From assembly GCF_018069705.1 (NCBI RefSeq), contig NZ_CP072943.1, positions 3,007,945 through 3,071,944 on the forward strand: a stretch of DNA of 64,000 bases, written 5' to 3'. The DNA comes from Aminithiophilus ramosus (lineage in GTDB: Bacteria; Synergistota; Synergistia; Synergistales; Aminithiophilaceae). The notes beneath the pieces were generated by a model. That model searched no databases, was not told the DNA's origin, and was given only the letters and a program-made list of their open reading frames with translations. How positions within the stretch are numbered: the first letter of the stretch is position 1; every line of letters begins with the position of its first letter. The translations under genes and the position numbers were made by a program. This document shows, in pieces, positions 1 to 64,000 of the stretch.

Positions 1-501
1 GACGCCCTTCTCCCCGTCGTCCACCCCTCCAACGGAGTGAAGGACCTCTCCATCGAGCAGCTTCGCGACATCTACACCGGAAAGGTCACGAACTGGAAAG
101 AGGTGGGCGGCGCCGACCAGCCCATCGCCGTCGTGGGCCGCGACACAAGCTCGGGCACCTACGAGACCTGGGAAGAGAAGATCATGAAGGGCGAGAAGGT
201 CTCTCCCAAGGCGATGGTCGTCGCCTCCAACGGCGCCATGGTTCAGACCGTGGCCCAGAACAAGCTCGCCATCGGCTACATCGGCATCGGCTACCTCAAC
301 GAATCCGTCAAGGGCCTCTCCGTCGAAGGCATCACCGGAAACGCCGATACGGCCCGCAGCGGCCAGTTCCCCGTCTCCCGCTACCTCTACATGTTCACCC
401 GCGGCTGGCCCAAAGGCGACGCCCTGAACTTCATCAACTTCGTCCTCAGCGACGCCGGCCAGGAAATCGTGGCCAAGACCGGCTACGTCCCCATCCGCTA
501 G
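1..501 (+). CDS. pstS: Phosphate ABC transporter substrate-binding protein PstS (5' end outside window)
   Basis: The reading frame is open from the first base, so this is the C-terminal 166 residues of a longer periplasmic protein. It contains the typical PstS core: a TGKVTNW segment followed by GRDTSSGT, whose Ser-Gly-Thr loop binds phosphate in this family. The end (YVPIR) is the usual terminus of the short PstS type. pstC follows after 78 bp and the whole Pst/Pho set is downstream, which confirms the call. The protein captures phosphate and delivers it to the PstCA channel. The start codon, signal peptide and promoter lie before the window. Confidence 0.95.
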   Translation, partial: DALLPVVHPSNGVKDLSIEQLRDIYTGKVTNWKEVGGADQPIAVVGRDTSSGTYETWEEKIMKGEKVSPKAMVVASNGAMVQTVAQNKLAIGYIGIGYLNESVKGLSVEGITGNADTARSGQFPVSRYLYMFTRGWPKGDALNFINFVLSDAGQEIVAKTGYVPIR

Positions 502-579
502 CCCCTCCTCCCCCTCTCTGCACAGGCGACCGGACCGCAAGCGGTCCGGTCGCTCTCGAATCGAAAAGGAGCTGTCGTC

Positions 580-1467
580 ATGAAGGACCGAAGCGCCCTC
601 AAGGCCGACCGCCTGCCCAAGGCGCTCATCGCCGTCGTCGCCACCAGCGGCCTGGCCGTGATGCTCTTCATTCTCTACTTCCTCTTTCGGGAAAGCCTCC
701 CCGCCCTCAGGGAAACGACGTTGGGGGCCCTTCTGAGCGGAGAGTTCTGGTACCCCACGGCCGAGCCCGCCGAGTTCGGCCTCCTCGCTCTCATCGCCGG
801 ATCTCTGGCCGTGACCTTTCTGGCCTCGGCCCTCTCCGTGCCCGTCAGCCTGGGACTGGCCGTCTTTCTCTCCGAGATCTGCCCCCGCGGACTCCGCGAG
901 GTCTTCAAACCCCTCCTGGAGATTCTGGGTTTCTTCCCCTCCGTCGTCCTCGGCTTCCTGGGCATGGTCGTTCTGGCCCCCTGGCTTCAGGAGCGCTTCA
1001 CTCTCCTGACGGGGCTCAACCTCCTCAACGCCTCGCTCCTCATGGGCGTCATGATTCTTCCCATCGTCACCTCCCTGGCCGAGGACGCCCTGGCCTCCGT
1101 CCCCCGGGACCTGCGCGACGCCTCCTACGCCCTGGGGGCGACGCGACTGGAGACGACGTGGCGCGTCGTCCTCCCCGCCGCCCTCCCCTCGATCCTCCAG
1201 GCCGGCCTGCTCGGCGTCATGCGGGCCATCGGCGAGACGATGGTCGTCCTCATGGCCTCGGGAGGGGCGGCCGTCATCCCCCGATCCCTCATGGACCCCG
1301 TGCGCCCCCTCACGTCGACCATCGCCGCCGAGATGGGCGAGACGCCCATAGGTTCCACCCACTATCACGTCCTCTTCTTCGCCGGTCTCCTCCTTCTGGC
1401 CATGACCCTCTCGATCAACCTCTGCGCCCTCTGGATCGAACGGCAGGGAAGGCGGTGGCGCGCATGA
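580..1467 (+). CDS. pstC: Phosphate ABC transporter permease PstC
   Basis: Encodes 295 residues with about six hydrophobic segments. The first spans roughly residues 17-37. The binding-protein-dependent permease loop (DASYALGATRLETTW, about residues 180-194) contacts the ATPase. It forms the inner-membrane channel with PstA. The ATG start lies after an aaggag ribosome site. Its stop overlaps the pstA start (ATGA), so translation is probably coupled. Gene order and length match the family. Confidence 0.95.
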   Translation: MKDRSALKADRLPKALIAVVATSGLAVMLFILYFLFRESLPALRETTLGALLSGEFWYPTAEPAEFGLLALIAGSLAVTFLASALSVPVSLGLAVFLSEICPRGLREVFKPLLEILGFFPSVVLGFLGMVVLAPWLQERFTLLTGLNLLNASLLMGVMILPIVTSLAEDALASVPRDLRDASYALGATRLETTWRVVLPAALPSILQAGLLGVMRAIGETMVVLMASGGAAVIPRSLMDPVRPLTSTIAAEMGETPIGSTHYHVLFFAGLLLLAMTLSINLCALWIERQGRRWRA

Positions 1468-2321
1468 CCTCCTCGGGCCGTCGCCTCAAGGACCGCCTCG
1501 TCACGCTCGGCCTCTACCTGCTCATGGGAGGCGTCCTTCTCCTTCTGGCGGGAATCCTCGCCTTCCTCATCGGCAACGGGTGGAGCGTCCTGAGCTGGGA
1601 ATTTCTCACCGAACCCCCTCGCGACGCCATGACGAAGGGCGGCATCTACACGCCTCTCGTAGGCTCCGTTCAGCTTCTTCTCGTCGCCATGGCCTTCGCC
1701 TTCCCCGTCGGCGTCTTCACCGCCGTCTACCTCGTCGAGTGGGCCCGGGACAACTTCTTCACGCGGCTGCTGCGGCTTGCCGTGCGAAGCCTGGCCGGCG
1801 TTCCCTCCGTCGTCTTCGGCCTCTTCGGCCTCTCCTTCTTCGTCATCGCCCTCGGCTTCGGCGCCTCGCTTCTGGCGGCGGGACTGACGTTGGGCTGCCT
1901 GGCCCTGCCCGTCATCGTCGGCGCCTCCGAGGCGGCCCTGGCCGCCGTCCCCAAAGACTACCGCGACGCCTCCTACGCCATGGGGGCCACCAAGTGGCAG
2001 ACCATCTACAAGGTCGTCCTCCCCGCCGCCTTCCCCTCCATCATCACCGGCGCCATCCTCGCCGTGGGACGTGCCGCCGGGGAGACGGCCCCCATCATCT
2101 TCACCGGGGCGGCCTTTTTCACGCCCCACGTGGCCCGAAGCCTCCTGGAGCCCGTCATGGCCCTCCCCTACCACATCCTCGTTCTGGCCACGGCGGGGAC
2201 GGCCATCGATCAGACCCGTCCCATCCAGTACGGCACCGTCCTGGTTCTCCTCGTCCTCGTCCTCGGCGTCACTCTCGTCGGCGTCGTCTACCGTGCGCGG
2301 CTTCGCCTGAACAAAAACTGA
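1464..2321 (+). CDS. pstA: Phosphate ABC transporter permease PstA
   Basis: The start is taken at the ATG that overlaps the pstC stop, giving 285 residues, the usual PstA length. A longer upstream frame exists but lies inside pstC. The protein has about six membrane segments and a second permease signature ([14 protein letters not shown]) nearly parallel to the one in PstC. The C-terminal [13 protein letters not shown] helix and basic tail are typical. It pairs with PstC to form the phosphate channel and is followed by pstB after 25 bp. Confidence 0.95.
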
Positions 2322-2346
2322 CGGCCGACAGAAAGGTGCGATCGCG

Positions 2347-3108
2347 GTGAAAAAAGCCATCAAATTCCAGACATCGTCCATGGATCTCTGGTACGATCGG
2401 TTCCAGGCCCTGAAGCAGATTCAGATCGCCATTCCCGAGCGGGCCGTGACGGCCTTCATCGGCCCTTCCGGCTGCGGAAAGAGCAGTTTCCTACGCTGTC
2501 TCAACAGGATGAACGATTTCGTCCTCGGTGCCCGCGTCGAAGGCGAGGTCCTCCTCGACGGCGACGACATCTACGCCTCGGGACGGGACGTCATCACCCT
2601 CCGTCGTCGCGTCGGCATGGTCTTCCAGAGGCCCAACCCCTTCCCCTCGTCGATCTGGGACAACGTCGCCTACGGCCCGCGCCTCCACGGCGTCACGGGC
2701 CGTCACGAGCTGGACGGCATCGTCGAGAGAAGCCTCAGGGGCGCGGCGATCTGGGACGAGGTGAAGGACAAGCTCCGCACGCCGGCCCTCTCCCTGTCGG
2801 GAGGCCAGCAGCAGCGCCTCTGCATCGCCCGGGCCATCGCCGTCGAACCCGAAGTCCTCCTCATGGACGAGCCCACGTCGGCCCTCGATCCCATGGCCAC
2901 GGCCCGAATCGAGGAGCTCGTCCGGGGCCTCAAGGAACGCTTCACCGTCATCATCGTCACCCACAACATGCAGCAGGCGGCCCGCATCTCCGACGAGACG
3001 GCCTTTTTCCTCAACGGCGAGATCGTCGAGACGGGACCCACTCAGTTCATTTTCACGTCGCCTCAGGACGGACGGACGGAAGACTACATCACGGGCCGCT
3101 TCGGCTAG
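2347..3108 (+). CDS. pstB: Phosphate ABC transporter ATP-binding protein PstB
   Basis: A 253-residue ABC ATPase with a GTG start. Visible motifs are Walker A GPSGCGKS (about residue 39), the PstB-specific LRCLNRMND that follows it, the signature LSGGQQQR and Walker [12 protein letters not shown]. The QRPNPFP motif in the Q-loop is diagnostic for PstB. It powers phosphate import through PstCA at the cytoplasmic face. It sits between pstA and phoU in one operon. Confidence 0.96.
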
Positions 3109-3128
3109 GCCCAGGAGAGGAGACAGTC

Positions 3129-3839
3129 ATGGACAACCTCAACGTGAGACAGACCATCGACGGCGAGCTGGAGGCCCTGCGCCGCAATCTCCTGAACCTG
3201 GCCAACCGGGCCGGAGAGGCGGTCCGCAAGGCCCTCTGGGCCCTCTGTCACCAGGACAGGATCCTGGCCCAGGAGGTCATCGACAGCGACGACGACCTCG
3301 ACAGCCGGGCCCTCAAGATCGACGAGGAGTGCCTCCTCTTCATCGCCCGCTTTCAGCCCGTCGCCCAGGACCTGCGGACCGTTTCCTCCATCTCCCACAT
3401 GGCCATCGACCTGGAGCGCATCGGCGATCTGGGCGTCAACGTCGCCAAATTCGCCCTCAAACTCTCCGACCGCCCCTTCGTCAAGCCCCTCATCGACATC
3501 CCCCGAATGGGCGAGATCCTTCAGGAGATGATCGACGCCACCATGAGGGCCTTCATCAACGGCGACGTGGAAGAGGCCAAAAAGGCCTGTGCCCTCGACG
3601 ACCCCATCGACGACCTGGAGCGTCAGATCTTCCGTGAGATGCTCCTCATGATGATGGAGAACCCCCGCATCATCGAGGAGGGAACGGCCCTCATCACCGT
3701 GGCCCGCAACCTGGAGCGGGCCGCCGACCACGTCACCAACCTGGCCGAACGGGTCCTCTACGCCGTCACGGGCAAGGTCGTCAGCGCCTCCCAGTTCCGC
3801 CGCCCCAAGGCGCCCCGGGACGCCGCCCATGGCCGGTGA
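3129..3839 (+). CDS. phoU: Phosphate signalling protein PhoU
   Basis: 236 residues, mostly helical, with the two repeated PhoU halves. Each half carries a metal-binding E/DxxxD-type motif, visible around DDDLDSRAL (near residue 57) and DDPIDDLERQ (near residue 160). In this family PhoU links the PstSCAB transporter to the PhoR kinase and represses the Pho response when phosphate is plentiful. A good ribosome site (aggagag) precedes the ATG. The 3' end overlaps phoB by 11 bp. Confidence 0.94.
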   Translation: MDNLNVRQTIDGELEALRRNLLNLANRAGEAVRKALWALCHQDRILAQEVIDSDDDLDSRALKIDEECLLFIARFQPVAQDLRTVSSISHMAIDLERIGDLGVNVAKFALKLSDRPFVKPLIDIPRMGEILQEMIDATMRAFINGDVEEAKKACALDDPIDDLERQIFREMLLMMMENPRIIEEGTALITVARNLERAADHVTNLAERVLYAVTGKVVSASQFRRPKAPRDAAHGR

Positions 3840-4533
3840 GCGCGTCCTCGTCGTCGAAGACGAGGCGACCATCGCCGACCTCGTCGCCGAGGGGCTGCGC
3901 CGCCAGGGCCTTCGCCCCGAAAAGGTCCACGACGGAGACCGCGCCCTGGAGATGATCGAGACGACCCGCCCCGATCTGGTCATCCTCGACCTCATGCTCC
4001 CCGGCCTCGACGGCTGGGAGATCTGCCGCCGCATGAAGGAATCGGAGACGACGAGGACCATTCCCGTCATCATGCTCACGGCCCGCCGCGACGAGCGCGA
4101 CGTCGTCGCCGGCCTCGAACTGGGGGCCGACGACTACCTTCGCAAGCCCTTCTCCCTCCTGGAGCTGGTGGCCCGCGTCAAGGCCCTCCTCCGGCGGACC
4201 GGAACGGGAGGGGATGAGGGGGGAACGCTGGAGTGCGGCCCCCTCTCCCTCGACCTCAAGGGACAGGAGGCCTTCCTGAACGGGGCACCTCTCGACCTGA
4301 GCCCCACCGAATACCGCATTCTCGAGCTGCTGGCCAAGAACGCCGGACGAACCGTCTCCCGCGACGAGCTGCTGGCCCGCATCTGGGGCCTCTACGGCGG
4401 CGACACGCGCACCGTCGACGTCCACATCTGGCGGCTGCGCCGGAAGATCGAGACCGATCCCGAGACGCCCAGCCTCATCGAAACCCTTCGGGGGCGGGGC
4501 TACCGCCTTCACCGAGGAGACGATCCGTCATGA
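3829..4533 (+). CDS. phoB: Phosphate response regulator PhoB (OmpR/PhoB family)
   Basis: 234 residues. The N-terminal receiver domain (residues 1-120) has acidic pocket VVEDE, phospho-acceptor Asp in LVILDLML (about residue 51) and the conserved Lys in LRKPFS. The C-terminal winged-helix DNA-binding domain (about 135-230) contains LSPTEYRILELL and the recognition segment TVDVHIWRLRRKIE. It starts inside phoU and its stop overlaps phoR, so it is likely expressed with the transporter it regulates. Confidence 0.93.
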   Translation: MAGERVLVVEDEATIADLVAEGLRRQGLRPEKVHDGDRALEMIETTRPDLVILDLMLPGLDGWEICRRMKESETTRTIPVIMLTARRDERDVVAGLELGADDYLRKPFSLLELVARVKALLRRTGTGGDEGGTLECGPLSLDLKGQEAFLNGAPLDLSPTEYRILELLAKNAGRTVSRDELLARIWGLYGGDTRTVDVHIWRLRRKIETDPETPSLIETLRGRGYRLHRGDDPS

Positions 4534-6272
4534 AAACGCTTCGAAGCCGACTCTCCCTTCTCATCGTCGCCACCGTCCTTCTCTGCTTCTTCCTGGCCTG
4601 GTTCCCCCTGTCGGGCCTCGTTCGGGACCGCCTTCACGCCAAGGCCCTCTCCGAACTGGACATCCACAGCCAGGTCCTGGCGACGGTCATCGCCGAGGAC
4701 TTCCCCGACCTCAGCCGCCTCGAAGCCCTGCACCGCGTCGTGCAGGACCGCATCACCGTCGTCGACGGCGGAGGCAGGGTCCTCTACGACAGCGATGTCG
4801 CCGCCGAGAGCCTCGACAACCACCGCGACCGCCCCGAGATCGCCCGGGCCCTCGACGAGGGACGGGGCGAGAACGTCCGCTACAGCCGCAGCCTCGGCGC
4901 CGACCTCCTCTACGTCGCCCGACGGGCCCAGGCTCCCGACGGGACGGTCTACGTCGTCCGGACCTCCTACTCCCTGGCCTCCATCGGCGAGACCCTCCTC
5001 CTCCTCCGACAGCGCCTCTTTCTGGCCTTCGCCCTGTCCGGTCTTCTTGCCGTCGCCGTCGGCCTCTGGCTGGCCTCCCGTCTGGCCACGCCCCTCAGGG
5101 AGATCGAAGAGGCGGCCCGGGCCATCGAAAAGGGCGACGAGGCCCGCTTCCCCAGCGGAGGCCCCAAGGAGATCGACGCCCTCGCCTCGGCCCTCAGGAC
5201 CATGGCCGCCCGCCTCAAGGAGACCCTGGCCGACCTCGAGGCCGAGCGGTCCGACCTTCAGCTCCTTCTGGAAAACCTCCCCGTCGGCGTCGTCGTCACC
5301 GACCCTTCCGGCCGGGTGCGCTTCGCCAACGGCTCCATCGCCCCTCTTCTCCGGGACCGCCCCGACAGGGTCCAGGGACGGCCCTGCCAGGGCGTCCTCC
5401 GCGTGCCGGAGATGACGGCCCTCATCGAGGAGACGGCCCGCTCGGGCAGGGCCGAGACCACCTTCCTCCTCCGCGACAAGAGCCCCCGCCTCTTCCAGTC
5501 CCAGGCCGTGCGCCTCCAGGGAGGGGCCCTCGTCGTCGTCACCGACCTCACCGAACGGCACCGTCTCGAAGAGGCCCGCAAGACCTTCGTCGCCGACGCC
5601 AGCCACGAATTTCAGACGCCCCTGACGGCCATCCGCGCCGCCGCCGAGCTGATCCTCTCGTCGGAGGAACTCTCCGACGAAGAGCGCCGACGCTACGCCG
5701 ACTGCATCATCGAACAGCAGGAGCGGATGACGTCCCTCGTCGACGATCTCCTCCTCCTCTCGCGCCTCGAAAGCGGCCCCCCCACGGAGGAAGAGGAGGA
5801 CCTCGATCTGTCGTCGCTTCTGGAGACCCTCGCCCGCGACGAGAGCGACAATCCCCTGGCGGGCCGGATCGTCATCGAGCGCCGTCTCGCGCCGTCAGCC
5901 CCCTTCCGGGGAAGACCGGCGGAGCTGAGACGGGCCCTGGGCAACCTCGTCGACAACGCCGTCAAATACGTCCGCAAGCGCTTCGGCGACGAGGAGGGCG
6001 GCCACGTCCTCCTCTCCCTCGAGGCCGATGAGGAGAGCTGGCTTTTGACCTTCGCCGACAACGGCGTCGGCCTCGTCGAGGAGGAAATCGAGGGGCTCTT
6101 CGAGCGCTTCCAGCGCGGCGAGCGTGACCGAGGCCGCGTCGGCTTCTCCCACGGGGGCTACGGCCTGGGGCTGGCCATCGCCAAAGGCATCATCGTCGGC
6201 CACGGAGGCACGCTGACGGCCTCCAGGCGCGACGAAGGAGCCCTCTTCGCCGTCCGCCTCCCCCGAAGCTGA
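4530..6272 (+). CDS. phoR: Phosphate sensor histidine kinase PhoR
   Basis: The ATG overlapping the phoB stop gives 580 residues. Order: membrane helix (about 8-30), extracytoplasmic sensor, second membrane helix (about 165-190), HAMP linker, PAS domain (about 245-340), HisKA domain with the phospho-accepting His in ASHEFQTPLT, and a HATPase domain with N-box GNLVDNAVKY and G-boxes DNGVGL and GYGLGLAI. The H-box reads HEFQTP where HELRTP or HELKTP is commoner. A terminator hairpin follows 14 bp after the stop, so this closes the Pho operon. Confidence 0.93.
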   Translation: MKTLRSRLSLLIVATVLLCFFLAWFPLSGLVRDRLHAKALSELDIHSQVLATVIAEDFPDLSRLEALHRVVQDRITVVDGGGRVLYDSDVAAESLDNHRDRPEIARALDEGRGENVRYSRSLGADLLYVARRAQAPDGTVYVVRTSYSLASIGETLLLLRQRLFLAFALSGLLAVAVGLWLASRLATPLREIEEAARAIEKGDEARFPSGGPKEIDALASALRTMAARLKETLADLEAERSDLQLLLENLPVGVVVTDPSGRVRFANGSIAPLLRDRPDRVQGRPCQGVLRVPEMTALIEETARSGRAETTFLLRDKSPRLFQSQAVRLQGGALVVVTDLTERHRLEEARKTFVADASHEFQTPLTAIRAAAELILSSEELSDEERRRYADCIIEQQERMTSLVDDLLLLSRLESGPPTEEEEDLDLSSLLETLARDESDNPLAGRIVIERRLAPSAPFRGRPAELRRALGNLVDNAVKYVRKRFGDEEGGHVLLSLEADEESWLLTFADNGVGLVEEEIEGLFERFQRGERDRGRVGFSHGGYGLGLAIAKGIIVGHGGTLTASRRDEGALFAVRLPRS

Positions 6273-6285
6273 TCTCCCAAATCCG

Positions 6286-6319
6286 AAAGGGGGCCTCCCG
6301 GCCGGGAGGTCCCCTTTTT
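6286..6319 (+). terminator. Rho-independent terminator after phoR
   Basis: A GC-rich hairpin (aaagggggcctccc paired with gggaggtccccttt) ends in a run of T residues. It closes the pst-pho operon. Confidence 0.9.
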
Positions 6320-6430
6320 GTTGCATTCGTCTAATAATTGACCGTTTTCGTCTTGTCGCCTATAGTCTTGTCAGACTGGGGTTTGTCGCCGACGGAAAAA
6401 CAACCCGGTTGTTACATTGTTCGTCAAAAC

Positions 6431-6458
6431 TTGCCGATTCGTCATCATCCGCTATAAT
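6431..6458 (+). promoter_or_regulatory. Promoter of the lytic transglycosylase gene
   Basis: TTGCCG-N16-TATAAT, a good sigma-70 type match, lies about 70 bp before the ATG at 6529 in an AT-richer intergenic stretch. Confidence 0.6.
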
Positions 6459-6528
6459 TTTCCTGCTTCCAGCACCAGACCCCCCGGAAGCACGGCACGA
6501 TTCGCGCCGCCGACAGGAGGGAATTTTG

Positions 6529-7344
6529 ATGAGAAGACTCACCGCAGCCCTGATCGTGGTCGCCGCTGCGGCCATCGCCCTTTTGGGCGTCATGGTCCTC
6601 GAGACCACCCAGGCTCAGGCCGTGGCTCCTCCCGGAAGCCCCGAGCCCGAACCGACGAACTGGAGCCGTTTCCTCATGGGGCGGGAAACGACGCCGATGG
6701 CGACGACGGACTGGAACCGCTTCCTCGTCAAACCCGCGGCAAAAGGGACACCCAAGGTCCCCACCTTCCACGCCACCGTGACCGATGCCCTCTCCTCCAT
6801 GGACCTCTCCGCCGCCGAACTCGTCCTCTGGATCCGCCAACTTCCCGAGACAGCTCTCCGCTACCTCCCCAACTGGAGCCAGGCCCGCCAGGAACAGGTG
6901 GGACTCCTCGCCCGCTACATCCGCAGCCAGAACGGCTCCGTCGATGCCCTCTCCGCCTGGCGGCAGGCCGCCGCCTTCGTCCACTACAGCCGCAAGTACG
7001 GCGTTCCCGTCGACCTGGCCGTCGCCGTGGCCAACACGGAAAGCCACTTCAACAGCGAGGCCAGAAGCCGCTACGGCGCCATGGGCGTCATGCAGGTCGT
7101 CTGGCGCGTCCACCAGCGCCTCCTCCAGGTCAACGGCATCCTCTCCCCCGACGAACTCCACGACCCGGAAAAGGGGATCGCCGCCGGCTGCCTGCTCCTG
7201 GGGCGCTATCTTCGGGCCTACGGCGACAGGGACAAGGCCCTGGGACGTTACTACGGGGGATCGTCGGCCGTCTACGCCAAGCGCATCAACACCCGTCTGG
7301 CCAACCTGAGGAACTACGCCGCCTCCATAGCGACGACGCTCTGA
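6529..7344 (+). CDS. Lytic transglycosylase, SLT-domain protein
   Basis: 271 residues starting at the ATG behind caggagggaa. An N-terminal hydrophobic segment (about 4-26) is a signal peptide or anchor. Two short similar units follow (NWSRFL and DWNRFL). The C-terminal catalytic domain has VAVANTESHFN, whose Glu is the expected catalytic acid, then YGAMGVMQV and an AGCLLLGRYL motif, as in the Slt/MltC family. It probably cleaves peptidoglycan in the periplasm. It has its own promoter and sits between two terminators. Confidence 0.88.
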   Translation: MRRLTAALIVVAAAAIALLGVMVLETTQAQAVAPPGSPEPEPTNWSRFLMGRETTPMATTDWNRFLVKPAAKGTPKVPTFHATVTDALSSMDLSAAELVLWIRQLPETALRYLPNWSQARQEQVGLLARYIRSQNGSVDALSAWRQAAAFVHYSRKYGVPVDLAVAVANTESHFNSEARSRYGAMGVMQVVWRVHQRLLQVNGILSPDELHDPEKGIAAGCLLLGRYLRAYGDRDKALGRYYGGSSAVYAKRINTRLANLRNYAASIATTL

Positions 7345-7366
7345 CGGGAGCTCTCGACGCCCTGAA

Positions 7367-7391
7367 AGAGAGAGGCCCCGGGCCTCTCTCT
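7367..7391. terminator. Bidirectional terminator between convergent genes
   Basis: A near-perfect palindromic hairpin (agagagaggcccc paired with gggcctctctct) sits between the stops of the transglycosylase gene and the NifX-like gene and could serve both strands. Confidence 0.75.
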
Positions 7392-7404
7392 CCCCCCAGC
7401 CAGC

Positions 7405-7731
7405 CTAGAGAGGCTGCAACTCGCCCCGCTCGGCGCTCTCGACGGCGGAGCGAACCGTTCCGCCCGGCACCTGCCAGACCTTGAGGCCCCCCAGACGAAG
7501 GGCATCGGCGGCCTTGGGCCCCACCTGGCGGGCAAGGACGCCGTCGACGCCCCTGTCGGCCAGGATCTGCACGACGTGAGATCCCGCCCCGTGGCCCAGC
7601 TCCGATGCCGGAGCCTCAAAAGCCTCGACGACGGTTCCCCCCTCGACGACGAGAATCCAGGGGGCCCGGGCGAAACGCTCGGCCGTCATGCTCTCCAGAT
7701 CTTTTCCTTCCGCTGCGACTCCCCACTTCAT
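7405..7731 (-). CDS. NifX/NifB-type dinitrogenase cofactor domain protein
   Basis: 108 residues, a single NifX-like domain (VAAEGKDLES near the start, then HVVQILADRGVDGVLARQVGPKA). The ATG at 7731 is preferred over the GTG two codons upstream because aggagg lies at a better distance. Such small proteins bind iron-sulfur or iron-molybdenum clusters in nitrogen fixers. In non-fixing anaerobes their job is not defined. No nitrogenase gene is in the window. It diverges from the flavoenzyme gene at 7860, and a second NifX-type protein is at 10672. Confidence 0.82.
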   Translation of the reverse strand: MKWGVAAEGKDLESMTAERFARAPWILVVEGGTVVEAFEAPASELGHGAGSHVVQILADRGVDGVLARQVGPKAADALRLGGLKVWQVPGGTVRSAVESAERGELQPL

Positions 7732-7770
7732 GGTCACGCACCTCCTGAGAATAAAGGACGGAATCGCCCC

Positions 7771-7799
7771 TTGATACCTCCATGGGTATATGCTATGAT
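7771..7799 (+). promoter_or_regulatory. Promoter of the flavoenzyme gene
   Basis: TTGATA-N17-TATGAT with an extended -10 (TGC before TATGAT). Spacing is optimal and the site is about 60 bp before the GTG start at 7860. Confidence 0.75.
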
Positions 7800-7815
7800 T
7801 CCCTCGTCGTTCCTT

Positions 7816-7832
7816 TTGAGAATAAATCGCAA
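7816..7832. promoter_or_regulatory. Possible degenerate Fur-like box
   Basis: TTGAGAA-TAA-ATCGCAA matches one arm of the TTGAGAA-N3-TTCTCAA repeat seen at 10305 and 14618 exactly and the other arm at five of seven positions. It lies in the leader of the flavoenzyme gene, downstream of the predicted transcription start. This is weak alone and listed because of its neighbours. Confidence 0.3.
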
Positions 7833-7859
7833 CAAGCGAAAGAACAAGGGGGAATCATC

Positions 7860-9242
7860 GTGGAGAGAGTCGTCCTTCTCGGCGGAGGCCCTGCAGGGAT
7901 CACGGCAGCGAAGCTTCTGCGCAGAAAACGTCCCGATTGGGAGGTCACCATGATCCGACCGGAGAGGGCCAGCATGATCTACTGTGCCATCCCCTATGTC
8001 ATCGAGGGCCTTTTCGGACAGGAGAAGGTCTGCAAGTCCGACGCCCTCGTCACCGATACGGGCGCCCGGCTGGTCATCGACGAGGCGACGCGCGTGGATT
8101 TCACCTCCCGGGAGATCCACACGGGCCGGAACGGCCTCTTCCCCTTCGACCGCCTCCTCATCGCCACGGGCGCCCGTCCCGTCCTTCCCCCCATTCAGGG
8201 GTTGGACGGCGCACGTAACGTCTTCCCCGTCAAGACCGAAGAGGATCTTTCCGCCATTCTGGGGGCCATGACAGAGAGATCGAGACAGGCCGTCGTCGTC
8301 GGCGCCGGCAATATCGGCATCGAAATGGCCCAGGCCTTCGCCCGCCGAGGCCTGAAGACGACCCTCATCGAGATGGCTCCCCACATCCTGCCCGCTCTCG
8401 TCGACGCCGACATGGCCTCCCCCCTGGAGGACCGCCTCCGGGCCCTCGGCGTCGACGTCCGCACCGGCGTGGGCCTCTGCGCCGTGGAACAGGACGGGGA
8501 GCGCGTCGTCAAAGGCCTCCTTCTCTCCAACGGAGACCGCCTGGGACTCAACGAAGGCGGCAGGGACGACCTCATCGTCGTCTCCGCCGGAGTCCGTCCC
8601 AACGTCGAGCTTTTCGAGGGGACGAGACTCCACATCGGCAGGACGGGCATCGTCGTCGACAGCGCCATGGCCACGAACATCACCGGAGTCTGGGCCGCCG
8701 GAGACTGCTGCGAGTACCGCTCCTTCATCGACGGCGAAATCGCCGGGGGGAAACTGGCCACCAACGCCGTCCCCATGGCCAAAGTCGCGGCGCGGAACAT
8801 GGTCGGCGAGGAGTGGCACTACCAGGGATTCCTCAACGGAGCGGCCACCGTCGTCGAAAAGCTCCGCGTCGGAGGGACGGGCTTCACGGAGGAACTCTGC
8901 CTCCGCAAGGGAATCGACGTCGTCGTCGGCCATGGAGAGACGACGTCCCGCTTCCCCATGATGCCCGAGGCCACGAAGGTTCGGGTCAAACTGATCTTCA
9001 GGGATGACGACGGGCGCCTCCTGGGAGGACAGGCCTTCGGAGGCGAGGCCGTGGCCGAACGGATCGATCTGCTGACCCTGGCCATCAAGTCATCGGCGAC
9101 CATCGAAGACCTGATGAATTTCGACTACAGCTCCCAGCCCTGGCAGACCTTCTTTCCCGCCGCCAACGCCATCGTCATGGCCGCCGAGGAGGCCTGGGCA
9201 CGGAAGGCGGACCGATCGCGCGCCGAGAGGTGCCCGGAATAG
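7860..9242 (+). CDS. FAD/NAD(P)-dependent oxidoreductase, CoA-disulfide reductase/NADH oxidase family
   Basis: 460 residues from a GTG behind aaggggg. The FAD-binding GGGPAG motif is at about residues 8-13, and the redox Cys is at about residue 42 in IYCAIPY, the position of the active Cys in CoA-disulfide reductase and NADH peroxidase/oxidase. The NAD-binding VVGAGNIGIE follows, then a second FAD motif GVWAAGDCCE and a C-terminal dimerisation domain. It likely reduces CoA disulfide, polysulfide or oxygen species. Substrate cannot be set from sequence. The Cys in AAGDCCE next to FAD is also notable. Confidence 0.85.
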   Translation: MERVVLLGGGPAGITAAKLLRRKRPDWEVTMIRPERASMIYCAIPYVIEGLFGQEKVCKSDALVTDTGARLVIDEATRVDFTSREIHTGRNGLFPFDRLLIATGARPVLPPIQGLDGARNVFPVKTEEDLSAILGAMTERSRQAVVVGAGNIGIEMAQAFARRGLKTTLIEMAPHILPALVDADMASPLEDRLRALGVDVRTGVGLCAVEQDGERVVKGLLLSNGDRLGLNEGGRDDLIVVSAGVRPNVELFEGTRLHIGRTGIVVDSAMATNITGVWAAGDCCEYRSFIDGEIAGGKLATNAVPMAKVAARNMVGEEWHYQGFLNGAATVVEKLRVGGTGFTEELCLRKGIDVVVGHGETTSRFPMMPEATKVRVKLIFRDDDGRLLGGQAFGGEAVAERIDLLTLAIKSSATIEDLMNFDYSSQPWQTFFPAANAIVMAAEEAWARKADRSRAERCPE

Positions 9243-9352
9243 CCGCCCCCCTTCGGGGCGAAGGCCCTGAAGAGGGATCTCCGACGGGCCTCCCCCGCCT
9301 CCTTCCGTCCTCGAAACTCCTTGCGCTTCCGTCGCCATCCGTCCACCTCTCA

Positions 9353-9386
9353 GGGAGGAGGAGCCCCAGGGCTCTTCCTCCCTTTT
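9353..9386 (+). terminator. Rho-independent terminator
   Basis: A 13-bp stem (gggaggaggagcc with ggctcttcctccc, one wobble pair) followed by TTTT lies 110 bp after the flavoenzyme gene and just before the next gene. Confidence 0.75.
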
Positions 9387-9425
9387 GCCCTATCGGACCG
9401 ATCGAAAGGAGTGAATCTTCCGAAG

Positions 9426-9890
9426 ATGTACACCTCTCAACAGGAGCAGAGCCGCGACGTCTTCGATCCCCCGGGCGCTCTCGACGCCTCTGGCGAAAGG
9501 ACCCTCCAGGTCCGCCAGGCAGCCTCCTCCGTGGGGACCGCCCTGACCTCGGTCCTCTCCAGGATCGGCGACTTCAGGACCTTTACCCGCTCCGTCGGGG
9601 CCATCGCGTCGAAGACCCAGGCCCTGGCCATCAACGCCGCCATCGAGGCGGCCAAAGCCGGCGAGGCGGGGAGAGGCTTCTCCGTCATCGCCAGAGAGAT
9701 CAACGATCTCAGCACCCGCTCCAAGGAGGCCTCTCGGGAAATCGCCGCCACGATCGAAGAGGTCGAAGAACGGCTCAAAACGATCCAGGACGACCAGCAA
9801 AAGGCCCGGGACCATCTCTTCGCCCTGCTCGCCGGCGAAGGCGTCCGACGGCAAGCCCCTCCCTCGGAAGAGACCGGAGGCCCGTCATGA
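9426..9890 (+). CDS. Short soluble methyl-accepting chemotaxis signalling-tip protein
   Basis: 154 residues with no membrane segment or sensor domain. The central part is the chemoreceptor hairpin tip ([20 protein letters not shown], then [10 protein letters not shown]), the region that contacts CheA and CheW. The flanking coiled coils are very short compared with normal receptors. The ATG at 9426 is chosen, with aaaggag about 14 bp upstream. An in-frame GTG at 9411 is the alternative. Its stop overlaps the next gene (ATGA), so the two are probably made together. Related short proteins are sometimes cytoplasmic receptors. Its input is unknown. Confidence 0.75.
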
Positions 9891-10297
9891 CGGCCTCCCG
9901 CAGCTTCCGCTCCGTCCGCGGCCTTCACGCCCCGGAGCGCCGGGCCGTCGAAGGGCTTCTGAAACGCTACGACCTCCCCTTCCGGGACTGTCCCGACGTG
10001 ACGCTCCTCGTCGAAGACGCGAAGGGACACCTTTTCGGAACGGCCTCCCTCCAGGGAGAAAACCTGACCATGGTCGCCGTCGTGCCCGGCGAAGAGCGAT
10101 CGGGCCTCGTGGCCGACCTCGTCGCCCGATCCGTCGAGGAGGCCCGACGTCAGGGCCAGGACCGACTGATCTGGAACGGCGATTCGCCTTTCCCCCTGAC
10201 GATCGATCTGAGTCGGCGCCCCGAAGGCGAGAGCCTCGCCTCTCTGACGGCCGCCATCGTCGTCGATCTTCTTGACAGGAAGGAGAAAGGGGCGTAG
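9887..10297 (+). CDS. GNAT-like domain protein resembling the N-terminus of citrate lyase ligase
   Basis: 136 residues. The segment from [12 protein letters not shown] through [23 protein letters not shown] and [11 protein letters not shown] resembles the acetyltransferase-like N-terminal domain of CitC ([citrate lyase] ligase). The nucleotidyltransferase domain that follows in CitC is absent and no citrate lyase genes are nearby. It is translationally coupled to the chemoreceptor tip upstream. The function is unknown. An acyltransferase or small-molecule sensor role is only a guess. Confidence 0.55.
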
Positions 10298-10300
10298 TCT
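10272..10300 (+). promoter_or_regulatory. Promoter of the DUF5320-NifX-Mrp operon
   Basis: TTGACA-N17-TAGTCT overlaps the end of the preceding gene. The Fur-like box begins four bases after the -10, so it would cover the transcription start. Confidence 0.6.
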
Positions 10301-10303
10301 TCT

Positions 10304-10322
10304 ATTGAGAATACTTCTCAAA
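10304..10322. promoter_or_regulatory. Fur-like operator, perfect inverted repeat
   Basis: ATTGAGAATACTTCTCAAA contains TTGAGAA-N3-TTCTCAA with two perfect 7-base arms. It is close to the classical Fur box AATGAGAATnATTCTCATT. The position over the predicted start of transcription suggests repression. The binding protein is inferred and is not encoded in this window. Confidence 0.6.
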
Positions 10323-10337
10323 AAGGAGGTCTGCGCC

Positions 10338-10586
10338 ATGCCCGGATTTGACAGGACCGGCCCGATGGGGCGGGGGTCCCGCAGCGGACGAGGTAGGGGT
10401 GTCTGCGGCACCGTGGGCTGCGGCTTCGCCATGGGAATGGGAGGCTCCGGCTTTCGCCGCCGCCTCTGGGCCCGCGACGGCGGAGTCTTCGTCGACGAAC
10501 AGCGGCGCCTCGAAGAGGAGCTGGCTTCGATGAAAGCCCGGACGGAGGCCCTCGAGGAGAGGCTCCGCGCTGCGGAGTCCCGGTAG
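10338..10586 (+). CDS. DUF5320 family small protein
   Basis: 82 residues from an ATG with a strong aaaaggagg. The Gly/Arg-rich start (MPGFDRTGPMGRGSRSGRGR) and following Cys pair (VCGTVGCGF) are typical of DUF5320 proteins, which commonly lie beside NifX and Mrp-type genes in anaerobes. The last 30 residues form a charged coiled coil. The function is unknown. The two cysteines could bind metal. It is the first gene behind the Fur-like box. Confidence 0.8.
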   Translation: MPGFDRTGPMGRGSRSGRGRGVCGTVGCGFAMGMGGSGFRRRLWARDGGVFVDEQRRLEEELASMKARTEALEERLRAAESR

Positions 10587-10598
10587 AGGGTGTCACGA

Positions 10599-10633
10599 CG
10601 TGGTGGAGGCCTGCGGTACGGGCCTCCACCACG
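10599..10633 (+). repeat. Perfect 13-bp stem-loop between DUF5320 and NifX genes
   Basis: cgtggtggaggcc and ggcctccaccacg flank a 9-base loop. There is no T-run, so this is more likely an mRNA-stabilising or processing structure within the operon than a terminator. Confidence 0.65.
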
Positions 10634-10671
10634 CTGAGTGTGGAAGACAAATTCGGCAGGGAGGAATTTCA

Positions 10672-11043
10672 GTGAAACTCGCCATCGCAACGGAAGCGGG
10701 ACAGGTCTGTCCTCACTTCGGTCACACGCCTTTTTTCACCCTGGCCACCGTCGAAAACGGCGCCCTCACGGAAAAGAACGAAGTCCCCAACCCAGGGCAC
10801 GCGCCGGGCTTCCTCCCCCAGTGGATGAAGGATCGGGGCATCCAGCTCGTCATCGCCGGAGGCGTGGGCGCCAAAGCCCAGGAGCTTTTCACCGCTCTCG
10901 GAATCGACGTCATCGCCGGAGCCGAGGGACCTGTCGATTCAGTCCTCGCCGCCTTCGTCGACGGAACCCTGAAGGGCGGAAGGAGCCTCTGCACCCACGG
11001 AACAGAGGGGCACGGGGGCTGCGGCGACACCTGCAAGGGCTGA
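10672..11043 (+). CDS. NifX/NifB-type dinitrogenase cofactor domain protein
   Basis: 123 residues from a GTG behind agggagg. The NifX-like domain is clear (VCPHFGHTPFF near residue 12, VIAGGVGAKAQELF near 65). A Cys/His-rich tail (CTHGTEGHGGCGDTC) could hold a metal. Its stop overlaps the next start. This domain carries metal-sulfur clusters in nitrogenase assembly. Here it accompanies two Mrp-ferredoxin ATPases, so a role in cluster handling is plausible but unproven. Confidence 0.85.
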   Translation: MKLAIATEAGQVCPHFGHTPFFTLATVENGALTEKNEVPNPGHAPGFLPQWMKDRGIQLVIAGGVGAKAQELFTALGIDVIAGAEGPVDSVLAAFVDGTLKGGRSLCTHGTEGHGGCGDTCKG

Positions 11044-11879
11044 TGCGCGTCGCCGTCGCCAGCGGCAAGGGGGGCACGGGCAAAAGCTGTGTCGCCGCCT
11101 CCCTGGCCCTCTGTTCCCCTGACGTCCTGGCCGTCGATCTTGACGTGGAGGAACCCAATCTGGCCCTCATCCTCGGCTGTCCCTCCCTGGAGAGCATGCT
11201 CGTCACCCGCCCCAGGCCTCTCGTGGAGGAGAGTCGCTGCGACGGCTGCGGCCTCTGCGCCAAAGAGTGCCGTTTCGGCGCCGTCAACGTCTTCGGGAAG
11301 AAGGTCTACTTTTCGCACGAACTCTGTCACGGCTGCGGCCTCTGTGCCCACATCTGTCCCCAGGGAGCCATCTTCGAGGAAGAGAGGCCTCTGGGCGAGA
11401 TCCGTCGCTGCCGCTGCGACGGCATCGAGCTCCTTGAGGGACGGCTCTGGACGGGGCAGATGAACCCCGTCCCCGTCATCGAATCGACCCTCGACGCCGC
11501 CCAGGCCTTCGACGGCGACACCGTCTGGGACGCTCCCCCCGGAAGCTCCTGCTCCATGGTGGCCGCCGTGAGCCGCGCCGACGCCGTCGTTCTCGTGACG
11601 GAGCCGACGCCCTTCGGCGCCTCCGATCTGGAACTGGCCCTTCAGGTCCTCGCCAAACTGAAAAAGCGCTCCCATGTCGTCGTCAACCGCGCCGATCTCG
11701 GCGGGGCCGACATCGACGGCCTCGCCGAGCGGTACGGAAGCTCCGTGGCCCTCCGACTCCCCTTCTCCCGGGAAGTGGCCTCGCGCTACGCCCGAGGCGA
11801 GGCGCCGGCCCGATTCGACCCCCTCTGGCAGGAGGGGATGAGGCTCCTCTGGAGCCATCTCCGCGAGGCCCGATCGTGA
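11043..11879 (+). CDS. MinD/Mrp-type ATPase with ferredoxin insert (first copy)
   Basis: 278 residues. The N-terminal deviant P-loop SGKGGTGKS belongs to the SIMIBI class. After about residue 60 an inserted 2[4Fe-4S] ferredoxin module has CDGCGLCAKEC and CHGCGLCAHIC. The switch region (VWDAPPGSS) keeps the DxPPG pattern of Mrp proteins. The ATG overlaps the previous stop (TGATG) and the stop overlaps the next start (GTGA). Paired proteins of this kind occur widely in anaerobes with DUF5320 and NifX. They are thought to handle Fe-S clusters. Confidence 0.85.
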   Translation: MRVAVASGKGGTGKSCVAASLALCSPDVLAVDLDVEEPNLALILGCPSLESMLVTRPRPLVEESRCDGCGLCAKECRFGAVNVFGKKVYFSHELCHGCGLCAHICPQGAIFEEERPLGEIRRCRCDGIELLEGRLWTGQMNPVPVIESTLDAAQAFDGDTVWDAPPGSSCSMVAAVSRADAVVLVTEPTPFGASDLELALQVLAKLKKRSHVVVNRADLGGADIDGLAERYGSSVALRLPFSREVASRYARGEAPARFDPLWQEGMRLLWSHLREARS

Positions 11880-12760
11880 GGGCGAGGGAAATCGTCGTCG
11901 TCAGCGGCAAGGGGGGCACGGGAAAGACGACGGTGACGGCCTCTCTGGCGGCCCGTCTGGCCGGGCAGGCCCTTTTCTGCGACGCCGACGTCGACGCCCC
12001 CAACCTGGGGCTCCTCCTCGACCCGACGCCGATCAAGAGGGACCCGTTCGTCGGCATGGCCGTCGCCTCCGTCGACGGGCATGCCTGCCTCGGCTGCGGC
12101 CTCTGCAGCCGGAGCTGCCGATTCGGGGCCATCACCGTCGTCGACGGCAAGGCCGTCGTCGACGGCTCGGCCTGCGAGGGGTGCGCCCTCTGCCTCCATC
12201 TCTGCCCCGCCAAGGCGATCACCCTCACCCCTCTTCCCCGAGGGGAGATTTGCGAGAGCGTCACCGTCTACGGCCCCCTCTTCCACGGTCGTCTCGACCC
12301 GGGAGGCGCCAACTCGGGCAAGCTGGTCCAGCAGATCAAAGACGGCGCCCGCAAAAAGGCGGAAGAGAGCGGCGTCTCCTGGATCCTCGTCGACGGACCG
12401 CCGGGCATCGCCTGTCCGGCCCTGTCGGCCATGAGCAGCGCCGACATCGTCCTGGCCGTGACGGAGGCCTCTCGATCGGCCCTGAGCGACCTGAAACGCC
12501 TCGTCGAGGTCACGAGACCCTTCCGTCTTCCCCTGGCCGTCGTCCTCAACAAGGCCGGCCTGGCCCCCGACGAGGAGAGCGAACTCGAGCGGTTCTGTCA
12601 CGAAGCCGATCTCCCCCTGCTCGGCGCCATTCCCTTCGACAGGGCCATCGCCGCCGCCCAGGCGGAGAAGATTCCCCCCCTCGAACGGATCAGAGAGCCC
12701 CTGGAGGCGATTTTCCGCAACGTGGTCCGCCTTCTGGACCGAAATCCGGAGAGAGGCTAA
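11876..12760 (+). CDS. MinD/Mrp-type ATPase with ferredoxin insert (second copy)
   Basis: 294 residues, paralogous to the gene just upstream. P-loop SGKGGTGKTT, Asp-rich CDADVDAPNLG, ferredoxin insert with CLGCGLCSRSC and CEGCALCLHLC, and DGPPGIACP in the switch II region. The two copies probably form a heterodimeric complex, inferred from their coupling and the family's dimeric nature. It uses a GTG start overlapping the previous stop and is the last gene of the operon behind the Fur-like box. Confidence 0.86.
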   Translation: MRAREIVVVSGKGGTGKTTVTASLAARLAGQALFCDADVDAPNLGLLLDPTPIKRDPFVGMAVASVDGHACLGCGLCSRSCRFGAITVVDGKAVVDGSACEGCALCLHLCPAKAITLTPLPRGEICESVTVYGPLFHGRLDPGGANSGKLVQQIKDGARKKAEESGVSWILVDGPPGIACPALSAMSSADIVLAVTEASRSALSDLKRLVEVTRPFRLPLAVVLNKAGLAPDEESELERFCHEADLPLLGAIPFDRAIAAAQAEKIPPLERIREPLEAIFRNVVRLLDRNPERG

Positions 12761-12820
12761 GAGCTTTCTGTCTTGATATTTAATTACAAAATCTTCTTTA
12801 AAAAGTTACAAAAGTTTTAG

Positions 12821-12849
12821 TTGATTTTTTTGCCATTAAGGAATATGAT
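12821..12849 (+). promoter_or_regulatory. Promoter of the amino-acid binding protein gene
   Basis: TTGATT-N17-TATGAT, preceded by an unusually AT-rich stretch (12770-12820) that could act as an UP element. The GTG start at 12889 follows with gggaggtg. Confidence 0.7.
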
Positions 12850-12888
12850 CAAGGCATCTTTTTCCATCTTCTGGGAGGTGCTTTTTTC

Positions 12889-13662
12889 GTGAAACGTCTT
12901 GTGGCCTTCTCTGCCCTTCTCGTCCTGGTGGCCGCCCTTGCGGCTCTGCCCGCCTCGGCCTCGACTCTCGCCGAGATCCGGGAACGGGGCACTCTGCGCG
13001 TCGCCATGGAGGACGAGGACTACGGCCTCTTTCACTTCCGCGAGGGGGACAAAAATCTGGGCCTCGATTACGACCTGGCCCTGGCCATCGCCGAGGCCGC
13101 CGGCGTCTCCCTCGAAGTCGTCTCTCTGCCCTGGGGCGACGGCGAGGCGGGTACCATAAGCGGAGCCTGGGGCGACGGCGGCTGGCCCGTCTTCGGCGTC
13201 GATCTCATGTGCACGGCGGCGACGATCACCGACGAACGGGCCGAAAAGGTGACCTTCTCGGCGCCCTATTTCTCGGCCGGCCAGCTTCTTCTGACCCTCA
13301 AGGCGAAGAACCTTACGGCCCTGGACCAGGTCAAGGGGCTCAAGCTCGGCTTCCAGCAGGCGACGACAAGCGAGACGACGGCCAAGGAATTGCTGGCGGG
13401 AAACACCTTCCTCCCCCTCCCGGGCGTTCCCGACGTCATGAACGCCCTCAGGAAGGGGCTCATCGACGCCGCCCTCCTCGACAGCCCCCTGGCCCTGACG
13501 GAGGCCAAGAATGACGGGAGCCTTTCCGTCATCGACGAGCTCCTCACCGAAGAACATTTCGGCGTCACCCTGCCCCGGGATGTCGATCCCGAACTGAAGT
13601 CTCTCGTCGACGACGTGGTCCAGGCCAACCGCCAGGCCCTCTACGACAAATGGTTCAAGTAG
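12889..13662 (+). CDS. Amino-acid ABC transporter substrate-binding protein (SBP family 3), orphan
   Basis: 257 residues from a GTG. Signal peptide of about 22 residues ending ALPASA, no lipobox Cys. The mature part has the family-3 pattern: RGTLRVAMEDEDYGLF, LGLDYDLALAIAEAAG, TITDERAEKVTFSAPYF and LKLGFQQATTSE. No permease or ATPase is adjacent, so it works with a transporter encoded elsewhere. It has its own strong promoter and its own terminator. The ligand cannot be named. Confidence 0.88.
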   Translation: MKRLVAFSALLVLVAALAALPASASTLAEIRERGTLRVAMEDEDYGLFHFREGDKNLGLDYDLALAIAEAAGVSLEVVSLPWGDGEAGTISGAWGDGGWPVFGVDLMCTAATITDERAEKVTFSAPYFSAGQLLLTLKAKNLTALDQVKGLKLGFQQATTSETTAKELLAGNTFLPLPGVPDVMNALRKGLIDAALLDSPLALTEAKNDGSLSVIDELLTEEHFGVTLPRDVDPELKSLVDDVVQANRQALYDKWFK

Positions 13663-13688
13663 GGCCCCGACGGGATCGGAGGCCCAAA

Positions 13689-13728
13689 AAAGAAGAGGTC
13701 CCTTCCTTACGGAGGGGACCTCTTCTTT
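13689..13728. terminator. Bidirectional terminator
   Basis: aagaagaggtcccttcc pairs with ggaggggacctcttctt (one wobble pair) around TTAC, with A and T tracts on both sides. It lies between the convergent binding-protein and apbC genes. Confidence 0.85.
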
Positions 13729-13744
13729 CGGGAACAGGCCGGGG

Positions 13745-14593
13745 CTAGCAGGCCCCCTTGACGGGCGATCCGGCCAGGGAGGCCTCCAGGGCCGAGGCGA
13801 GATCTTCGAGACGCTCCGCCTCGCCGTAGTCCTCGACGCGGCCGGAATCGCAGAGAAGGGCCAGGGTCGGGTCGACAGGGAAACGTCCCAGAAGGGGCAT
13901 GGAGAAACGTTCCGTCAGTTTGGCCACGTGGCTGGGGCCGAAAAGATCCAGCTCCTGTCCGCAGCCGGGACAGCGGACGAAACTCATGTTCTCCACGACG
14001 CCCAGAAGGGGGACGTCGAGCATGCCCGCCATGTGACAGGCCTTCTCGACGATGAGCTCGGCCAGGCCCTGGGGCGAGGTGACGAGGACCATCCCGTCGA
14101 GAGGAAGGCTCTGCATGACCGTCAGAGGGGCGTCGGCCGTCCCGGGCGGCAGGTCGACGAAGAGATAGTCCAGGTTGCCCCACTCCACGTCGTTCCAGAA
14201 CTGTTTGAGCAGATTGGCGATGAGCGGCCCCCGCCAGACGACGGGCTTGGCCGGATCGTCGAGAAGGAGATTGACGGACATGACGCGGATCCCCAGCTTG
14301 GCCGAGGCCGGCGGAATCATCCCCGCCACGGTTCCCACGAGGGGATCGCGGATGCCCAGCAGTTTGGGGATGGAGGGGCCCGTCACGTCGGCGTCGAGGA
14401 TCCCGACCCGGCACCCCCTGCGGGCCATGGCCACGGCCAGGAGGGCCGTCGTCGTGCTCTTGCCGACGCCTCCCTTGCCGCTGCCGACGGCCACGAAACG
14501 GCCGACGCCCCTCTTGTCGATGGGCTCTTTGGCCTGGCCCGGACAGGTTCCCCCTTCGCCGCAGGAGGACGAACAGCTCTGACAGTCAGACAT
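13745..14593 (-). CDS. apbC: Mrp/NBP35-type iron-sulfur cluster carrier (ApbC)
   Basis: 282 residues. Begins with a Cys-rich head (CQSCSSSCGEGGTC) like NBP35, then the Mrp P-loop GSGKGGVGKSTT, DADVTGPSIPKLLG and DLPPGTADAPLT. Near the C-terminus FVRCPGCG carries the CxxC that ligates the bridging Fe-S cluster in Mrp/ApbC. It transfers Fe-S clusters to apoproteins in the cytoplasm. Its predicted promoter and a Fur-like box lie directly upstream. It is the third Mrp-class ATPase within 4 kb. Confidence 0.92.
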   Translation of the reverse strand: MSDCQSCSSSCGEGGTCPGQAKEPIDKRGVGRFVAVGSGKGGVGKSTTTALLAVAMARRGCRVGILDADVTGPSIPKLLGIRDPLVGTVAGMIPPASAKLGIRVMSVNLLLDDPAKPVVWRGPLIANLLKQFWNDVEWGNLDYLFVDLPPGTADAPLTVMQSLPLDGMVLVTSPQGLAELIVEKACHMAGMLDVPLLGVVENMSFVRCPGCGQELDLFGPSHVAKLTERFSMPLLGRFPVDPTLALLCDSGRVEDYGEAERLEDLASALEASLAGSPVKGAC

Positions 14594-14617
14594 GCAGACT
14601 TCACTCCCCGCTTTTAT

Positions 14618-14634
14618 ATGAGAAAAGTTCTCAA
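14618..14634. promoter_or_regulatory. Fur-like operator in front of apbC
   Basis: Read on the minus strand TTGAGAA-CTT-TTCTCAT, matching the 10304 box at 13 of 14 arm positions. It begins three bases after the predicted -10 of the apbC promoter, the same placement as at 10304. It is about 75 bp from the divergent transporter promoter and might also affect it. Confidence 0.6.
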
Positions 14635-14637
14635 TAA

Positions 14638-14666
14638 CTTATACGCTCTTTCCTCTCGGCGGTCAA
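14638..14666 (-). promoter_or_regulatory. Promoter of apbC
   Basis: On the minus strand TTGACC-N17-TATAAG, with the Fur-like box immediately downstream. Confidence 0.65.
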
Positions 14667-14707
14667 GAAAATCGTCCGCCCTCAATGTTACCTATTCGCT
14701 ATTTAGT

Positions 14708-14715
14708 GCTATGAT
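14708..14715 (+). promoter_or_regulatory. Extended -10 promoter of the iron-complex transporter operon
   Basis: TGCTATGAT is an extended -10 about 47 bp before the TTG start at 14762. No convincing -35 is present. The same TGCTATGAT appears at 7791. Confidence 0.5.
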
Positions 14716-14761
14716 TCGGGCTAAAAGGCAGTCATCTTTTCTCCCCAAGGAGGTCCACCCG

Positions 14762-15874
14762 TTGAAAAGGACTCGGTCTCTCTCCCTTGCGGCCCTTGTG
14801 CTCCTGACCCTCTTCGCGGCCGGTCAGGCCCTCGCCTCGGACGTCGTCGACGCCCTGGGCAGCCCCCTGGCCCTCGACGGCCCCGCCCGGAAGGTCCTCT
14901 GCTCCGGCTCGGGGGCCCTGCGCCTGCTGACCTACCTTCAGGCCCAGGACCTCATCGCCGCCGTCGAGGACATCGAAAAGCGCAGCGAGGCCAGGGACGC
15001 CCGCCCCTACTTCCTGGCCAATCCCGCCTTCCGTGATCTGCCCCTCTTCGGAGAGTTCCGGGGCCGGGCTCGGGCCGAGCTGATCCTGGGTCTTCCCGAG
15101 GCACCTCAGGTCATCTTCAAGACCGATCCCGAGGCGGGAACGCCCGCCGCCGAGCTTCAGGAGGCCACAGGCATTCCCGTCATCCCCCTCGATTACGGCA
15201 ACCTCCTGGATCGACGGGAGGCCCTCTACGCCTCGCTGCGGACCATGGGACGCGTCGTGGACCGTCAGGAGCGGGCCGAAGCCGTCATCGCCTTTTTCGA
15301 GACGACCCTCGACGATCTGAAGCGGCGGAGCGCCTCCTTGGCCGAGGAGGACCGCCCCGGCTGCTACGTCGGCGGCGTCGGCTTCCGCGGCGCCCACGGC
15401 CTTTCGGCGACGGAGCTGGGCTACCCCCCCTTCGTCTTCACCGGCGCCCGGGCCGTCACGGAAGAGGAGGCCCCTTCCGACCGGGCCTCCCACGCCGAGA
15501 TCTCCCGAGAGAAACTTCTGGCCTGGGACCCCCAGTATCTTTTCATCGACCTTTCGACGCTCAACGCCGGAGAGAGGGCCGGAGCCCTCTACGAGCTCAA
15601 AAACACGCCTCTCTGGAAGGATCTGCGGGCACTGAAGGAGGGCCACGTCTACGGCCTCCTTCCCTACAACTGGTACACGCAGAACTTCGGCTCCATTTTG
15701 GCCGATGCCTACTTCGTCGGCAAGACCCTCTTCCCCCAGGGCTACGGCGACGTCGATCCCGCCGCCAAGGCCGACGAGATCTACCTTTTCCTCGTCGGAA
15801 AGGCCCTCTTCTCCGAGATGAACGACCTTTTCGGCGGTCTGGCCTTCCGGCCCCTCTCCCTGACACAGGACTGA
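14762..15874 (+). CDS. Iron-complex type ABC transporter substrate-binding protein
   Basis: 370 residues from a TTG start, chosen because caaggaggt lies 8 bp before it and the protein then begins with a signal peptide (KRTRSLSLAALVLLTLFAAG, cleavage near ALAS). The mature part has the Peripla_BP_2 pattern: VVDALGSPLALDGPARKVLC at its start, and later LLAWDPQYLFIDLS and EGHVYGLLPYNW. The cargo may be a siderophore, heme, corrinoid or other metal complex. The permease follows after 3 bp. Confidence 0.88.
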   Translation: MKRTRSLSLAALVLLTLFAAGQALASDVVDALGSPLALDGPARKVLCSGSGALRLLTYLQAQDLIAAVEDIEKRSEARDARPYFLANPAFRDLPLFGEFRGRARAELILGLPEAPQVIFKTDPEAGTPAAELQEATGIPVIPLDYGNLLDRREALYASLRTMGRVVDRQERAEAVIAFFETTLDDLKRRSASLAEEDRPGCYVGGVGFRGAHGLSATELGYPPFVFTGARAVTEEEAPSDRASHAEISREKLLAWDPQYLFIDLSTLNAGERAGALYELKNTPLWKDLRALKEGHVYGLLPYNWYTQNFGSILADAYFVGKTLFPQGYGDVDPAAKADEIYLFLVGKALFSEMNDLFGGLAFRPLSLTQD

Positions 15875-15877
15875 TCG

Positions 15878-16927
15878 GTGCATCTCGACGACGGACGCCT
15901 GCCCCAGGGCTACGGCCGCCATGTGGCCCTCAGAAAGAGAGGGGTCGCAGCGGCAGCAGCAGCGACGGCTCTCCTCTTCCTTTTCTCCCTCTCCGTCGGG
16001 GCCGTCACGATCCCGCCCGGCGACGTGCTGCGATCCCTTCTGGGATGGGGCCAAGAGGCGCGATGGGACCGCATCGTCTGCCAGATCCGTCTCCCCCAGG
16101 CCCTGGCCGCCCTTCTGGCCGGGACGGGCCTCTCCCTGGCCGGCGCCGTGAGTCAGTCCGTCCTCCGCAATCCCCTGGCTTCGCCCTTCACTCTGGGCAT
16201 CAGCCACGGAGCGGCCTTCGGCGCCGCCCTCTCCGTCCTCCTCTTTCCCCGGGGCGAGACGGGCTCCCTCTTTCTTCACCTCTACGGGACGGCCGCCTCG
16301 GCCCTTTTCGCCTCGGCTCTGACGACGGCGGCCGTCCTCCTCCTGGCGCGGCGCCGCCCCTCGCCGGAGACGGTCGTCCTCTGCGGCGTCGCCCTGAGCG
16401 CCCTCTTCACGGCCTCGACGATGCTCCTTCAATACTTCGCCGACGACAGCCAGCTGGCGACGATGGTCTTCTGGACCTTCGGCGACCTCGCCCGGGCCCG
16501 CTGGCCCGAGCTCGCCCTCATGACCGCCGTAACAGCCCTGTCGGCGGCCTATTTCCTCTTCCGCCGCTGGGACCTGAACACCCTCCTGGCCGGGGAGGAG
16601 ACGGCCCGCTCCCTGGGCCTCTCCGTGACCCGCATCCGTCTCGAGACCATGGCCGTGGCCTGTCTCGTCACGGCCGTCATCGTCTCCCTCGTCGGCGTCA
16701 TCGGCTTCGTCGGCCTCGTCTGCCCCCACATGGCCCGGCGCTTCACCGGCGACGATCACCGTTTCCTCCTTCCCGCCTCGGCCCTGACGGGCGCCTTCCT
16801 CCTCCTCGCCGCCGACACGACGGCGCGGCTCGTCCTTCTTCCCCGCATCCTGCCCGTCTCGATCGTGACGGCCTTTCTCGGCGCGCCGACCTTCATCTGG
16901 CTCCTCGGAAGGGAGCGGCGGCGATGA
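15878..16927 (+). CDS. FecCD-family ABC transporter permease
   Basis: 349 residues from a GTG. About ten membrane helices. Family motifs: RLPQALAALLAGTGLSLAGA, NPLASPFTLGISHGAAFGA, and IGFVGLVCPHMARRFTGDDHR near residue 280, which contacts the ATPase. It forms the inner-membrane channel for the binding protein upstream. The stop overlaps the ATPase start (ATGA). Confidence 0.93.
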   Translation: MHLDDGRLPQGYGRHVALRKRGVAAAAAATALLFLFSLSVGAVTIPPGDVLRSLLGWGQEARWDRIVCQIRLPQALAALLAGTGLSLAGAVSQSVLRNPLASPFTLGISHGAAFGAALSVLLFPRGETGSLFLHLYGTAASALFASALTTAAVLLLARRRPSPETVVLCGVALSALFTASTMLLQYFADDSQLATMVFWTFGDLARARWPELALMTAVTALSAAYFLFRRWDLNTLLAGEETARSLGLSVTRIRLETMAVACLVTAVIVSLVGVIGFVGLVCPHMARRFTGDDHRFLLPASALTGAFLLLAADTTARLVLLPRILPVSIVTAFLGAPTFIWLLGRERRR

Positions 16928-17682
16928 TCCTCGACGTCGAAGGGCTCCGCTTCCGCTACGGAAGCGACGCCGTCCTCGAAGACGTGACCTTCTCGGCCCG
17001 GCGGGGCGAGATGGTCATGGTGCTCGGGCCGAACGGGGCGGGCAAATCGACCCTTCTCCGCTGTCTCGACGGCCTGGCCAGCCCCGCGGCGGGATCGATC
17101 CTTCTCGACGGCCGATCCCTGACCTCTTTCGACGGACCGGAACGGGCCCGATCGGTGGGCTACGTTCCCCAAAGGCCCGAGACGGCCCGCCTGACGGCCT
17201 TCGACGCCGTCCTCCTCGGACGACGGCCCCATTTCGGCAGCGCCGTCACCGATGAGGATCTGCGGCGCGTCGACGCCGTCTTCCGCACCCTGGCCATGGA
17301 GGGGCTGGCCCTACGCCCCATCGACGCCATGAGCGGCGGCGAGCTTCAGAAGGTGACGCTGGGGCGGGCCCTGGCCCAGGAGCCCTCCCTGCTGCTCCTC
17401 GACGAGCCGACGAGCAGCCTGGACCTGAAAAACCAGGTCGAGATCCTCTCCCTCCTCCGTCACATCGCCAAAGGCCACGACATGGCCGTCGTGGCCACCC
17501 TCCACGACCTGAACCTGGCCTTCCGCTTCGGCGACCGATTCCTCTTCCTCAAGAGAGGAAAGATCGTCGAGGCCCTCGACGACCTCTCCCGCGTCACCTC
17601 CTCCCTCGTCGAATCGGTCTACGACCTTCCCGTCGACGTGGCCCGCCACGGAGAGCTCCCCGTCGTCATCCCCCGCGGCTGA
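16924..17682 (+). CDS. FepC/FecE-type ABC transporter ATP-binding protein
   Basis: 252 residues starting at the ATG overlapping the permease stop. Walker A GPNGAGKSTLL, signature MSGGELQKVTLGRALAQ, Walker B LLLLDEPTSSLDLKNQ, and H-loop TLHDLNLAFRFGD. LDLKNQ is usual for the iron-siderophore/B12 class. It completes a three-gene importer. A terminator follows the stop by 24 bp. Confidence 0.93.
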   Translation: MILDVEGLRFRYGSDAVLEDVTFSARRGEMVMVLGPNGAGKSTLLRCLDGLASPAAGSILLDGRSLTSFDGPERARSVGYVPQRPETARLTAFDAVLLGRRPHFGSAVTDEDLRRVDAVFRTLAMEGLALRPIDAMSGGELQKVTLGRALAQEPSLLLLDEPTSSLDLKNQVEILSLLRHIAKGHDMAVVATLHDLNLAFRFGDRFLFLKRGKIVEALDDLSRVTSSLVESVYDLPVDVARHGELPVVIPRG

Positions 17683-17706
17683 AGACGCCACATCGACCTC
17701 CCCCCT

Positions 17707-17738
17707 AGGGCCTTCTGGCCCTTTCTCTTTTTCTTTTT
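17707..17738 (+). terminator. Terminator of the iron-complex transporter operon
   Basis: A short stem (agggcc, loop ttct, ggccct) is followed by a long T-rich tract. The end of the tract overlaps the next Fur-like box. Confidence 0.7.
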
Positions 17739-17753
17739 GAGAGGCATTCTCAT
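17737..17753. promoter_or_regulatory. Fur-like operator before the radical-SAM gene
   Basis: TTGAGAG-GCA-TTCTCAT has the same 7-3-7 layout as the boxes at 10304 and 14618, with one changed base in each arm. No clear promoter is visible here, so expression control is uncertain. Confidence 0.45.
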
Positions 17754-17781
17754 GAAAAAATCTTTCATGGGGGGAAGGACC

Positions 17782-18738
17782 ATGCCTGTCTTCGGACCCG
17801 TTCCGTCGCGACGACTCGGTCGCAGCCTGGGAATCAACACCATTCCGCCGAAAGTCTGCTCCTATGCCTGCCGTTACTGCCAGCTGGGCCAGGCCCTGAC
17901 GATGACGACGGAGCGTCGGCCCTTTTACGCGACGGAAGACCTCGTCGACGAGGTGGCCAGGAACCTCAAGAGACTGAAAAGACAGGAGGAGACCGTCGAC
18001 TACCTGGCCTTCGTCCCCGACGGAGAGCCCACCCTCGACATCGGCCTGGGCGAGACGGCACGGGCCCTCAAGGTCTTCTCCATTCCTCTGGCCGTCATCG
18101 CCAACGCCTCCCTCATCGCCGACAGGACCGTCAGAGAAGAGCTGTCCCTCTTCGACTGGGTCTCCCTGAAGGTGGACGCCGCCACCGAAGGCCTTTGGCG
18201 AGCCCTCGACCGACCTCACGGCGCTCTCGCCTTCGAAGCCATCATCGACGGACTCGGAATTTTTTCCGCCTCCTACGGGGGCCATCTCGAGACGGAGACG
18301 ATGCTCGTCGCCGGACGAAACGACGGAGACGAAGCCCTCGAGGACCTGGCCTCCCTCCTCGCTTCCATGGCCCCCTCCGTCTGCCGCCTCTCGTCGCCCA
18401 CGAGACCCCCCGCCTGCGGCGACGTGACCTGCTGCGACGAGGAGCGTCTCGCGGCGGCCACGGCCATTCTGAGGGGGAAAGGCCTCGACGTCCGCCTTCT
18501 CAACGCCTACGAGGGCAACGACTTCGTCCGTACCGGCGACACGCGGGAGGCCCTTCTGGCCATCCTCTCCGTCCACCCCATGAGAGAGGAGGCCCTGAGC
18601 CTCTTCCTGGCCGACGCGAAGGATGGAACCGCCGTCCTCCGACGGGCCCTCGAGGAGAAGGACCTTCTCATCACCTCCTGGCGGGGAGCGACCTTCTACG
18701 TCCGCAATCTGCGCAAGGCCGCAGAGGAGCGGCGATGA
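17782..18738 (+). CDS. Radical SAM protein
   Basis: 318 residues from the ATG behind ggggaagg. In-frame ATGs at 17752 and 17767 are alternatives. The SAM-cluster motif is CSYACRYC (CxxxCxxC) near residue 25, after GPVPSRRLGRSLGIN, the start seen in COG0731-like Fe-S oxidoreductases. FVPDGEPTLD is the usual 'GEP' SAM-contact motif. A downstream CGDVTCCDEE adds further cysteines. Substrate unknown. The stop overlaps the HypE-like gene, so the two likely act together. Confidence 0.82.
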   Translation: MPVFGPVPSRRLGRSLGINTIPPKVCSYACRYCQLGQALTMTTERRPFYATEDLVDEVARNLKRLKRQEETVDYLAFVPDGEPTLDIGLGETARALKVFSIPLAVIANASLIADRTVREELSLFDWVSLKVDAATEGLWRALDRPHGALAFEAIIDGLGIFSASYGGHLETETMLVAGRNDGDEALEDLASLLASMAPSVCRLSSPTRPPACGDVTCCDEERLAAATAILRGKGLDVRLLNAYEGNDFVRTGDTREALLAILSVHPMREEALSLFLADAKDGTAVLRRALEEKDLLITSWRGATFYVRNLRKAAEERR

Positions 18739-19760
18739 TGTCCAAATTCTCCCGCTCCGTCCTGGACCGCGCCGTCTATTCTCCTCTGGCGAGACAGAAA
18801 AAGGACCCGTCAGTCCTTCTGGGAAGCCGCTTCGGCGAGGATATCGCCCTCGTCGACGCCGGAGGCACCCTCGTGGCCTCCCACGTCGACCCCATCGTCG
18901 GAGCCGCCGAGGGAATAGGCCGCCTGGCCGTTCACGTCGCCTGCAACGACCTGGCTGCGAGCGCCGTCCGGCCCCGTTGGCTTCAGATTCTCGTCCTTCT
19001 GCCCGACGAAAAGGACGCGGAGCGCCTCCGCTCGATCATGGACGAGGCCGTCCAGGCCGCGGGCGAGGCGGGCGCCGTCATCATCGGAGGTCACAGCGGC
19101 TACACGTCGGCCCTGAACCGCCCCCTCGTCGCCGTCACCGCCCTGGGCTGTGCCGAGGGCGAAATCGTCTCCACCGGCGGGGCCCGCATCGGCGACAGCA
19201 TCTGTCTCACTCGGGGCGCCGGCCTGGAGGGAACGGCCATCCTGGCGACGGACTACGAAAAGGAGGCCCTTCGCCGTGGACTGGAGGCGACGGACATCGC
19301 CGAAGGGCGCCGCCTCGCCGACAGGCTCTCTCTCGTTCCCGAGGCCCTGGCCCTGGCCGCGGCGGGCGCGACGGCCATGCACGACCCGACGCGGGGCGGC
19401 GTCATCGAGGCCCTCCTCGAAATGGCCGAGGCCTCGGACAAGGGCTTCGCCGTCGACGGAGATCGTCTACCCCTGCCGCCTGTCGTGAGACGCTTCGCCA
19501 AGGCCTTCGACTTCGACCCTCTGAGGATGCTCTCCTCAGGAGCCCTCGTCCTGACCCTTCCCGAAGAAAAGCTCCTCCGGGCCCGCAGGGCCTCGGAGGA
19601 GCTCGGCGTTCCCCTCACCGTCATCGGAACCGTCGAGAGAGGTTCGGGGCTGAGGCTCGGTGGAGCACGAGGGGAAGCGTTTTTTTCGCGATCGGAGCCG
19701 GAACGGGACGAACTGGCCCGACTCGAGGCCCTCCTCGGACCTCCGGGGCAGACCCGCTAA
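18735..19760 (+). CDS. HypE-like / AIR-synthase-related ATP-binding protein
   Basis: 341 residues from the ATG overlapping the radical-SAM stop. Features of the AIR synthase/HypE/SelD fold: LGSRFGEDIALVDAGG with the early acidic metal loop, NDLAASAVRPRW, IIGGHSGYT, and MHDPTRGGVIEALLEMA near residue 215, the hallmark (T/D)RGG loop. HypE dehydrates a thiocarbamoyl group for NiFe hydrogenase maturation, but no other hyp genes are here and the C-terminal PRIC-type Cys tail of true HypE is missing. A different phosphorylation or activation reaction is likely. Confidence 0.75.
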   Translation: MMSKFSRSVLDRAVYSPLARQKKDPSVLLGSRFGEDIALVDAGGTLVASHVDPIVGAAEGIGRLAVHVACNDLAASAVRPRWLQILVLLPDEKDAERLRSIMDEAVQAAGEAGAVIIGGHSGYTSALNRPLVAVTALGCAEGEIVSTGGARIGDSICLTRGAGLEGTAILATDYEKEALRRGLEATDIAEGRRLADRLSLVPEALALAAAGATAMHDPTRGGVIEALLEMAEASDKGFAVDGDRLPLPPVVRRFAKAFDFDPLRMLSSGALVLTLPEEKLLRARRASEELGVPLTVIGTVERGSGLRLGGARGEAFFSRSEPERDELARLEALLGPPGQTR

Positions 19761-20276
19761 CGGCATCACCATCGACGAGGGAAATCGCCGCCTCTTCCTC
19801 CTCCCGGCAAAGGGCGGACGACGAAAACACGCGGAAGGCGAGGGCCCGGCAGCCGCCCCGGCGGCGCCCCTCCTTACGTAAGGAGGGGCGCCGCCGATAA
19901 CGACGGGATCGAGGCCGTCGCCATCGACGGCGCTCCCGGGCAGAAAGCGACGGAGGAGCTTCCCCGTGGTTTCCCTCGAAAGGCAGGAGTCGGCCTATCT
20001 GAAGATCGGCACATCAAGCATCGCCCGAGACAGAGGCATCCCCCTTTTTACGTGAACGCCCCCGGCACACCCCTCCCCACTCACGGGACCGTAGACAACG
20101 CCCTCGCCCCCCGAAGGGCAAACAAAACAACCGAGAATACCCTTGACGACTGGACACAATGCGCTCATCGGCTGCAACTTGGCCGAATATTCCGGATAGA
20201 ACGACGATTGCGGCTCCTGCCCGACATGCCTGTCCGTATGGAATCATCCCTCGCATCGACCAGGAGGAAGGATCCC
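19761..20276. other. Intergenic stretch before the transposase remnant
   Basis: No supported gene. It holds a perfect palindrome at 19859-19896. An open frame runs in register with the transposase fragment from 19896 on, but it has no convincing start or protein similarity. Codon composition differs from the surrounding genes and suggests decayed or insertion-associated DNA. Confidence 0.4.
19859..19896. repeat. Perfect 38-bp palindrome
   Basis: cggcggcgcccctcctta and its exact complement flank the centre CG. No T-run follows. It could be a terminator for the HypE-like gene on RNA, or an insertion-related inverted repeat. Confidence 0.7.
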
Positions 20277-20759
20277 ATGCGAACGCCGAGTCTTGAAAGC
20301 CATGAAAATCCTTTGGCCCAGGAGATGGGGAAGAGGCTCTCGGAGCTCTTTCCGCGCCGGTGGATTCTCGAGCAGGCCAAGGCATCGGGCTTCGTCGAAG
20401 GGGTCCGCACTCTCGATCCGATGGTCTTTTTTGGGCATCTGGTTCTCGCTTTCGGCTCTTCGAGCCGCCTGTGTCTTCTCCGGCTCCATCGGAGCCATGA
20501 GAAAGTCGCGCCGGACCGGATGACTTGGCCCGCTTTCTACGATCGCTTCACGCCGGAACGGCTCGAATTCCTCAAAAGATGCCTGGAGCGCGCCATGGCT
20601 CGCGTCGTCTTCGAGGCGCTCCCCGCGAGGGCGACGGCGCTCGAGGCCTGCGACATCAGGGAGATCGTCGCCATCGACAGCACCCTAGGGCCGATCCCTT
20701 GCCCGAGCGCTACCGGAGAGGACGGCTGGAGGATGTCTAGCCAGAGAGAACCTAATTAA
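20277..20759 (+). pseudogene. IS4-family transposase fragment (N-terminal part)
   Basis: 160 codons from an ATG with aggaggaagg. LSELFPRRWI, ASGFVEGVRTLDP, LVLAFGSSSR and FYDRFTPERLEFLKRCLERA match the N-terminal domain of IS4-type transposases, and VAIDST near the end is the first catalytic Asp segment (DST). The sequence loses similarity directly after it and stops. A full enzyme would be about 350-450 residues, so the rest of the DDE domain is gone. No terminal repeats or target duplications were seen. Confidence 0.65.
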
Positions 20760-20863
20760 TAGATGGATACCTTCTTGAATATTCGGCTGAGTTGCGGCCA
20801 ATGCGAAATAGCGAGGAGCCGGTTTTCCTCCGCTCGACCCGGCCCTGTCCATCGTTTGAAGAG

Positions 20864-22921
20864 CTAAGAGCCCCCTCCCGTCGGGCGCCACCCCTCCTCG
20901 ACGGGGAAGATCGCCTCCAGCTCCCCCTCCCAGGGGAAGGGAAGGACGACGAAGGACCGATCACGAAAGAGGAAAGCCCGGCAGCAGCTCCGCCGCTGCT
21001 CCTCCGAAAGGGGGGCGGGGCCCTCGACGACGGAGGGCTCGAGGCCGTCGGCCTCGGCTTCGGCGACACTCTCGGCCAGAAGGCGATGGAGGGGGTCTTC
21101 GAGATCGACGACGGTGCCTCCGTCCCCCTCCTCGACGCCGTCGAGGCGAGGGGCGACGAAGGTGGCCACGAGGGAGAGAAGCTCCAGCCCCTCGGCGTCG
21201 AGGGAACGCCGGCCCCGAAGGCACAGGGCTCCTTTCAGTTGCCCTCCGGCTCGTAGGGGAAACCAGTGATCGCAACCGATGAGGACGCTTTCCCCTCCGC
21301 CGAGAACCTCTTCGGGAATCGCCTCCAGATCGGAAGGGCCGAAAAGGCGGAGGGTCTCCACATCGAGGACGACGGAGAGGGACTGGCAAAGCGCGGTTTC
21401 GAGGCTCGCGAGGGAGCGGATCTGCTGGATCTCGCCGGCGAGTTCGCGAAGGAAGGTCCTCGTCCGGACCTGATCGGTCAGCCTGTCCCTCTGGCGGCGC
21501 ACTTCGTCGAGAAGGCGGCAGCGGCGCAGGGCCATGGCCGAGGCCGAGGCCAGAGTCTCCAGACTCTCCTCCTCTCCGTAAGGGCTGCCCGTGACGGCGA
21601 CGCCGACGGCGACGTAGCCCAGCAGGCGCTCCCCGTCGACGAGGAAGAAGAGACGCTCCATCTCCTCCTCCAGGGGAGAAAAGAGGAGATCGGAGGTTTC
21701 GAGGACCGAAGCGAGAGAACCGGCGCAGGCGACGGGAGAGGAAAGAGGCAGCGAGGCGGCAGGAAGGGGCCGCTCGCTGGCCAAAAGAGGACGATCGGTG
21801 AACAGGACCGTGCCCTCCCTGCGTTCGCCCCTGAGGCGGTAGGCCTGGGAAATTTCGTCGTAGAGGACCAGCAGGGTCCGTCGACTCTGCGTCATCTCGC
21901 CGAAGGCGTCGAGGATCCTTTCCAGGAGGGACATCTCCTCCTCCTCGTCGATGAGGCTCAACAGGGCGCCGTGAAGGCCCCGGAGGGCGAATTCCCTTTC
22001 GGAGAGCCGGCCGATCTGGCTCTCGCGCTCCTCCTGAAGGGCGTTGAGGGCCATGGCCCGGGAGGCGATGCCGCCCAGAAGCTCCAGGGCGTGGAAAAGG
22101 CCGGACGAGGCCGGAGAAGACCACTTCAGGAGGTAGAAGAAACGCCGATCTCCCGAAAAGAGGGGAAGGACGGCGGAGTAGGCATCGCGAAGGAGGGCGA
22201 AATTTCCGCCGCCCAGAGCGGAGCGGTGCTCCTCGTCGACGACGACGGGAACGGAGGAGAGATGGCAGGCCGCGAAGAGGCCCTGCCGAAGGGGGAGAGG
22301 CCCCTCGTCGCCTCCCAGGCGACGGAGTCCTCCTGCCTCGTCCTTCAGGAGCGTCAGCTTCTCGGGGCAGAAACACTCGCGCATGACGTCGAGGAGAAAG
22401 GTGGCGAGGAAATCGACGGGAAAGGGCTCGAATAGGGAGGGGAGGGCGCTCTTGAGGGCGTAGAGCATGTAGGCCAGCCCCGCCAGATGGCGCTCCGTCT
22501 CGTCGACGGAGAGGTGGCGTCGCCAGAGGCGGACCAGGCTGTCGGCGCTGTGGAAGAGGTCGGTCAGCTCTCCGTCGGGCGCCTCCTCGAGGAGGACGAC
22601 GACGTCGGGCCCCTCGCCGAGGAGGACGACGTGACTTCCGACGCCGGAAAAGAGACTCCGCTCCCCTTCGTCGAGGGCGAGGACGACGACGCCGGCCCGG
22701 GAGGAGGACCTCTCCCGGACGCGGACGAGGCCGTCGGCCACGGCCGGAAGGGGCTCCATGTCGCCGATGACGTCGGAGAGGTAGAGATCGTTCCTGCTGT
22801 GGGGCTGGAAGACGGAGGCGACGACGCCTCTCTCGGCAAGAGCCTGGCTGATCAGGGAGAGGACACCCCCTCCGAGGATGAAGCTCGTCTGATGACAGAG
22901 TCGATGAAGGTCCATCGTCAT
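20864..22921 (-). CDS. Uncharacterised GAF-like signalling protein (long paralog)
   Basis: 685 residues, no signal peptide and no membrane helix. It starts at the ATG overlapping the FapA-like stop. Residues 1-470 align by eye along their length with the protein at 24884-26308: shared segments include GGGVL, SHVVLLGEG, LFEPFP-DFLA, GDEGPLPLRQGLF and FGEMTQSRR. The region with VDGERLLGYVAVGVAVTG and LETLASASAMALRRCRLL resembles a GAF end. A coiled coil (about 475-500) and a second GAF-like domain (about 505-620) follow. No catalytic domain was recognised. It may sense a ligand for the neighbouring DUF342 protein. Confidence 0.6.
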   Translation of the reverse strand: MTMDLHRLCHQTSFILGGGVLSLISQALAERGVVASVFQPHSRNDLYLSDVIGDMEPLPAVADGLVRVRERSSSRAGVVVLALDEGERSLFSGVGSHVVLLGEGPDVVVLLEEAPDGELTDLFHSADSLVRLWRRHLSVDETERHLAGLAYMLYALKSALPSLFEPFPVDFLATFLLDVMRECFCPEKLTLLKDEAGGLRRLGGDEGPLPLRQGLFAACHLSSVPVVVDEEHRSALGGGNFALLRDAYSAVLPLFSGDRRFFYLLKWSSPASSGLFHALELLGGIASRAMALNALQEERESQIGRLSEREFALRGLHGALLSLIDEEEEMSLLERILDAFGEMTQSRRTLLVLYDEISQAYRLRGERREGTVLFTDRPLLASERPLPAASLPLSSPVACAGSLASVLETSDLLFSPLEEEMERLFFLVDGERLLGYVAVGVAVTGSPYGEEESLETLASASAMALRRCRLLDEVRRQRDRLTDQVRTRTFLRELAGEIQQIRSLASLETALCQSLSVVLDVETLRLFGPSDLEAIPEEVLGGGESVLIGCDHWFPLRAGGQLKGALCLRGRRSLDAEGLELLSLVATFVAPRLDGVEEGDGGTVVDLEDPLHRLLAESVAEAEADGLEPSVVEGPAPLSEEQRRSCCRAFLFRDRSFVVLPFPWEGELEAIFPVEEGWRPTGGGS

Positions 22922-24483
22922 TCCCCCCCGGCGATGCGCACTTGGCCCTCGTCTGGGTCGTAGTAGAGGGTCACGCGGCGCGCCTTGTCGTTGACGCGGC
23001 AGGAGACCCCCTTGAGGCGAAGGGAGATCTCGCCGGAGACGCCGTCGATGACGCTGAAGGAGGCGTCCCCCCTGAGGTTTCTCAGCGTCTCCTTCAGCCC
23101 GGCCAGGACCTCTTTCCGCTTCTCCTGGGCCTCTTCAAAAGCCAGAAACTCGGCCAGATGCTTGCGGGCCTGGAGATGAAAGCCCTTCTCCGTCAGCGTT
23201 CGGATCGAGGAGGAGAGGACGAGGAGCTCGTCGTCGGCCTCGACGATTTCCCGGCCGAGGGCCTGGCAGCGCTGGAAGAGCTCCAGGCGGGAGACGCCCG
23301 TGACGGTGATCGCCGTGTCGCCCCAGCGCATGACCCGCACCGATCGCGCGTTGACGTGGGCCGCCGCCTCGATCTGGGAGGCCATGATGACGCCTCGACT
23401 GCCCTCGACGAGGACACCTCTTCGGGCGTGGATTTTGGAGCGCAACACATATTCGTTGACCTTCAGGAGCGAACAGCGCACCTCGGCCTCCTGGACGAAA
23501 CGGGCCAGGATATCGCCCTCGGCCTCGACGAGAGCCCCTCCCTTGCCGACGATGCCAAATCGGACGGAGATGCTGCCGCCGCTGCGGACGACGGCCCTTT
23601 CGATGCCGCCCTGGATGTCGATATCGCCGCCGGAGGTGACGGAGTAGCCCTCGCGGACGTCGCCTCGGACGAGGACGGGGCCGTCGTAGACGATGTTGCC
23701 CGTCTCGGGGCCGACGGCCCCCCCGACGATGAGAAGAGGCTCCACGGAGAGCCTCTCGCCTTTCCAGACGAGACGGCCGTCGACGGAGGCGACGAGACGG
23801 TCTCCCTCCATCTCGGCCCCCCTGCCGTAGGAGAGGCGGGGCGTCCGGCCGCTGCGGCCGGCCAGGGTCTGGCCCGTCACGGTCTTCCCCTCCCGGGGCG
23901 GTTTCGCCTCATGGCGGATGGCCAGAGCCTCGCCCCGCTGGACCTCGACGACGAGGTCCAGGGAGTAGAAATCGACCTCGCCCGATTCGGTCATGGTCGG
24001 CTTGCCCGTGGGGCGCCGCTTGAGGTGTTCGACCCACCCATCCTCTCCGTGGCGCGGTTCGAGCCCTCTGGCGACGACGACGTCCCGGACGGCCTGCCCC
24101 GACCGGCTCCTCTCCAGGGCCCGGGCCAGGGCCTCCCCGTCCAGGCCGTAGACGACACCCCTGGCGGCGAAGAGTTTCCGCAGGGCCTCTTCGTCGTCGA
24201 AGCCCGGCGGCAGGCTCAACGTCGCCTCCAGCCCTCCGTCGACGATCTGAAGGGAGGGGACCGCAAGATCCCGACCGGCCCCGATCTCCAGGTTCTCGAC
24301 GCCGCCCACGTTGGCCAACTCCCGCAGCCGCTCCGTCGAAGGGCCCGAGGTCCCGTGACGCCGCAAAAGGGCAAGGAGGTCGAGGAGCCTGACGGGCGGC
24401 TTGGACACATCGAGGACGAGGCGCTCCTCCTCGCGGAAGAGTGTCATCGTCTCCGTCTCCTCAAGGATCAGTCTGTCGCTCAT
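22918..24483 (-). CDS. DUF342 / FapA-type polymer-assembly protein
   Basis: 521 residues from an ATG behind gggaggg. The family pattern is clear: DFYSLDLVVEVQRGEALAI, PPREGKTVTGQTL, then a run of beta-helix turns (GNIVYDGPVLVRGDVREGYS, DIDIQGGIERAVVRSGGSIS, IEAAAHVNARSVRVMRWGDT) and a C-terminal coiled coil. DUF342/FapA proteins are linked to cell-surface or motility polymers and to flagellar placement in some bacteria. The exact role is unsettled. Its stop overlaps the downstream paralog, and the second paralog lies upstream. Confidence 0.83.
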   Translation of the reverse strand: MSDRLILEETETMTLFREEERLVLDVSKPPVRLLDLLALLRRHGTSGPSTERLRELANVGGVENLEIGAGRDLAVPSLQIVDGGLEATLSLPPGFDDEEALRKLFAARGVVYGLDGEALARALERSRSGQAVRDVVVARGLEPRHGEDGWVEHLKRRPTGKPTMTESGEVDFYSLDLVVEVQRGEALAIRHEAKPPREGKTVTGQTLAGRSGRTPRLSYGRGAEMEGDRLVASVDGRLVWKGERLSVEPLLIVGGAVGPETGNIVYDGPVLVRGDVREGYSVTSGGDIDIQGGIERAVVRSGGSISVRFGIVGKGGALVEAEGDILARFVQEAEVRCSLLKVNEYVLRSKIHARRGVLVEGSRGVIMASQIEAAAHVNARSVRVMRWGDTAITVTGVSRLELFQRCQALGREIVEADDELLVLSSSIRTLTEKGFHLQARKHLAEFLAFEEAQEKRKEVLAGLKETLRNLRGDASFSVIDGVSGEISLRLKGVSCRVNDKARRVTLYYDPDEGQVRIAGGE

Positions 24484-24622
24484 CTCTCTCCCTCCCGCGC
24501 CTCAGCGGGCGCCTCATCTTCCAGGAACTCCCATTGAAGCGCAAAGACGTTACGGCCCCGACACCGGAACGTGACGATTTCCCGACAGATGAGAGGAAAG
24601 GAAGGAGAGAAAAGGGCCAATC

Positions 24623-24821
24623 TCAGCGCGCCTCCAGAAGAAGGGCCTCACCCGGCGCTCCGGCGAAGAAGAGATAGCTTCCCTCGGGGGGCAGGGCTCT
24701 TCCCCTCGTCGACGAGGAGGACCGGGAAATCGGTCTCCCTGGCGTACTCGAAGACGAACGTCGGGCCAGGAAGGCCCGAAGAGCAAAAGCGCAACGCCTC
24801 TTCTCCTCGCGATCCCCTCAC
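24623..24821 (-). pseudogene. Possible frameshifted small gene
   Basis: On the minus strand a GTG opens a frame reading RFCSSGLPGPTFVFEYARET and then DFPVLLVDEG, and a shifted frame continues sensibly with LPPEGSYLFFAGAPGEALLL to a stop. The two halves join near the gaggggaaga stretch if one base is gained or lost. The intact product would be about 65 residues. No family is recognised. The rest of the 24484-24883 gap shows nothing else clear. It could be a real decayed gene, a sequencing error or chance coding-like composition. Confidence 0.3.
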
Positions 24822-24883
24822 CTTCCCCTCTTGTCGTCCGCCGTCGCGAGAGGGCGCGACGAATCTCCCGAACCCGGAAGGCC

Positions 24884-26308
24884 CTACCGTTCCTGAAGGC
24901 GGCAGCGGCTGAGGGCGACGGCCGAGGCCGCCGCCAGAGTCTCGAGGTTCTGGCCGTCGCCGTAGTCGCCTCCCGTCACGGAGGGGGCCAGAGCGACGTA
25001 GCCCAGGAGAGACCTGCCGTCGACGAGCAGAAAGAGTCGGTCCATCTCCTCGGGAAGGGCCTCTTCGGGCGGAGCCTCGAGGCCGAGAACGGAGAAGAGG
25101 GCCCGGGCCGACGAGGCGGGACAGGAAAGGGGAAGATCGACGACCTCAAGAGGCTCCGGAGCGAGCCAGAAGGAGCCGTCGCGAGGGAAGACCCTGCCGT
25201 CGCGGCGCTCGCCGAAAAGGCGGTAGGCGCCGCGAGCCCGATCGTGGACGACGGCCAGAACGCGGCGGCTCTGGGTCATCTCGCCGAAGACGTCGAGGAG
25301 CTCCTCCAGGAGGGACTCGGCCGATTCCTTCCTGATGAGGCTGAGGAGGGCCCGATGAAGCGCCCCCAGGGAGAACTCCCGCGCCGAGAGCTCGCGGATC
25401 CGCTCCTCCCGCTCCTCCCTCAGGGCGTTGAGGGCCATGGCCTTGGAGGTGACGCCGCCCATGAGTTCCAGGACATGGACGCCTTCGGGACGAGGAGAGG
25501 AGCCCCAGCGGAGGAGGTAGAAAAAGCGCCGATCACCGGCAAAAAGGGGGAGAACGACCGAATAGGCCTCTCCCAGGCGGGCGACGTTCTCCCCGCCCAG
25601 GCTCTCGCCGTGGGAGGCCTCAATGGGGACGGGCACGGGCGCCAGGTTCCGGGCGACGAAAAGCCCCTGGCGGAGGGGCAGAGGCCCCTCGTCGCCGGCG
25701 ACGCGACGGAACTCGCCCCCCTCGTCTCGGAGCAGCGTCAGCCGCTCGGGCCCGAAGCTCTCCCGAAGGACATCGACGAGAAAGGCGGCGAGGAAGTCGG
25801 GCGGGAAGGGCTCGAAGATGGAGGGAAAGGCGCTCTTGACGGCATAGAGAAGATAGGCCAGGGAATCGAGGGAACGCTCGGCCTCGTCGAGAGAACGGTA
25901 GCGGTTCCAGAGACGGACAAGCCCGTCGGCGCCCTCGAGGAGAGGCCCCATCGCCTCGTCGGGCTCTCTGTCGAGGACGACGACGACGACGTGTCTTCCC
26001 TCTCCCAGAAGGACGACGTGGCTCCAGGGAGCGGAGAAGAGGGCCCGCCCCTCTTCATCGAGGGGAAGGGAACGCCACCCCCCGGCCGCGGCGGCGAAGC
26101 GCCCCTCCAGGTAGTCCATGGCTCCGGGCAGGGAGGGAGGGACGACGGGGCCGACGGCGTCGAAGACGTGAAGATCGCGCCCCTCGGGCTGGAGGATCAC
26201 GGCGCCGTCGACCCTTTCGGCCAGGGCCTTGGCCAGCAGAGGGAGCACGCCTCCGCCGAGCAGATACTTCGTCGTGCCGTACAACTCGTTCAGCTCGTTC
26301 AGCGTCAT
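24884..26308 (-). CDS. Uncharacterised GAF-like signalling protein (short paralog)
   Basis: 474 residues. The ATG at 26308 (MTLNELNELYG) is chosen over a longer frame because agaggggacaggg precedes it. It is the paralog of the 20864-22921 protein but ends where that protein continues into its second GAF-like domain. Shared blocks include SHVVLLGEG, SLDSLAYLLYAVKSAFPSIF, FEPFPPDFLAAFLVDVLRES and VDGRSLLGYVALAPSVTGG. Cytoplasmic and mixed alpha/beta. No known enzyme motif. Together with the DUF342 gene it forms a three-gene set on the minus strand. Confidence 0.6.
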   Translation of the reverse strand: MTLNELNELYGTTKYLLGGGVLPLLAKALAERVDGAVILQPEGRDLHVFDAVGPVVPPSLPGAMDYLEGRFAAAAGGWRSLPLDEEGRALFSAPWSHVVLLGEGRHVVVVVLDREPDEAMGPLLEGADGLVRLWNRYRSLDEAERSLDSLAYLLYAVKSAFPSIFEPFPPDFLAAFLVDVLRESFGPERLTLLRDEGGEFRRVAGDEGPLPLRQGLFVARNLAPVPVPIEASHGESLGGENVARLGEAYSVVLPLFAGDRRFFYLLRWGSSPRPEGVHVLELMGGVTSKAMALNALREEREERIRELSAREFSLGALHRALLSLIRKESAESLLEELLDVFGEMTQSRRVLAVVHDRARGAYRLFGERRDGRVFPRDGSFWLAPEPLEVVDLPLSCPASSARALFSVLGLEAPPEEALPEEMDRLFLLVDGRSLLGYVALAPSVTGGDYGDGQNLETLAAASAVALSRCRLQER

Positions 26309-26520
26309 TCCCTGTCCCCTCTTTCGTGAGGTCACGCCCCGGGAGTACAATCTCCGGGGGAAAGCACAGCGGGAGCCTGCCGCCGCCGACATCCCCCGTC
26401 TCCTTCTGGTCCGTCTCCTTTCATTATAACGTACAGCGGAGAGAAAAATCTCCCTGTCGGAAAACTCACTCCCTCCACCTCGGGAAAAGCAGCGACGAAC
26501 GAAAAAGGAGGGATCACTTA

Positions 26521-26934
26521 ATGAAAAAAGGTTGCCTCGCTCTGGCTCTGTTCTTTTGCCTCACCTCTCCCGCCGCGGCCCACGAGGGCCCCCACGTCGA
26601 CGTCCTGGCAAAAACGACGTCGAGCTGGGACGGGACGACGCTGGCCTCCTATCCGGAGGGACAGCCCGAGATCACCGTCCTCCACATCACCGTCCCCCCC
26701 AAAACCTCTCTGGCCCTCCACCGCCACCCCGTCATCAACGCCGCCGTCCTCCTCGAGGGCGAGCTGACGGTCATCACGGAAAAGGAGGAGACGCTCCACG
26801 TCAAGGCCGGAGAGGCCCTCGTCGAAGTCGTCGACAAGTGGCACTACGGCCGCAACGACGGCGACGTCCCCGTCGTCCTCGTCGTCTTCTACGCCGGAAC
26901 CGAGGGCGGGGCCATCACCGTCAACAAAGAATAA
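26521..26934 (+). CDS. Secreted cupin-domain protein
   Basis: 137 residues from an ATG with aaaaggaggg. Signal peptide of about 20 residues (KKGCLALALFFCLTSPAAA). The rest is one cupin barrel: LALHRHPVINAAVLLEGELT holds the first His motif and GEALVEVVDKWHYGRN the second. Likely periplasmic metal-binding. Enzymatic role unknown. It lies alone between divergent and convergent neighbours and ends in a strong terminator. Confidence 0.82.
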   Translation: MKKGCLALALFFCLTSPAAAHEGPHVDVLAKTTSSWDGTTLASYPEGQPEITVLHITVPPKTSLALHRHPVINAAVLLEGELTVITEKEETLHVKAGEALVEVVDKWHYGRNDGDVPVVLVVFYAGTEGGAITVNKE

Positions 26935-26954
26935 GGAGCGATCGACGGACAAAA

Positions 26955-26988
26955 AAAGGCGAGAGCGGAGAAATCCGCTCTCGCCTTT
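26955..26988. terminator. Bidirectional terminator
   Basis: A perfect 15-bp stem (aaaggcgagagcgga with tccgctctcgccttt) around GAAA, A-rich on the left and T-rich on the right, separates the convergent cupin and permease genes. Confidence 0.9.
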
Positions 26989-27021
26989 CTGCGCCTCCGG
27001 GGAGGGGAGCCTCCCGGCGTC

Positions 27022-27894
27022 TCAGGCCGCCTCCGATCCCTTGGCCCGCTCGAAGAGCATCGTCGCTCCGGCGTAGAGGACGACGGCGGCGACGACCCAC
27101 TGGAGCATGCTCAGATTGAGACTCTTGACGATGTAGACGGCGGCCAGGACGCCGACGATGCCGAAAAGGCTGGAGAAAAAGGTGATCTTGCGGCCGTACT
27201 CGCCGAGGCGGACGAACTCCATGGCCCCCATGGGAACGGAGAAGGTGCAGGCTCCCATCATGATGGGAAAGGCCACGGCGGGGTTGACGCCCAGGGCGTA
27301 GACGGTGGCCATCGTCGGCGCGTAGGAACCGATGCCCACGTTGTTCAGGGCGCCGTAGAGGGCCAGGAGGACGACGGCCAGGATCAGCTTGCCCCCCTCG
27401 AGGCCCGTCGCGTCGCCGCCGGAGGGAACGAGGTTGAACTTGCCGGCCAGAATGAAGGCGGCGGCCAGGCAGAGGCCGATTCCCATGAACGTGCGGATCG
27501 TCGCCGCCGGAAGACGGACGACGAAACGGGGCCCGATATAGGCGCCGGCCATCTGGGCGACGATGAGGAGGATCAGCGTCTTGGGCTCGACGGTGATGGA
27601 CGAGATATAAGCCAGAGCCATGACGGCGACGGGAATGGCGCACTGGGTGTTGAGCGTTCCCGGCAGCTTCTTGTCGCTGACGAGCTTGCGGGCCCGGTAG
27701 AGGACGGTCGAGAGGGCGAAATCGGAAATGCCGAAGGTGGAGAGGAAAAAGCAGAGGGCTCCCCAGAGGGCCAGAAGGAAGTTGCTGCCGGGCTCGGCCC
27801 AGGCCTCCTTCCGATGTTTCAGGAAGTCGAGGACGAAGCGGACGGCGTAGAGACCGTTGACGAGAACGATGAGCAGAAGAAGTGCCTTGATCAT
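27022..27894 (-). CDS. TauE/SafE-family membrane permease
   Basis: 290 residues from the ATG at 27894 (IKALLLLIVLVNGLYAVRFV). A longer in-frame start would add a hydrophilic leader. About eight to nine hydrophobic helices with the two repeated halves typical of TauE/SafE proteins (CAIPVAVMALAYISSITVEP and GALNNVGIGSYAPTM). Members move sulfite, sulfoacetate or other organic anions across the inner membrane. The substrate is not evident. No sulfur-metabolism gene is adjacent. A weak TTGATT-N17-TACGTT promoter lies upstream on this strand. Confidence 0.85.
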   Translation of the reverse strand: MIKALLLLIVLVNGLYAVRFVLDFLKHRKEAWAEPGSNFLLALWGALCFFLSTFGISDFALSTVLYRARKLVSDKKLPGTLNTQCAIPVAVMALAYISSITVEPKTLILLIVAQMAGAYIGPRFVVRLPAATIRTFMGIGLCLAAAFILAGKFNLVPSGGDATGLEGGKLILAVVLLALYGALNNVGIGSYAPTMATVYALGVNPAVAFPIMMGACTFSVPMGAMEFVRLGEYGRKITFFSSLFGIVGVLAAVYIVKSLNLSMLQWVVAAVVLYAGATMLFERAKGSEAA

Positions 27895-28294
27895 GACGGA
27901 GAGCCCCTTTCGTCGATGAATTGCCGTTACCCGTCCCTTTTTGTGCATCGGATAACGTAAGACGTAGTCTGCCATGAATCAACTGGATTGTCAATAATCA
28001 GCATGTGTTGATTTTTGGGTTTGCCGAAGGGCGGACTTTTCCGACGAAGCCCGAGGACCGCCCCCATAGGAGGGACGACCTCCATCGGCCGAAGGGGCGC
28101 AAGCGTCGCCGCCAACCGAAGCCGACGGCGGGCACAGATCGCAAAGGGGCGGACTCGACGGAGCCCTTCGCCACGAGTCGACCGATCTGGACAGAAACCT
28201 CTTGATTTCAGGGCCCTCTTTGGTTAGGCTCATGGGGAGACGAAGAGAAGAAGGGGGATGGAGTCCCCCTTGGAACGCCCTTGACGGGATGATG

Positions 28295-28327
28295 ACTCCT
28301 GCCGCTCCTGCCGGAAGCGGCGGGAGT
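28295..28327. repeat. Hairpin in the pre-enolase intergenic region
   Basis: actcctgccgct pairs with agcggcgggagt (one wobble pair) around a 9-base loop. It has no T-run on either side. Confidence 0.55.
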
Positions 28328-28569
28328 TCGTGTTTCTCCGCCCTTTCGCCAGGGGATGTCCGATCGGAGCGTGGGTGGATCCTGCCGAAGGCCCTCCTTT
28401 GTTTCCCGATCGGCACAGGGATGGCCGAAGGCCTTCGACGATCGCCGTCTTTCCCGAGGAAGGACCTTCGTTTCCCTCCTCCGAAGCATTCCCCCTTCCC
28501 TCCCGGAAGAGGAGACCTGCCAGAAAGGGCGCGGGACTGCCCCTCTGCCGCAAAAGGCCCCGATTCTCA

Positions 28570-28599
28570 TCGACAGGATAAGTTGGAGACATCTACAAT
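28570..28599 (+). promoter_or_regulatory. Promoter of enolase
   Basis: TCGACA-N18-TACAAT ends about 45 bp before the proposed TTG start codon. Confidence 0.55.
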
Positions 28600-28643
28600 G
28601 GGAGAACACCATGGAAGGCACATCGAAAAAGGAGGTCCTCATT

Positions 28644-29921
28644 TTGAAGGCGAAAATTGAAGCGATCCGCGCCATGGAGATTCTCGATTCGCGGGGCAAC
28701 CCGACGGTACGCGTCTTCTGCGAGCTCGACAGCGGCATCTCCGTCTCGGCCTCGGTCCCCTCCGGAGCCTCGACGGGCGAAAACGAGGCCGTCGAGCTCC
28801 GCGACGGCGACGGGCGGCGCTACGGCGGCAAGGGCACGCTCAAGGCCGTGGCCAACGTCAACGAGATCCTCGCTCCGGCCCTCAAGGGATTGAATCCCTC
28901 AAGGCAGGCCGAGATCGACAGGCTCATGATCGATCTCGACGGGACGGCCAACAAGGGCAGGCTGGGCGCCAACGCCATCCTGGGCGTCTCCATGGCCGTG
29001 GCCAAGGCCGCAGCCGAGGCTTCCGGACTCCCCCTCTACGCCTACCTGGGCGGCGCCGGGGCGACGACCCTCCCCGTGCCCATGATGAACATCCTCAACG
29101 GCGGCAAGCACGCCGACAACAGCGTCGACTTCCAGGAGTTCATGATCATGCCCCTCGGCGCCCCCACCTTCGCCGAGGCCCTGCGCTACGGGGCCGAGAC
29201 CTTCCACGCCCTCAAGAGGATCCTCCACGACAGGGGCTACGCCACGGCCGTCGGCGACGAGGGCGGCTTCGCCCCCAACCTGAAGAGCAACGACGAGGCC
29301 TGCGAGCTCATCGTCGAGGCCATCACCGACGCCGGATTCGAGCCGGGACGGCAGATCGCCATCGCCCTTGATCCCGCAGCCAGCTCCTTCTGCGAAAAGG
29401 GGCTCTACCGTCTCTCCAAGTCGGGCCAGGGAGACAGGACCAGCGCCGAGATGACGGCCCTCTACGACGGCTGGGTCGACCGCTTCCCCATCGTCTCCAT
29501 CGAGGACGGCCTCGACGAGAACGACTGGGCCGGATTCAAGGCCCACACGGAGACTCTGGGACGGCGGATCCAGATCGTCGGCGACGACCTCTTCGTCACC
29601 AACAGCCGCTTCGTCGAGCGGGGAATCGCCGAAAAGTCCGCCAACGCCGTCCTGATCAAGCTCAACCAGATCGGAACGGTGACGGAGACCTTCGAGACCA
29701 TCGCCCTCTGCCGCAGGGCGGGCTGGGGCTACGTCATCTCCCACCGGTCGGGCGAGACGGAAGACGCCTTCATGGCCGATTTCGCCGTCGCCGCAGGCGG
29801 GGGCCAGATCAAGACGGGCTCGGCCTGCCGCAGCGAGCGCATCGCCAAGTACAACCGCCTTCTGGAGATCGAGGCCGAGCTGGGCCGTTCGGCCCGCTTC
29901 GGCAACCCCTTCGCCCTCTGA
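28644..29921 (+). CDS. eno: Enolase (phosphopyruvate hydratase)
   Basis: 425 residues, the standard length, from a TTG placed 9 bp after aaaggaggt. An ATG at 28611 would add 11 residues. Catalyses 2-phosphoglycerate to phosphoenolpyruvate in glycolysis and gluconeogenesis. Visible: LDSRGNPTV at the start, [41 protein letters not shown], catalytic Lys in [19 protein letters not shown] and the final [15 protein letters not shown]. Metal ligands Asp, Glu and Asp are in the expected places. It stands alone with its own promoter and terminator. Confidence 0.96.
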
Positions 29922-29932
29922 CCGGTCCCGCG

Positions 29933-29987
29933 TTCACGCAGAAAGGCGAGGCGTCCCTCCTCGGGACGCCTCGCCTTTCTGCGTGAA
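29933..29987. terminator. Very strong bidirectional terminator after enolase
   Basis: A perfect 25-bp inverted repeat around TCCTC, with cgcagaaaggcg and cgcctttctgcg at the outer parts, separates enolase and the convergent DUF190 gene. Confidence 0.9.
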
Positions 29988-30019
29988 AAGAGGCGGGGCG
30001 ACGACGAGCCTCCCGGCCC

Positions 30020-30364
30020 TCACTCCCCTCCATCGTGCCGGTAGACGACGACGCGCACCCTTTCCAGCGTGACGAGCCCCTCGCCGATCATGGCGTCCAG
30101 CTTGGGAAGGAAGGCCTCGATCTTCTCCTCGGCGTCGACGATCTCGATGACAAGAGGCAGGTCCTCCGAAAGACGCAGGATCTTCGACGTCCTGATCCGG
30201 CTGTTGGCGCCGAAGCCCAGAGCCCCCCGCAGCACGGTGGCCCCCGCGAGGCCCGATCGGCGGGCCTCTTCGACGATCGCCAGGTGCAGCGACCTGCCCT
30301 CCAGCCTGTCGTTGTCGCCGATAAAGATCCGCAGGAGCAGGGCTTCAGAGGGCAGTTTCATCAT
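30020..30364 (-). CDS. DUF190 (PII-like) protein
   Basis: 114 residues. LLRIFIGDNDRLEGRSLHLA near the start, then GLAGATVLRGALGFG and LPLVIEIVDAEEKIEAFLP, the DUF190 pattern with a ferredoxin-like PII fold. The pair of ATG codons at 30364/30361 leaves a one-residue ambiguity. DUF190 genes often lie beside crcB/fluC fluoride exporters, but none is here. The role is unknown, possibly a small regulatory trimer. Confidence 0.83.
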   Translation of the reverse strand: MMKLPSEALLLRIFIGDNDRLEGRSLHLAIVEEARRSGLAGATVLRGALGFGANSRIRTSKILRLSEDLPLVIEIVDAEEKIEAFLPKLDAMIGEGLVTLERVRVVVYRHDGGE

Positions 30365-30753
30365 TTCCCGGAGGAACCCGACAGACTCCCAGCCGACGCC
30401 CCGGGCGCGTCAGCCCCCCTCCGTCGGACCCACGCGGGGCCGCTTCGATCACCGTCTGCGCGCAGGCGCCGGTTCGAACCGACCGGCCGGGCCGATGAAG
30501 TTTCCATCTCCATTTTGTCTGCGGATCGCGGACCCGATCCGCAGCGGCCGGCAAGGGAGGCTCCGTCGCCCCCGATCGCACCGGCACGCGAGGAGACCTC
30601 CACCACAAACGATCCCACCCTCCGCTCCGAACGGGCCCCGAGGCCCTCTCCTCCCTCGAAGGACACGGGGAAGAGGCCCTCCGTTCCCTCCTGTGCTACG
30701 ATACTCGGGAAGAAAGGTTCCGCCGCGAATTCATCGATCGAAGGAGGGGTCCC
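30365..30753. other. Intergenic region between divergent DUF190 and subtilase genes
   Basis: About 390 bp with no supported gene. An extended -10 of the TGCTACGAT type is at 30694-30702 and probably drives the subtilase. A GGTTCGAACC palindrome near 30471 is not part of a tRNA. Confidence 0.5.
30694..30702 (+). promoter_or_regulatory. Extended -10 promoter of the subtilase gene
   Basis: TGCTACGAT, about 52 bp before the ATG at 30754. It matches the extended -10 sites at 7791, 14708 and 36769. The -35 is weak. Confidence 0.45.
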
Positions 30754-33474
30754 ATGCGCTTTCCGTCTTGGTTGTGGTCGGCTGTGGTTCTGTCGCTTTT
30801 CGTCGCCCCCGTCACCGGTTGGAGCAACGTCGTCCTTTTCGCCCCCGAACAAGGTGCCGATGAAAACCTTTCGGCCTCGGCCGTCACGGCCCGGGGGGCC
30901 TCCCTTCTGGCCGCCTCGGGCCTGTCGGGGCAGCTCCGAGGCGGCGCCCCCTCCGTGGGGGTCCTCTCCCTGTCCGTCGACGGCGACGCCGACGAGGCGG
31001 CGCGACGTCTGGCCCGGACGCCCGGCGTGGCCTGGGCCGAACCCTCTCTCCCCCTCGTCTTCTTCGGAGGAGAGGGATGGGACAACCTCTCCCATCTCCA
31101 GTGGGCCCTGGAGAACGACGGCAGCGCCGCGACGGCCCGGGAGCTGACCGACGTGGGTTCCCGGCCCGATCAGGCCTTTCCCGTCACCCTCGAATCGGGC
31201 GTCGACGTCGGGGCCCGGGAGGCCTGGCAGGTCACCTCGGGCGACAGCGGCCTCGTCGTCGCCGTCATGGACACGGGCATCTACGAAAGCCACATCGACC
31301 TGACCGACCGCCTCTGGATCAACGAGGGGGAAACGCCCTGGAACGGCGTCGACGACGACGACAACGGCTACATCGACGACTACTACGGCTGGAACGGAGA
31401 GGAAGGCAACTGTTACGTCGACGATCTGGCGGGCCACGGCAGCCACTGCGCCGGCATCATCGCCGCCGAGCGGAACGGCTACGGCACGGTGGGGATCGCC
31501 CACGGCGTGAAGCTCATGGCCCTCAAGGGCTTCTCGACGGAGGCCATGGCGATCAACACCGAATACCTCCTGGCCCAGAAGGCCCGCGGCGTCAACGTCA
31601 GGGCCGTCAACATGTCCTTCGGGACGGGCGCCCCCTACAGCCGGGCCGTCAGAGCCTCGCTGGAGGCCCTCCACGAGGGAGGGGTCCTCGTCTTCGCCGC
31701 CTCGGGCAACGACAGCATCGACCTCGACGCCTATCCCTTCACCTACCCGGCCTGCCTCCCCTACCCCAACGTCCTTTCCGTCTCGGCCTCGACGGGCACC
31801 GACGACCGGGCCTTCTTCTCCAACTTCGGCCGCAGCACCGTCGACCTCTTCGCCCCGGGGCTGGCCATTCTCTCGACGACGACGAACACGGCCAACCCGC
31901 CCAACAGCTATTCGGAGAGGATCGGCCGAAGGATCTACTCCTGGCAGATCCTTCACGGCACGTCGATGGCCTCGCCTCTGGCCGCCGGGATCGGCGCCCT
32001 CGCCCTGTCGGCCCATCCCGACGCCGACTGGCGCGACGTCAGGGCCCTGCTGGAGCAGGCCCAGGCGTCGCCGGAGGGGCTCGAAGGGCTGAGCCGCCTG
32101 GGACGGATCGACGCCGCCAAGGCCGTCCTCTCCCTCCCCGAAGGGCCCTCCCTCTTCGGCACCTCGGCGGTCTTTCCCGCGGCGGGCGAGGCGGTGACGC
32201 TCTACGGCCGCAATCTCGGCGCGGAAGGGACGCTCCGCCTCGTCGACGGAGGGGGGACGGTCCGGGAGGTGACGGCCCGACGCTGGACGCCGACGGAGGT
32301 GGAGTGTCTCCTCCCCGAAGACCCCGGAGACGCGCCGCAGGAGCTGGTCTGCCTCACCGGCGGAGGCGAGGCCCGGCTGGAGATCCGGGCGGGACGTCTC
32401 GGAACGGTCCGCGCCGTCGACACCCATCTGGAGACGAGCGGAGACCAGGAGATCGGCGTCTACCCCTCGACGGACCGTCCCGTCGCCCTCGGAGACGTCC
32501 TCTACGGCATCGGCACCTCCGATATCTTCAGCCGGTGGGGTTACTGGGTCCAAGGCCCCAAGCTCCTCCGCTTCGACCCCTCTGAGCGCCGCTACGAAAA
32601 GGCCCCTCTCGACGCGGCGGCCCAGGAACTCGTCGGCAACGACGGCCCCATCGACCTGGACTACGCCGTGCCGGCTGCCTGGAAGGGGGCGATCTACCTT
32701 TTCGGCGGCTCCGACGACGGCGTCGTCTACCGCTACGATCCCGACGAAGGGAGCCTGACGGCCGCGGGAGAGCTGCCGCAGGAGCTGAAGGAGGGGGTCC
32801 TCCAGGGAACGTCGGTCGCAGACGGAGGAGGCTGCCTCTACCTCGCCGGAGGGAGCTTCCGCGACGGGGAGGGGACGAGGCAGATCTCGAAAAGACTCTA
32901 CCGGTTCGACCCCTCCTCGGGAGAGTGGCTCCGCCTCGCCGACCTGCCGACGGCCCGCTATCGCCCGGCGACGCTTTTCCTCGGCGGGAAGCTCCTCCTG
33001 GCCGGAGGCGTCGCCCTGGACCGAGCGAACCCCGACGGGGGGCGGGAGCTGGACATCGTCGACGTGGCCACGGGCGCGAGCGAAACGGTCCTTCTCCCCT
33101 TCCCCACCCTGAGGGGGACCTTCTTCGAGAGCGGCCGACGGCTGTACTTCTTCGGCGCCACGACGACCCTCTACAACACCAGCGTCAACTCGCCTCTCGT
33201 GGCCTGGACGGAGGCCGAAAAGCCTCAGGGACCCTGGCGCATCGCCCCCTTCCGCTTCGCCTTCGAGGGGGCCTTCTCCGGCTGGAGCTACGGCGACGAG
33301 ACGGGGCTCCACCTCCTCTCCCAGGGGTGGGACGCCGACGCCGACGCCGGAATCCAGCTCTACTCCGTCGCCGTCCCCGAGGCCGATCCCGGCCATTCCT
33401 CCTCGGGCTGCTCCGTCGGCCTGGGCAACCTCGTCCTCCTGCCTCTGGCCCTGATCCTTCTGCTGCGGCGCTGA
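30754..33474 (+). CDS. Subtilisin-family serine protease with kelch-like repeats and a Synergist-CTERM-type tail
   Basis: 906 residues from an ATG with gaaggagggg. Signal peptide (about 1-22), an inhibitor-like propeptide (about 25-105), then the S8 catalytic domain: Asp173 in AVMDTGI, His228 in GHGSHCAG, Asn319 in ASGND and Ser404 in HGTSMASP. An IPT/TIG-like segment lies at about 450-545, and four or so kelch-type blades at about 575-870 (LYRFDPSSGEWLRLADLPTA). The end, SSSGCSVGLGN followed by a Leu-rich helix and RR, has the Synergist-CTERM layout, implying processing and surface attachment. Probably extracellular peptide supply. Confidence 0.88.
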   Translation: MRFPSWLWSAVVLSLFVAPVTGWSNVVLFAPEQGADENLSASAVTARGASLLAASGLSGQLRGGAPSVGVLSLSVDGDADEAARRLARTPGVAWAEPSLPLVFFGGEGWDNLSHLQWALENDGSAATARELTDVGSRPDQAFPVTLESGVDVGAREAWQVTSGDSGLVVAVMDTGIYESHIDLTDRLWINEGETPWNGVDDDDNGYIDDYYGWNGEEGNCYVDDLAGHGSHCAGIIAAERNGYGTVGIAHGVKLMALKGFSTEAMAINTEYLLAQKARGVNVRAVNMSFGTGAPYSRAVRASLEALHEGGVLVFAASGNDSIDLDAYPFTYPACLPYPNVLSVSASTGTDDRAFFSNFGRSTVDLFAPGLAILSTTTNTANPPNSYSERIGRRIYSWQILHGTSMASPLAAGIGALALSAHPDADWRDVRALLEQAQASPEGLEGLSRLGRIDAAKAVLSLPEGPSLFGTSAVFPAAGEAVTLYGRNLGAEGTLRLVDGGGTVREVTARRWTPTEVECLLPEDPGDAPQELVCLTGGGEARLEIRAGRLGTVRAVDTHLETSGDQEIGVYPSTDRPVALGDVLYGIGTSDIFSRWGYWVQGPKLLRFDPSERRYEKAPLDAAAQELVGNDGPIDLDYAVPAAWKGAIYLFGGSDDGVVYRYDPDEGSLTAAGELPQELKEGVLQGTSVADGGGCLYLAGGSFRDGEGTRQISKRLYRFDPSSGEWLRLADLPTARYRPATLFLGGKLLLAGGVALDRANPDGGRELDIVDVATGASETVLLPFPTLRGTFFESGRRLYFFGATTTLYNTSVNSPLVAWTEAEKPQGPWRIAPFRFAFEGAFSGWSYGDETGLHLLSQGWDADADAGIQLYSVAVPEADPGHSSSGCSVGLGNLVLLPLALILLLRR

Positions 33475-33497
33475 AGCTTGTCGGGGTCGACCGCCCC

Positions 33498-34187
33498 TCA
33501 GCGATCGGCCCCGTCGAGCCACTCCAGAAAGGCCCGGGCGGTGAAGTCGGCCATGCCCCCCTCGAAGAGCCGATGGGCCCGGTAAAAGACGTCGCCCCGA
33601 GAGGGGGCGAGGGTCGGAACGGCGACGACGGCCATCCCCGCCGCCAGGGCCGCCTCGACACCGTGGGCCGAGTCCTCGACGACGAGGGCCGACGACGGGG
33701 GACAGCCCAGACGCCGGGCCGCCTCGAGGAAGATATCGGGAGCCGGTTTGGGACGGGGCACCTCCTCGGAGGAGAGGAGGAGATCGAAAAAGGCGGAGAT
33801 CCCCACCTGGGCGACGATCTCTTCGATCACGGCCGGGGAGGACCCGGAGGCGACGGCCAGAGAGATCCCCCTCCCCTTCAGCTCGGGCAGGAGACGGGCC
33901 ATCTCGGGAAAAAGAAGGGTGTTGCGCCGGGCGAGATCGAGGTAGAGGGCGTTCTTTTTCGCCAGCAGAAGCCCGGGGCCGTCGGGAAGACGGAAGCGCT
34001 CGTGAAACTCCTCCATCATGGCGGCGTTGCCGTAACCGACGTAGCGGCGCTTCAGCTCCTCCGTGAAGGCCACGCCGTAGCCGGCCAGGAGAAGCCTGTC
34101 GGCCTCCAGGTAGTTGGGCTCGCTGTCGACGAGAGTCCCGTCGAGATCGAAAAGAACGGCTCGCACGGCACGGGTCGGTTTCGTCAT
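33498..34187 (-). CDS. HAD-family hydrolase (beta-phosphoglucomutase-like)
   Basis: 229 residues from the ATG behind aggaggagaggcc. HAD motifs: [14 protein letters not shown] (nucleophile Asp); II, VASGSS; III, Lys in [29 protein letters not shown]. The cap domain is the four-helix type found in phosphoglucomutase-like and phosphatase members. It could be a phosphoglycolate or sugar phosphatase. Substrate unresolved. It runs convergent to the subtilase gene and ends 23 bp from it. Confidence 0.88.
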
Positions 34188-34232
34188 GGCCTCTCCTCCT
34201 TCGCGGGCCTCGAAGCCCGCAAAGGCATTCTC

Positions 34233-34276
34233 GCCCGAAGGAGCGGTTCCGACAAGTCCGAACCGCTCCTTCGGGC
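34233..34276. terminator. Strong hairpin upstream of the HAD gene
   Basis: A perfect 17-bp stem (gcccgaaggagcggttc with gaaccgctccttcgggc) around a 10-base loop. It sits between divergent genes, so it may end antisense transcripts. No T-run. Confidence 0.5.
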
Positions 34277-34394
34277 GGGAACGCCGGGTATGGGGATCTC
34301 GCCTCGGCGACGACGAGGCTTCTGAAGGGCTCTTTGAATCGACGGCTCCGACGGACGATGCCTCTCCGAGCCCGTGAATCTTATTTTGCAACCT

Positions 34395-34422
34395 TTTCAA
34401 CATACATCCCCTGGGGTATAAT
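34395..34422 (+). promoter_or_regulatory. Promoter of the PilJ/CZB chemoreceptor gene
   Basis: TTTCAA-N16-TATAAT, about 40 bp before the GTG start at 34463. The perfect -10 stands out in this GC-rich DNA. Confidence 0.65.
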
Positions 34423-34462
34423 CGCCGTGTTCAAGAAATCGGACAACGAAGGAGGTCTCTCT

Positions 34463-36538
34463 GTGCGAAGGCATCTCTTGTTCAAACTGGTTTTCCCCGT
34501 CGCCCTGCTCACCCTTCTTTTCTGCGCCTCTCTGGTCTCGACGCTCCTCGTCACCGCCGCCCAGGAGCAGGACGGTCTGGCCGTCAACCTGGCGGGACGG
34601 CAGCGGATGCTGGCCCAGAAGATGACCAAGGAGGCCCTCTCCTTCGCCCTCACCGGCGACGCCCTTTTCCGCAGCGAGGCCGAGAAGACGATGACGGCCT
34701 TCGAGGCCACCGAAAAGGCCCTCGCCTCGGGAGGGCGCGCGCCTTTCGACATCGCCAAGGGGACGACGGCGGAGCTGAAGGCGCCGTCGCCCTCGGTCAG
34801 GGCCAAGGTCGCCGACGAGGCCCGTCTTTTCGGCGCCTTCAAGGCCGATCTGGGAGCCTTCATGGCCGCATCGGCCGACGAGGCCCTCCGCTCCAAGATC
34901 CTCGCGGCGACGCCGGCCCTCGTCGCCGCCGCCGACGGCGTCACCGTCCAGATCGCAGAGGAGGCCCGGCGACGGGTCACGCTCCTCGAGCGGATTCAGG
35001 AGGCCTCCCTGGCCCTCTCCCTCCTCGTCGCCCTCCTCTGCCTCCTTTTCTACCGCAGGGCCGTCCTCGGCCCCGTCAGGGCGCTGCTGACTTTCACGGA
35101 AGGCGCCTCCAAGGGAGCCGACCTGACCTGGCGCCTCTCCCCCCGGGGGGAGGATGAAATCGCCCGCCTGGCCCGGAGCTTCAACGCCTTCCTCGAAACG
35201 ATCCGCCTCAACTTCTGGCACTCCTCGCAGGGGACGCAGGACTTTCTGGCCTCCTTCCACGCCCTCTCCCGGGGCCTTCACTCCTTCGAGGAGCGCTTCG
35301 GCGTCATGAAGGAGGGCATCGGCCAGGGAACGAAGGCCGTCGGACAGATCACCGGAGCCGTCCAGCAGCAGTACGCCTCCTCGGAGGAGATCGCCTCGAC
35401 GGCCCAGGCCCTGGCCCTGATGGCCGAAAGCCTCAACGCCGCCGTCTCCGACGTCGTCGGCCAGGCCCGCCACGGAGAATCGGACCTTCAGGAGACGGCC
35501 CGGGCCGTCGATTCGGCCAAGGCCCAGGCCCTGGCCGTCTCCGATCGGGCCCGCACGCTGGCGGGCCAGGCCCAGGTGATCCACCAGGTCGTCCAGACCA
35601 TTCAGGGCATCGCCGAACAGACGAACCTTCTGGCCCTCAACGCCGCCATCGAGGCGGCCCGGGCCGGCGATGCCGGACGCGGCTTCGCCGTCGTCGCCGA
35701 AGAGGTGCGCACCCTGGCCGAGGGGAGCAAGCGCGCCGCCGTCCAGATCGGCGAGAACCTGACGGCCCTCATGTCGGGCGTCGACGGAACGTCGGGCGAC
35801 GCTCAGGCCATGTCGAAGGAGATGGAGAACGTCGCCGCCCACATCGCCGCCGTCGTCCGGGCCATGCTCTCCATCCTGGAGCGGATGGAGAGCATGAACG
35901 AGGTCTCCCAGAACGTGGCGGCCAGCGCCGAGGAGCTCTCGGCCTCGGCCCAGGAAATGGCCTCGGGGGCCGAATCGGTCTCGCGCTTCGCCGGAGAGAT
36001 CAACGACGTCATCTCCGACGCGGGCCGTTCCGTCGAGACCCTGAGCCGGACCGTCGTCGAGCTCTCGGAGCGGACTCGCAAGAACGCCTCCCAGGGGGCG
36101 GAGCTCCTCGACTCTCTGGCCTCGCTGAACGTGACGACCTGCGCCGAACTGACCGTCATGGCCCACGAGGCCATCGGCGCCCACAAGGCCTGGATGGAGC
36201 GGCTGGCGGCCTTCCTCGACGGCAGCCTCTGGAACAACGAGACGGACCCGACCAAATGCCGCTTCGGCATCTTCCTCTCCACGGCCAAGCCGCCTCAGGA
36301 GGTCGCCGGCGAATGGCAGAAGGTCCTCTCCCTTCACGACGACCTTCACCGCCTGGGCCACGACGTACAGCACCTCATGGCCGAGGGAAAGGCGGCCGAG
36401 GCCCGCTCCGCCTATGACCGCGCCGCCGGGACGAGCCGCAGGCTGACGGCCCTCCTCGAAGAGCTGGCCCGGCGCTGCGACGGGCAACAGGGGGCAAAGG
36501 CGACTCCTGGCCTCATGGCCCTGCCCGGGCGCCCCTGA
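34463..36538 (+). CDS. Methyl-accepting chemotaxis protein with PilJ-type sensor and CZB zinc-binding domain
   Basis: 691 residues from a GTG behind gaaggaggt. Membrane helix at about 5-30, a PilJ-type sensor beginning [18 protein letters not shown], a second membrane helix at about 180-200, HAMP, then the signalling coiled coil with tip [22 protein letters not shown]-terminal CZB domain follows (about 580-680): [17 protein letters not shown] and [13 protein letters not shown] provide the His3Cys zinc set. CZB domains sense zinc or hypochlorite-type oxidants. This receptor therefore has two inputs, one membrane-side and one cytoplasmic. Confidence 0.9.
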
Positions 36539-36546
36539 CAGACCCC

Positions 36547-36577
36547 GACGCCCCGGGCCCTTTGGGCCCGGGGCGTC
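36547..36577 (+). terminator. Terminator hairpin after the chemoreceptor gene
   Basis: gacgccccgggccc and gggcccggggcgtc form a perfect 14-bp stem around TTT. A short T tract lies further downstream. Confidence 0.7.
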
Positions 36578-36596
36578 CCGAGGCTTTTCTCCGTGG

Positions 36597-36648
36597 CGGG
36601 GCTGGACGACGGGGGGCACTTCCTTCGGGGACCCCGGTCGTCCAGCCC
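36597..36648. repeat. Second hairpin in the 36539-36866 gap
   Basis: ggggctggacgac pairs with gtcgtccagcccc across a 26-base GC-rich loop. Function unknown. No gene lies in this gap apart from the promoter at 36769. Confidence 0.5.
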
Positions 36649-36768
36649 CCCGTCGCACCTTCGTCGCGTGTCTCGCCTTCCCGGAGACGGCATCGGCCCC
36701 TGCGCCGACGACGGGGAGTCCTCCCCGATCGGCCGGGACCGCGTCGAGGACGGAGGAAGCCCCTGATG

Positions 36769-36777
36769 CTACAATGG
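36769..36777 (+). promoter_or_regulatory. Extended -10 promoter of the small-protein operon
   Basis: TGCTACAAT, an extended -10, about 90 bp before the first small gene. It overlaps an in-frame ATG at 36774, which argues against using that ATG as the start. Confidence 0.5.
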
Positions 36778-36866
36778 TCGACAGGAAGGGTCTTTTACGG
36801 GGCGTCGTCACGATGCCCGCAGCGAAGGAAGACCTCGAAAGGATCACCCGCGAAGGAGGGATGGCC

Positions 36867-37145
36867 ATGACCGAGAACGCCCACGACGACCGGGAACTTC
36901 TGGCCCGCCTGGAGACACTGGCGGAGGAGGTGGCCGAGCTGCGTCACCGGATTGATCGGACGCCGCAGCTCGGCCTCGAGACGGAACGGATCGCCCGTCT
37001 TCTTGAGGAGATGGGGGGAAGGGTGAGCGATCTCTGGGACAGGGGCGTCGAGGAAGTGACGTCGGGACGCAGGGCCCCTCTGACCGCGGCGACCCTGGCC
37101 TTCGGAGCGGGCCTCCTTCTGGGAGCCTTGACGCGCCGGAAATAA
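36867..37145 (+). CDS. Small coiled-coil protein with one C-terminal membrane segment
   Basis: 92 residues from the second ATG after cgaaggaggg. Residues 8-55 form a charged coiled coil (LLARLETLAEEVAELRHRID), and residues 70-88 are a hydrophobic stretch (LTAATLAFGAGLLLGALTRR). The layout resembles DUF883/ElaB-type ribosome or membrane tethers, but similarity is too weak for a name. First of three adjacent small genes. Confidence 0.55.
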   Translation: MTENAHDDRELLARLETLAEEVAELRHRIDRTPQLGLETERIARLLEEMGGRVSDLWDRGVEEVTSGRRAPLTAATLAFGAGLLLGALTRRK

Positions 37146-37146
37146 C

Positions 37147-37425
37147 ATGGAGGCCCTCTCCCGATTCCTCCTGGCCCTCTGTGACCTCGTCGAGGCCGAG
37201 GGACGCCTTCTTCGCCAGAGGGGCGTCGAGGCCGCCCAGGCCGTCGCCACCCTGCTACTGGCTTTTTTCTGTCTCGCCCTGGGTCTGGTCCTCCTGGGGA
37301 GAGGGCTCTATCTTTTTCTGGCGCGACTCTGGGGCCCGCCGACGGCCTCGGCCCTCATGGGATCGCTCTTTCTCGCCCTGGGAGGGGGCCTCTGGTGGAC
37401 GGCCGGCCGCAAAGCCCGCAGCTAG
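37147..37425 (+). CDS. Small membrane protein, phage-holin/YqjE-like
   Basis: 92 residues with an amphipathic start (MEALSRFLLALCDLVEAEGR) and two membrane helices (about 31-55 and 61-84). Composition and size resemble the YqjE/holin superfamily 6 proteins that follow ElaB/YqjD genes in other bacteria. It starts 1 bp after the preceding stop and overlaps the next frame, so it is in one operon. Confidence 0.6.
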   Translation: MEALSRFLLALCDLVEAEGRLLRQRGVEAAQAVATLLLAFFCLALGLVLLGRGLYLFLARLWGPPTASALMGSLFLALGGGLWWTAGRKARS

Positions 37426-37703
37426 CCGTCGAGGAGGCCCGGAACCGTCTCCTTCAGGCCACACGCGGCGCCGATCCCCTCGCCGGGCTCCGACGCCATC
37501 GGTGGGCCACGCTGGCAGGAGCGGCGGCGGCGGGGTTTCTTCTGGGGCGAAGGGGTCTGCGTCTTTTGCCCTTTTTGCTTCGGGGAGCGGAGGCCTTTCT
37601 GTCCCTGACGGCAGGACACCTTCCGATCCCTCGGGGACAGGCGGCCCAAGGGGCACCAAGCCGCTCCGGCGCCGCTTCGCCTTTGGCGTCGAAACGCCCC
37701 TGA
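37395..37703 (+). CDS. Small basic membrane-associated protein, tentative
   Basis: 102 codons from a GTG overlapping the previous gene by 31 bp. The segment PQLAVEEARNRLLQATRGAD, a short helix at about 40-58 (WATLAGAAAAGFLLGRRG) and a hydrophobic stretch follow, then a disordered Ser/Gly-rich tail. The position as third gene after ElaB/YqjE-like genes suits a YqjK-like partner. The tail looks poorly coding, so the true end is uncertain. Confidence 0.4.
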   Translation: MDGRPQSPQLAVEEARNRLLQATRGADPLAGLRRHRWATLAGAAAAGFLLGRRGLRLLPFLLRGAEAFLSLTAGHLPIPRGQAAQGAPSRSGAASPLASKRP

Positions 37704-38001
37704 GAGCAAGGACTCCGACGAGACCGGTGCCGAAAGCCGGAGGAACCTCGGGTGGAGAGACAACGGGAACGAGGGCGAATCCTCCCTCGGGAGATCCGTC
37801 AGGCCATCCGGGTGACGAGGACTTCGGCGGGTTTGCGCTCGCGCCGCCGACGGCATCGGACCGGCGGCGGCGCGGCCGGGAGGGGAGCGCTCCCAGGAGA
37901 AGCGGCCCGACGAGGAGGAGCTGGCCCCTCCGGGCAGGGAACTCTCCGGGGCCCCTCAAGATGCCGCGACGGCGGGTCGCGGCGAATCCGCACCACGGGG
38001 C

Positions 38002-38030
38002 TTGCGCGGGAGGACCTCCTGTGGTAGTTT
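38002..38030 (+). promoter_or_regulatory. Promoter of the trp leader and trpB
   Basis: TTGCGC-N17-TAGTTT, about 55 bp before the leader-peptide start at 38084. The stretch 37704-38001 before it holds no gene that I can support. Confidence 0.45.
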
Positions 38031-38083
38031 TTCCTGGAATGGATCTCTTCCCCCTCCGGGGGGAGGACCGGAGTTGAGGCGAG

Positions 38084-38140
38084 ATGAGCCCGAAATCCCT
38101 GTCCCTTCAGATGAACCGCTTCTGGTGGTGGCCTCTCTAG
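38084..38140 (+). CDS. trpL: trp operon leader peptide
   Basis: The 18-residue frame MSPKSLSLQMNRFWWWPL ends in TAG, and ttgaggcgag lies just before the ATG. Three consecutive Trp codons near the end are the hallmark of a tryptophan attenuator leader: when charged tRNA-Trp is scarce, the ribosome stalls there. An internal ATG at 38111 (MNRFWWWPL) would give a shorter version. The alternative RNA stems and trpB lie directly downstream, so the role is well supported by context. Confidence 0.85.
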   Translation: MSPKSLSLQMNRFWWWPL

Positions 38141-38208
38141 GCCACCGCAGCCGTCGTGCGTCCGGGGCTGCGGGGGAATTCTTCCCTCACAGCCCCTTTT
38201 CCTTTTTC
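38127..38208 (+). promoter_or_regulatory. Tryptophan transcription attenuator upstream of trpB
   Basis: Four RNA segments can pair in the classical scheme. 1:2 is ggtggcc (38127-38133) with ggccacc (38140-38146). 2:3 (antiterminator) is ccgcagcc (38145-38152) with ggctgcgg (38166-38173). 3:4 (terminator) is ggggctg (38164-38170) with cagcccc (38190-38196), plus inner gggaa with ttccc, followed by ttttcctttttc. Segment 1 overlaps the Trp codons, so ribosome stalling would free segment 2. Confidence 0.85.
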
Positions 38209-38232
38209 GGAGGGGCCTGACGAGGCCCCTCC
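38209..38232 (+). terminator. Second hairpin between the attenuator and trpB
   Basis: ggaggggcc pairs with ggcccctcc around TGACGA, directly after the attenuator T-run and before the trpB ribosome site. It may be a back-up terminator or a stem that protects the mRNA end. Confidence 0.45.
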
Positions 38233-38263
38233 TTCGTCGTTTCATGAGGAGGTTTTTCTGAAG

Positions 38264-39448
38264 ATGAGTCGAGATGAGATGAGACGAGGCTTTTTCGGGG
38301 AATATGGCGGCGCCTTCGTGCCCGAGGCCCTTCTGCCCCGCCTGGAGGAGCTCGATCGGGCCTTCGTCGAGGCCACGGCCGACGGCGAGTTCGAAAGGGA
38401 GTATGTGCGCCTCCTCAAGGAGTACGTGGGGCGCCCCTCGGCGCTGACGGAGTGCGCCAACGTGAGCCGTCACTGCGGCGGCGGCCGCCTCTTCCTCAAG
38501 AGAGAGGATCTGAACCACACGGGGGCCCACAAGATCAACAACGCCCTCGGCCAGGCCCTGCTGGCCCGACGGATGGGGAAGAAGGAGCTCATCGCCGAGA
38601 CGGGGGCGGGGATGCACGGGACGGCGACGGCGACGGTGGCGGCCCTCTTCGGGATGAAATGCACCGTCTACATGGGCGCCGTCGACGTGAAGCGTCAGGC
38701 TCCCAACGTGGCCCGCATGAAGGCCCTCGGCGCCGAGGTCGTCGAGGTCCACGACGGGCTGGCGACGCTGAAGGAGGCCGTCGACGCGGCCCTGACGGCC
38801 TACGTGGAACAGCCCGAGACCTTCTATCTCCTGGGCTCGGCCGTGGGACCCCATCCTTTCCCGACGATGGTGCGCCGCTTCCAGAGCGTCATCGGCCGCG
38901 AGGCCCGGGAGCAGTTCCTGGCCCGCGAGGGACGCCTTCCCGACTACGCCCTGGCCTGTGTCGGCGGCGGCAGCAACGCCATCGGCCTCTTCTCGGCCTT
39001 CGTCGACGACGCCTCGGTGAAACTCGTCGGCGTCGAGCCCGCCGGACGGGGCCTTCATACGGGCGACCACGCGGCGACTCTCGTGGCGGGCAGGCCTAGC
39101 CTGATCCACGGCTTCCGCAGCTACGTCCTGGCCGACGGGGCCGGCGAGCCTCTGCCCGTCTATTCCATCTCGGCCGGCCTGGACTATCCCGGCGTCGGCC
39201 CCGAACACGCCTTCCTCAAGGACTCGGGAAGGGCCTCCTATGTGGCCGTCACCGACGACGAGGCCGTCGAGGCCTTCAGGACCCTCTGCCGCCTCGAGGG
39301 GATCATCCCCGCCCTGGAGAGCGCCCACGCTCTGGCCCAGGCCCTGAAGATGCTCCCCGGCCTGAGAGAGGACGAGACGCTCCTCGTCAATCTTTCGGGA
39401 CGGGGCGACAAGGACCTCGATCAGGTCCTCCCCCTCCTGGGCCTCTGA
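38264..39448 (+). CDS. trpB: Tryptophan synthase beta chain
   Basis: 394 residues, the usual TrpB1 length, from the ATG behind gaggagg. It condenses indole and serine to tryptophan with PLP. Lys90 in HTGAHKINNAL is the PLP lysine, Glu112 in AETGAG the catalytic acid, and GGGSNAIGLF binds the PLP phosphate. The substrate loop reads GAGMHG where most enzymes have GAGQHG. No trpA or other trp gene is adjacent: the next gene is on the opposite strand. The upstream attenuator shows that it responds to tryptophan. Confidence 0.94.
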   Translation: MSRDEMRRGFFGEYGGAFVPEALLPRLEELDRAFVEATADGEFEREYVRLLKEYVGRPSALTECANVSRHCGGGRLFLKREDLNHTGAHKINNALGQALLARRMGKKELIAETGAGMHGTATATVAALFGMKCTVYMGAVDVKRQAPNVARMKALGAEVVEVHDGLATLKEAVDAALTAYVEQPETFYLLGSAVGPHPFPTMVRRFQSVIGREAREQFLAREGRLPDYALACVGGGSNAIGLFSAFVDDASVKLVGVEPAGRGLHTGDHAATLVAGRPSLIHGFRSYVLADGAGEPLPVYSISAGLDYPGVGPEHAFLKDSGRASYVAVTDDEAVEAFRTLCRLEGIIPALESAHALAQALKMLPGLREDETLLVNLSGRGDKDLDQVLPLLGL

Positions 39449-40330
39449 TCAGCAGGAGAGCACGACGGCGTTCTTCCCCTGCGCCTTCGCCCTGTAGAGG
39501 GCCTCGTCGGCCCGCCCGACGAGGCCCTTCAGCTTCTCCTCTCCGTCGAAGCAGGCCCCGCCGAGGCTTACGGTGACGTTCAGCCGCCAGCCTCCGGCGA
39601 GGACGGGCGCGGAGGCGACGGCCGACCGGACCCGTTCGAGGATCTCTCCGACTTCCGGGCCGGCCACTCCGGGAAGGACGATGAGGAATTCCTCGCCGCC
39701 GTAGCGCCCCACCTCGTCGTAGTCGCGCAGGGTCTCCGTCATGCGCCGGGCGACGTCGCAGAGGACGATGTCGCCGACGAGGTGGCCGTAGCGGTCGTTG
39801 ACCTTTTTGAAATCGTCCAGATCGGCCATGGCCACGGCCAGGGGGGTTTTGAGGCGCTGCGACCGCGAGAGCTCCTTCTCCAGGCGGGTCAGGACGGCGC
39901 CGCGGTTGAAGAGCCCCGTCAGGCCGTCGTGATCGGCCTGATGGCGGAGGCGATCCTGCAGCTCCAGGATGCGCCGCCCCGCCTGGACGCGCATCTTGAG
40001 CTCCTGGGCGTCGAAGGGCTTGGTGACATAGTCGTCGGCTCCGGCGTCGAGGCCGGCGACGACACTGGCCCGATCGCCCTGGACGGTGAGGAGGAGGACG
40101 TAGCGGTAGCGTCCCTCGGGACTCTGGCGGAGCCTGCGGCAGATTTCGGGGCCCTCCATCCCGGGCATGAGCCAGTCGATGACGGCGAGAGGGGGAGCCT
40201 CGTCGTCCTGAAGGATCTGCCAGGCCTCGCTGCCGTTCTCGGCCGTGACGACATCGTACCCCCACTGAGCCAGAAGCGAGGCGACCATGAAACGGGTCGT
40301 TCTGTCGTCTTCGGCGACGAGCACTCTCAT
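39449..40330 (-). CDS. Response regulator with GGDEF domain (diguanylate cyclase)
   Basis: 293 residues. The ATG at 40330 overlaps the kinase stop. Receiver domain (1-120): acidic VAEDD, phospho-acceptor Asp in LAVIDWLMPG, Lys in VTKPFD. GGDEF domain (about 135-290): DHDGLTGLFNRGA, DLDDFKKVNDRYGH and active-site GGEEF in RYGGEEFLIVLP. The usual RxxD inhibitory site is not evident upstream. It likely makes cyclic di-GMP when phosphorylated by the kinase encoded just before it. Confidence 0.92.
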   Translation of the reverse strand: MRVLVAEDDRTTRFMVASLLAQWGYDVVTAENGSEAWQILQDDEAPPLAVIDWLMPGMEGPEICRRLRQSPEGRYRYVLLLTVQGDRASVVAGLDAGADDYVTKPFDAQELKMRVQAGRRILELQDRLRHQADHDGLTGLFNRGAVLTRLEKELSRSQRLKTPLAVAMADLDDFKKVNDRYGHLVGDIVLCDVARRMTETLRDYDEVGRYGGEEFLIVLPGVAGPEVGEILERVRSAVASAPVLAGGWRLNVTVSLGGACFDGEEKLKGLVGRADEALYRAKAQGKNAVVLSC

Positions 40331-42468
40331 TCTGTCCAACCTCCCCTGCCCTCTTCCTTCCACCACGTCAGGAAACCCGCCGCTTCCTTCTCCAGCTGCT
40401 CCAGCGCCCTCGCCGCACCGGTCCGGTCACGCCCTCGACAGCGCCTCTCCAGGTCGGTGGCGCGACCGTGAAGGGCCGAGGCGGCGCTGTTGGCCGCCGC
40501 CCCCTTCAGGGCGTGGGCGACGAGGCGCAGTCGCTCCAGATCGCCCCCGGCCAGGGCCGCCCGGGCATCGCCGACATAGGCCTCCAGGTCTTCGGCGAAG
40601 GTCTCGACGATCTGAAGGCAGAACGTCGCGTCGCCTCCCATGCGATCCCGGAGAAGCTCCATGTCGAGCAGATCGGGCCTCGGCCTGGGCCGCCTGGCCT
40701 CGAGAAGACCGTCGATGACGCGGCGCAGGACGTCGGGAAGGATCGGCTTGGAGAGGTAGCCGTCCATTCCCGCATCGAGACAGCGCCGACGGTCGCCCTC
40801 GAAGGCCCCCGCCGTGAGGGCCACGATGGGGATCGCCGGGTCGGGAAGGGTCGACGAGGCGCGGATGCGGGCCGTCGCCTCGAAACCGTCCACGTCGGGC
40901 ATCTGGATGTCCATGAGGACCAGATCGAAGGGCTCCCGGGCCAGGCGCTCCAGGGCGGCCTCGGCCGAGGCGACGGAGGCGGCCTTCAGGCCCAGCTTCT
41001 CGGCCATGGCCTCGGCGACGCGGCGGTTGGTCCGGCTGTCGTCGACGACGAGGAGGCGCGCGCCGGGAAAGCGGGAGAGGACGATCTTCGTCGGCCCCTC
41101 GTCGCGCTCCCCTCCATCGGCGAGGCGGAAGGGAACGTCGAAGTAGAAGAGGGAGCCCTCTCCGAAGACGCTTTCGACGGCGATGGTCCCGCCCATGAGG
41201 TCGACGAGGCGCTTCGAGATCGCCAGCCCCAGGCCCGTCCCGCCGTAGCGGCGCGTCGTCGAGGCGTCGCCCTGGGAGAAGTGGAGGAAGAGGCGCTTCT
41301 GCTGCTCTTCGGTGATGCCGATCCCCCTGTCGCGGACGGAAAAGCGCAGCGTCACCCCCTCGCCGTCCCGCCTCTCGACGGCGACGCAGAGGAGGATCTC
41401 CCCCTCGTCGGTGAACTTGACGGCGTTGTCCGTCAGGTTCACCAGGACCTGACGGAGCCGCCCTCGATCGCCCTCGACGCAGGAGGGGATGTCGGGGGCC
41501 AGGCAGAGACGCAGCGTTAGCCCCTTGCGGGCCGCTCGGGGGGCGAGAGAGGTGCGGATCTCGTCGAGGAGCTCGGCGACGGAGAGGGGGTGCCTCTCGA
41601 TCGCGACCTTGGAGGCCTCGAGCCTGGAGAAGTCGAGAACGTCGTTGATGAGGCGCAGGAGAGAGCGTCCCTCGCGGCGGATCATTTCGACGCGCTCCTT
41701 CTCCTCCCCGCCGAGGGCACCGTCGGCCAGGAGTTCGGCCATGCCGAGAATGCCGTTGAGGGGCGTCCGCATCTCGTGGCTGACGTTGGCGATGAAGAGG
41801 TCCTTGGCCCGGTTTTCCTCGGTCTTCTCCGACACCTTCAGCTCCAGCTGGCTTCGATAGGCGGCCCTCTCCCGCTCCGTGGCCTCGAGATGGTCCACCT
41901 TGAGCCTGAGCTCCTCGTTGAGATCGCGCACGAGGCGATAGAGTTCCAGGTTGTGGAGCGTCGAAGCCGTCAGGGCCAGAGTCGCCGTCAGGAAGGCCCG
42001 GCCCAGATCGGGAAGGAGGGCCAGGTCCTCGTCGAGGACGGCGACGAAAAGGCCCAGGTCGCGATCGGGCGTGACGAGGCCCTGGAGAAGGAGCGATTCC
42101 CTCCCCTCGCCGGCCGTGACGGTCAGGGCCTTGCTGCGCCTCAGGGCCCAGGCGACGGTGCCGTCGTCGATGAGGAGCTCCGTCTCGGCGGCGATGAAGG
42201 GCTCCCACTCGGGCGGATCGCAGAGGGCAAGGCGGAAGTCGAGGCCGTCGGGAGCCACGAGCCAGAAGGCCGTCGCCTTGAAGCGGATCAGGCTCCGGAC
42301 CTTGGCCGACGTCTCCTCCAGAAGGGCCGAGGCCGTCGTCACCTCGTCGAGGCGCGGCACGAGAAGGGCCTGGTTCATGGCCGCCTCGAGAAGCCTGGCG
42401 CCCCTCTGTCGCTCCCGGCGAAGGCGGTCGACCTCCTCGGCGAGGGCGTTTCTTTCCTGATCCGTCAT
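40327..42468 (-). CDS. Hybrid sensor histidine kinase (GAF-like, HisKA, HATPase, receiver, Hpt)
   Basis: 713 residues, no membrane helix. A GAF-like sensor (about 25-180), a coiled coil, HisKA with His in [12 protein letters not shown], HATPase with [15 protein letters not shown] and [12 protein letters not shown], a receiver with phospho-Asp in [10 protein letters not shown], and an Hpt domain with [14 protein letters not shown]. This is a full BarA-like phosphorelay in one soluble protein. Both ends overlap neighbouring genes by ATGA, linking it to the HDOD protein before and the GGDEF regulator after. Confidence 0.93.
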
Positions 42469-43742
42469 GAGTTCTCACCGCCGAAAAAGACGTGCATGAT
42501 TTCCTTGATCTGCCGCTCCCCCTGGATCACGATGCCCGACAGGGCCTCGGCCTCGATCCCCAGGGCCTCCCAGGCCCCGGCCTTGAGGGAGGGAACGAAA
42601 AGAGAGCCGCTGGTGCCGATCTGGAGGGCGAGGGAGAGGATATCGGCGACGTGGACGGGAGCGGCTCCCTCGGGGGCTCCCTCGTCGACGGGGCTGTGGT
42701 GAAAGCCCACCAGCTGAGGGAGGGGATCGGGGATGTGCCACGACGCCAGGAGGACCTGTCCGAGACGGGCATGATCGAATCCGAGAAGGTCGCGCTCGCC
42801 CTCGTGGAGAGGCGCCCCGAGACGCCGCGACAGGGCGAGGGCGCAGGTCATCTCCCGCGGGAGACGGCGGTAGAGGACGAGGCGTCCCAGATCGTGGAAA
42901 AGGCCGGCCAGGAAGAAACGCTCCTCCTGACGGGCGTCGCGGGAGGCCGCCAGGAGGCGGGCGAAGACGCCGCAGGCCACGGCATGCTGCCAGAAGGACT
43001 TCATGTCGACGTAACGGTCCGGGACCCTGTCGAAGACGTTGAGCGTCGAGACGGCCAGGGCAAGGCTGGAGAGCTCCGTCGTGCCGATGATGGCGATGGC
43101 CCGTGAGATGGAGTCGATGGGCTGGGGGAAGGCGTAGAAGGAGCTGTTGACGAGGCGCAGCAGCCGCGCCGAGAGGCTGGGGTCCTTGCCGACGACTTCG
43201 GCCAGGTGGACGGCCGAGGCGTAGGGCGTCTCGAGGAGTTCGCGGATCTTGAAATAGATGTCGGGAAAGGAGGCGAGGCGAACCTCTCCGAGGACCAGGC
43301 CCTCCGGCGTCAGATCCCGTCTCCGGCAGCGTCTCAGGAGTTCGAGAGGTTCGCTCCCGACGACGACGGGCCGGGGCTCGAAGCCCTCCTCCATCCGGGC
43401 GGCGAGGCGGTCGACGCAGAGGCGGAAGAGTTCGGCCATGGCCCGGTGATCGCGCCGCGACGGGGGGAAAAGAAGGGAAAGATGGGCCTCGGCCCGTCGC
43501 CGCACGGCCTCGGTGGCGCGCCGCTCCTCTTCGATGGCCTCGTCGTCGCTTCCCTCGACGGAAACGGCCAGGATTCCCAGAATCTTGAACATGCGGATCT
43601 GTTTGGCCGTCAGGGCCGATCCGCTGGCAAGCACAAAACGCCCCGCCGAGTCTCGGAGATTCTCGGCGAGGACCATGCCCTCCTTCAGGTTGGACGTTCC
43701 GACGCGCCCCACGACCAAGCCCCCAACGTTTTCCTGAAACAA
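42465..43742 (-). CDS. HDOD-domain signalling protein
   Basis: 425 residues from a TTG. In-frame TTG 43718 or GTG 43712 is also possible. An N-terminal region (MVLAENLRDSAGRFVLASGS) like that seen before HD-GYP proteins is followed by the HDOD domain from about 165: LVNSSFYAFPQPIDSISRAI and FFLAGLFHDLGRLVLYRRLP. Metal-binding HD residues are partly kept (HDLGR). HDOD proteins act in signalling without confirmed catalysis. First gene of a three-gene operon. Confidence 0.86.
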   Translation of the reverse strand: MFQENVGGLVVGRVGTSNLKEGMVLAENLRDSAGRFVLASGSALTAKQIRMFKILGILAVSVEGSDDEAIEEERRATEAVRRRAEAHLSLLFPPSRRDHRAMAELFRLCVDRLAARMEEGFEPRPVVVGSEPLELLRRCRRRDLTPEGLVLGEVRLASFPDIYFKIRELLETPYASAVHLAEVVGKDPSLSARLLRLVNSSFYAFPQPIDSISRAIAIIGTTELSSLALAVSTLNVFDRVPDRYVDMKSFWQHAVACGVFARLLAASRDARQEERFFLAGLFHDLGRLVLYRRLPREMTCALALSRRLGAPLHEGERDLLGFDHARLGQVLLASWHIPDPLPQLVGFHHSPVDEGAPEGAAPVHVADILSLALQIGTSGSLFVPSLKAGAWEALGIEAEALSGIVIQGERQIKEIMHVFFGGENS

Positions 43743-43783
43743 GTCTAAACGATGGCGACGGCCGACACAACAGGAACGGCGAC

Positions 43784-43830
43784 GGCCCCCCGGGGGGAGG
43801 CCCGATCCCGGCGGCCTCCCTCGGGGGGTC
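43784..43830 (-). terminator. Hairpin terminator after glnS
   Basis: A long GC-rich inverted repeat (ggcctccctcggggggtc with ggccccccggggggaggcc, two mismatches) lies just after the glnS stop on the minus strand. T-run weak. Confidence 0.5.
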
Positions 43831-43836
43831 GGTCCC

Positions 43837-45510
43837 TCAGCTCCGCTGAGCCTTGCTCCAGCTCTCCTTGAGGGAGACGGTGCGGTTGAGGACGAGGGCT
43901 TCGGGCCGGCTGTCGTCGTCGACGATGAAATAGCCGTGGCGGAGGAACTGGAAGCGCTCGCCGGGCCCGGCCTGGCCCAGCGAGGGCTCGACGAGGGCCG
44001 AGACGACGCGGAGAGAGTCGGCGTTGAGATAGTCGCGGTAGTCCTTGCCCTCCTCCATGGAATCCATGTCCCGGAGGGTGAAGAGCCGGTCGTAGAGGCG
44101 GACCTCGGCGGCCAGGGCGTGAGAGGCCTCGACCCAGTGGAGGGTCCCCTTAACCTTGCGTCCGTCGGGGGCCTCGCCGCCGCGGCTTTCGGGGTCGTAG
44201 CGGCAGCGAAGCTCGACGACCCGGCCCGATCCGTCGCGGATCACGTCGGTGCAGGTGACGAGGTAGGCGTGCTTGAGGCGCACCTCGCTGCCCGGCGAGA
44301 GGCGGAAGAACTTCTTGGGCGGGTTCTCCATGAAGTCGTCGCGCTCGATGAAGATCTCCCGGCCGAAGGGGATCTTGCGGTACGTCGCCTCGGCCGCCTC
44401 GGGGTTGTTCAGGGCCTCGAGCTCCTCGATCTGCCCCTCGGGGTAGTTCTCGATGACCACCTTGAGCGGATCCAGGACGGCCATGACGCGGTCGGCATCG
44501 CGGTTGAGCTCCTCGCGGATGCAGAACTGGAGGAATTCGATGTCGACGAGGCTGTTGGCCTTGGAGACGCCGATGTCGGCGCAGAAGCGCCGGATCGCCG
44601 AAGGGGTGTAGCCGCGGCGGCGGAGGCCGCTGATCGTCGGCATGCGGGGATCGTCCCAGCCGGAGACGATCTTCTCCGTCACGAGCTGGAGGAGCTTGCG
44701 CTTGCTCATGACGGTGTAGGTCAGGTTGAGGCGGGCGAACTCGTACTGACGGGGCCTGGAGGGGACGGAGACGTTCTCCAGGAACCAGTCGTAGAGGGGC
44801 CGGTGATCGGCGAACTCGAGGGTGCAGATGGAGTGGGTCACCCCTTCGATGGCGTCCTCGTAGCCGTGGGCGAAGTCGTACATGGGATAGAGACACCAGC
44901 GGTCGCCCGTGCGGTGATGGCTCTTCTTCAGGATCCGGTAGAGGACGGGGTCGCGCATGTTGATGTTGGGATGGGCCATGTCGATCCTGGCCCGGAGGAC
45001 GCGGCTCCCCTCGTCGAACTCGCCCTCGCCCATGCGGCGGAAGAGGTCGCGGTTCTCCTCGACGGAGCGGTTCCGCCAGGGCGACTCCCTGCCGGGCTCG
45101 GTCAGCGTCCCCCGTGAGGCGCGGATCTCCTCGGGGCCCTGATCGTCGACGTAGGCCCGGCCCGCCTCGATCAGCTCCAGGGCCCAGCGGTGAAAGGACT
45201 CGAAGTAGTCCGAGGCGAAACGCAGGTGGGCCCAGCGGAATCCGAGCCAGCTCACGTCGCGCTTGATCGATTCGACGTACTCCGTCTCTTCCTTGGCGGG
45301 GTTGGTGTCGTCGAAGCGCAGGTTGCAGTCGCCGCCGAACTGCTCGGCCAGACCGAAGTTGAGGCAGATCGACTTGGCGTGTCCGATGTGCAGGTAACCG
45401 TTGGGCTCGGGCGGGAAGCGGGTGACGACCTTCGAGACCCGTCCCGACTGGAGGTCGTCGCGGATGATCTGTTCGATGAAGCTGCCTCCCTGTTGCGTCC
45501 GTTCTTCCAT
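43837..45510 (-). CDS. glnS: Glutamine--tRNA ligase
   Basis: 557 residues. The ATG at 45510 is used because ggaggaaaaggcc precedes it. A longer frame adds 21 residues without a ribosome site. HIGH motif in [15 protein letters not shown], with [10 protein letters not shown] and the KMSKS-like VMSKRKL. The [11 protein letters not shown] form and the C-terminal beta-barrel anticodon domain mark a GlnRS rather than a GluRS. It charges tRNA-Gln directly, so this organism need not rely on the amidotransferase route for Gln. Confidence 0.95.
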
Positions 45511-45579
45511 GGCCTTTTCCTCCGTTTGCGGTGAGCTTGAGCCCATTGTACTCGTCGTGACCCCTTCCGACAAAAGCGA

Positions 45580-47082
45580 TCAGCCTCTGCCCCGCTCGGC
45601 GCGCCGGCGCTCCTCGTCGCGCAGGACGCGGCGCAGGACCTTGCCCAGAGGCGATCGGGGCAGCTCGCCGACGAAGGCGATCTTCCGGGGCGTCTTGAAG
45701 TGGGCCAGCCTCTCCCGGCAGAAGCGGAGCAGCTCCCTCTCCCCGGGAGGATCCATCCCCTCCTGGAGGACGACGAAGGCCTTGGGCACCTCGCCGCTGG
45801 TGGCGTTGGGACTGCCGATGACGGAGACCTCCCGGACGGCGGGGTGCTGGAGGAGCACCGACTCGACCTCCTGAGGGTAGACGTTGAAGCCGCCGACGAT
45901 GATCAGGTCCGTGGCCCGATCGAGAAGGGTCAGGCAGCCGTCGTCGAGGCGGACCACGTCGCCCGTGTCGAACCAGCCGTCGCGGAAGCGCTGCTCCGTC
46001 GTCTCGGGATTGTCGCAGTAGCCTTCCGTGATGGAAGGCCCCTTCAGCCAGAGGACGCCCTCGCTCCCCTCGGGAAGGACCCGGCCCTCGTCGTCTCGGA
46101 CCTCGTAGACGTAGCCGGGAATGACGGGTCCCACCGTTCCCAGGCGACGGGTGGCGTAGCTGCGGTTGACGGCGACGAGGGGAGAGCACTCGGTGAGGCC
46201 GTACCCCTCGAGAATGGGCAGACCCAGATGGGTCCGGGCCTTCTCGTCCAGGCCCAGGGGAACCTTGTCGCCGCCGACGAGGAGGGTCCGAAGGCTTTTC
46301 GGCGCCCGACCGGTCCGGGCCGCGGCGGCGCAGAGAAGGGAGATCATCGTCGGCACGGCGAGGACGACGGTGCCCTGGGCGGCATCGAGGGCGTCGAGGG
46401 CGTCGGCGACGGGGAGAAAGGAGGGGAGGACGATCTGTCTGTAGCCGGCGACGAGGGGAAGAACGGAACAGAGGCCGAAGCCGAAGGCGTGAAAGTTGGG
46501 CAGGGCGTTGAGAATCGTCTCGTCGGGACCGAGGGCGGTGATGAAGGCCAGGGCCGTTCCGACGTTGTCGAGAAGGTTGGCGTGGCTCAAGGGGACGATC
46601 TTGGGACGTCCCGTCGTGCCCGACGTGGAATAGGTCACGGCCAGGGAGGGGGCGCCCCGGCGCCCTCCGCGGCAGGTCATCGGCGGCAGGAGCCCTTCGA
46701 GGGAAGCCAGGGCGACGGGGAGACCCGAAGAGGCGGAAAGGGACGCCTGATCGGCCGAGTCGGGGAGGACGAGAAGCGACGGCTCGAGCGTCTTCAGCGT
46801 CGAGAGGAGGAGATCGCCCCCTCCCAGGGGATTGAGGGGGGCCACGGAGCCGCCCAGACTCCAGGCGGCCAGGGAGAGGGAAAGACTCAGAGGGGAGTTG
46901 GGCACCATGAAGGCCAGGCGTTGCCCCTCTCCGAAGCCTCCCCGCTCCAGGGTCTCGATGCACGAGCGCGTCCGATCGAGGAAGCGGGGAACGGACCACC
47001 ACTCCCCCTTCCACCAGAGCAGGGGCACGTCTCCCATAGCCTCCAGTCTGGCAAAGACGGTTCTCTCCAGTCTCTCCGTCAT
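45580..47082 (-). CDS. AMP-forming acyl-CoA synthetase (AMP-binding enzyme)
   Basis: 500 residues from the ATG 7 bp after ggaggcc. ATP-binding P-loop YSTSGTTGRPKIVPLSH, GYGLTE motif, GWFDTGDVVRLD, and the C-terminal LSxGK-type segment SPLGKVLRR with the adenylation Lys. It activates a carboxylic acid to acyl-AMP and then acyl-CoA. Probably a medium or long-chain fatty acid, but the substrate is not proven. It follows the K+ channel gene on the same strand after 16 bp. Confidence 0.9.
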   Translation of the reverse strand: MTERLERTVFARLEAMGDVPLLWWKGEWWSVPRFLDRTRSCIETLERGGFGEGQRLAFMVPNSPLSLSLSLAAWSLGGSVAPLNPLGGGDLLLSTLKTLEPSLLVLPDSADQASLSASSGLPVALASLEGLLPPMTCRGGRRGAPSLAVTYSTSGTTGRPKIVPLSHANLLDNVGTALAFITALGPDETILNALPNFHAFGFGLCSVLPLVAGYRQIVLPSFLPVADALDALDAAQGTVVLAVPTMISLLCAAAARTGRAPKSLRTLLVGGDKVPLGLDEKARTHLGLPILEGYGLTECSPLVAVNRSYATRRLGTVGPVIPGYVYEVRDDEGRVLPEGSEGVLWLKGPSITEGYCDNPETTEQRFRDGWFDTGDVVRLDDGCLTLLDRATDLIIVGGFNVYPQEVESVLLQHPAVREVSVIGSPNATSGEVPKAFVVLQEGMDPPGERELLRFCRERLAHFKTPRKIAFVGELPRSPLGKVLRRVLRDEERRRAERGRG

Positions 47083-47098
47083 CACAGGGCCTCCTTGA

Positions 47099-48118
47099 TC
47101 ACGTCGTCGAAGGATCGGAACGGGGCAGCAGAAAATCGCGCCTCAAGGCGGCCATGGCCGTTCGAGGCGCCAACAGGATGAGCTCGTCTCCCCCTTCGAT
47201 CCGTTTCTCCCCCGAGGGGTTGTAGGCGACGCTTCCGTCGACGCCGTGGATGGCGACGACGATGGCGTTGTAGCGCGAGCGGAGAGGGGCCTCCTTCAGG
47301 GCGAGCCCCTCCAGGGAACTGCCGTCGACGACGCGGAAGGATTCGAAATCGAGGTCCAGTTCGCGGGAGAGGTTGATGAGTTCGAAGAAATCGGCCACGG
47401 CCGGGCTCAGGGCGGCCCGCGCCAGGGCGACGGCACCGGCCCGGACGGGATTGATGACCTTGTCGGCGCCGGCCCGGTAGAGGGCGTTGACGGCCTGGGC
47501 GTCGCTGGCGCGGACGACGATGCGCAGGTCCGCCTTGAGGGCCTTGGCCGAAAGGGTGACATAGACGTTGTCGGCGTCGGCCGAGAGGGCCGCCACCAGC
47601 CCCCGGGCGCGGTGGATCCCCGCCTTGGCGAGGATCTCCTCGCCCGTCGCGTCGCCGACGAGGACGGGCCACCGGTCGGAGGGGAGAGAGGCGATCCGCT
47701 CGGCGTCGCGTTCGATGACGACGAGACTCTGACCGGCGGCGGCGATCTGCTCCGCCACCTGGAGCCCCACCCGGCCGAGACCGCAGACGATCCAGTGGTC
47801 GTTGAGACGTTCCAACCCGTTATCCCTCCGTTTTCCCAGAACCTGGCGCATCCTGTCGACGACGATCGTCTGGACGAGCCTCCCCACGATGACGCCGACG
47901 GTGCCCACGGCGGCGATGATGTAAAATGTGAGAAAGACCTTGGCCTCGGGCGTCAGATAGGGCGGGGCCTCATAGCCCACCGTGGCCAGGGTGGTGACGA
48001 TGTAGAAAAGGGCGTCGATCCAGGGGAGATCGGCCAGCAGGCGGAGGCCGAGAACGCCGACGGCGATCAGCCCCAGGGCGATGGTCAGCCAGAAAAGCAG
48101 ATTCGTCCTTTCCTTCAC
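47099..48118 (-). CDS. Potassium channel with RCK/TrkA regulatory domains
   Basis: 339 residues. Two membrane helices (about 5-28 and 60-85) flank a pore loop with selectivity filter TVGYE. The N-terminal RCK domain (about 107-225) begins WIVCGLGRVGLQVAEQI, a dinucleotide-binding GxGxxG fold. The C-terminal TrkA-C domain follows (about 245-335). It resembles MthK/Kch-type ligand-gated channels of the inner membrane. Gene context gives no ligand. Confidence 0.9.
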   Translation of the reverse strand: MKERTNLLFWLTIALGLIAVGVLGLRLLADLPWIDALFYIVTTLATVGYEAPPYLTPEAKVFLTFYIIAAVGTVGVIVGRLVQTIVVDRMRQVLGKRRDNGLERLNDHWIVCGLGRVGLQVAEQIAAAGQSLVVIERDAERIASLPSDRWPVLVGDATGEEILAKAGIHRARGLVAALSADADNVYVTLSAKALKADLRIVVRASDAQAVNALYRAGADKVINPVRAGAVALARAALSPAVADFFELINLSRELDLDFESFRVVDGSSLEGLALKEAPLRSRYNAIVVAIHGVDGSVAYNPSGEKRIEGGDELILLAPRTAMAALRRDFLLPRSDPSTT

Positions 48119-48154
48119 GCGATTCGCTCCCCTGTCGAGACGTGGGCAAAACCC

Positions 48155-48182
48155 TTTCGGAACGCGAGGGACATTTTATTAT
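48155..48182 (+). promoter_or_regulatory. Promoter of the xthA operon
   Basis: TTTCGG-N16-TATTAT, about 70 bp before the ATG at 48251, in the gap divergent to the K+ channel gene. Confidence 0.45.
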
Positions 48183-48250
48183 AGTCGGAATAGAGCACCC
48201 CGTTATCCCCTCGCGGCAGATTTTTCTCCCAAGCAAGGAGGCGGATTTTT

Positions 48251-49036
48251 ATGGCCCTTTTCTCCGTGGCGACCTTCAACGTCAATTCCGTCCGCTCCCG
48301 GCTCCCCGTCCTGGAGCGCTGGCTTTCGGCGAACCCCGTCGACGTTTTGGCCCTTCAGGAGACGAAGGTCGTCGACGACGACTTCCCCCTCCCCTTCTTC
48401 TCCGACAGGGGCTACCACGTCGCCTTCCGGGGCCAGAAGGCCTACAGCGGCGTCGCCCTGGCCTCTCGCCTCCCTTTCGACGACGTCTTCCACGGATTCG
48501 GCGACGGCCTCGAACCCGACGACGGACCGCGCCTCATCGGCGCCCGCTGGGGCGCCATGACCGTCGTCAACACCTACGTCCCCCAGGGGAAGAGCCTCGA
48601 CCACCCCGACTTCGAGTACAAAAAGCGTTTCCTTCGGCGTCTGGCGACCCTCTTCGACAGGGAGACGTCCCGCGGCGCCCAGAATCTCTGGGTGGGCGAC
48701 CTCAACGTGGCGCCCACCGAATCCGACGTGACCAACGCCTCCACCAAAGGGGATCACGTCTGCTTCCACGCCTCCATCCGGGAGGCCTTCGCCGCCGTCG
48801 TCGACGGCCGTTTCGTCGACGTCTTCCGCAAGCACCGCCCCGGCGAGGGCGAGTTCTCCTTCTGGGACTACCGCGTCAAAAACGCCCTGGGGCGCAACAT
48901 CGGCTGGCGCATCGACCACATCCTGGCCTCGGCCGACCTGGCCGATACCTCCGTCGACGCCTTCGTCGACAGGGAACCGCGGAGCTGGGAGAGGCCCTCC
49001 GATCACACCGTCGTCGTCGCCCGCTTCCGGCGATGA
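48251..49036 (+). CDS. xthA: Exodeoxyribonuclease III
   Basis: 261 residues from an ATG behind aaggaggc. The EEP fold is complete: FNVNSVRSRL, LALQETKV (metal Glu), VVNTYVPQGKS, WVGDLNVAP (Asp/Asn), FWDYRVKNALGRNIGWRIDHIL and SDHTVVVA (final His). It cuts DNA at abasic sites and removes 3' blocks in base-excision repair. Its stop overlaps the PduX-like kinase gene (ATGA). Confidence 0.94.
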   Translation: MALFSVATFNVNSVRSRLPVLERWLSANPVDVLALQETKVVDDDFPLPFFSDRGYHVAFRGQKAYSGVALASRLPFDDVFHGFGDGLEPDDGPRLIGARWGAMTVVNTYVPQGKSLDHPDFEYKKRFLRRLATLFDRETSRGAQNLWVGDLNVAPTESDVTNASTKGDHVCFHASIREAFAAVVDGRFVDVFRKHRPGEGEFSFWDYRVKNALGRNIGWRIDHILASADLADTSVDAFVDREPRSWERPSDHTVVVARFRR

Positions 49037-49947
49037 GCGAAGCCTCCGTCGCGCTGGCCGGAACGGTCGGCGAATGGGTCCAGGGGTGGATCTTGCCCGA
49101 CGGGGAGGCTCTGGTCAGCCTCGTCGTCCCCTGGCGGGGGCGCGTCTCCGTCGGAGAGGACCTCGACGACCCCCTTCCGGCCAAGGCGGCCTCGGCCCTG
49201 GCCGTTGCCCGGCGCCGCCTGGACCGGCCCGGGCTGGGCGCCCGGATCGACAACCCTCTCCCCGTCGGCAAGGGACTGGCCTCGTCGACGGTCGACGTCT
49301 GCGGCATCCTGGCGGCGGCCTCGCGCCTCGCCTCCCCTCCCTGGGGCGAGGAGGAGATCTTCTCCCTGGCCTGCTCCGTCGAGCCCTCCGACGGCATCCT
49401 CTTTCCCGGCCTGGCTCTCGTCGACCACCTGAGGGGACGGCTCATCGAGCGTCTGCCGCCGCCGCCCCCCCTGAGCCTTCTGGCCCTCATCCCTCCCCGG
49501 AGCCTCGACACAGAGGCGTACCGCCGCGATCCCGCCTTCCTGAAAAGGGTCCGCGATCGGGCGCCGGAGCACCTCAGGGCCTACTCCTGGCTGCGCCGGG
49601 GACTCTTCGAGGGAGACGGAGCCCTCGTCGCCCGAGGGGCCACCCTCTCGGCTCGGACCCAGAACGGGCTGCTCCCCAGGCCCGAATGGCCCCTGCTCGA
49701 GGAGGGGCTGCGCTGGCCGGGAGCGCTCGGCATCGCCCTTGCCCATTCGGGGACGGCCTCGGCCCTTCTCTTCCGGGACCGGCCGTCGGCCGACGAGGCG
49801 CGACGGCGTCTCGTCAAAGGGTTCTCGGGATCGGTCGTCCTCTTCGAGCCCTGCGGCGGCGGAATCGCTCCCCTCGACACGCCGCCGGGAAAGGGAAAGG
49901 GAAACGTCACCAGAAACGGCCATCTTTCAAGGAGGTGTCCCCTGTGA
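49033..49947 (+). CDS. GHMP kinase, PduX-like (L-threonine kinase)
   Basis: 304 residues from the ATG overlapping the xthA stop. The start VALAGTVGEWVQGWIL resembles the PduX GELIQG motif, and NPLPVGKGLASSTVDVCGIL is the GHMP P-loop in PduX form. Family function: phosphorylation of L-threonine for the aminopropanol arm of cobalamin. No other cob gene is adjacent, though a HisC/CobD-type aminotransferase-fold enzyme lies 3 kb downstream. Its stop overlaps the propeller gene (GTGA). Confidence 0.75.
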   Translation: MSEASVALAGTVGEWVQGWILPDGEALVSLVVPWRGRVSVGEDLDDPLPAKAASALAVARRRLDRPGLGARIDNPLPVGKGLASSTVDVCGILAAASRLASPPWGEEEIFSLACSVEPSDGILFPGLALVDHLRGRLIERLPPPPPLSLLALIPPRSLDTEAYRRDPAFLKRVRDRAPEHLRAYSWLRRGLFEGDGALVARGATLSARTQNGLLPRPEWPLLEEGLRWPGALGIALAHSGTASALLFRDRPSADEARRRLVKGFSGSVVLFEPCGGGIAPLDTPPGKGKGNVTRNGHLSRRCPL

Positions 49948-51038
49948 AGAAAACGTTCGGAACCGTCCTCGTCGCGCTCCTCTTTTCGCTTTTCGCCGTC
50001 GCGGCCGCCTCGGCCCTGGAAGTCGGCTACCGCGCCGACAAGGGCCGCAGCGCCGTCTTCGCCCCGGGAGGCGTCGTCCGGGGCGAGTCGGCCTGGACCT
50101 TCAACGCCGAGGGAGGCGTCACGGCCTCGCCCATCGTCGTCGGTTCGACCCTCTACGTCGGCAGCCAGGGAGGGCGCGTCTACGCCCTCGAGGCCGCCAC
50201 GGGACGCCCCTTTTGGTCCGTCTCCGTCGGCGGCTCCGTCTCGGCCTCGCCGGCCTTCGCCGACGGGAAGCTCTTCGTCGGCACCGATTCGGGGGCCGTC
50301 TTCTGCCTCAATGCCGCCGACGGGCGGGAACTGTGGCGCTACGGCGGAGACTGGTCCTTCCGCGCCTCGCCCGCCGTCGTCGGCGGCGTCGTCTACATCG
50401 GCGACCTTGGCGGGACCGTCATGGCCCTCAACGCTTCGTCCGGGAAACCTCTCTGGAGCTTCGGCTCCGACCGCTGGTTCTCGGCCTCTCCCCTTCCCGC
50501 GGGAGACCTGGTCTTCGTCGGCGGCCACGGGGGACGCTTCTCGGCCCTCGAGGCCGCAACGGGAAAAGAGCGCTGGGGCAGCTCCACGGGAGGTCCCCTC
50601 GACGTGTCGGCCTCGTACCGCGACGGCATCGTCTACTTCGGCGGCAACGGCGGCTGTCTCTACGCCGTCCAGGTCTTCAAGGTCATCCCCCTCTGGCAGG
50701 CCTGCGTCGACAGCGGCATCTCGACGGCCATCGCCCTCTCGGGGAACAGGGCCTTCTTCGGCACCTACGACGGCGGCCTCTACGCCCTGGACATCGCGGC
50801 CAAGGGCAACATCCTCTGGCGCTTCGCCGCCGACGGGGCCATCCTCTCCGATCCGGCCGTCGAAGGCGACCGGGTCTACTTCGGCGGAGCCGACGGCCGC
50901 ATCCACGCCCTCCACGTCGCCTCGGGCCAGGAGCTCTGGAGCTACGATGCCGGCGCCGAAATCGTCGCCGGTCCCGTCCTCTGGAAGGGAACGCTCCTCT
51001 ACGGAACCACGACGGGCCTCGTCGGCGCCCTGCGCTGA
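49944..51038 (+). CDS. Secreted PQQ-like beta-propeller repeat protein
   Basis: 364 residues from a GTG 8 bp after caaggaggt. Signal peptide of about 23 residues (ending ASA). The rest is seven to eight repeats of about 40 residues with the pattern ASP-VVG-LYVGS-GG-VYALEAATG-W, as in BamB and PQQ-type propellers. No catalytic residues are implied. BamB-like outer-membrane assembly or binding roles are possible. It has no lipobox Cys, unlike BamB. It shares an operon with xthA and the PduX-like gene. Confidence 0.82.
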   Translation: MKKTFGTVLVALLFSLFAVAAASALEVGYRADKGRSAVFAPGGVVRGESAWTFNAEGGVTASPIVVGSTLYVGSQGGRVYALEAATGRPFWSVSVGGSVSASPAFADGKLFVGTDSGAVFCLNAADGRELWRYGGDWSFRASPAVVGGVVYIGDLGGTVMALNASSGKPLWSFGSDRWFSASPLPAGDLVFVGGHGGRFSALEAATGKERWGSSTGGPLDVSASYRDGIVYFGGNGGCLYAVQVFKVIPLWQACVDSGISTAIALSGNRAFFGTYDGGLYALDIAAKGNILWRFAADGAILSDPAVEGDRVYFGGADGRIHALHVASGQELWSYDAGAEIVAGPVLWKGTLLYGTTTGLVGALR

Positions 51039-51077
51039 CGAGAGGCGACCTCTCCCCTTACTTTTGGATGACAGGCC

Positions 51078-51106
51078 TTGACATAGGGAGAGCCTTTCGC
51101 TAGAAT
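51078..51106 (+). promoter_or_regulatory. Strong promoter of the decarboxylase-aminotransferase operon
   Basis: TTGACA-N17-TAGAAT, the best consensus promoter in this part of the window. About 210 bp of untranslated leader follows before the ATG at 51325. Confidence 0.8.
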
Positions 51107-51149
51107 TAAGCTTGTAGATCTTTTTCCACCATCGAACTCTGGTCTCCTC

Positions 51150-51177
51150 GAGGGGCCGCGCCTGGGGCCGGCCCCTC
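51150..51177 (+). repeat. Hairpin in the operon leader
   Basis: gaggggccg pairs with cggcccctc around a 10-base loop, within the leader RNA. A second smaller stem (ccgtcggc with gccgacgg) lies near 51265-51285. No known riboswitch was recognised. Confidence 0.45.
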
Positions 51178-51324
51178 TCTTCGTCACCTCTTTCGGAAGC
51201 TCCCTTCGCACCCCGTTCGGAGAACCTTCTCCGTCCGTCGTCCTCTCGCCTCAGATTCCGCCCGTCGGCAGCCCGCCGACGGCTGTGTCATGCCCATTCG
51301 ATCCGCACAAGGAAAGGTGATGGA

Positions 51325-52941
51325 ATGAACGTACGAACAGGAGCGGCACAGGCCGTCAAAACCCTCGAAATTCTCGGCGTGAAGACCCTTTTCGGCATCC
51401 CCGGCATCCACAACCTCGACCTCTACGACGCCCTTCTCGACTCCCCCATCGAAGTCCTCACGACACGACACGAACAGGGCGCCGCCTTCGCCGCCGACGG
51501 CTACGGCCGCATGACGGGAGAGCCGGGAGTGGCCCTCGTCATCGGCGGACCGGGGCTCACGAACGCCCTCACCCCTCTCGGCCAGGCCTTTCACGACTCC
51601 GTCCCCCTCCTCCTCCTCTCCAGCGACGTTCCCCGGGCCTACGGCAAAAGCCGCCGGGGCTTTCTGCACGAGCTGCGCGACGGCCAGGGAATGGCCCGGA
51701 GCGTCTGCAAGGAGAGCCTGGCCGTGACGGAGGCCGCCGACATCGCCCCGGCCATCGAGAGGGGCTGGACGCTCTGCCGTCAGGGCCGTCCCGGCCCCGT
51801 CCACGTCCAGATCCCTCTCGATCTTCTGGCTCAGAGGGGCTCCTTCGACGATCCCCGGCCTCCTCGACGTCCTTCCGCCCCCCTCCTGCCGCAGGAGCCT
51901 TTCGACGAGGCCCTCTCCCTTCTCCGCGAGGCCCCTCAGGCGGCCTTCGTCGCCGGAGGCGGGGCCCGTCACGCCCGATCCCTGACGGAGCTCGTCGAGA
52001 AGCTCGGCGCCCCTCTGGCGACGACCTGCGCCGGCAAGGGCATTCTCGACGAGGGTCATCCCCTCAGCCTCGGAACGACCCTCCATCTGGCTCCGGTCCG
52101 GACCTTTCTCGAATCGGTCGACGTCCTCGTCGTCGTCGGTTCCGAGCTGTCGCCGACCGACCTGTGGGAAAACCCCCTCAGGCCGAGGGGGAAGGTGATC
52201 CGCGTCGACGTCGATCCCTCCCACTTCACCGCCTCGCCCCAAGCCGACGTGGCCCTCGCCGCCGACGGCGATCTCGTCGTCGGGGCCCTCGCCGCGGCAC
52301 TGGAACGCCGACCCTACTCCGTCGAGGAGCGGGGAAGGACGGTCCGGCGCCTTCTCGACGAGGCCCGCTCCTCCCTGCCTTCCGTGACGGGTCTGGGCCC
52401 CCTGGCCGACGAGGTCCGGTCCTTTCTGCGGGCCCTCCGCCGGGGCCTGCCCCGGGAAGGCGTCCTCTTCGCCGACATGACGACGCCGGCCTACATGGCC
52501 CTCAGCGAATTTCCCGTCGCCGAGGCCGGCCTCTTCTTCCACCCCGTCGGCTTCGGCACCCTCGGCTGGGCCCTGCCCGCCGCCCTGGGAGCCCGCGCCG
52601 CCGACAGGCAGAGACCTCTCGTCGTCCTCTGCGGCGACGGCGGGTTCCAGTTCACCCTGCCCGAGCTGGCTCTGGCCGTCGAATCCCGCCTTCCCCTCGT
52701 CATCGTCATCTGGAACGACGGGGGTTTCGGCGAGATCCGCCGCAACGAGGAGCTTCGCCACAGAGGGCGGACCCTCGCCGTCGACCAGAGCCTTCCCGAT
52801 CTTCCCGCCCTGGCCCGGGCCTACGGCGTCGACGCCTCGGTCCTCTTCTCGCCCCGGGAGCTGGAGACGGCCCTGAGCCAGGCCCTGGCCTCGGGGAAAA
52901 CGACGCTCATCGACTACCGATCGGGAGGGCAGGGACGATGA
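51325..52941 (+). CDS. Thiamine-diphosphate-dependent 2-oxoacid decarboxylase family enzyme
   Basis: 538 residues. The N-terminal Pyr domain begins LGVKTLFGIPGIHNLDLYDA and has the catalytic Glu in TRHEQGAAFAADGYGR. The C-terminal PP domain has the ThDP/Mg motif GDGGFQF followed by IWNDGGFGE. The IPGIHNLDLY start resembles 5-guanidino-2-oxopentanoate decarboxylase (AruI) more than acetolactate synthase, and no ALS small subunit is present. It probably decarboxylates a 2-oxo acid to an aldehyde. Its stop overlaps the aminotransferase gene (ATGA). Confidence 0.8.
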   Translation: MNVRTGAAQAVKTLEILGVKTLFGIPGIHNLDLYDALLDSPIEVLTTRHEQGAAFAADGYGRMTGEPGVALVIGGPGLTNALTPLGQAFHDSVPLLLLSSDVPRAYGKSRRGFLHELRDGQGMARSVCKESLAVTEAADIAPAIERGWTLCRQGRPGPVHVQIPLDLLAQRGSFDDPRPPRRPSAPLLPQEPFDEALSLLREAPQAAFVAGGGARHARSLTELVEKLGAPLATTCAGKGILDEGHPLSLGTTLHLAPVRTFLESVDVLVVVGSELSPTDLWENPLRPRGKVIRVDVDPSHFTASPQADVALAADGDLVVGALAAALERRPYSVEERGRTVRRLLDEARSSLPSVTGLGPLADEVRSFLRALRRGLPREGVLFADMTTPAYMALSEFPVAEAGLFFHPVGFGTLGWALPAALGARAADRQRPLVVLCGDGGFQFTLPELALAVESRLPLVIVIWNDGGFGEIRRNEELRHRGRTLAVDQSLPDLPALARAYGVDASVLFSPRELETALSQALASGKTTLIDYRSGGQGR

Positions 52942-54065
52942 CCCTCGGGGGACTGCGCGAACCGGTCCGATCCGTCGAGCCCTACGTGGCGGGCAAGACC
53001 GTCGAGGAGGTCCGCCGGGAGCTGGGCCTGGAGACGATCATCAAGCTCGGATCCAACGAGAACCCCTACGGCCCCTTCCCCGAATCGCTGCGGGCCATGG
53101 AAAAGGAGCTGCCCCACCTCAACCGCTACCCCGACGTCTCCTTTCAGCGCATCAAGACCCTCCTGAGCGACCTCCAGGGGCTGCCTCCGGAGTGCTTCGC
53201 CCTCTCCCACGGGGCCGAGGGCATGCTCCAGACGATGGGCAAGTGCTTCATCGAAGCCGGCGACGAGGTCCTGCTCCCTGCGGCGACGTACAGTCTCTAT
53301 CTGGAGATCACCCGCCTCATGGGCGGCCTTCCCCGGACCGTCCCCCTGACGGCCGACTTCCGGGCCGACGTGGAGGCCCTCCGCCGTGCCGTCGGACCCC
53401 GGACGAAACTGATCTGGCTCGCCAATCCCAACAACCCCACGGGGACGGTCTGCGACGGCAGGGCCCTGGAAGAACTCGTCGAGGGCCTGCCCGAGAAGGT
53501 CTGGCTCGTCCTCGACGAGGCCTACGCCGAGTTCGCCGATCCCTCCCTTCTTCCCGACAGGAGGCGCCTCATCGCCGAGGGACGGAACGTCATCGCCGTG
53601 CGGACCTTCTCCAAGGCCTGGGGACTGGCCGGTGCCCGCCTCGGCTATGCCATGGCCCGGCCCGAAATGGTGACCGTCATCGACACCGTCAGCGAGCCCT
53701 TCAACGCCAACCGCATCGGCCTGGCCGGGGCGAAGGCGGCCCTCGTCGAGGGCCGGCCCTCCTACGAGAGGGCCCTGGCCGCGATCCTCGCCGACCGGGC
53801 CTGGCTCGCCGCCGAGCTTGCACGACGAGGCTGCACCGTCGTTCCCTCCCAGACGAACTTCCTCTTCTTCGAGACGCCTTACAGCGCGTCCGAACTCTCC
53901 CGGGCCCTTCTCGAGCGGGGCGTCATCGTCCGGTCCTGCGAGGGCTGGGGTTTCGATCGGGCCATTAGGGTCAGCATCGGCACCACCGAAGAGACGAGGC
54001 GCTTCGCCTCCCTTTTCGGCGATGTTCTCGACGACTTCCGCAAAGGGGTGAGGCACCATGGTTGA
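52938..54065 (+). CDS. HisC-type PLP aminotransferase
   Basis: 375 residues from the ATG overlapping the decarboxylase stop. Fold-type I class II: LGSNENPYGPF near residue 38, WLANPNNPTGT, DEAYAEF, PLP Lys in RTFSKAWGLAGARLGY, and RVSIGT with the carboxylate Arg. Related to histidinol-phosphate aminotransferase, but no his genes are near. Next to a 2-oxoacid decarboxylase it more likely transaminates an amino acid (inference). CobD-type threonine-phosphate decarboxylase is a less likely alternative. Overlaps the next gene by 8 bp. Confidence 0.85.
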   Translation: MTLGGLREPVRSVEPYVAGKTVEEVRRELGLETIIKLGSNENPYGPFPESLRAMEKELPHLNRYPDVSFQRIKTLLSDLQGLPPECFALSHGAEGMLQTMGKCFIEAGDEVLLPAATYSLYLEITRLMGGLPRTVPLTADFRADVEALRRAVGPRTKLIWLANPNNPTGTVCDGRALEELVEGLPEKVWLVLDEAYAEFADPSLLPDRRRLIAEGRNVIAVRTFSKAWGLAGARLGYAMARPEMVTVIDTVSEPFNANRIGLAGAKAALVEGRPSYERALAAILADRAWLAAELARRGCTVVPSQTNFLFFETPYSASELSRALLERGVIVRSCEGWGFDRAIRVSIGTTEETRRFASLFGDVLDDFRKGVRHHG

Positions 54066-55188
54066 GTTTGAAGCCGTCAGCAAGGTCTACGAAGACGGGA
54101 CCCGCGCCGTAGACTCTCTCGATCTTTCCATCGCCAAAGGCGAATTCGCCGTTCTCATCGGACCGTCGGGCTGCGGCAAGACGACGAGCCTGAAGATGGT
54201 CAACCGCCTCGAGGAGTGCACGGAAGGACGGATCCTCGTCGACGGCAGGGACATCCAGGACGTCGATCCCGTGACGCTGCGCCGCAACATCGGCTACGTC
54301 GTCCAGGACATCGCCCTCATGCCCCACCTCTCGGTGGGTGAGAACATCGCCACCGTCCCCCGCCTTCTGGGCTGGAAGAAGACCAAGATCGATGACCGCG
54401 TCGACGAGCTTCTGGCCATGGCCGGCCTGGAGCCCAAGAAGTACCGCTACCGCCTGCCGGAACAGCTCTCGGGGGGGCAGAAACAGCGCATCGGCGTCCT
54501 CCGCGCCCTGGCCGCCGATCCCGACGTCATCCTCATGGACGAGCCCTTCGGCGCCCTCGACCCCCTGAGCCGCGACAGGCTCCAGACGGAGCTTCTGGAG
54601 ATGCAGAAATCGGTCAAAAAGACGATCGTCTTCGTCACCCACGACATGAACGAGGCCCTCAAGATGGCCGACAGGGTCATCCTCATGCGGCGGGGCAAGG
54701 TGGAACAGATGGGCTCCCCCGTCGAGATTCAGACAAACCCCGTCAACGACTTCGTCCGCACCTTCCTCGGCGAGGACCGCCTGGCCCAGATCACGCCCGA
54801 CATGGGAATCGAAAGCCTCGTCCAGGACCCCTACCTTCGCGTTCAGGCGACGGAAAAGGCCGCCGACGTCCTGAGTCGGATGGAGGACCTCAACCTCGAC
54901 ACGGGACAGGTCGTCGACGACAAGGGCAAGTGGATCGGCATGGTCGTTCCCAGGAGGGCCAAGGCCCTGGCCCGCGACGGAGGCACCATCGCCCGGGCCG
55001 TCCGCAAGGACCGCCATCTGAACATCGAAGAGGCGACCATCAGCGATGCCGCAGCCATGCTGGCCGACATGGATCTGCCCGTTCCCGTCCTCGACGGCAA
55101 GGGGCACCTCCTGGGCATCGTCGACTCCTCGAGCATCGCCCGGCTGGCCATCGGACGCCTCTGCCGCAAGGGAGGGACGAAGCGATGA
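54058..55188 (+). CDS. Glycine betaine/carnitine/choline-type ABC transporter ATP-binding protein with CBS domains
   Basis: 376 residues. Walker A GPSGCGKTTSLKMVNRL, QDIALMPHLSV in the Q-loop, signature LSGGQKQRIGVLRAL, Walker B VILMDEPFGALDPLSR. Two CBS domains fill about 255-370 (ATEKAADVLSRMEDLNLDTG and NIEEATISDAAAMLADMDLP), as in OpuCA/OpuAA, where they respond to ionic strength or nucleotides. It starts inside the aminotransferase gene, which is unusual for a plain osmolyte importer. Confidence 0.9.
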   Translation: MVEFEAVSKVYEDGTRAVDSLDLSIAKGEFAVLIGPSGCGKTTSLKMVNRLEECTEGRILVDGRDIQDVDPVTLRRNIGYVVQDIALMPHLSVGENIATVPRLLGWKKTKIDDRVDELLAMAGLEPKKYRYRLPEQLSGGQKQRIGVLRALAADPDVILMDEPFGALDPLSRDRLQTELLEMQKSVKKTIVFVTHDMNEALKMADRVILMRRGKVEQMGSPVEIQTNPVNDFVRTFLGEDRLAQITPDMGIESLVQDPYLRVQATEKAADVLSRMEDLNLDTGQVVDDKGKWIGMVVPRRAKALARDGGTIARAVRKDRHLNIEEATISDAAAMLADMDLPVPVLDGKGHLLGIVDSSSIARLAIGRLCRKGGTKR

Positions 55189-55991
55189 CGCAGAAAAGCC
55201 TCTGGGAGCTCTTCTTCACCTTCGTGGCCCGGTCCTACCCGCGCATCCTCACCCTGACCTGGCAGCATCTCTACATCTCAACCGCGGCCCTGGCCATCAC
55301 CCTCGCCATCTGCATCCCCCTGGGCATCTACCTGACGCGACACGAGAAGCTGGCCCCCTACGTGATCGGCCTGGCCAACGTCTTCCAGACCATCCCGAGC
55401 CTGGCCCTGCTGGGTTTTCTGATCTTCGTCTTCGGCATCGGCAACGACAACGCCATTGCCGCCCTCGTCCTCTACGCCATGTTGCCCGTGATCCAGAACA
55501 CCTACACGGGGCTCAGGAACGTCCCCCCCTCGCTGATCCAGGCCGCCCGAGGCATGGGCATGACGGAACGGCAGATCCTCCTCAAGGTTCAGCTGCCTCT
55601 GGCCCGTCCCGTTTTGATCGCGGGCATCCGCGTCGCCACCGTCTGGGTCATCGGCACGGCCACCCTGGCCGCGGCCATCGGCGGCGGCGGACTGGGACGG
55701 CTCATCTTCTCGGGGCTTGCCTCGATCCGCAACGAAGTCATCCTGGCCGGCGCCATCCCGGCGACGATCCTGGCTCTCCTCGCCGATCAGTGCCTCAAGA
55801 TGCTGGAGAACTATTACAGCCCTGAAACGAGGGCCAAGCGCCTCGCCCAGCTGGGGCCCCTCGAGCCGGACAAGCCCTGGGACAGCGACCAGGACGAGAC
55901 GGTCCTGGCCGACGAAACGGAAGAAAATGAAGAGGCGGCCTCCGAGAGTCCGTCCGACGTCGACAAGACGAAAGGAGAGGATGTTTCATGA
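55185..55991 (+). CDS. Glycine betaine-type ABC transporter permease (OpuCB/ProW-like)
   Basis: 268 residues from the ATG overlapping the ATPase stop. About five membrane helices. NVFQTIPSLALLGFLIFVFG and the EAA-type loop IQAARGMGMTERQILLKVQL are typical. After the last helix there is an unusual acidic tail of about 45 residues (SDQDETVLADETEENEEAAS), absent from common OpuCB proteins. Its stop overlaps the binding-protein gene. Confidence 0.9.
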   Translation: MTQKSLWELFFTFVARSYPRILTLTWQHLYISTAALAITLAICIPLGIYLTRHEKLAPYVIGLANVFQTIPSLALLGFLIFVFGIGNDNAIAALVLYAMLPVIQNTYTGLRNVPPSLIQAARGMGMTERQILLKVQLPLARPVLIAGIRVATVWVIGTATLAAAIGGGGLGRLIFSGLASIRNEVILAGAIPATILALLADQCLKMLENYYSPETRAKRLAQLGPLEPDKPWDSDQDETVLADETEENEEAASESPSDVDKTKGEDVS

Positions 55992-56920
55992 AGAACGGAA
56001 CACAACGATGGGTTACGGTGCTGCTTTCGGTGACTCTGGCCCTGGTCATCTGTGCCGCACCGCTGACGGCGGCCTATGCCGACGACGATCCCATGAACTA
56101 CAAGGGCAAGGTGCGCGTCGGCGCCCAGACCGTCAACGAGGCCATCGTCCTGGCCTGGATCGCCGGCCTTCTCATCGAGGAACACACCGGCCTCAAGCCT
56201 GAGATGATCACCGAATTCGCCGCCTCCTCGGTGGTCCACCAGGCCATGGTCGCCGGTGAGCTCGATGTCTACGTCTCCTGGACGGGGACGCAGCTCACGG
56301 GCATCCTCCGCTACGAGGGCCCCAATCTCTCCGGCGAGGAGACCTTCCGCCGCGTCAAGGAGGGCTTCGAGGAACATTTCGGCTTCACCTGGGCCAAGCC
56401 CCTGGGTTTCAACAACACCTACGTCATGACCGTGCGCCGCGAGACGGCCGAGAAGTACAACCTCAAGAAGGCCTCCGACCTGGCCCCTTACGCCGCCGAC
56501 TGGAAACTCGGCTGTGACGAGAACTTCGACACCCGTCCCGACGCCTATCCCGGCTGGTCCGAGCTCTACGGCATCAAATTCAAGGACATCCTGCCCATGC
56601 AGTACTCCATCATGTACCGGGCCATCGCAAACAAGGAAGTGGACGTCATTCCCGCCTACTCGACGGATTCCCGCATCCCCAAGATGGATCTGGTCATGCT
56701 CGAAGACGACAAAGAGTTCTTCCCAGACTACAGCGCCGGCTACGTCATCGACATGAAGTTCCTCGAGAAGTACCCCAAGGTCCTGGATATCCTCGAGAAG
56801 CTGAGCGGCACCATCGACGAAGAGACGATGGCCAAGATGAACAGCCGTTTCGATGACGGCGAAGAGCCCGAGGACATCGCCCGCGATTACCTCGTCAGCG
56901 TGGGGCTGATCGGCAGTTAG
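55988..56920 (+). CDS. Glycine betaine-type substrate-binding protein (OpuAC family)
   Basis: 310 residues from the ATG in the previous stop. Signal peptide of about 30 residues ending AYA before DDDP, so type I cleavage and no lipid anchor. Family features: VGAQTVNEAIVLAWIAGLLI, LDVYVSWTGT, GFNNTYVMTVRRE and VDVIPAYSTD. It could bind choline, carnitine, betaine or a related amine. Co-expression with an aminotransferase and decarboxylase hints at a catabolic substrate (inference). Confidence 0.88.
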   Translation: MKNGTQRWVTVLLSVTLALVICAAPLTAAYADDDPMNYKGKVRVGAQTVNEAIVLAWIAGLLIEEHTGLKPEMITEFAASSVVHQAMVAGELDVYVSWTGTQLTGILRYEGPNLSGEETFRRVKEGFEEHFGFTWAKPLGFNNTYVMTVRRETAEKYNLKKASDLAPYAADWKLGCDENFDTRPDAYPGWSELYGIKFKDILPMQYSIMYRAIANKEVDVIPAYSTDSRIPKMDLVMLEDDKEFFPDYSAGYVIDMKFLEKYPKVLDILEKLSGTIDEETMAKMNSRFDDGEEPEDIARDYLVSVGLIGS

Positions 56921-56953
56921 CTCCTTCCCGTCAGGGCAGCTGGTGATTCTGGT

Positions 56954-56973
56954 GGGGGGGCTTCGGCCCCCCC
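56954..56973 (+). terminator. UUCG-capped hairpin after the importer genes
   Basis: gggggggc and gccccccc enclose a TTCG tetraloop, a very stable RNA hairpin, followed by tgttt. It may end or attenuate transcription before the oxidoreductase gene. Confidence 0.65.
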
Positions 56974-57015
56974 TGTTTCAAGGGGGAAAGACTCCCGCAA
57001 GGGGAGGTGGCAGTG

Positions 57016-58878
57016 ATGGCAGCAAAGAGTTACGGAGCTGTCCGCCTTGACGTCGATCTCGGCGACGGCTCGACCGGCAGGAAAACTCTCGACGGAGCCT
57101 CGCTCCGTCCCCAGATCGGCGGCGTGGGCACGGCCTGTTCCATCCTTTACGACGAACAGGCCCCGGGCCTCGATCCCCTCGCCCCGGAGGCGCTTCTGAT
57201 CATCGCCACGGGGCCTCTCACGGACCCGGCCGTTCCCGGCGGCGGCAGCCTGGAGATCTGCGGCAAATCGCCCCAGACCGGGGCCTGGTCGGAGTCGCGC
57301 CTCGGCACGGACGCCGGCATCGCCCTGAGAAAGGCCGGCGTGGACATCGCCGTCATCAGGGGGAGAGCCGCCAGGCCGTCGGCTCTCGTCATCGACGACG
57401 ACCGCATCGAAATCATCGACGCGGCGATGCTGAAGGGGATGACCACTTCCCGGCGCGAGGCGGTCCTCGCCTCGAAGCTGGGCGAGGGTTTCGAGATCCT
57501 CTCCATCGGCGAGGCCGGCGAGAGGCTCGTTCCCTTCGCCGCCGTCATGTGCGGCCATCGGGCCGCCGGGCGGTGCGGCATGGGGGCCGTCATGGGAAGC
57601 AAGAACCTTCTGGCTCTGGCCATCCGGGGAAGGGGAAGCCTCGCCAAGGCCAGCCCGGGACGGTGGGCGTCGGCGATCCGCAAGGCCCAGGCCAAGGTGA
57701 GAGCCCACCCGACGTCGCCCGAGTTCACCCGCCACGGCACCATGGGCGGCATGCCCTACAGCGACGCCTCGGGCGACTTCCCCAGCAGGAACTGGCTGTC
57801 CAACAGCTCAGGAAAGGGCCAGTCCATCTTCGACAGCTACTACGGCCGCAACTTCAGGAAGGCCGTCGGCTGCTACCGCGGCTGCCCCGTACGGTGCGGC
57901 CGCAAGGTCCTCGTCCCCGACGGGCCCTTCGAGACCCCCCTCCACGACGGGGGCGAATACGAGTCGGTCAGCGCCTTCACGGCCTTCGTCGACGGCACCG
58001 ACGTCGACGCCGCCATCCGGGCCTCCTACCTCTGCAACGAGTACGGCCTGGACACGATCTCCTGCGGCGCCGTCATCGCCTTCGCCATGGAGTGCCGCGA
58101 AAAGGGGCTCCTCGATGAGTCCCTCATCGAGGGATTGGACCTCTTTTGGGGCAACGGCTCCGTCCTGCCCCGCCTCGTCGAGGCCATCGCCCGCCGGGAA
58201 GGGCTGGGAGAGCTCCTCAGCCTCGGCGTCCGCGCCGCGGCGCAAAGGCTCGGTCCCGACGCTTTGGAGGCCGCCGTCCACGTCAAGGGCCTGGAGGGGC
58301 CCGCCCACGATCCCCGGTCGGGCAAGCTCCTGGCCTTGACCTACGGCACCAACAACAGGGGCATGTGCCACATCCACCCCATCGAGGCCAAGGCCTTCGA
58401 CTGCGACAAGCAGAGTTTCGGCCTCACCGCCTACGGACTCCCCGATCCCGAGACGGTCCATCCCTGGGACGAGGAGGGCAAAGGAGCGATTGCGGCCAGG
58501 CTTCAGGATTACGGCACCCTCTTTGAGATGTTCGCCACCTGCAAGTTCTACGGCTACTGCGGCCTCGAACTCGACGACTTCGCCGAGATGATCGGGGCCG
58601 CCACGGGGTGGGATGTGACGGCTTCGGAGCTTCTTCTGGCAGGCGAGCGGGTCAACACCCTCCAGCGCCTCTTCAACCTCCGCGAGGGCCTCACCGCCGA
58701 CGACGACCGCCTCCCCGACCGGGTGCGGCAGGTCCCCTCCTTCGGCCGCTACTCCGGAGAGGAGCGCTGCGCCATCGCCGACTACGAGAGGATGCTCGCC
58801 GACTACTACGAGGCCCGGGGCTGGGACGCCAAGGGCGTTCCGACGGAGGCGACGCGGCGGCGGCTGGGCCTGGACTGA
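57016..58878 (+). CDS. aor: Aldehyde:ferredoxin oxidoreductase (tungsten pterin enzyme)
   Basis: 620 residues, the usual AOR length, from the ATG after ggggaggtgg. GHRAAGRCGMGAVMGSKNLL near residue 185 matches the pterin-binding region, CYRGCPVRCG (about 287) gives three Fe4S4 cysteines, and CGLEL/YCGLEL near residue 515 provides further conserved contacts. It oxidises aldehydes to acids and passes electrons to ferredoxin in the cytoplasm. It lies 95 bp after the importer and likely handles the aldehyde made by the decarboxylase (inference). Confidence 0.92.
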   Translation: MAAKSYGAVRLDVDLGDGSTGRKTLDGASLRPQIGGVGTACSILYDEQAPGLDPLAPEALLIIATGPLTDPAVPGGGSLEICGKSPQTGAWSESRLGTDAGIALRKAGVDIAVIRGRAARPSALVIDDDRIEIIDAAMLKGMTTSRREAVLASKLGEGFEILSIGEAGERLVPFAAVMCGHRAAGRCGMGAVMGSKNLLALAIRGRGSLAKASPGRWASAIRKAQAKVRAHPTSPEFTRHGTMGGMPYSDASGDFPSRNWLSNSSGKGQSIFDSYYGRNFRKAVGCYRGCPVRCGRKVLVPDGPFETPLHDGGEYESVSAFTAFVDGTDVDAAIRASYLCNEYGLDTISCGAVIAFAMECREKGLLDESLIEGLDLFWGNGSVLPRLVEAIARREGLGELLSLGVRAAAQRLGPDALEAAVHVKGLEGPAHDPRSGKLLALTYGTNNRGMCHIHPIEAKAFDCDKQSFGLTAYGLPDPETVHPWDEEGKGAIAARLQDYGTLFEMFATCKFYGYCGLELDDFAEMIGAATGWDVTASELLLAGERVNTLQRLFNLREGLTADDDRLPDRVRQVPSFGRYSGEERCAIADYERMLADYYEARGWDAKGVPTEATRRRLGLD

Positions 58879-58914
58879 GCGTCGTGCCAGAAGGCCCAAC
58901 ACGTTTTTCCCGAT

Positions 58915-60123
58915 CTACAGGCAAAGATCGAGAAGGGTCGAAATATAGACGGGGCAGCTTCGGATGACCTCGTCAACGGGGCAGAACTCCCTGTCGCTAT
59001 GGGCGACGCTAAGGTCGCCCGGCCCGAAGACAACGGTTTCGATGCCCCCGGCGGAGCTGAGAATGCCTCCGTCGGTCCACCCCGGGAAGGCCCCCAGCCG
59101 AGGCGATGGGCCGAAACGGGAGAGGGCCTCGGAGAGGCGCCTGACCAGAGGGGAATCGGGCGCCGTCAGCAGGGGAGGCTGTCCCACCGTGTTCATCGCC
59201 ATGTCTCTCATGTTGCGGACGTCGCCGTCGTAGTCGGGGTCATCCTCTCTGAGGCGACGGATGATCTCGCGGAGTTCGTCCAAAACGGACTCCGTCGATT
59301 CTCCCGGTATCCAGCGCCTGTCGAGGCGGATCACACACTCTCCGGCAACGGTGCTCGGCTGGGTGCCTCCGAAAATCTGGCCCAGATTCAACGTCGAAGG
59401 GCCGGTGATCGGGTGAGTCCGCTCATTGATGGCAGGCAGCAGCTCGTCACAGAGAATGCGGAGAAGCTTTCCGGCCTTTTCGATGGCATTGACGCCCCGC
59501 TCGGGCGTCCCTCCGTGAGCCGCCCTCCCCCTGATGACGATCTCGATCCATTCGAGGGCACGATGGCCGTGATCGATTCTCAATCCGGTCGGTTCGCCGA
59601 CGATCGCATATTTCGTCCGGGGGCCCCGAGCCACGAGATCGCGAGTCCCCGCGTTCCAAAGCTCCTCGTCGGCGACGCCGGCAAAGACGACCTGCCCTTC
59701 GAGGGGAATCCCCGCCTCTTTAACGGCCAGAACGGCATGAATCATCGAAGCAAGCGCCGCTTTCATGTCGACCGATCCCCGCCCGAAAATTTTTCCGTCC
59801 ACGATCTCTCCCGAAAAGGGATCACCTTTCATGTTCTCCACGCCGACGGTGTCCATGTGACCGTTGAGCATGAGCGTCTTTTCGGGAGAGCGGTTCTTCC
59901 CCAACGTGGCGATGACGTTAAAGCGGCCGCCGGCCGTCAGACGCCGACACACCGTTAATCCCGCCTCCGCAAGAAATCGCTCCAGATAGGCGGCCATTTC
60001 CCTTTCCGGGTTCTCCAGGCCATGATGACTGGGTATGGCAATCAGCTTGCGCGTCAGATCGAGGAGGGAGGTTTCATCCAAGCAGCTCAGGGCGGCCTGG
60101 AGAGCCTCCTTGCGGTTTTTCAC
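58915..60123 (-). CDS. M20-family metallopeptidase (ArgE/DapE/CPG2 type)
   Basis: 402 residues. The GTG at 60123 sits 8 bp after aagga. The ATG at 60132 abuts the same site and is the alternative. Zinc ligands: His in MLNGHMDTVG, Asp in GRGSVDMKAA, catalytic Glu pair in GVADEELWNAG, Asp/Glu in IVGEPTGL and the final His in VAHSDREF. A dimerisation domain with RAAHGG lies in the middle. It hydrolyses an N-acyl amino acid, dipeptide or similar amide. The exact substrate is unclear. Confidence 0.88.
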   Translation of the reverse strand: MKNRKEALQAALSCLDETSLLDLTRKLIAIPSHHGLENPEREMAAYLERFLAEAGLTVCRRLTAGGRFNVIATLGKNRSPEKTLMLNGHMDTVGVENMKGDPFSGEIVDGKIFGRGSVDMKAALASMIHAVLAVKEAGIPLEGQVVFAGVADEELWNAGTRDLVARGPRTKYAIVGEPTGLRIDHGHRALEWIEIVIRGRAAHGGTPERGVNAIEKAGKLLRILCDELLPAINERTHPITGPSTLNLGQIFGGTQPSTVAGECVIRLDRRWIPGESTESVLDELREIIRRLREDDPDYDGDVRNMRDMAMNTVGQPPLLTAPDSPLVRRLSEALSRFGPSPRLGAFPGWTDGGILSSAGGIETVVFGPGDLSVAHSDREFCPVDEVIRSCPVYISTLLDLCL

Positions 60124-60188
60124 GGCAGACATCCTTTCTTGGAGGTTTTGGAAAAGAACGGGGCCGGGGCTCGAAAGAAGCAACGTCG

Positions 60189-62756
60189 TCAGCGGCGAAA
60201 CCTTCTCCGCGCCAGAACCACCAGAGGGACGCCGACGACAAGGGCCGACGCGCCGACGGAGCCGGTCCCAAGGGCACAGCCGGAAGAGCTTCCCTCAACG
60301 AGAGGTCCCTCGCATTTTTCCCAGACGTCGAGAGTCAGGACGTAACGATCGTCCTCCTCGCTCACGACCACGCCGGGCTCCTCGTCCTCCCCGTCACCGG
60401 GAAGGACGATAGACAGTTCTTCGAGGTAGAGGGCCACCGTTCCCGAAGAATCGGCCTGGGCAAAACGCCTCCGCCCGTAGTCGTGACAGAGGAAGGCCTC
60501 GGGATCGGTGCTCCTCCGGGCGAAGAAGGCGAAATGACTTTCCAGTTCCTCGATGGCACGGTGCGACGAATCGTTGCCCAGATCTTCCGCCCTGAGGACA
60601 AAGCGCACATCCCGCAGCAGAACCGCCTTCCCGCAGGCCGTCGTCGGCGTGATCTCCAGGCTCAAGCGGGCAGCCCGATAGAAGAACTCCCCTTCGATGC
60701 TCCCGTAATAGTCCACCCAATCGTAACGCCCGTCCTCTTCGTCGAAGGCCTCGGGACAGATGGCGATCGCCTTCGGACCGCTGGCGACGAGGGCGTCCTT
60801 TCCCGTCAGGAGCGTGACCTTCACGTCGGCCTCGAAGGGCTCTTCCGCCTCAGCGGCAACGATCGTTCCCTCGACTTTAGAAGCGCCGCTCCATCGGAGG
60901 AAAGAGAGCGGAAAGGCCGCGGCGCCGTCAGGGCCCTCCTCCTGTCGCTCGGCCGAAGCGAAAGGAGCCACGTTCAGCGGGAGAGCAGCGGCGGCGCGGG
61001 CTCCCGTTCCATCTTCGACGGTGATCCGCGCCGTGTAGGCCTTGGCGAAGGCGTAGGCATGAGAAGCATGGGGCAACGGTTCACTCCGCACCGTCCGATC
61101 TCCGAAATCGAAGAGGTAGGTATAGGGCGGAACGCCTCCCGTGACGGTCGCGGAAAAGGTTACAGGCTCTTCCGCCGAAGGGGCTCCATCGGTTTGGAAT
61201 GTCGTGACGGCAAGCGTCGACGAAGGCTCCGGCGCACCCTTGGCAAAAGCCTTGATGCAGGCGTTGGCCGAGGACGCGCCCTCGAAAGAGGCTGCGGTGA
61301 GGTCGGTGAAATGCACGCCGTCGGCGCTCCAGTAGCTCTGGCCCGGAGATGCCTTGGCGTTCTTTCTGTACCAATCGCCGAGGGGGATTTCCACGGCGGC
61401 GGGGTACGCGTAGTCGGGATTGTGGAGAGCCACGACGACGGCGAAGGGACCGGTCGAGAGGGTTACGCCCCTGTCCAGATCGACAAGATAATAACCGGGA
61501 TAGGTCTTCGTTCCCCTTGCCGCCTCGTGGGAAGCGAGGTCCTCGGCAAGAGGGAAACCCCCGAAGCCCGGGATGACGTAGACCCGATAGGCCGTCTCCA
61601 GATCGGTGGTGTAGAAACTCACGGCAGCGATCTCCGCCTCGTTTTCGGCACGAAAGACGTTGGCGAGCCAGATCTCCCTGGCCCCGCCGTCCGTGACGTT
61701 GGCCGTCATGCCCAACGGGTCATGCTGGTAAATGGAGGCGTAGTCGTCCGACGTCGCCCGGAAAACCGTCCCCTCGACGAAGCTCGTATCGGCATAGGAT
61801 ATCCAGAAATACCCTTCATCGCCCCAGTTGCTGGAATAGCTGTTTTTGGCGAGCCAGGCCCCATCTTCAGGAGGTCTCTCCAAAAAGCGCTCCCTGGGAA
61901 AGGCATCGTCCCATCCGACGATCATCACCATATGATTGACGATCTCGGGCCCGTCCGGAGCACTGCAGTAGTAGGCGAACGTCTCCGGGTTGTAGTACCT
62001 CAGGACGTCGTCATGGTAACATACGGAAAGGGCGCCGCCATCACGGAGAATTCGCTTCAACGCGTGCCGGTCGTAGCGTGTCGGATCCGCGGCAGGCACG
62101 TCGAGCGACTCCGGGTAGGGACGGACCGACAGAAGGTGGAGCCAGTAGGCCTCGCGAAGAAGCTTCCGCCCCGACGGAAGAGCGTAATCCTCGGGAACCT
62201 GTCCCTCCACGTCGGTCCCGAAGGGAAGGTCCACCTCATCAACGGGACTCCCTCCCCTGGACAGGAGAGCGACGCTCATCAGCGTATCTCCGCCTTGGTC
62301 GGCGAAATCGGGAGAGACCTCATCCTCCTCGGGCGGAGCGAAGGTCTCGAAGACTCCCGAGCAAAAGGCGGCAAAGGCGAGGTGCCACTCGGAAAAGGCT
62401 CGATCCTCGCCGGGCAGCAAGCTCGACTCGAAAGATCCCAGGGTGGAGAAGGCCCAGCAGAGCCCCGAGGGCGTCTGAAGCTCGACGGGGTTGACTCGCC
62501 CCTCCTCACGGAGATCGAAACGGGCAGGGAGGGAAAGCCTCTCTCCGGAACGTTTTTCCTGGCCGGGAGAGGAGAAGAAGGCCTCCCACCGTCGGCTTTC
62601 AAAATCGACGGGGCCTCTCACGCCTCCGGAAAGGGCGGCGGGAGACAGGGCGCGGGGAGGCACCCCCCCACGGACCGGAACAGCTCCGAGCAGAAGGACC
62701 CCAACAAGAATCACTCCCGAGAGGCGGTTCGTCTTCTTCCCTTTCTGAGCCCTCAT
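60189..62756 (-). CDS. Papain-family (C1A) cysteine protease with lectin-like, PKD and Synergist-CTERM-type tail
   Basis: 855 residues. The second ATG (62756) is preferred because ggggagg abuts the first. Signal peptide at about 10-30. C1A domain: Gln in VELQTPSG, active Cys near 100 in GLCWAFS, His in VNHMVMIVGWDD, Asn in AKNSYSSNWGDEGYFWISY. A lectin-like beta domain follows (EIWLANVFRAENEAEIAAVS), then a PKD domain (YTYLFDFGD). The end, GSSSGCALGTGSVG then a hydrophobic helix and RRRFRR, has the Synergist-CTERM layout. Likely surface-attached and proteolytic, and it suits a peptide-fermenting life. Confidence 0.88.
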   Translation of the reverse strand: MRAQKGKKTNRLSGVILVGVLLLGAVPVRGGVPPRALSPAALSGGVRGPVDFESRRWEAFFSSPGQEKRSGERLSLPARFDLREEGRVNPVELQTPSGLCWAFSTLGSFESSLLPGEDRAFSEWHLAFAAFCSGVFETFAPPEEDEVSPDFADQGGDTLMSVALLSRGGSPVDEVDLPFGTDVEGQVPEDYALPSGRKLLREAYWLHLLSVRPYPESLDVPAADPTRYDRHALKRILRDGGALSVCYHDDVLRYYNPETFAYYCSAPDGPEIVNHMVMIVGWDDAFPRERFLERPPEDGAWLAKNSYSSNWGDEGYFWISYADTSFVEGTVFRATSDDYASIYQHDPLGMTANVTDGGAREIWLANVFRAENEAEIAAVSFYTTDLETAYRVYVIPGFGGFPLAEDLASHEAARGTKTYPGYYLVDLDRGVTLSTGPFAVVVALHNPDYAYPAAVEIPLGDWYRKNAKASPGQSYWSADGVHFTDLTAASFEGASSANACIKAFAKGAPEPSSTLAVTTFQTDGAPSAEEPVTFSATVTGGVPPYTYLFDFGDRTVRSEPLPHASHAYAFAKAYTARITVEDGTGARAAAALPLNVAPFASAERQEEGPDGAAAFPLSFLRWSGASKVEGTIVAAEAEEPFEADVKVTLLTGKDALVASGPKAIAICPEAFDEEDGRYDWVDYYGSIEGEFFYRAARLSLEITPTTACGKAVLLRDVRFVLRAEDLGNDSSHRAIEELESHFAFFARRSTDPEAFLCHDYGRRRFAQADSSGTVALYLEELSIVLPGDGEDEEPGVVVSEEDDRYVLTLDVWEKCEGPLVEGSSSGCALGTGSVGASALVVGVPLVVLARRRFRR

Positions 62757-62935
62757 GGACATCCTCCCCTTCGTTCAGCCCCGTCCGGCCCCGCCTTTCG
62801 ACTCCGGCAAGGGATAAAAAGCGACTTGCGACAGTGCCTGTCGATAACATCGCATCAGCGGGATAAACCCGGTGACGGTGAGCCCCGCCAGGGATAGGGC
62901 GCGGGGAGGTCCGGCGGAGGAAAGGCGGTGACGTC

Positions 62936-64000
62936 TTGAAACTCTCGACCATGCTTACCCTCCCTCTCTTCCGGGGGGCCCAGGTCGTCGCGGGAAGGGA
63001 CTACCTGGACAACAGGGTCACCTGGATCAACCTCATGGAGATTCTCGACTCCTTCGACCAACTCCAACCCGGAGAATTTCTCATCTCCACGGGCTATGGC
63101 CTGAAGGATGACGCCACGGCGGCTCAAGCCATCCTCTCGCAGCTGGCCTCGCGCCGCATCGCCGGATTGGCCCTCCAGCCGGGTTACTACATCGACGAAA
63201 TTCCCGGGACTTTCGTGGAGGCGGCGGAAGACAAGGGACTGCCTCTGATCCGTCTTCCCGCGAAACTGACTTTCGGCACGATCACCAAGGCCCTTTTCGA
63301 CGCCATGGGCGCCCTGCCCTCCGAGCAAGGAGGAGAGACCACCCCTCTCCGCAGACAGAGCACGCATCATCTGACGGAGAGGCTGCGGGACACCTTCATC
63401 GACGATCTTCTCGAAGGCCGAGGCGTTGCGAGTTATTCCGATACCTGCATCCGCGCCGACTCCCTCGGCTTTCGCCTCGATCTGACCTACCAGGTCGGTG
63501 TGATTCGCTTTCTCTCCGGCCGCACCCTCTCCCCCGCCGACGGGGAAGCGCCCCTTCTGCAAGCCGTCACCGAAGACCGGGCCCTCTTTCCGGCCGCCTA
63601 CTGGCGCCACAGGGAGAGGGAACACGTCCTCCTTTTCTCCACCACGGCAAGGAACGCGAAAAGCCTCTTCGTCGAGGCCCTGCGCCATCTTCTTCCGAAG
63701 GATGCCGCTTGCCTCATGGGCATCGGCTATCCTTCGGCCAAGCTGGAGGGCATTTCCAAAAGCTACGAGGAGGCCCGCATTGCCGCCGATCTGGGGCGAC
63801 ACCTCCACTGCCCCGCCCTCGTCACCGCCTTTCGCGACGTAGAGGCGCTGCACCTTCTCCGGGCCTGCCGAAACGGGGAGGAACTGCAGCACTTCTGCGA
63901 GAGGGTCCTCGCTCCTCTTGTCGACTACGACAGGAAGCACAGGGCCCCTCTACGGGAGACGCTGCAACTCTACCTTCAGAGCCTCAACAAGATCCGCACC
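62936..64000 (+). CDS. PucR/CdaR-family transcriptional regulator (3' end outside window)
   Basis: The frame from TTG 62936 (or ATG 62951) stays open to the last base, 355 codons. The N-terminal PucR domain reads LTLPLFRGAQVVAGRDYLDN, then GEFLISTGYGLKDD and ASRRIAGLALQPGYY. A GGDEF-like CdaR domain follows (GFRLDLTYQVGVIRF, IGIGYPSAKLEGISKSYEEA). LRETLQLYLQSLNKIR at the window end is where the HTH_30 DNA-binding domain should begin, so that domain is missing here. Members activate purine, amino-acid or osmolyte catabolism. It diverges from the C1A protease gene, a possible target. Confidence 0.88.
   Translation, partial: MKLSTMLTLPLFRGAQVVAGRDYLDNRVTWINLMEILDSFDQLQPGEFLISTGYGLKDDATAAQAILSQLASRRIAGLALQPGYYIDEIPGTFVEAAEDKGLPLIRLPAKLTFGTITKALFDAMGALPSEQGGETTPLRRQSTHHLTERLRDTFIDDLLEGRGVASYSDTCIRADSLGFRLDLTYQVGVIRFLSGRTLSPADGEAPLLQAVTEDRALFPAAYWRHREREHVLLFSTTARNAKSLFVEALRHLLPKDAACLMGIGYPSAKLEGISKSYEEARIAADLGRHLHCPALVTAFRDVEALHLLRACRNGEELQHFCERVLAPLVDYDRKHRAPLRETLQLYLQSLNKIRT

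Follow-up and report, generated by a model that had tools for sequence, protein, structure and literature searches.

A Trp-codon attenuator with a putative second, linked terminator before the solitary trpB of Aminithiophilus ramosus and other Synergistota

Attenuators that read Trp codons are known in Proteobacteria and Actinobacteria (PMC1262725). The leader of the E. coli trpEDCBA operon, trpL, carries its tandem Trp codons within segment 1, can form 1:2, 2:3 and 3:4 stems as alternatives, and has a U-run after 3:4 (PMC1183508), and the operon is additionally controlled by a repressor. Candidate attenuators have been described for trpB1EDGC and trpB2A of Corynebacterium diphtheriae and for trp/trpS of Streptomyces (PMC1262725). 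The his leader of Salmonella and E. coli forms a longer chain of exclusive pairings among six segments (AB, CD and EF versus BC and DE), with uridines after EF only (PMC10989985, PMC1183508).

The 64,000-nucleotide stretch of Aminithiophilus ramosus DNA analysed here (the window) belongs to a genome of 3.1 Mb, assembled as a single contig, from the order Synergistales. It contains a trpB that stands outside any trp operon behind a short leader ORF, which the initial annotation had described as a complete tryptophan attenuator ending at 38208. The features of the locus are as follows:

38070..38079, + strand: ribosome-binding region of the leader ORF, with GGAG at 38070-38073 and GAGG at 38076-38079 (sequence)
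38084..38140, + strand: leader peptide ORF MSPKSLSLQMNRFWWWPL, with stop codon TAG at 38138-38140 (sequence, orthologue comparison)
38123..38131, + strand: three regulatory Trp codons, TGG TGG TGG, at the same place in orthologues
38125..38134, + strand: segment 1, which pairs with segment 2 (folding)
38139..38156, + strand: segment 2, of which 38139-38148 pairs with segment 1 and 38142-38156 with segment 3
38164..38178, + strand: segment 3, the 5' arm of T1, which alternatively pairs with segment 2 (folding)
38182..38207, + strand: segment 4, the 3' arm of T1 and its U-run, of which 38192-38199 has segment 5 as an alternative partner
38164..38207, + strand: T1, a predicted intrinsic terminator (3:4 hairpin, -25.5 kcal/mol, U-run; sequence, energy)
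38209..38218, + strand: segment 5, the 5' arm of T2, of which 38209-38216 can pair with segment 4 (folding)
38223..38242, + strand: segment 6, the 3' arm of T2 and the tail TTCGTCGTTT (sequence)
38209..38242, + strand: T2, a second terminator-like hairpin (5:6; hairpin 38209-38232; -22.4 kcal/mol; folding, comparison)
38246..38252, + strand: trpB Shine-Dalgarno sequence GAGGAGG, also kept in the congener G002 (sequence)
38264..39448, + strand: the lone trpB, encoding a tryptophan synthase beta chain of 394 aa (TIGR00263, clade, intact catalytic residues)

The product of the lone trpB passes the TrpB1 profile TIGR00263 with 572 bits against a cut-off of 392. The gene is monocistronic, with a convergent neighbour that begins 1 base past its end, which agrees with the earlier proposal that the leader governs a solitary trpB outside a trp operon. 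The leader ORF likewise lies exactly where it had been placed, with its WWW codons and with GAGG and GGAG just upstream. A scan for sigma-70 consensus promoters upstream of this leader found none. When the window is compared with G002, the ribosome site GGAGYTGAGRCGAGATGAG, the FWWWP codons and the hairpins are all kept; the N-terminal leader residues diverge, and upstream of the ribosome site the DNA is unrelated. No other WWW leader-like ORF occurs on either strand of the 64 kb, where a Markov-1 model predicts ~0.1. Genome-wide, the pattern TGGTGGTGG-N3-9-TAG returns the lone-trpB leader, the trpE leader and one site antisense to a tRNA gene. This last site (L170) is a coincidence, and a match to the WWW pattern in G008 (L228) stands before an unrelated gene.

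The 1:2, 2:3 and 3:4 stems of the original proposal, the last followed by a T-run, were re-measured and are present. They are mutually exclusive, and segment 1 overlaps the Trp codons, as judged from sequence and folding. The 2:3 core pairs CCGCAGCC (38145-38152) with GGCTGCGG (38166-38173), and the 3:4 stem occupies 38164-38196 and runs into TTTTCCTTTTT at 38197-38207. By sequence and energy, 3:4 has the form of an intrinsic terminator: a GC-rich hairpin with a U-run, placed before a gene. The free RNA from 38118 to 38244 folds into exactly three hairpins. Besides 1:2 and 3:4 there is one at 38209-38232, so the element extends beyond the previously assigned end at 38208. Its fold has an energy of -71.4 kcal/mol, compared with -47.6 +- 3.5 kcal/mol for 200 dinucleotide shuffles (z = -6.8; 0/200 as stable). 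Rfam scans, trp leaders included, returned no relevant match for this leader or for the genome's own trpE leader. Computation confirms the predicted element as a real ribosome-mediated attenuator, at which we infer ribosome stalling and termination at T1 and at T2.

From a sample of 188 Synergistota genomes, 48 stand-alone-type trpB loci were fetched: 47 of a stand-alone TrpB clade, and one from G060. All 48 carry a leader with 2-4 Trp codons just before the stop of the short ORF, in variants that include WWWW, WWRWP, GWWRGF and WWCV. Such a leader is absent from all 12 of the operon-internal trpB upstream regions looked at. The 1:2 and 2:3 stems (the latter of at least 6 bp) are each present in 47/48 stand-alone leaders and 3:4 in 48/48; the corresponding figures for operon (trpE) leaders are 18/19, 19/19 and 19/19. 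The leaders are related, and these counts are therefore not independent events. The initial annotation had named loss of the Trp codons or stems in orthologues as evidence that would count against it; the codons are lost in none of the 48, and the stems are kept in nearly all, so the proposal withstood this check.

The host genome has one trpA, which lies inside a complete trpE-G-D-C-F-B-A operon ~740 kb from the lone trpB; the idea of a host without the remaining trp pathway was dropped, as the full trpEGDCFBA set is present. This operon has a WWW attenuator of its own with the layout of the lone-trpB element: leader MSAACTTRNWWWRT, an obvious promoter, TTGACA-18-TATCAT, which the lone-trpB leader lacks, and its own terminator hairpins. 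Because the operon is separately attenuated, two units in this organism are under Trp attenuation, and the TrpB encoded by the lone gene is a second and distinct one that shares 62% identity with the operon copy. The first reading of the locus was in this respect incomplete: those of its inferences that sequence can test held, but it had missed both the attenuated operon and the linked second terminator. The same genome was searched for a His counterpart of these leaders, and no short ORF rich in His and accompanied by terminators turned up. Elsewhere in the phylum, a second trpE-like gene, apart from the operon, has its own WWW leader with a T1/T2 pair (L229 in G066, L230 in G009). Two tandem trpB copies with trpA between are found in the trp operons L148 and L149 (G049, G048), and three operon-type trpB frames (G137:C11, G138:C2 and G079:C92) have one in-frame stop codon each.

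The third hairpin, T2, is present in 43/48 stand-alone and 19/19 trpE leaders, with a median T1-to-T2 spacing of 15.5 nt and a mean energy of -23.6 kcal/mol, and the T1/T2 layout extends to the trpE leader of G042, from another order of Synergistota. Five related genomes (G152, G143, G176, G142 and G140) have T1 only. The T2 tail in the window is a weak U-run, and that of G002 reads CTTTTTTT. Across leaders, at least 5 T occur in the next 9 bases after T2 in 59/62 and after T1 in 53/62, against a background T frequency of 0.24. If T2 terminated constitutively, induction would fail, and we therefore sought something that could open it. Segment 4, together with its U-run, could provide this: in the window, GCCCCUUU (38192-38199) is able to pair with GGAGGGGC (38209-38216), and very different yet matching 4:5 pairs are found in G148 (CUCUUUUGU/AACGAAAGAG), in G020 (AGCCCCUUAA/UUAAGGGGCU) and in the host's own trpE leader (GGCCUCUCCC/GGGAGGGGCC). 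When 2:3 was locked to mimic a stall, 4:5 pairing of at least 6 bp appeared in the minimum-energy fold of 61/62 leaders, L131 being the one in which it was not seen. A second exclusive stem set, 4:5 versus 5:6, is present downstream of 3:4, as in a six-segment leader of the his type.

Some 4:5 pairing is expected from terminators in general, since their 3' arms are rich in C and lead into U, and their 5' arms are rich in A and G. For this reason we swapped segment 5 partners among 40 mutually dissimilar leaders, chosen to lessen the effect of relatedness. The 4:5 duplex has an energy of -16.6 kcal/mol with its own partner and -13.9 +- 0.4 kcal/mol with swapped partners, and 0/20,000 permutations were as good (stand-alone subset, 0/20,000; trpE subset, 15/20,000). 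With segment 5 reversed, the energy is -13.7 kcal/mol. This permutation took the place of a count of 4:5 base pairs on MAFFT alignments, which was set aside because T2 is misregistered in them.

The stand-alone TrpBs (46 rows) group together in a single clade, with an SH-aLRT of 97, and are separate from the operon TrpBs of this phylum; their closest relative outside Synergistota in the tree sample is from Desulfovibrionaceae. The lone trpB occurs without trpA and trpC in at least 16 genomes that are 90% or more complete, and three of these carriers (G015, G053 and G055) are single-contig genomes. Catalytic residues, His86, Lys87, Glu109 and Ser377 among them, are intact in the stand-alone TrpBs. 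Arg175, present in 31/33 operon copies, is no longer conserved; Asn171 is replaced by Asp in 44/46, and Lys167 is retained. We take Asn171 and Arg175 to be TrpA contacts of the COMM domain, and Lys167 to lie at a TrpA contact as well. The lone TrpB does not carry Res6, the published set of six residues that marks stand-alone activity (E36, E42, T53, S187, A279, M280): the window copy has E, V, S, S, F and R at these positions, and position 279 is Phe in 46/46 stand-alone copies. Because that signature is absent, TrpA-free activity can only be inferred. The lone TrpB would most probably make Trp from free indole and serine and be turned on by Trp shortage.

Several loci bear on the same subject. 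A protein of the tryptophanase family (NF009709) is encoded in the host genome at G000:C1:2585385-2586746 (L203) and is a possible internal source of indole; another is found in G015. At G142:C12:137119-137386, two short adjoining trpA fragments appear to be remnants of a lost trpA. G060, which lacks trpA and trpC, has at L145 a solitary trpB of the operon clade preceded by a WWW leader of the operon type; here an attenuated lone trpB arose independently. L227 (G017, contig C7) is a TrpB2-like gene, ~34% identical, with leader MLKRFSNKNWWWQTQKVCP and one terminator, in a genome without trpA.

These elements suggest a working model: the attenuator probably uses charged tRNA-Trp as its signal, and the stand-alone TrpB under its control most likely makes tryptophan from indole and serine. 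With ample Trp, the ribosome would reach the stop codon and cover part of segment 2, so that 3:4 would make T1, and any polymerase that reads through would then meet T2 (5:6). When Trp is scarce, the ribosome would stall on the WWW codons, preventing 1:2 and letting 2:3 be made. The 2:3 stem would free segment 4; this segment is synthesised ahead of segment 5, and 4:5 pairing could then keep T2 from forming; with neither terminator formed, trpB would be transcribed. As 5:6 (-22.4 kcal/mol) is stronger than 4:5 (about -14 kcal/mol), such a relay must rest on the order of synthesis, which is invoked over stability for 2:3 versus 3:4 in the same way. We consider it somewhat probable that 4:5 blocks T2 on stalling in this manner. 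To a similar degree we favour the wider proposal of a "relay attenuator", in which one stalling sensor would drive two serial intrinsic terminators through six exclusive segments (1:2, 3:4 and 5:6 versus 2:3 and 4:5), throughout Synergistota, on both the trp operon and the TrpA-free indole-salvage trpB. If the relay is true, it would give a tighter shut-off from a single signal.

The element might instead be a classical single attenuator followed by an unregulated backup terminator, with 4:5 pairing a by-product of terminator composition. Swapped partners do still pair at a mean of -13.9 kcal/mol, five genomes manage without T2, and the extra hairpin of the his leader has been proposed to lower basal read-through (PMC1183508). 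Yet if T2 formed constitutively and had a good U-run, the gene would be silent even in starvation, and the excess of own-partner pairing among the 40 dissimilar leaders recurs separately in the stand-alone and operon subsets, so we regard this reading as possible but doubtful. It is distinctly less probable that T2 is no terminator and that, close to the start of trpB, it has a stabilising role or controls translation. Several genomes do have T2 a short way before the Shine-Dalgarno sequence, the window copy has a poor U-run, and the CCUCC of segment 6 might base-pair with GAGGAGG; but stabilisation calls for no U-run, and one of at least 5 T within 9 bases follows all but three of 62 T2 hairpins. 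The leader is also predicted to yield a terminated RNA and a small peptide, and rnTrpL and peTrpL act in trans in Sinorhizobium (PMC7298713), so the products could act in trans, besides or instead of in cis. As leader N-termini diverge even within the genus and only the Trp codons and stems are kept, this is very improbable.

The attenuator could also be real while the lone TrpB is an ordinary TrpA-partnered duplicate or an enzyme for another substrate, and no indole-salvage enzyme. About half of the lone-trpB genomes also have trpA and trpC, Lys167 is kept at its presumed TrpA contact, and the stand-alone Res6 signature is absent. Against this stand the near-complete genomes, at least 16, that lack both trpA and trpC, with only trpA fragments in G142, and the drift of positions 171 and 175 around an intact active site; control through Trp codons, moreover, implies that the product belongs to the Trp pathway. 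We think this reading unlikely. That the hairpins and WWW codons are chance or relic features of no function is scarcely credible: it has nothing in its favour beyond the general frequency of GC-rich hairpins, and it is opposed by the 48/48 conservation, the z of -6.8, and a phylogenetic footprint that contrasts with the unrelated region upstream.

We looked for the lone type beyond the phylum. About 90 of 199 sampled genomes of a Desulfovibrionaceae-type family have a TrpB that is closer to the lone type. The loci fetched from the Desulfovibrionaceae family of G188 (L173-L202) hold a second, lone-type trpB, at 60-77% to that of Mailhella (L004), and 23/30 have a WWW leader followed by a single terminator, AACCGCGG..CCGCGGTT, and no T2. 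As this unit has one terminator, the gain of a second one is open to comparative study. In the open-access full texts searched, a collection with few subscription journals, neither trp attenuation in Synergistota nor a single sensor driving two intrinsic terminators turned up, which is weak evidence of absence. With an unusually full comparative record of ~67 leaders, ribosome-mediated trp attenuation is extended here to Synergistota.

The Synergistota element shares with E. coli trpL its tandem Trp codons in segment 1, its three alternative stems and the U-run after 3:4; it differs in governing a lone trpB and in adding a U-run hairpin that segment 4 could open. The six-segment chain of exclusive pairings is like that of the his leader, whereas the codons are Trp in place of His and U-runs follow both 3:4 and 5:6. 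As in A. ramosus, C. diphtheriae has two Trp-codon-attenuated trp units per genome, one led by an additional trpB; there, each trpB sits in an operon with other trp genes, and no second linked terminator has been described. Serial attenuation steps are likewise found in Salmonella mgtCBR (PMC3641672) and in the tandem THI elements of Desulfovibrio thiSGHFE (PMC545781). These have one sensor per step (Pro and ATP in mgtCBR, two riboswitches in tandem THI), and the stem-loops of mgtCBR are unlike intrinsic terminators, whereas in Synergistota one sensor would drive two terminators. On the enzyme side, plTrpB of Pelodictyon luteolum and the ancestral LBCA TrpB (PMC11917138, PMC8576815) are likewise TrpB1-type proteins outside a trp operon, and LBCA TrpB (5ey5) is by sequence the closest solved structure to the lone TrpB; the LBCA-type stand-alone enzyme carries Res6, which the Synergistota protein does not. 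As the lone trpB is the only tryptophan-synthase gene in many species, indole salvage would there follow tRNA-Trp charging, and, if the linked second terminator works as read, it would offer a simple route to low leak from one sensor.
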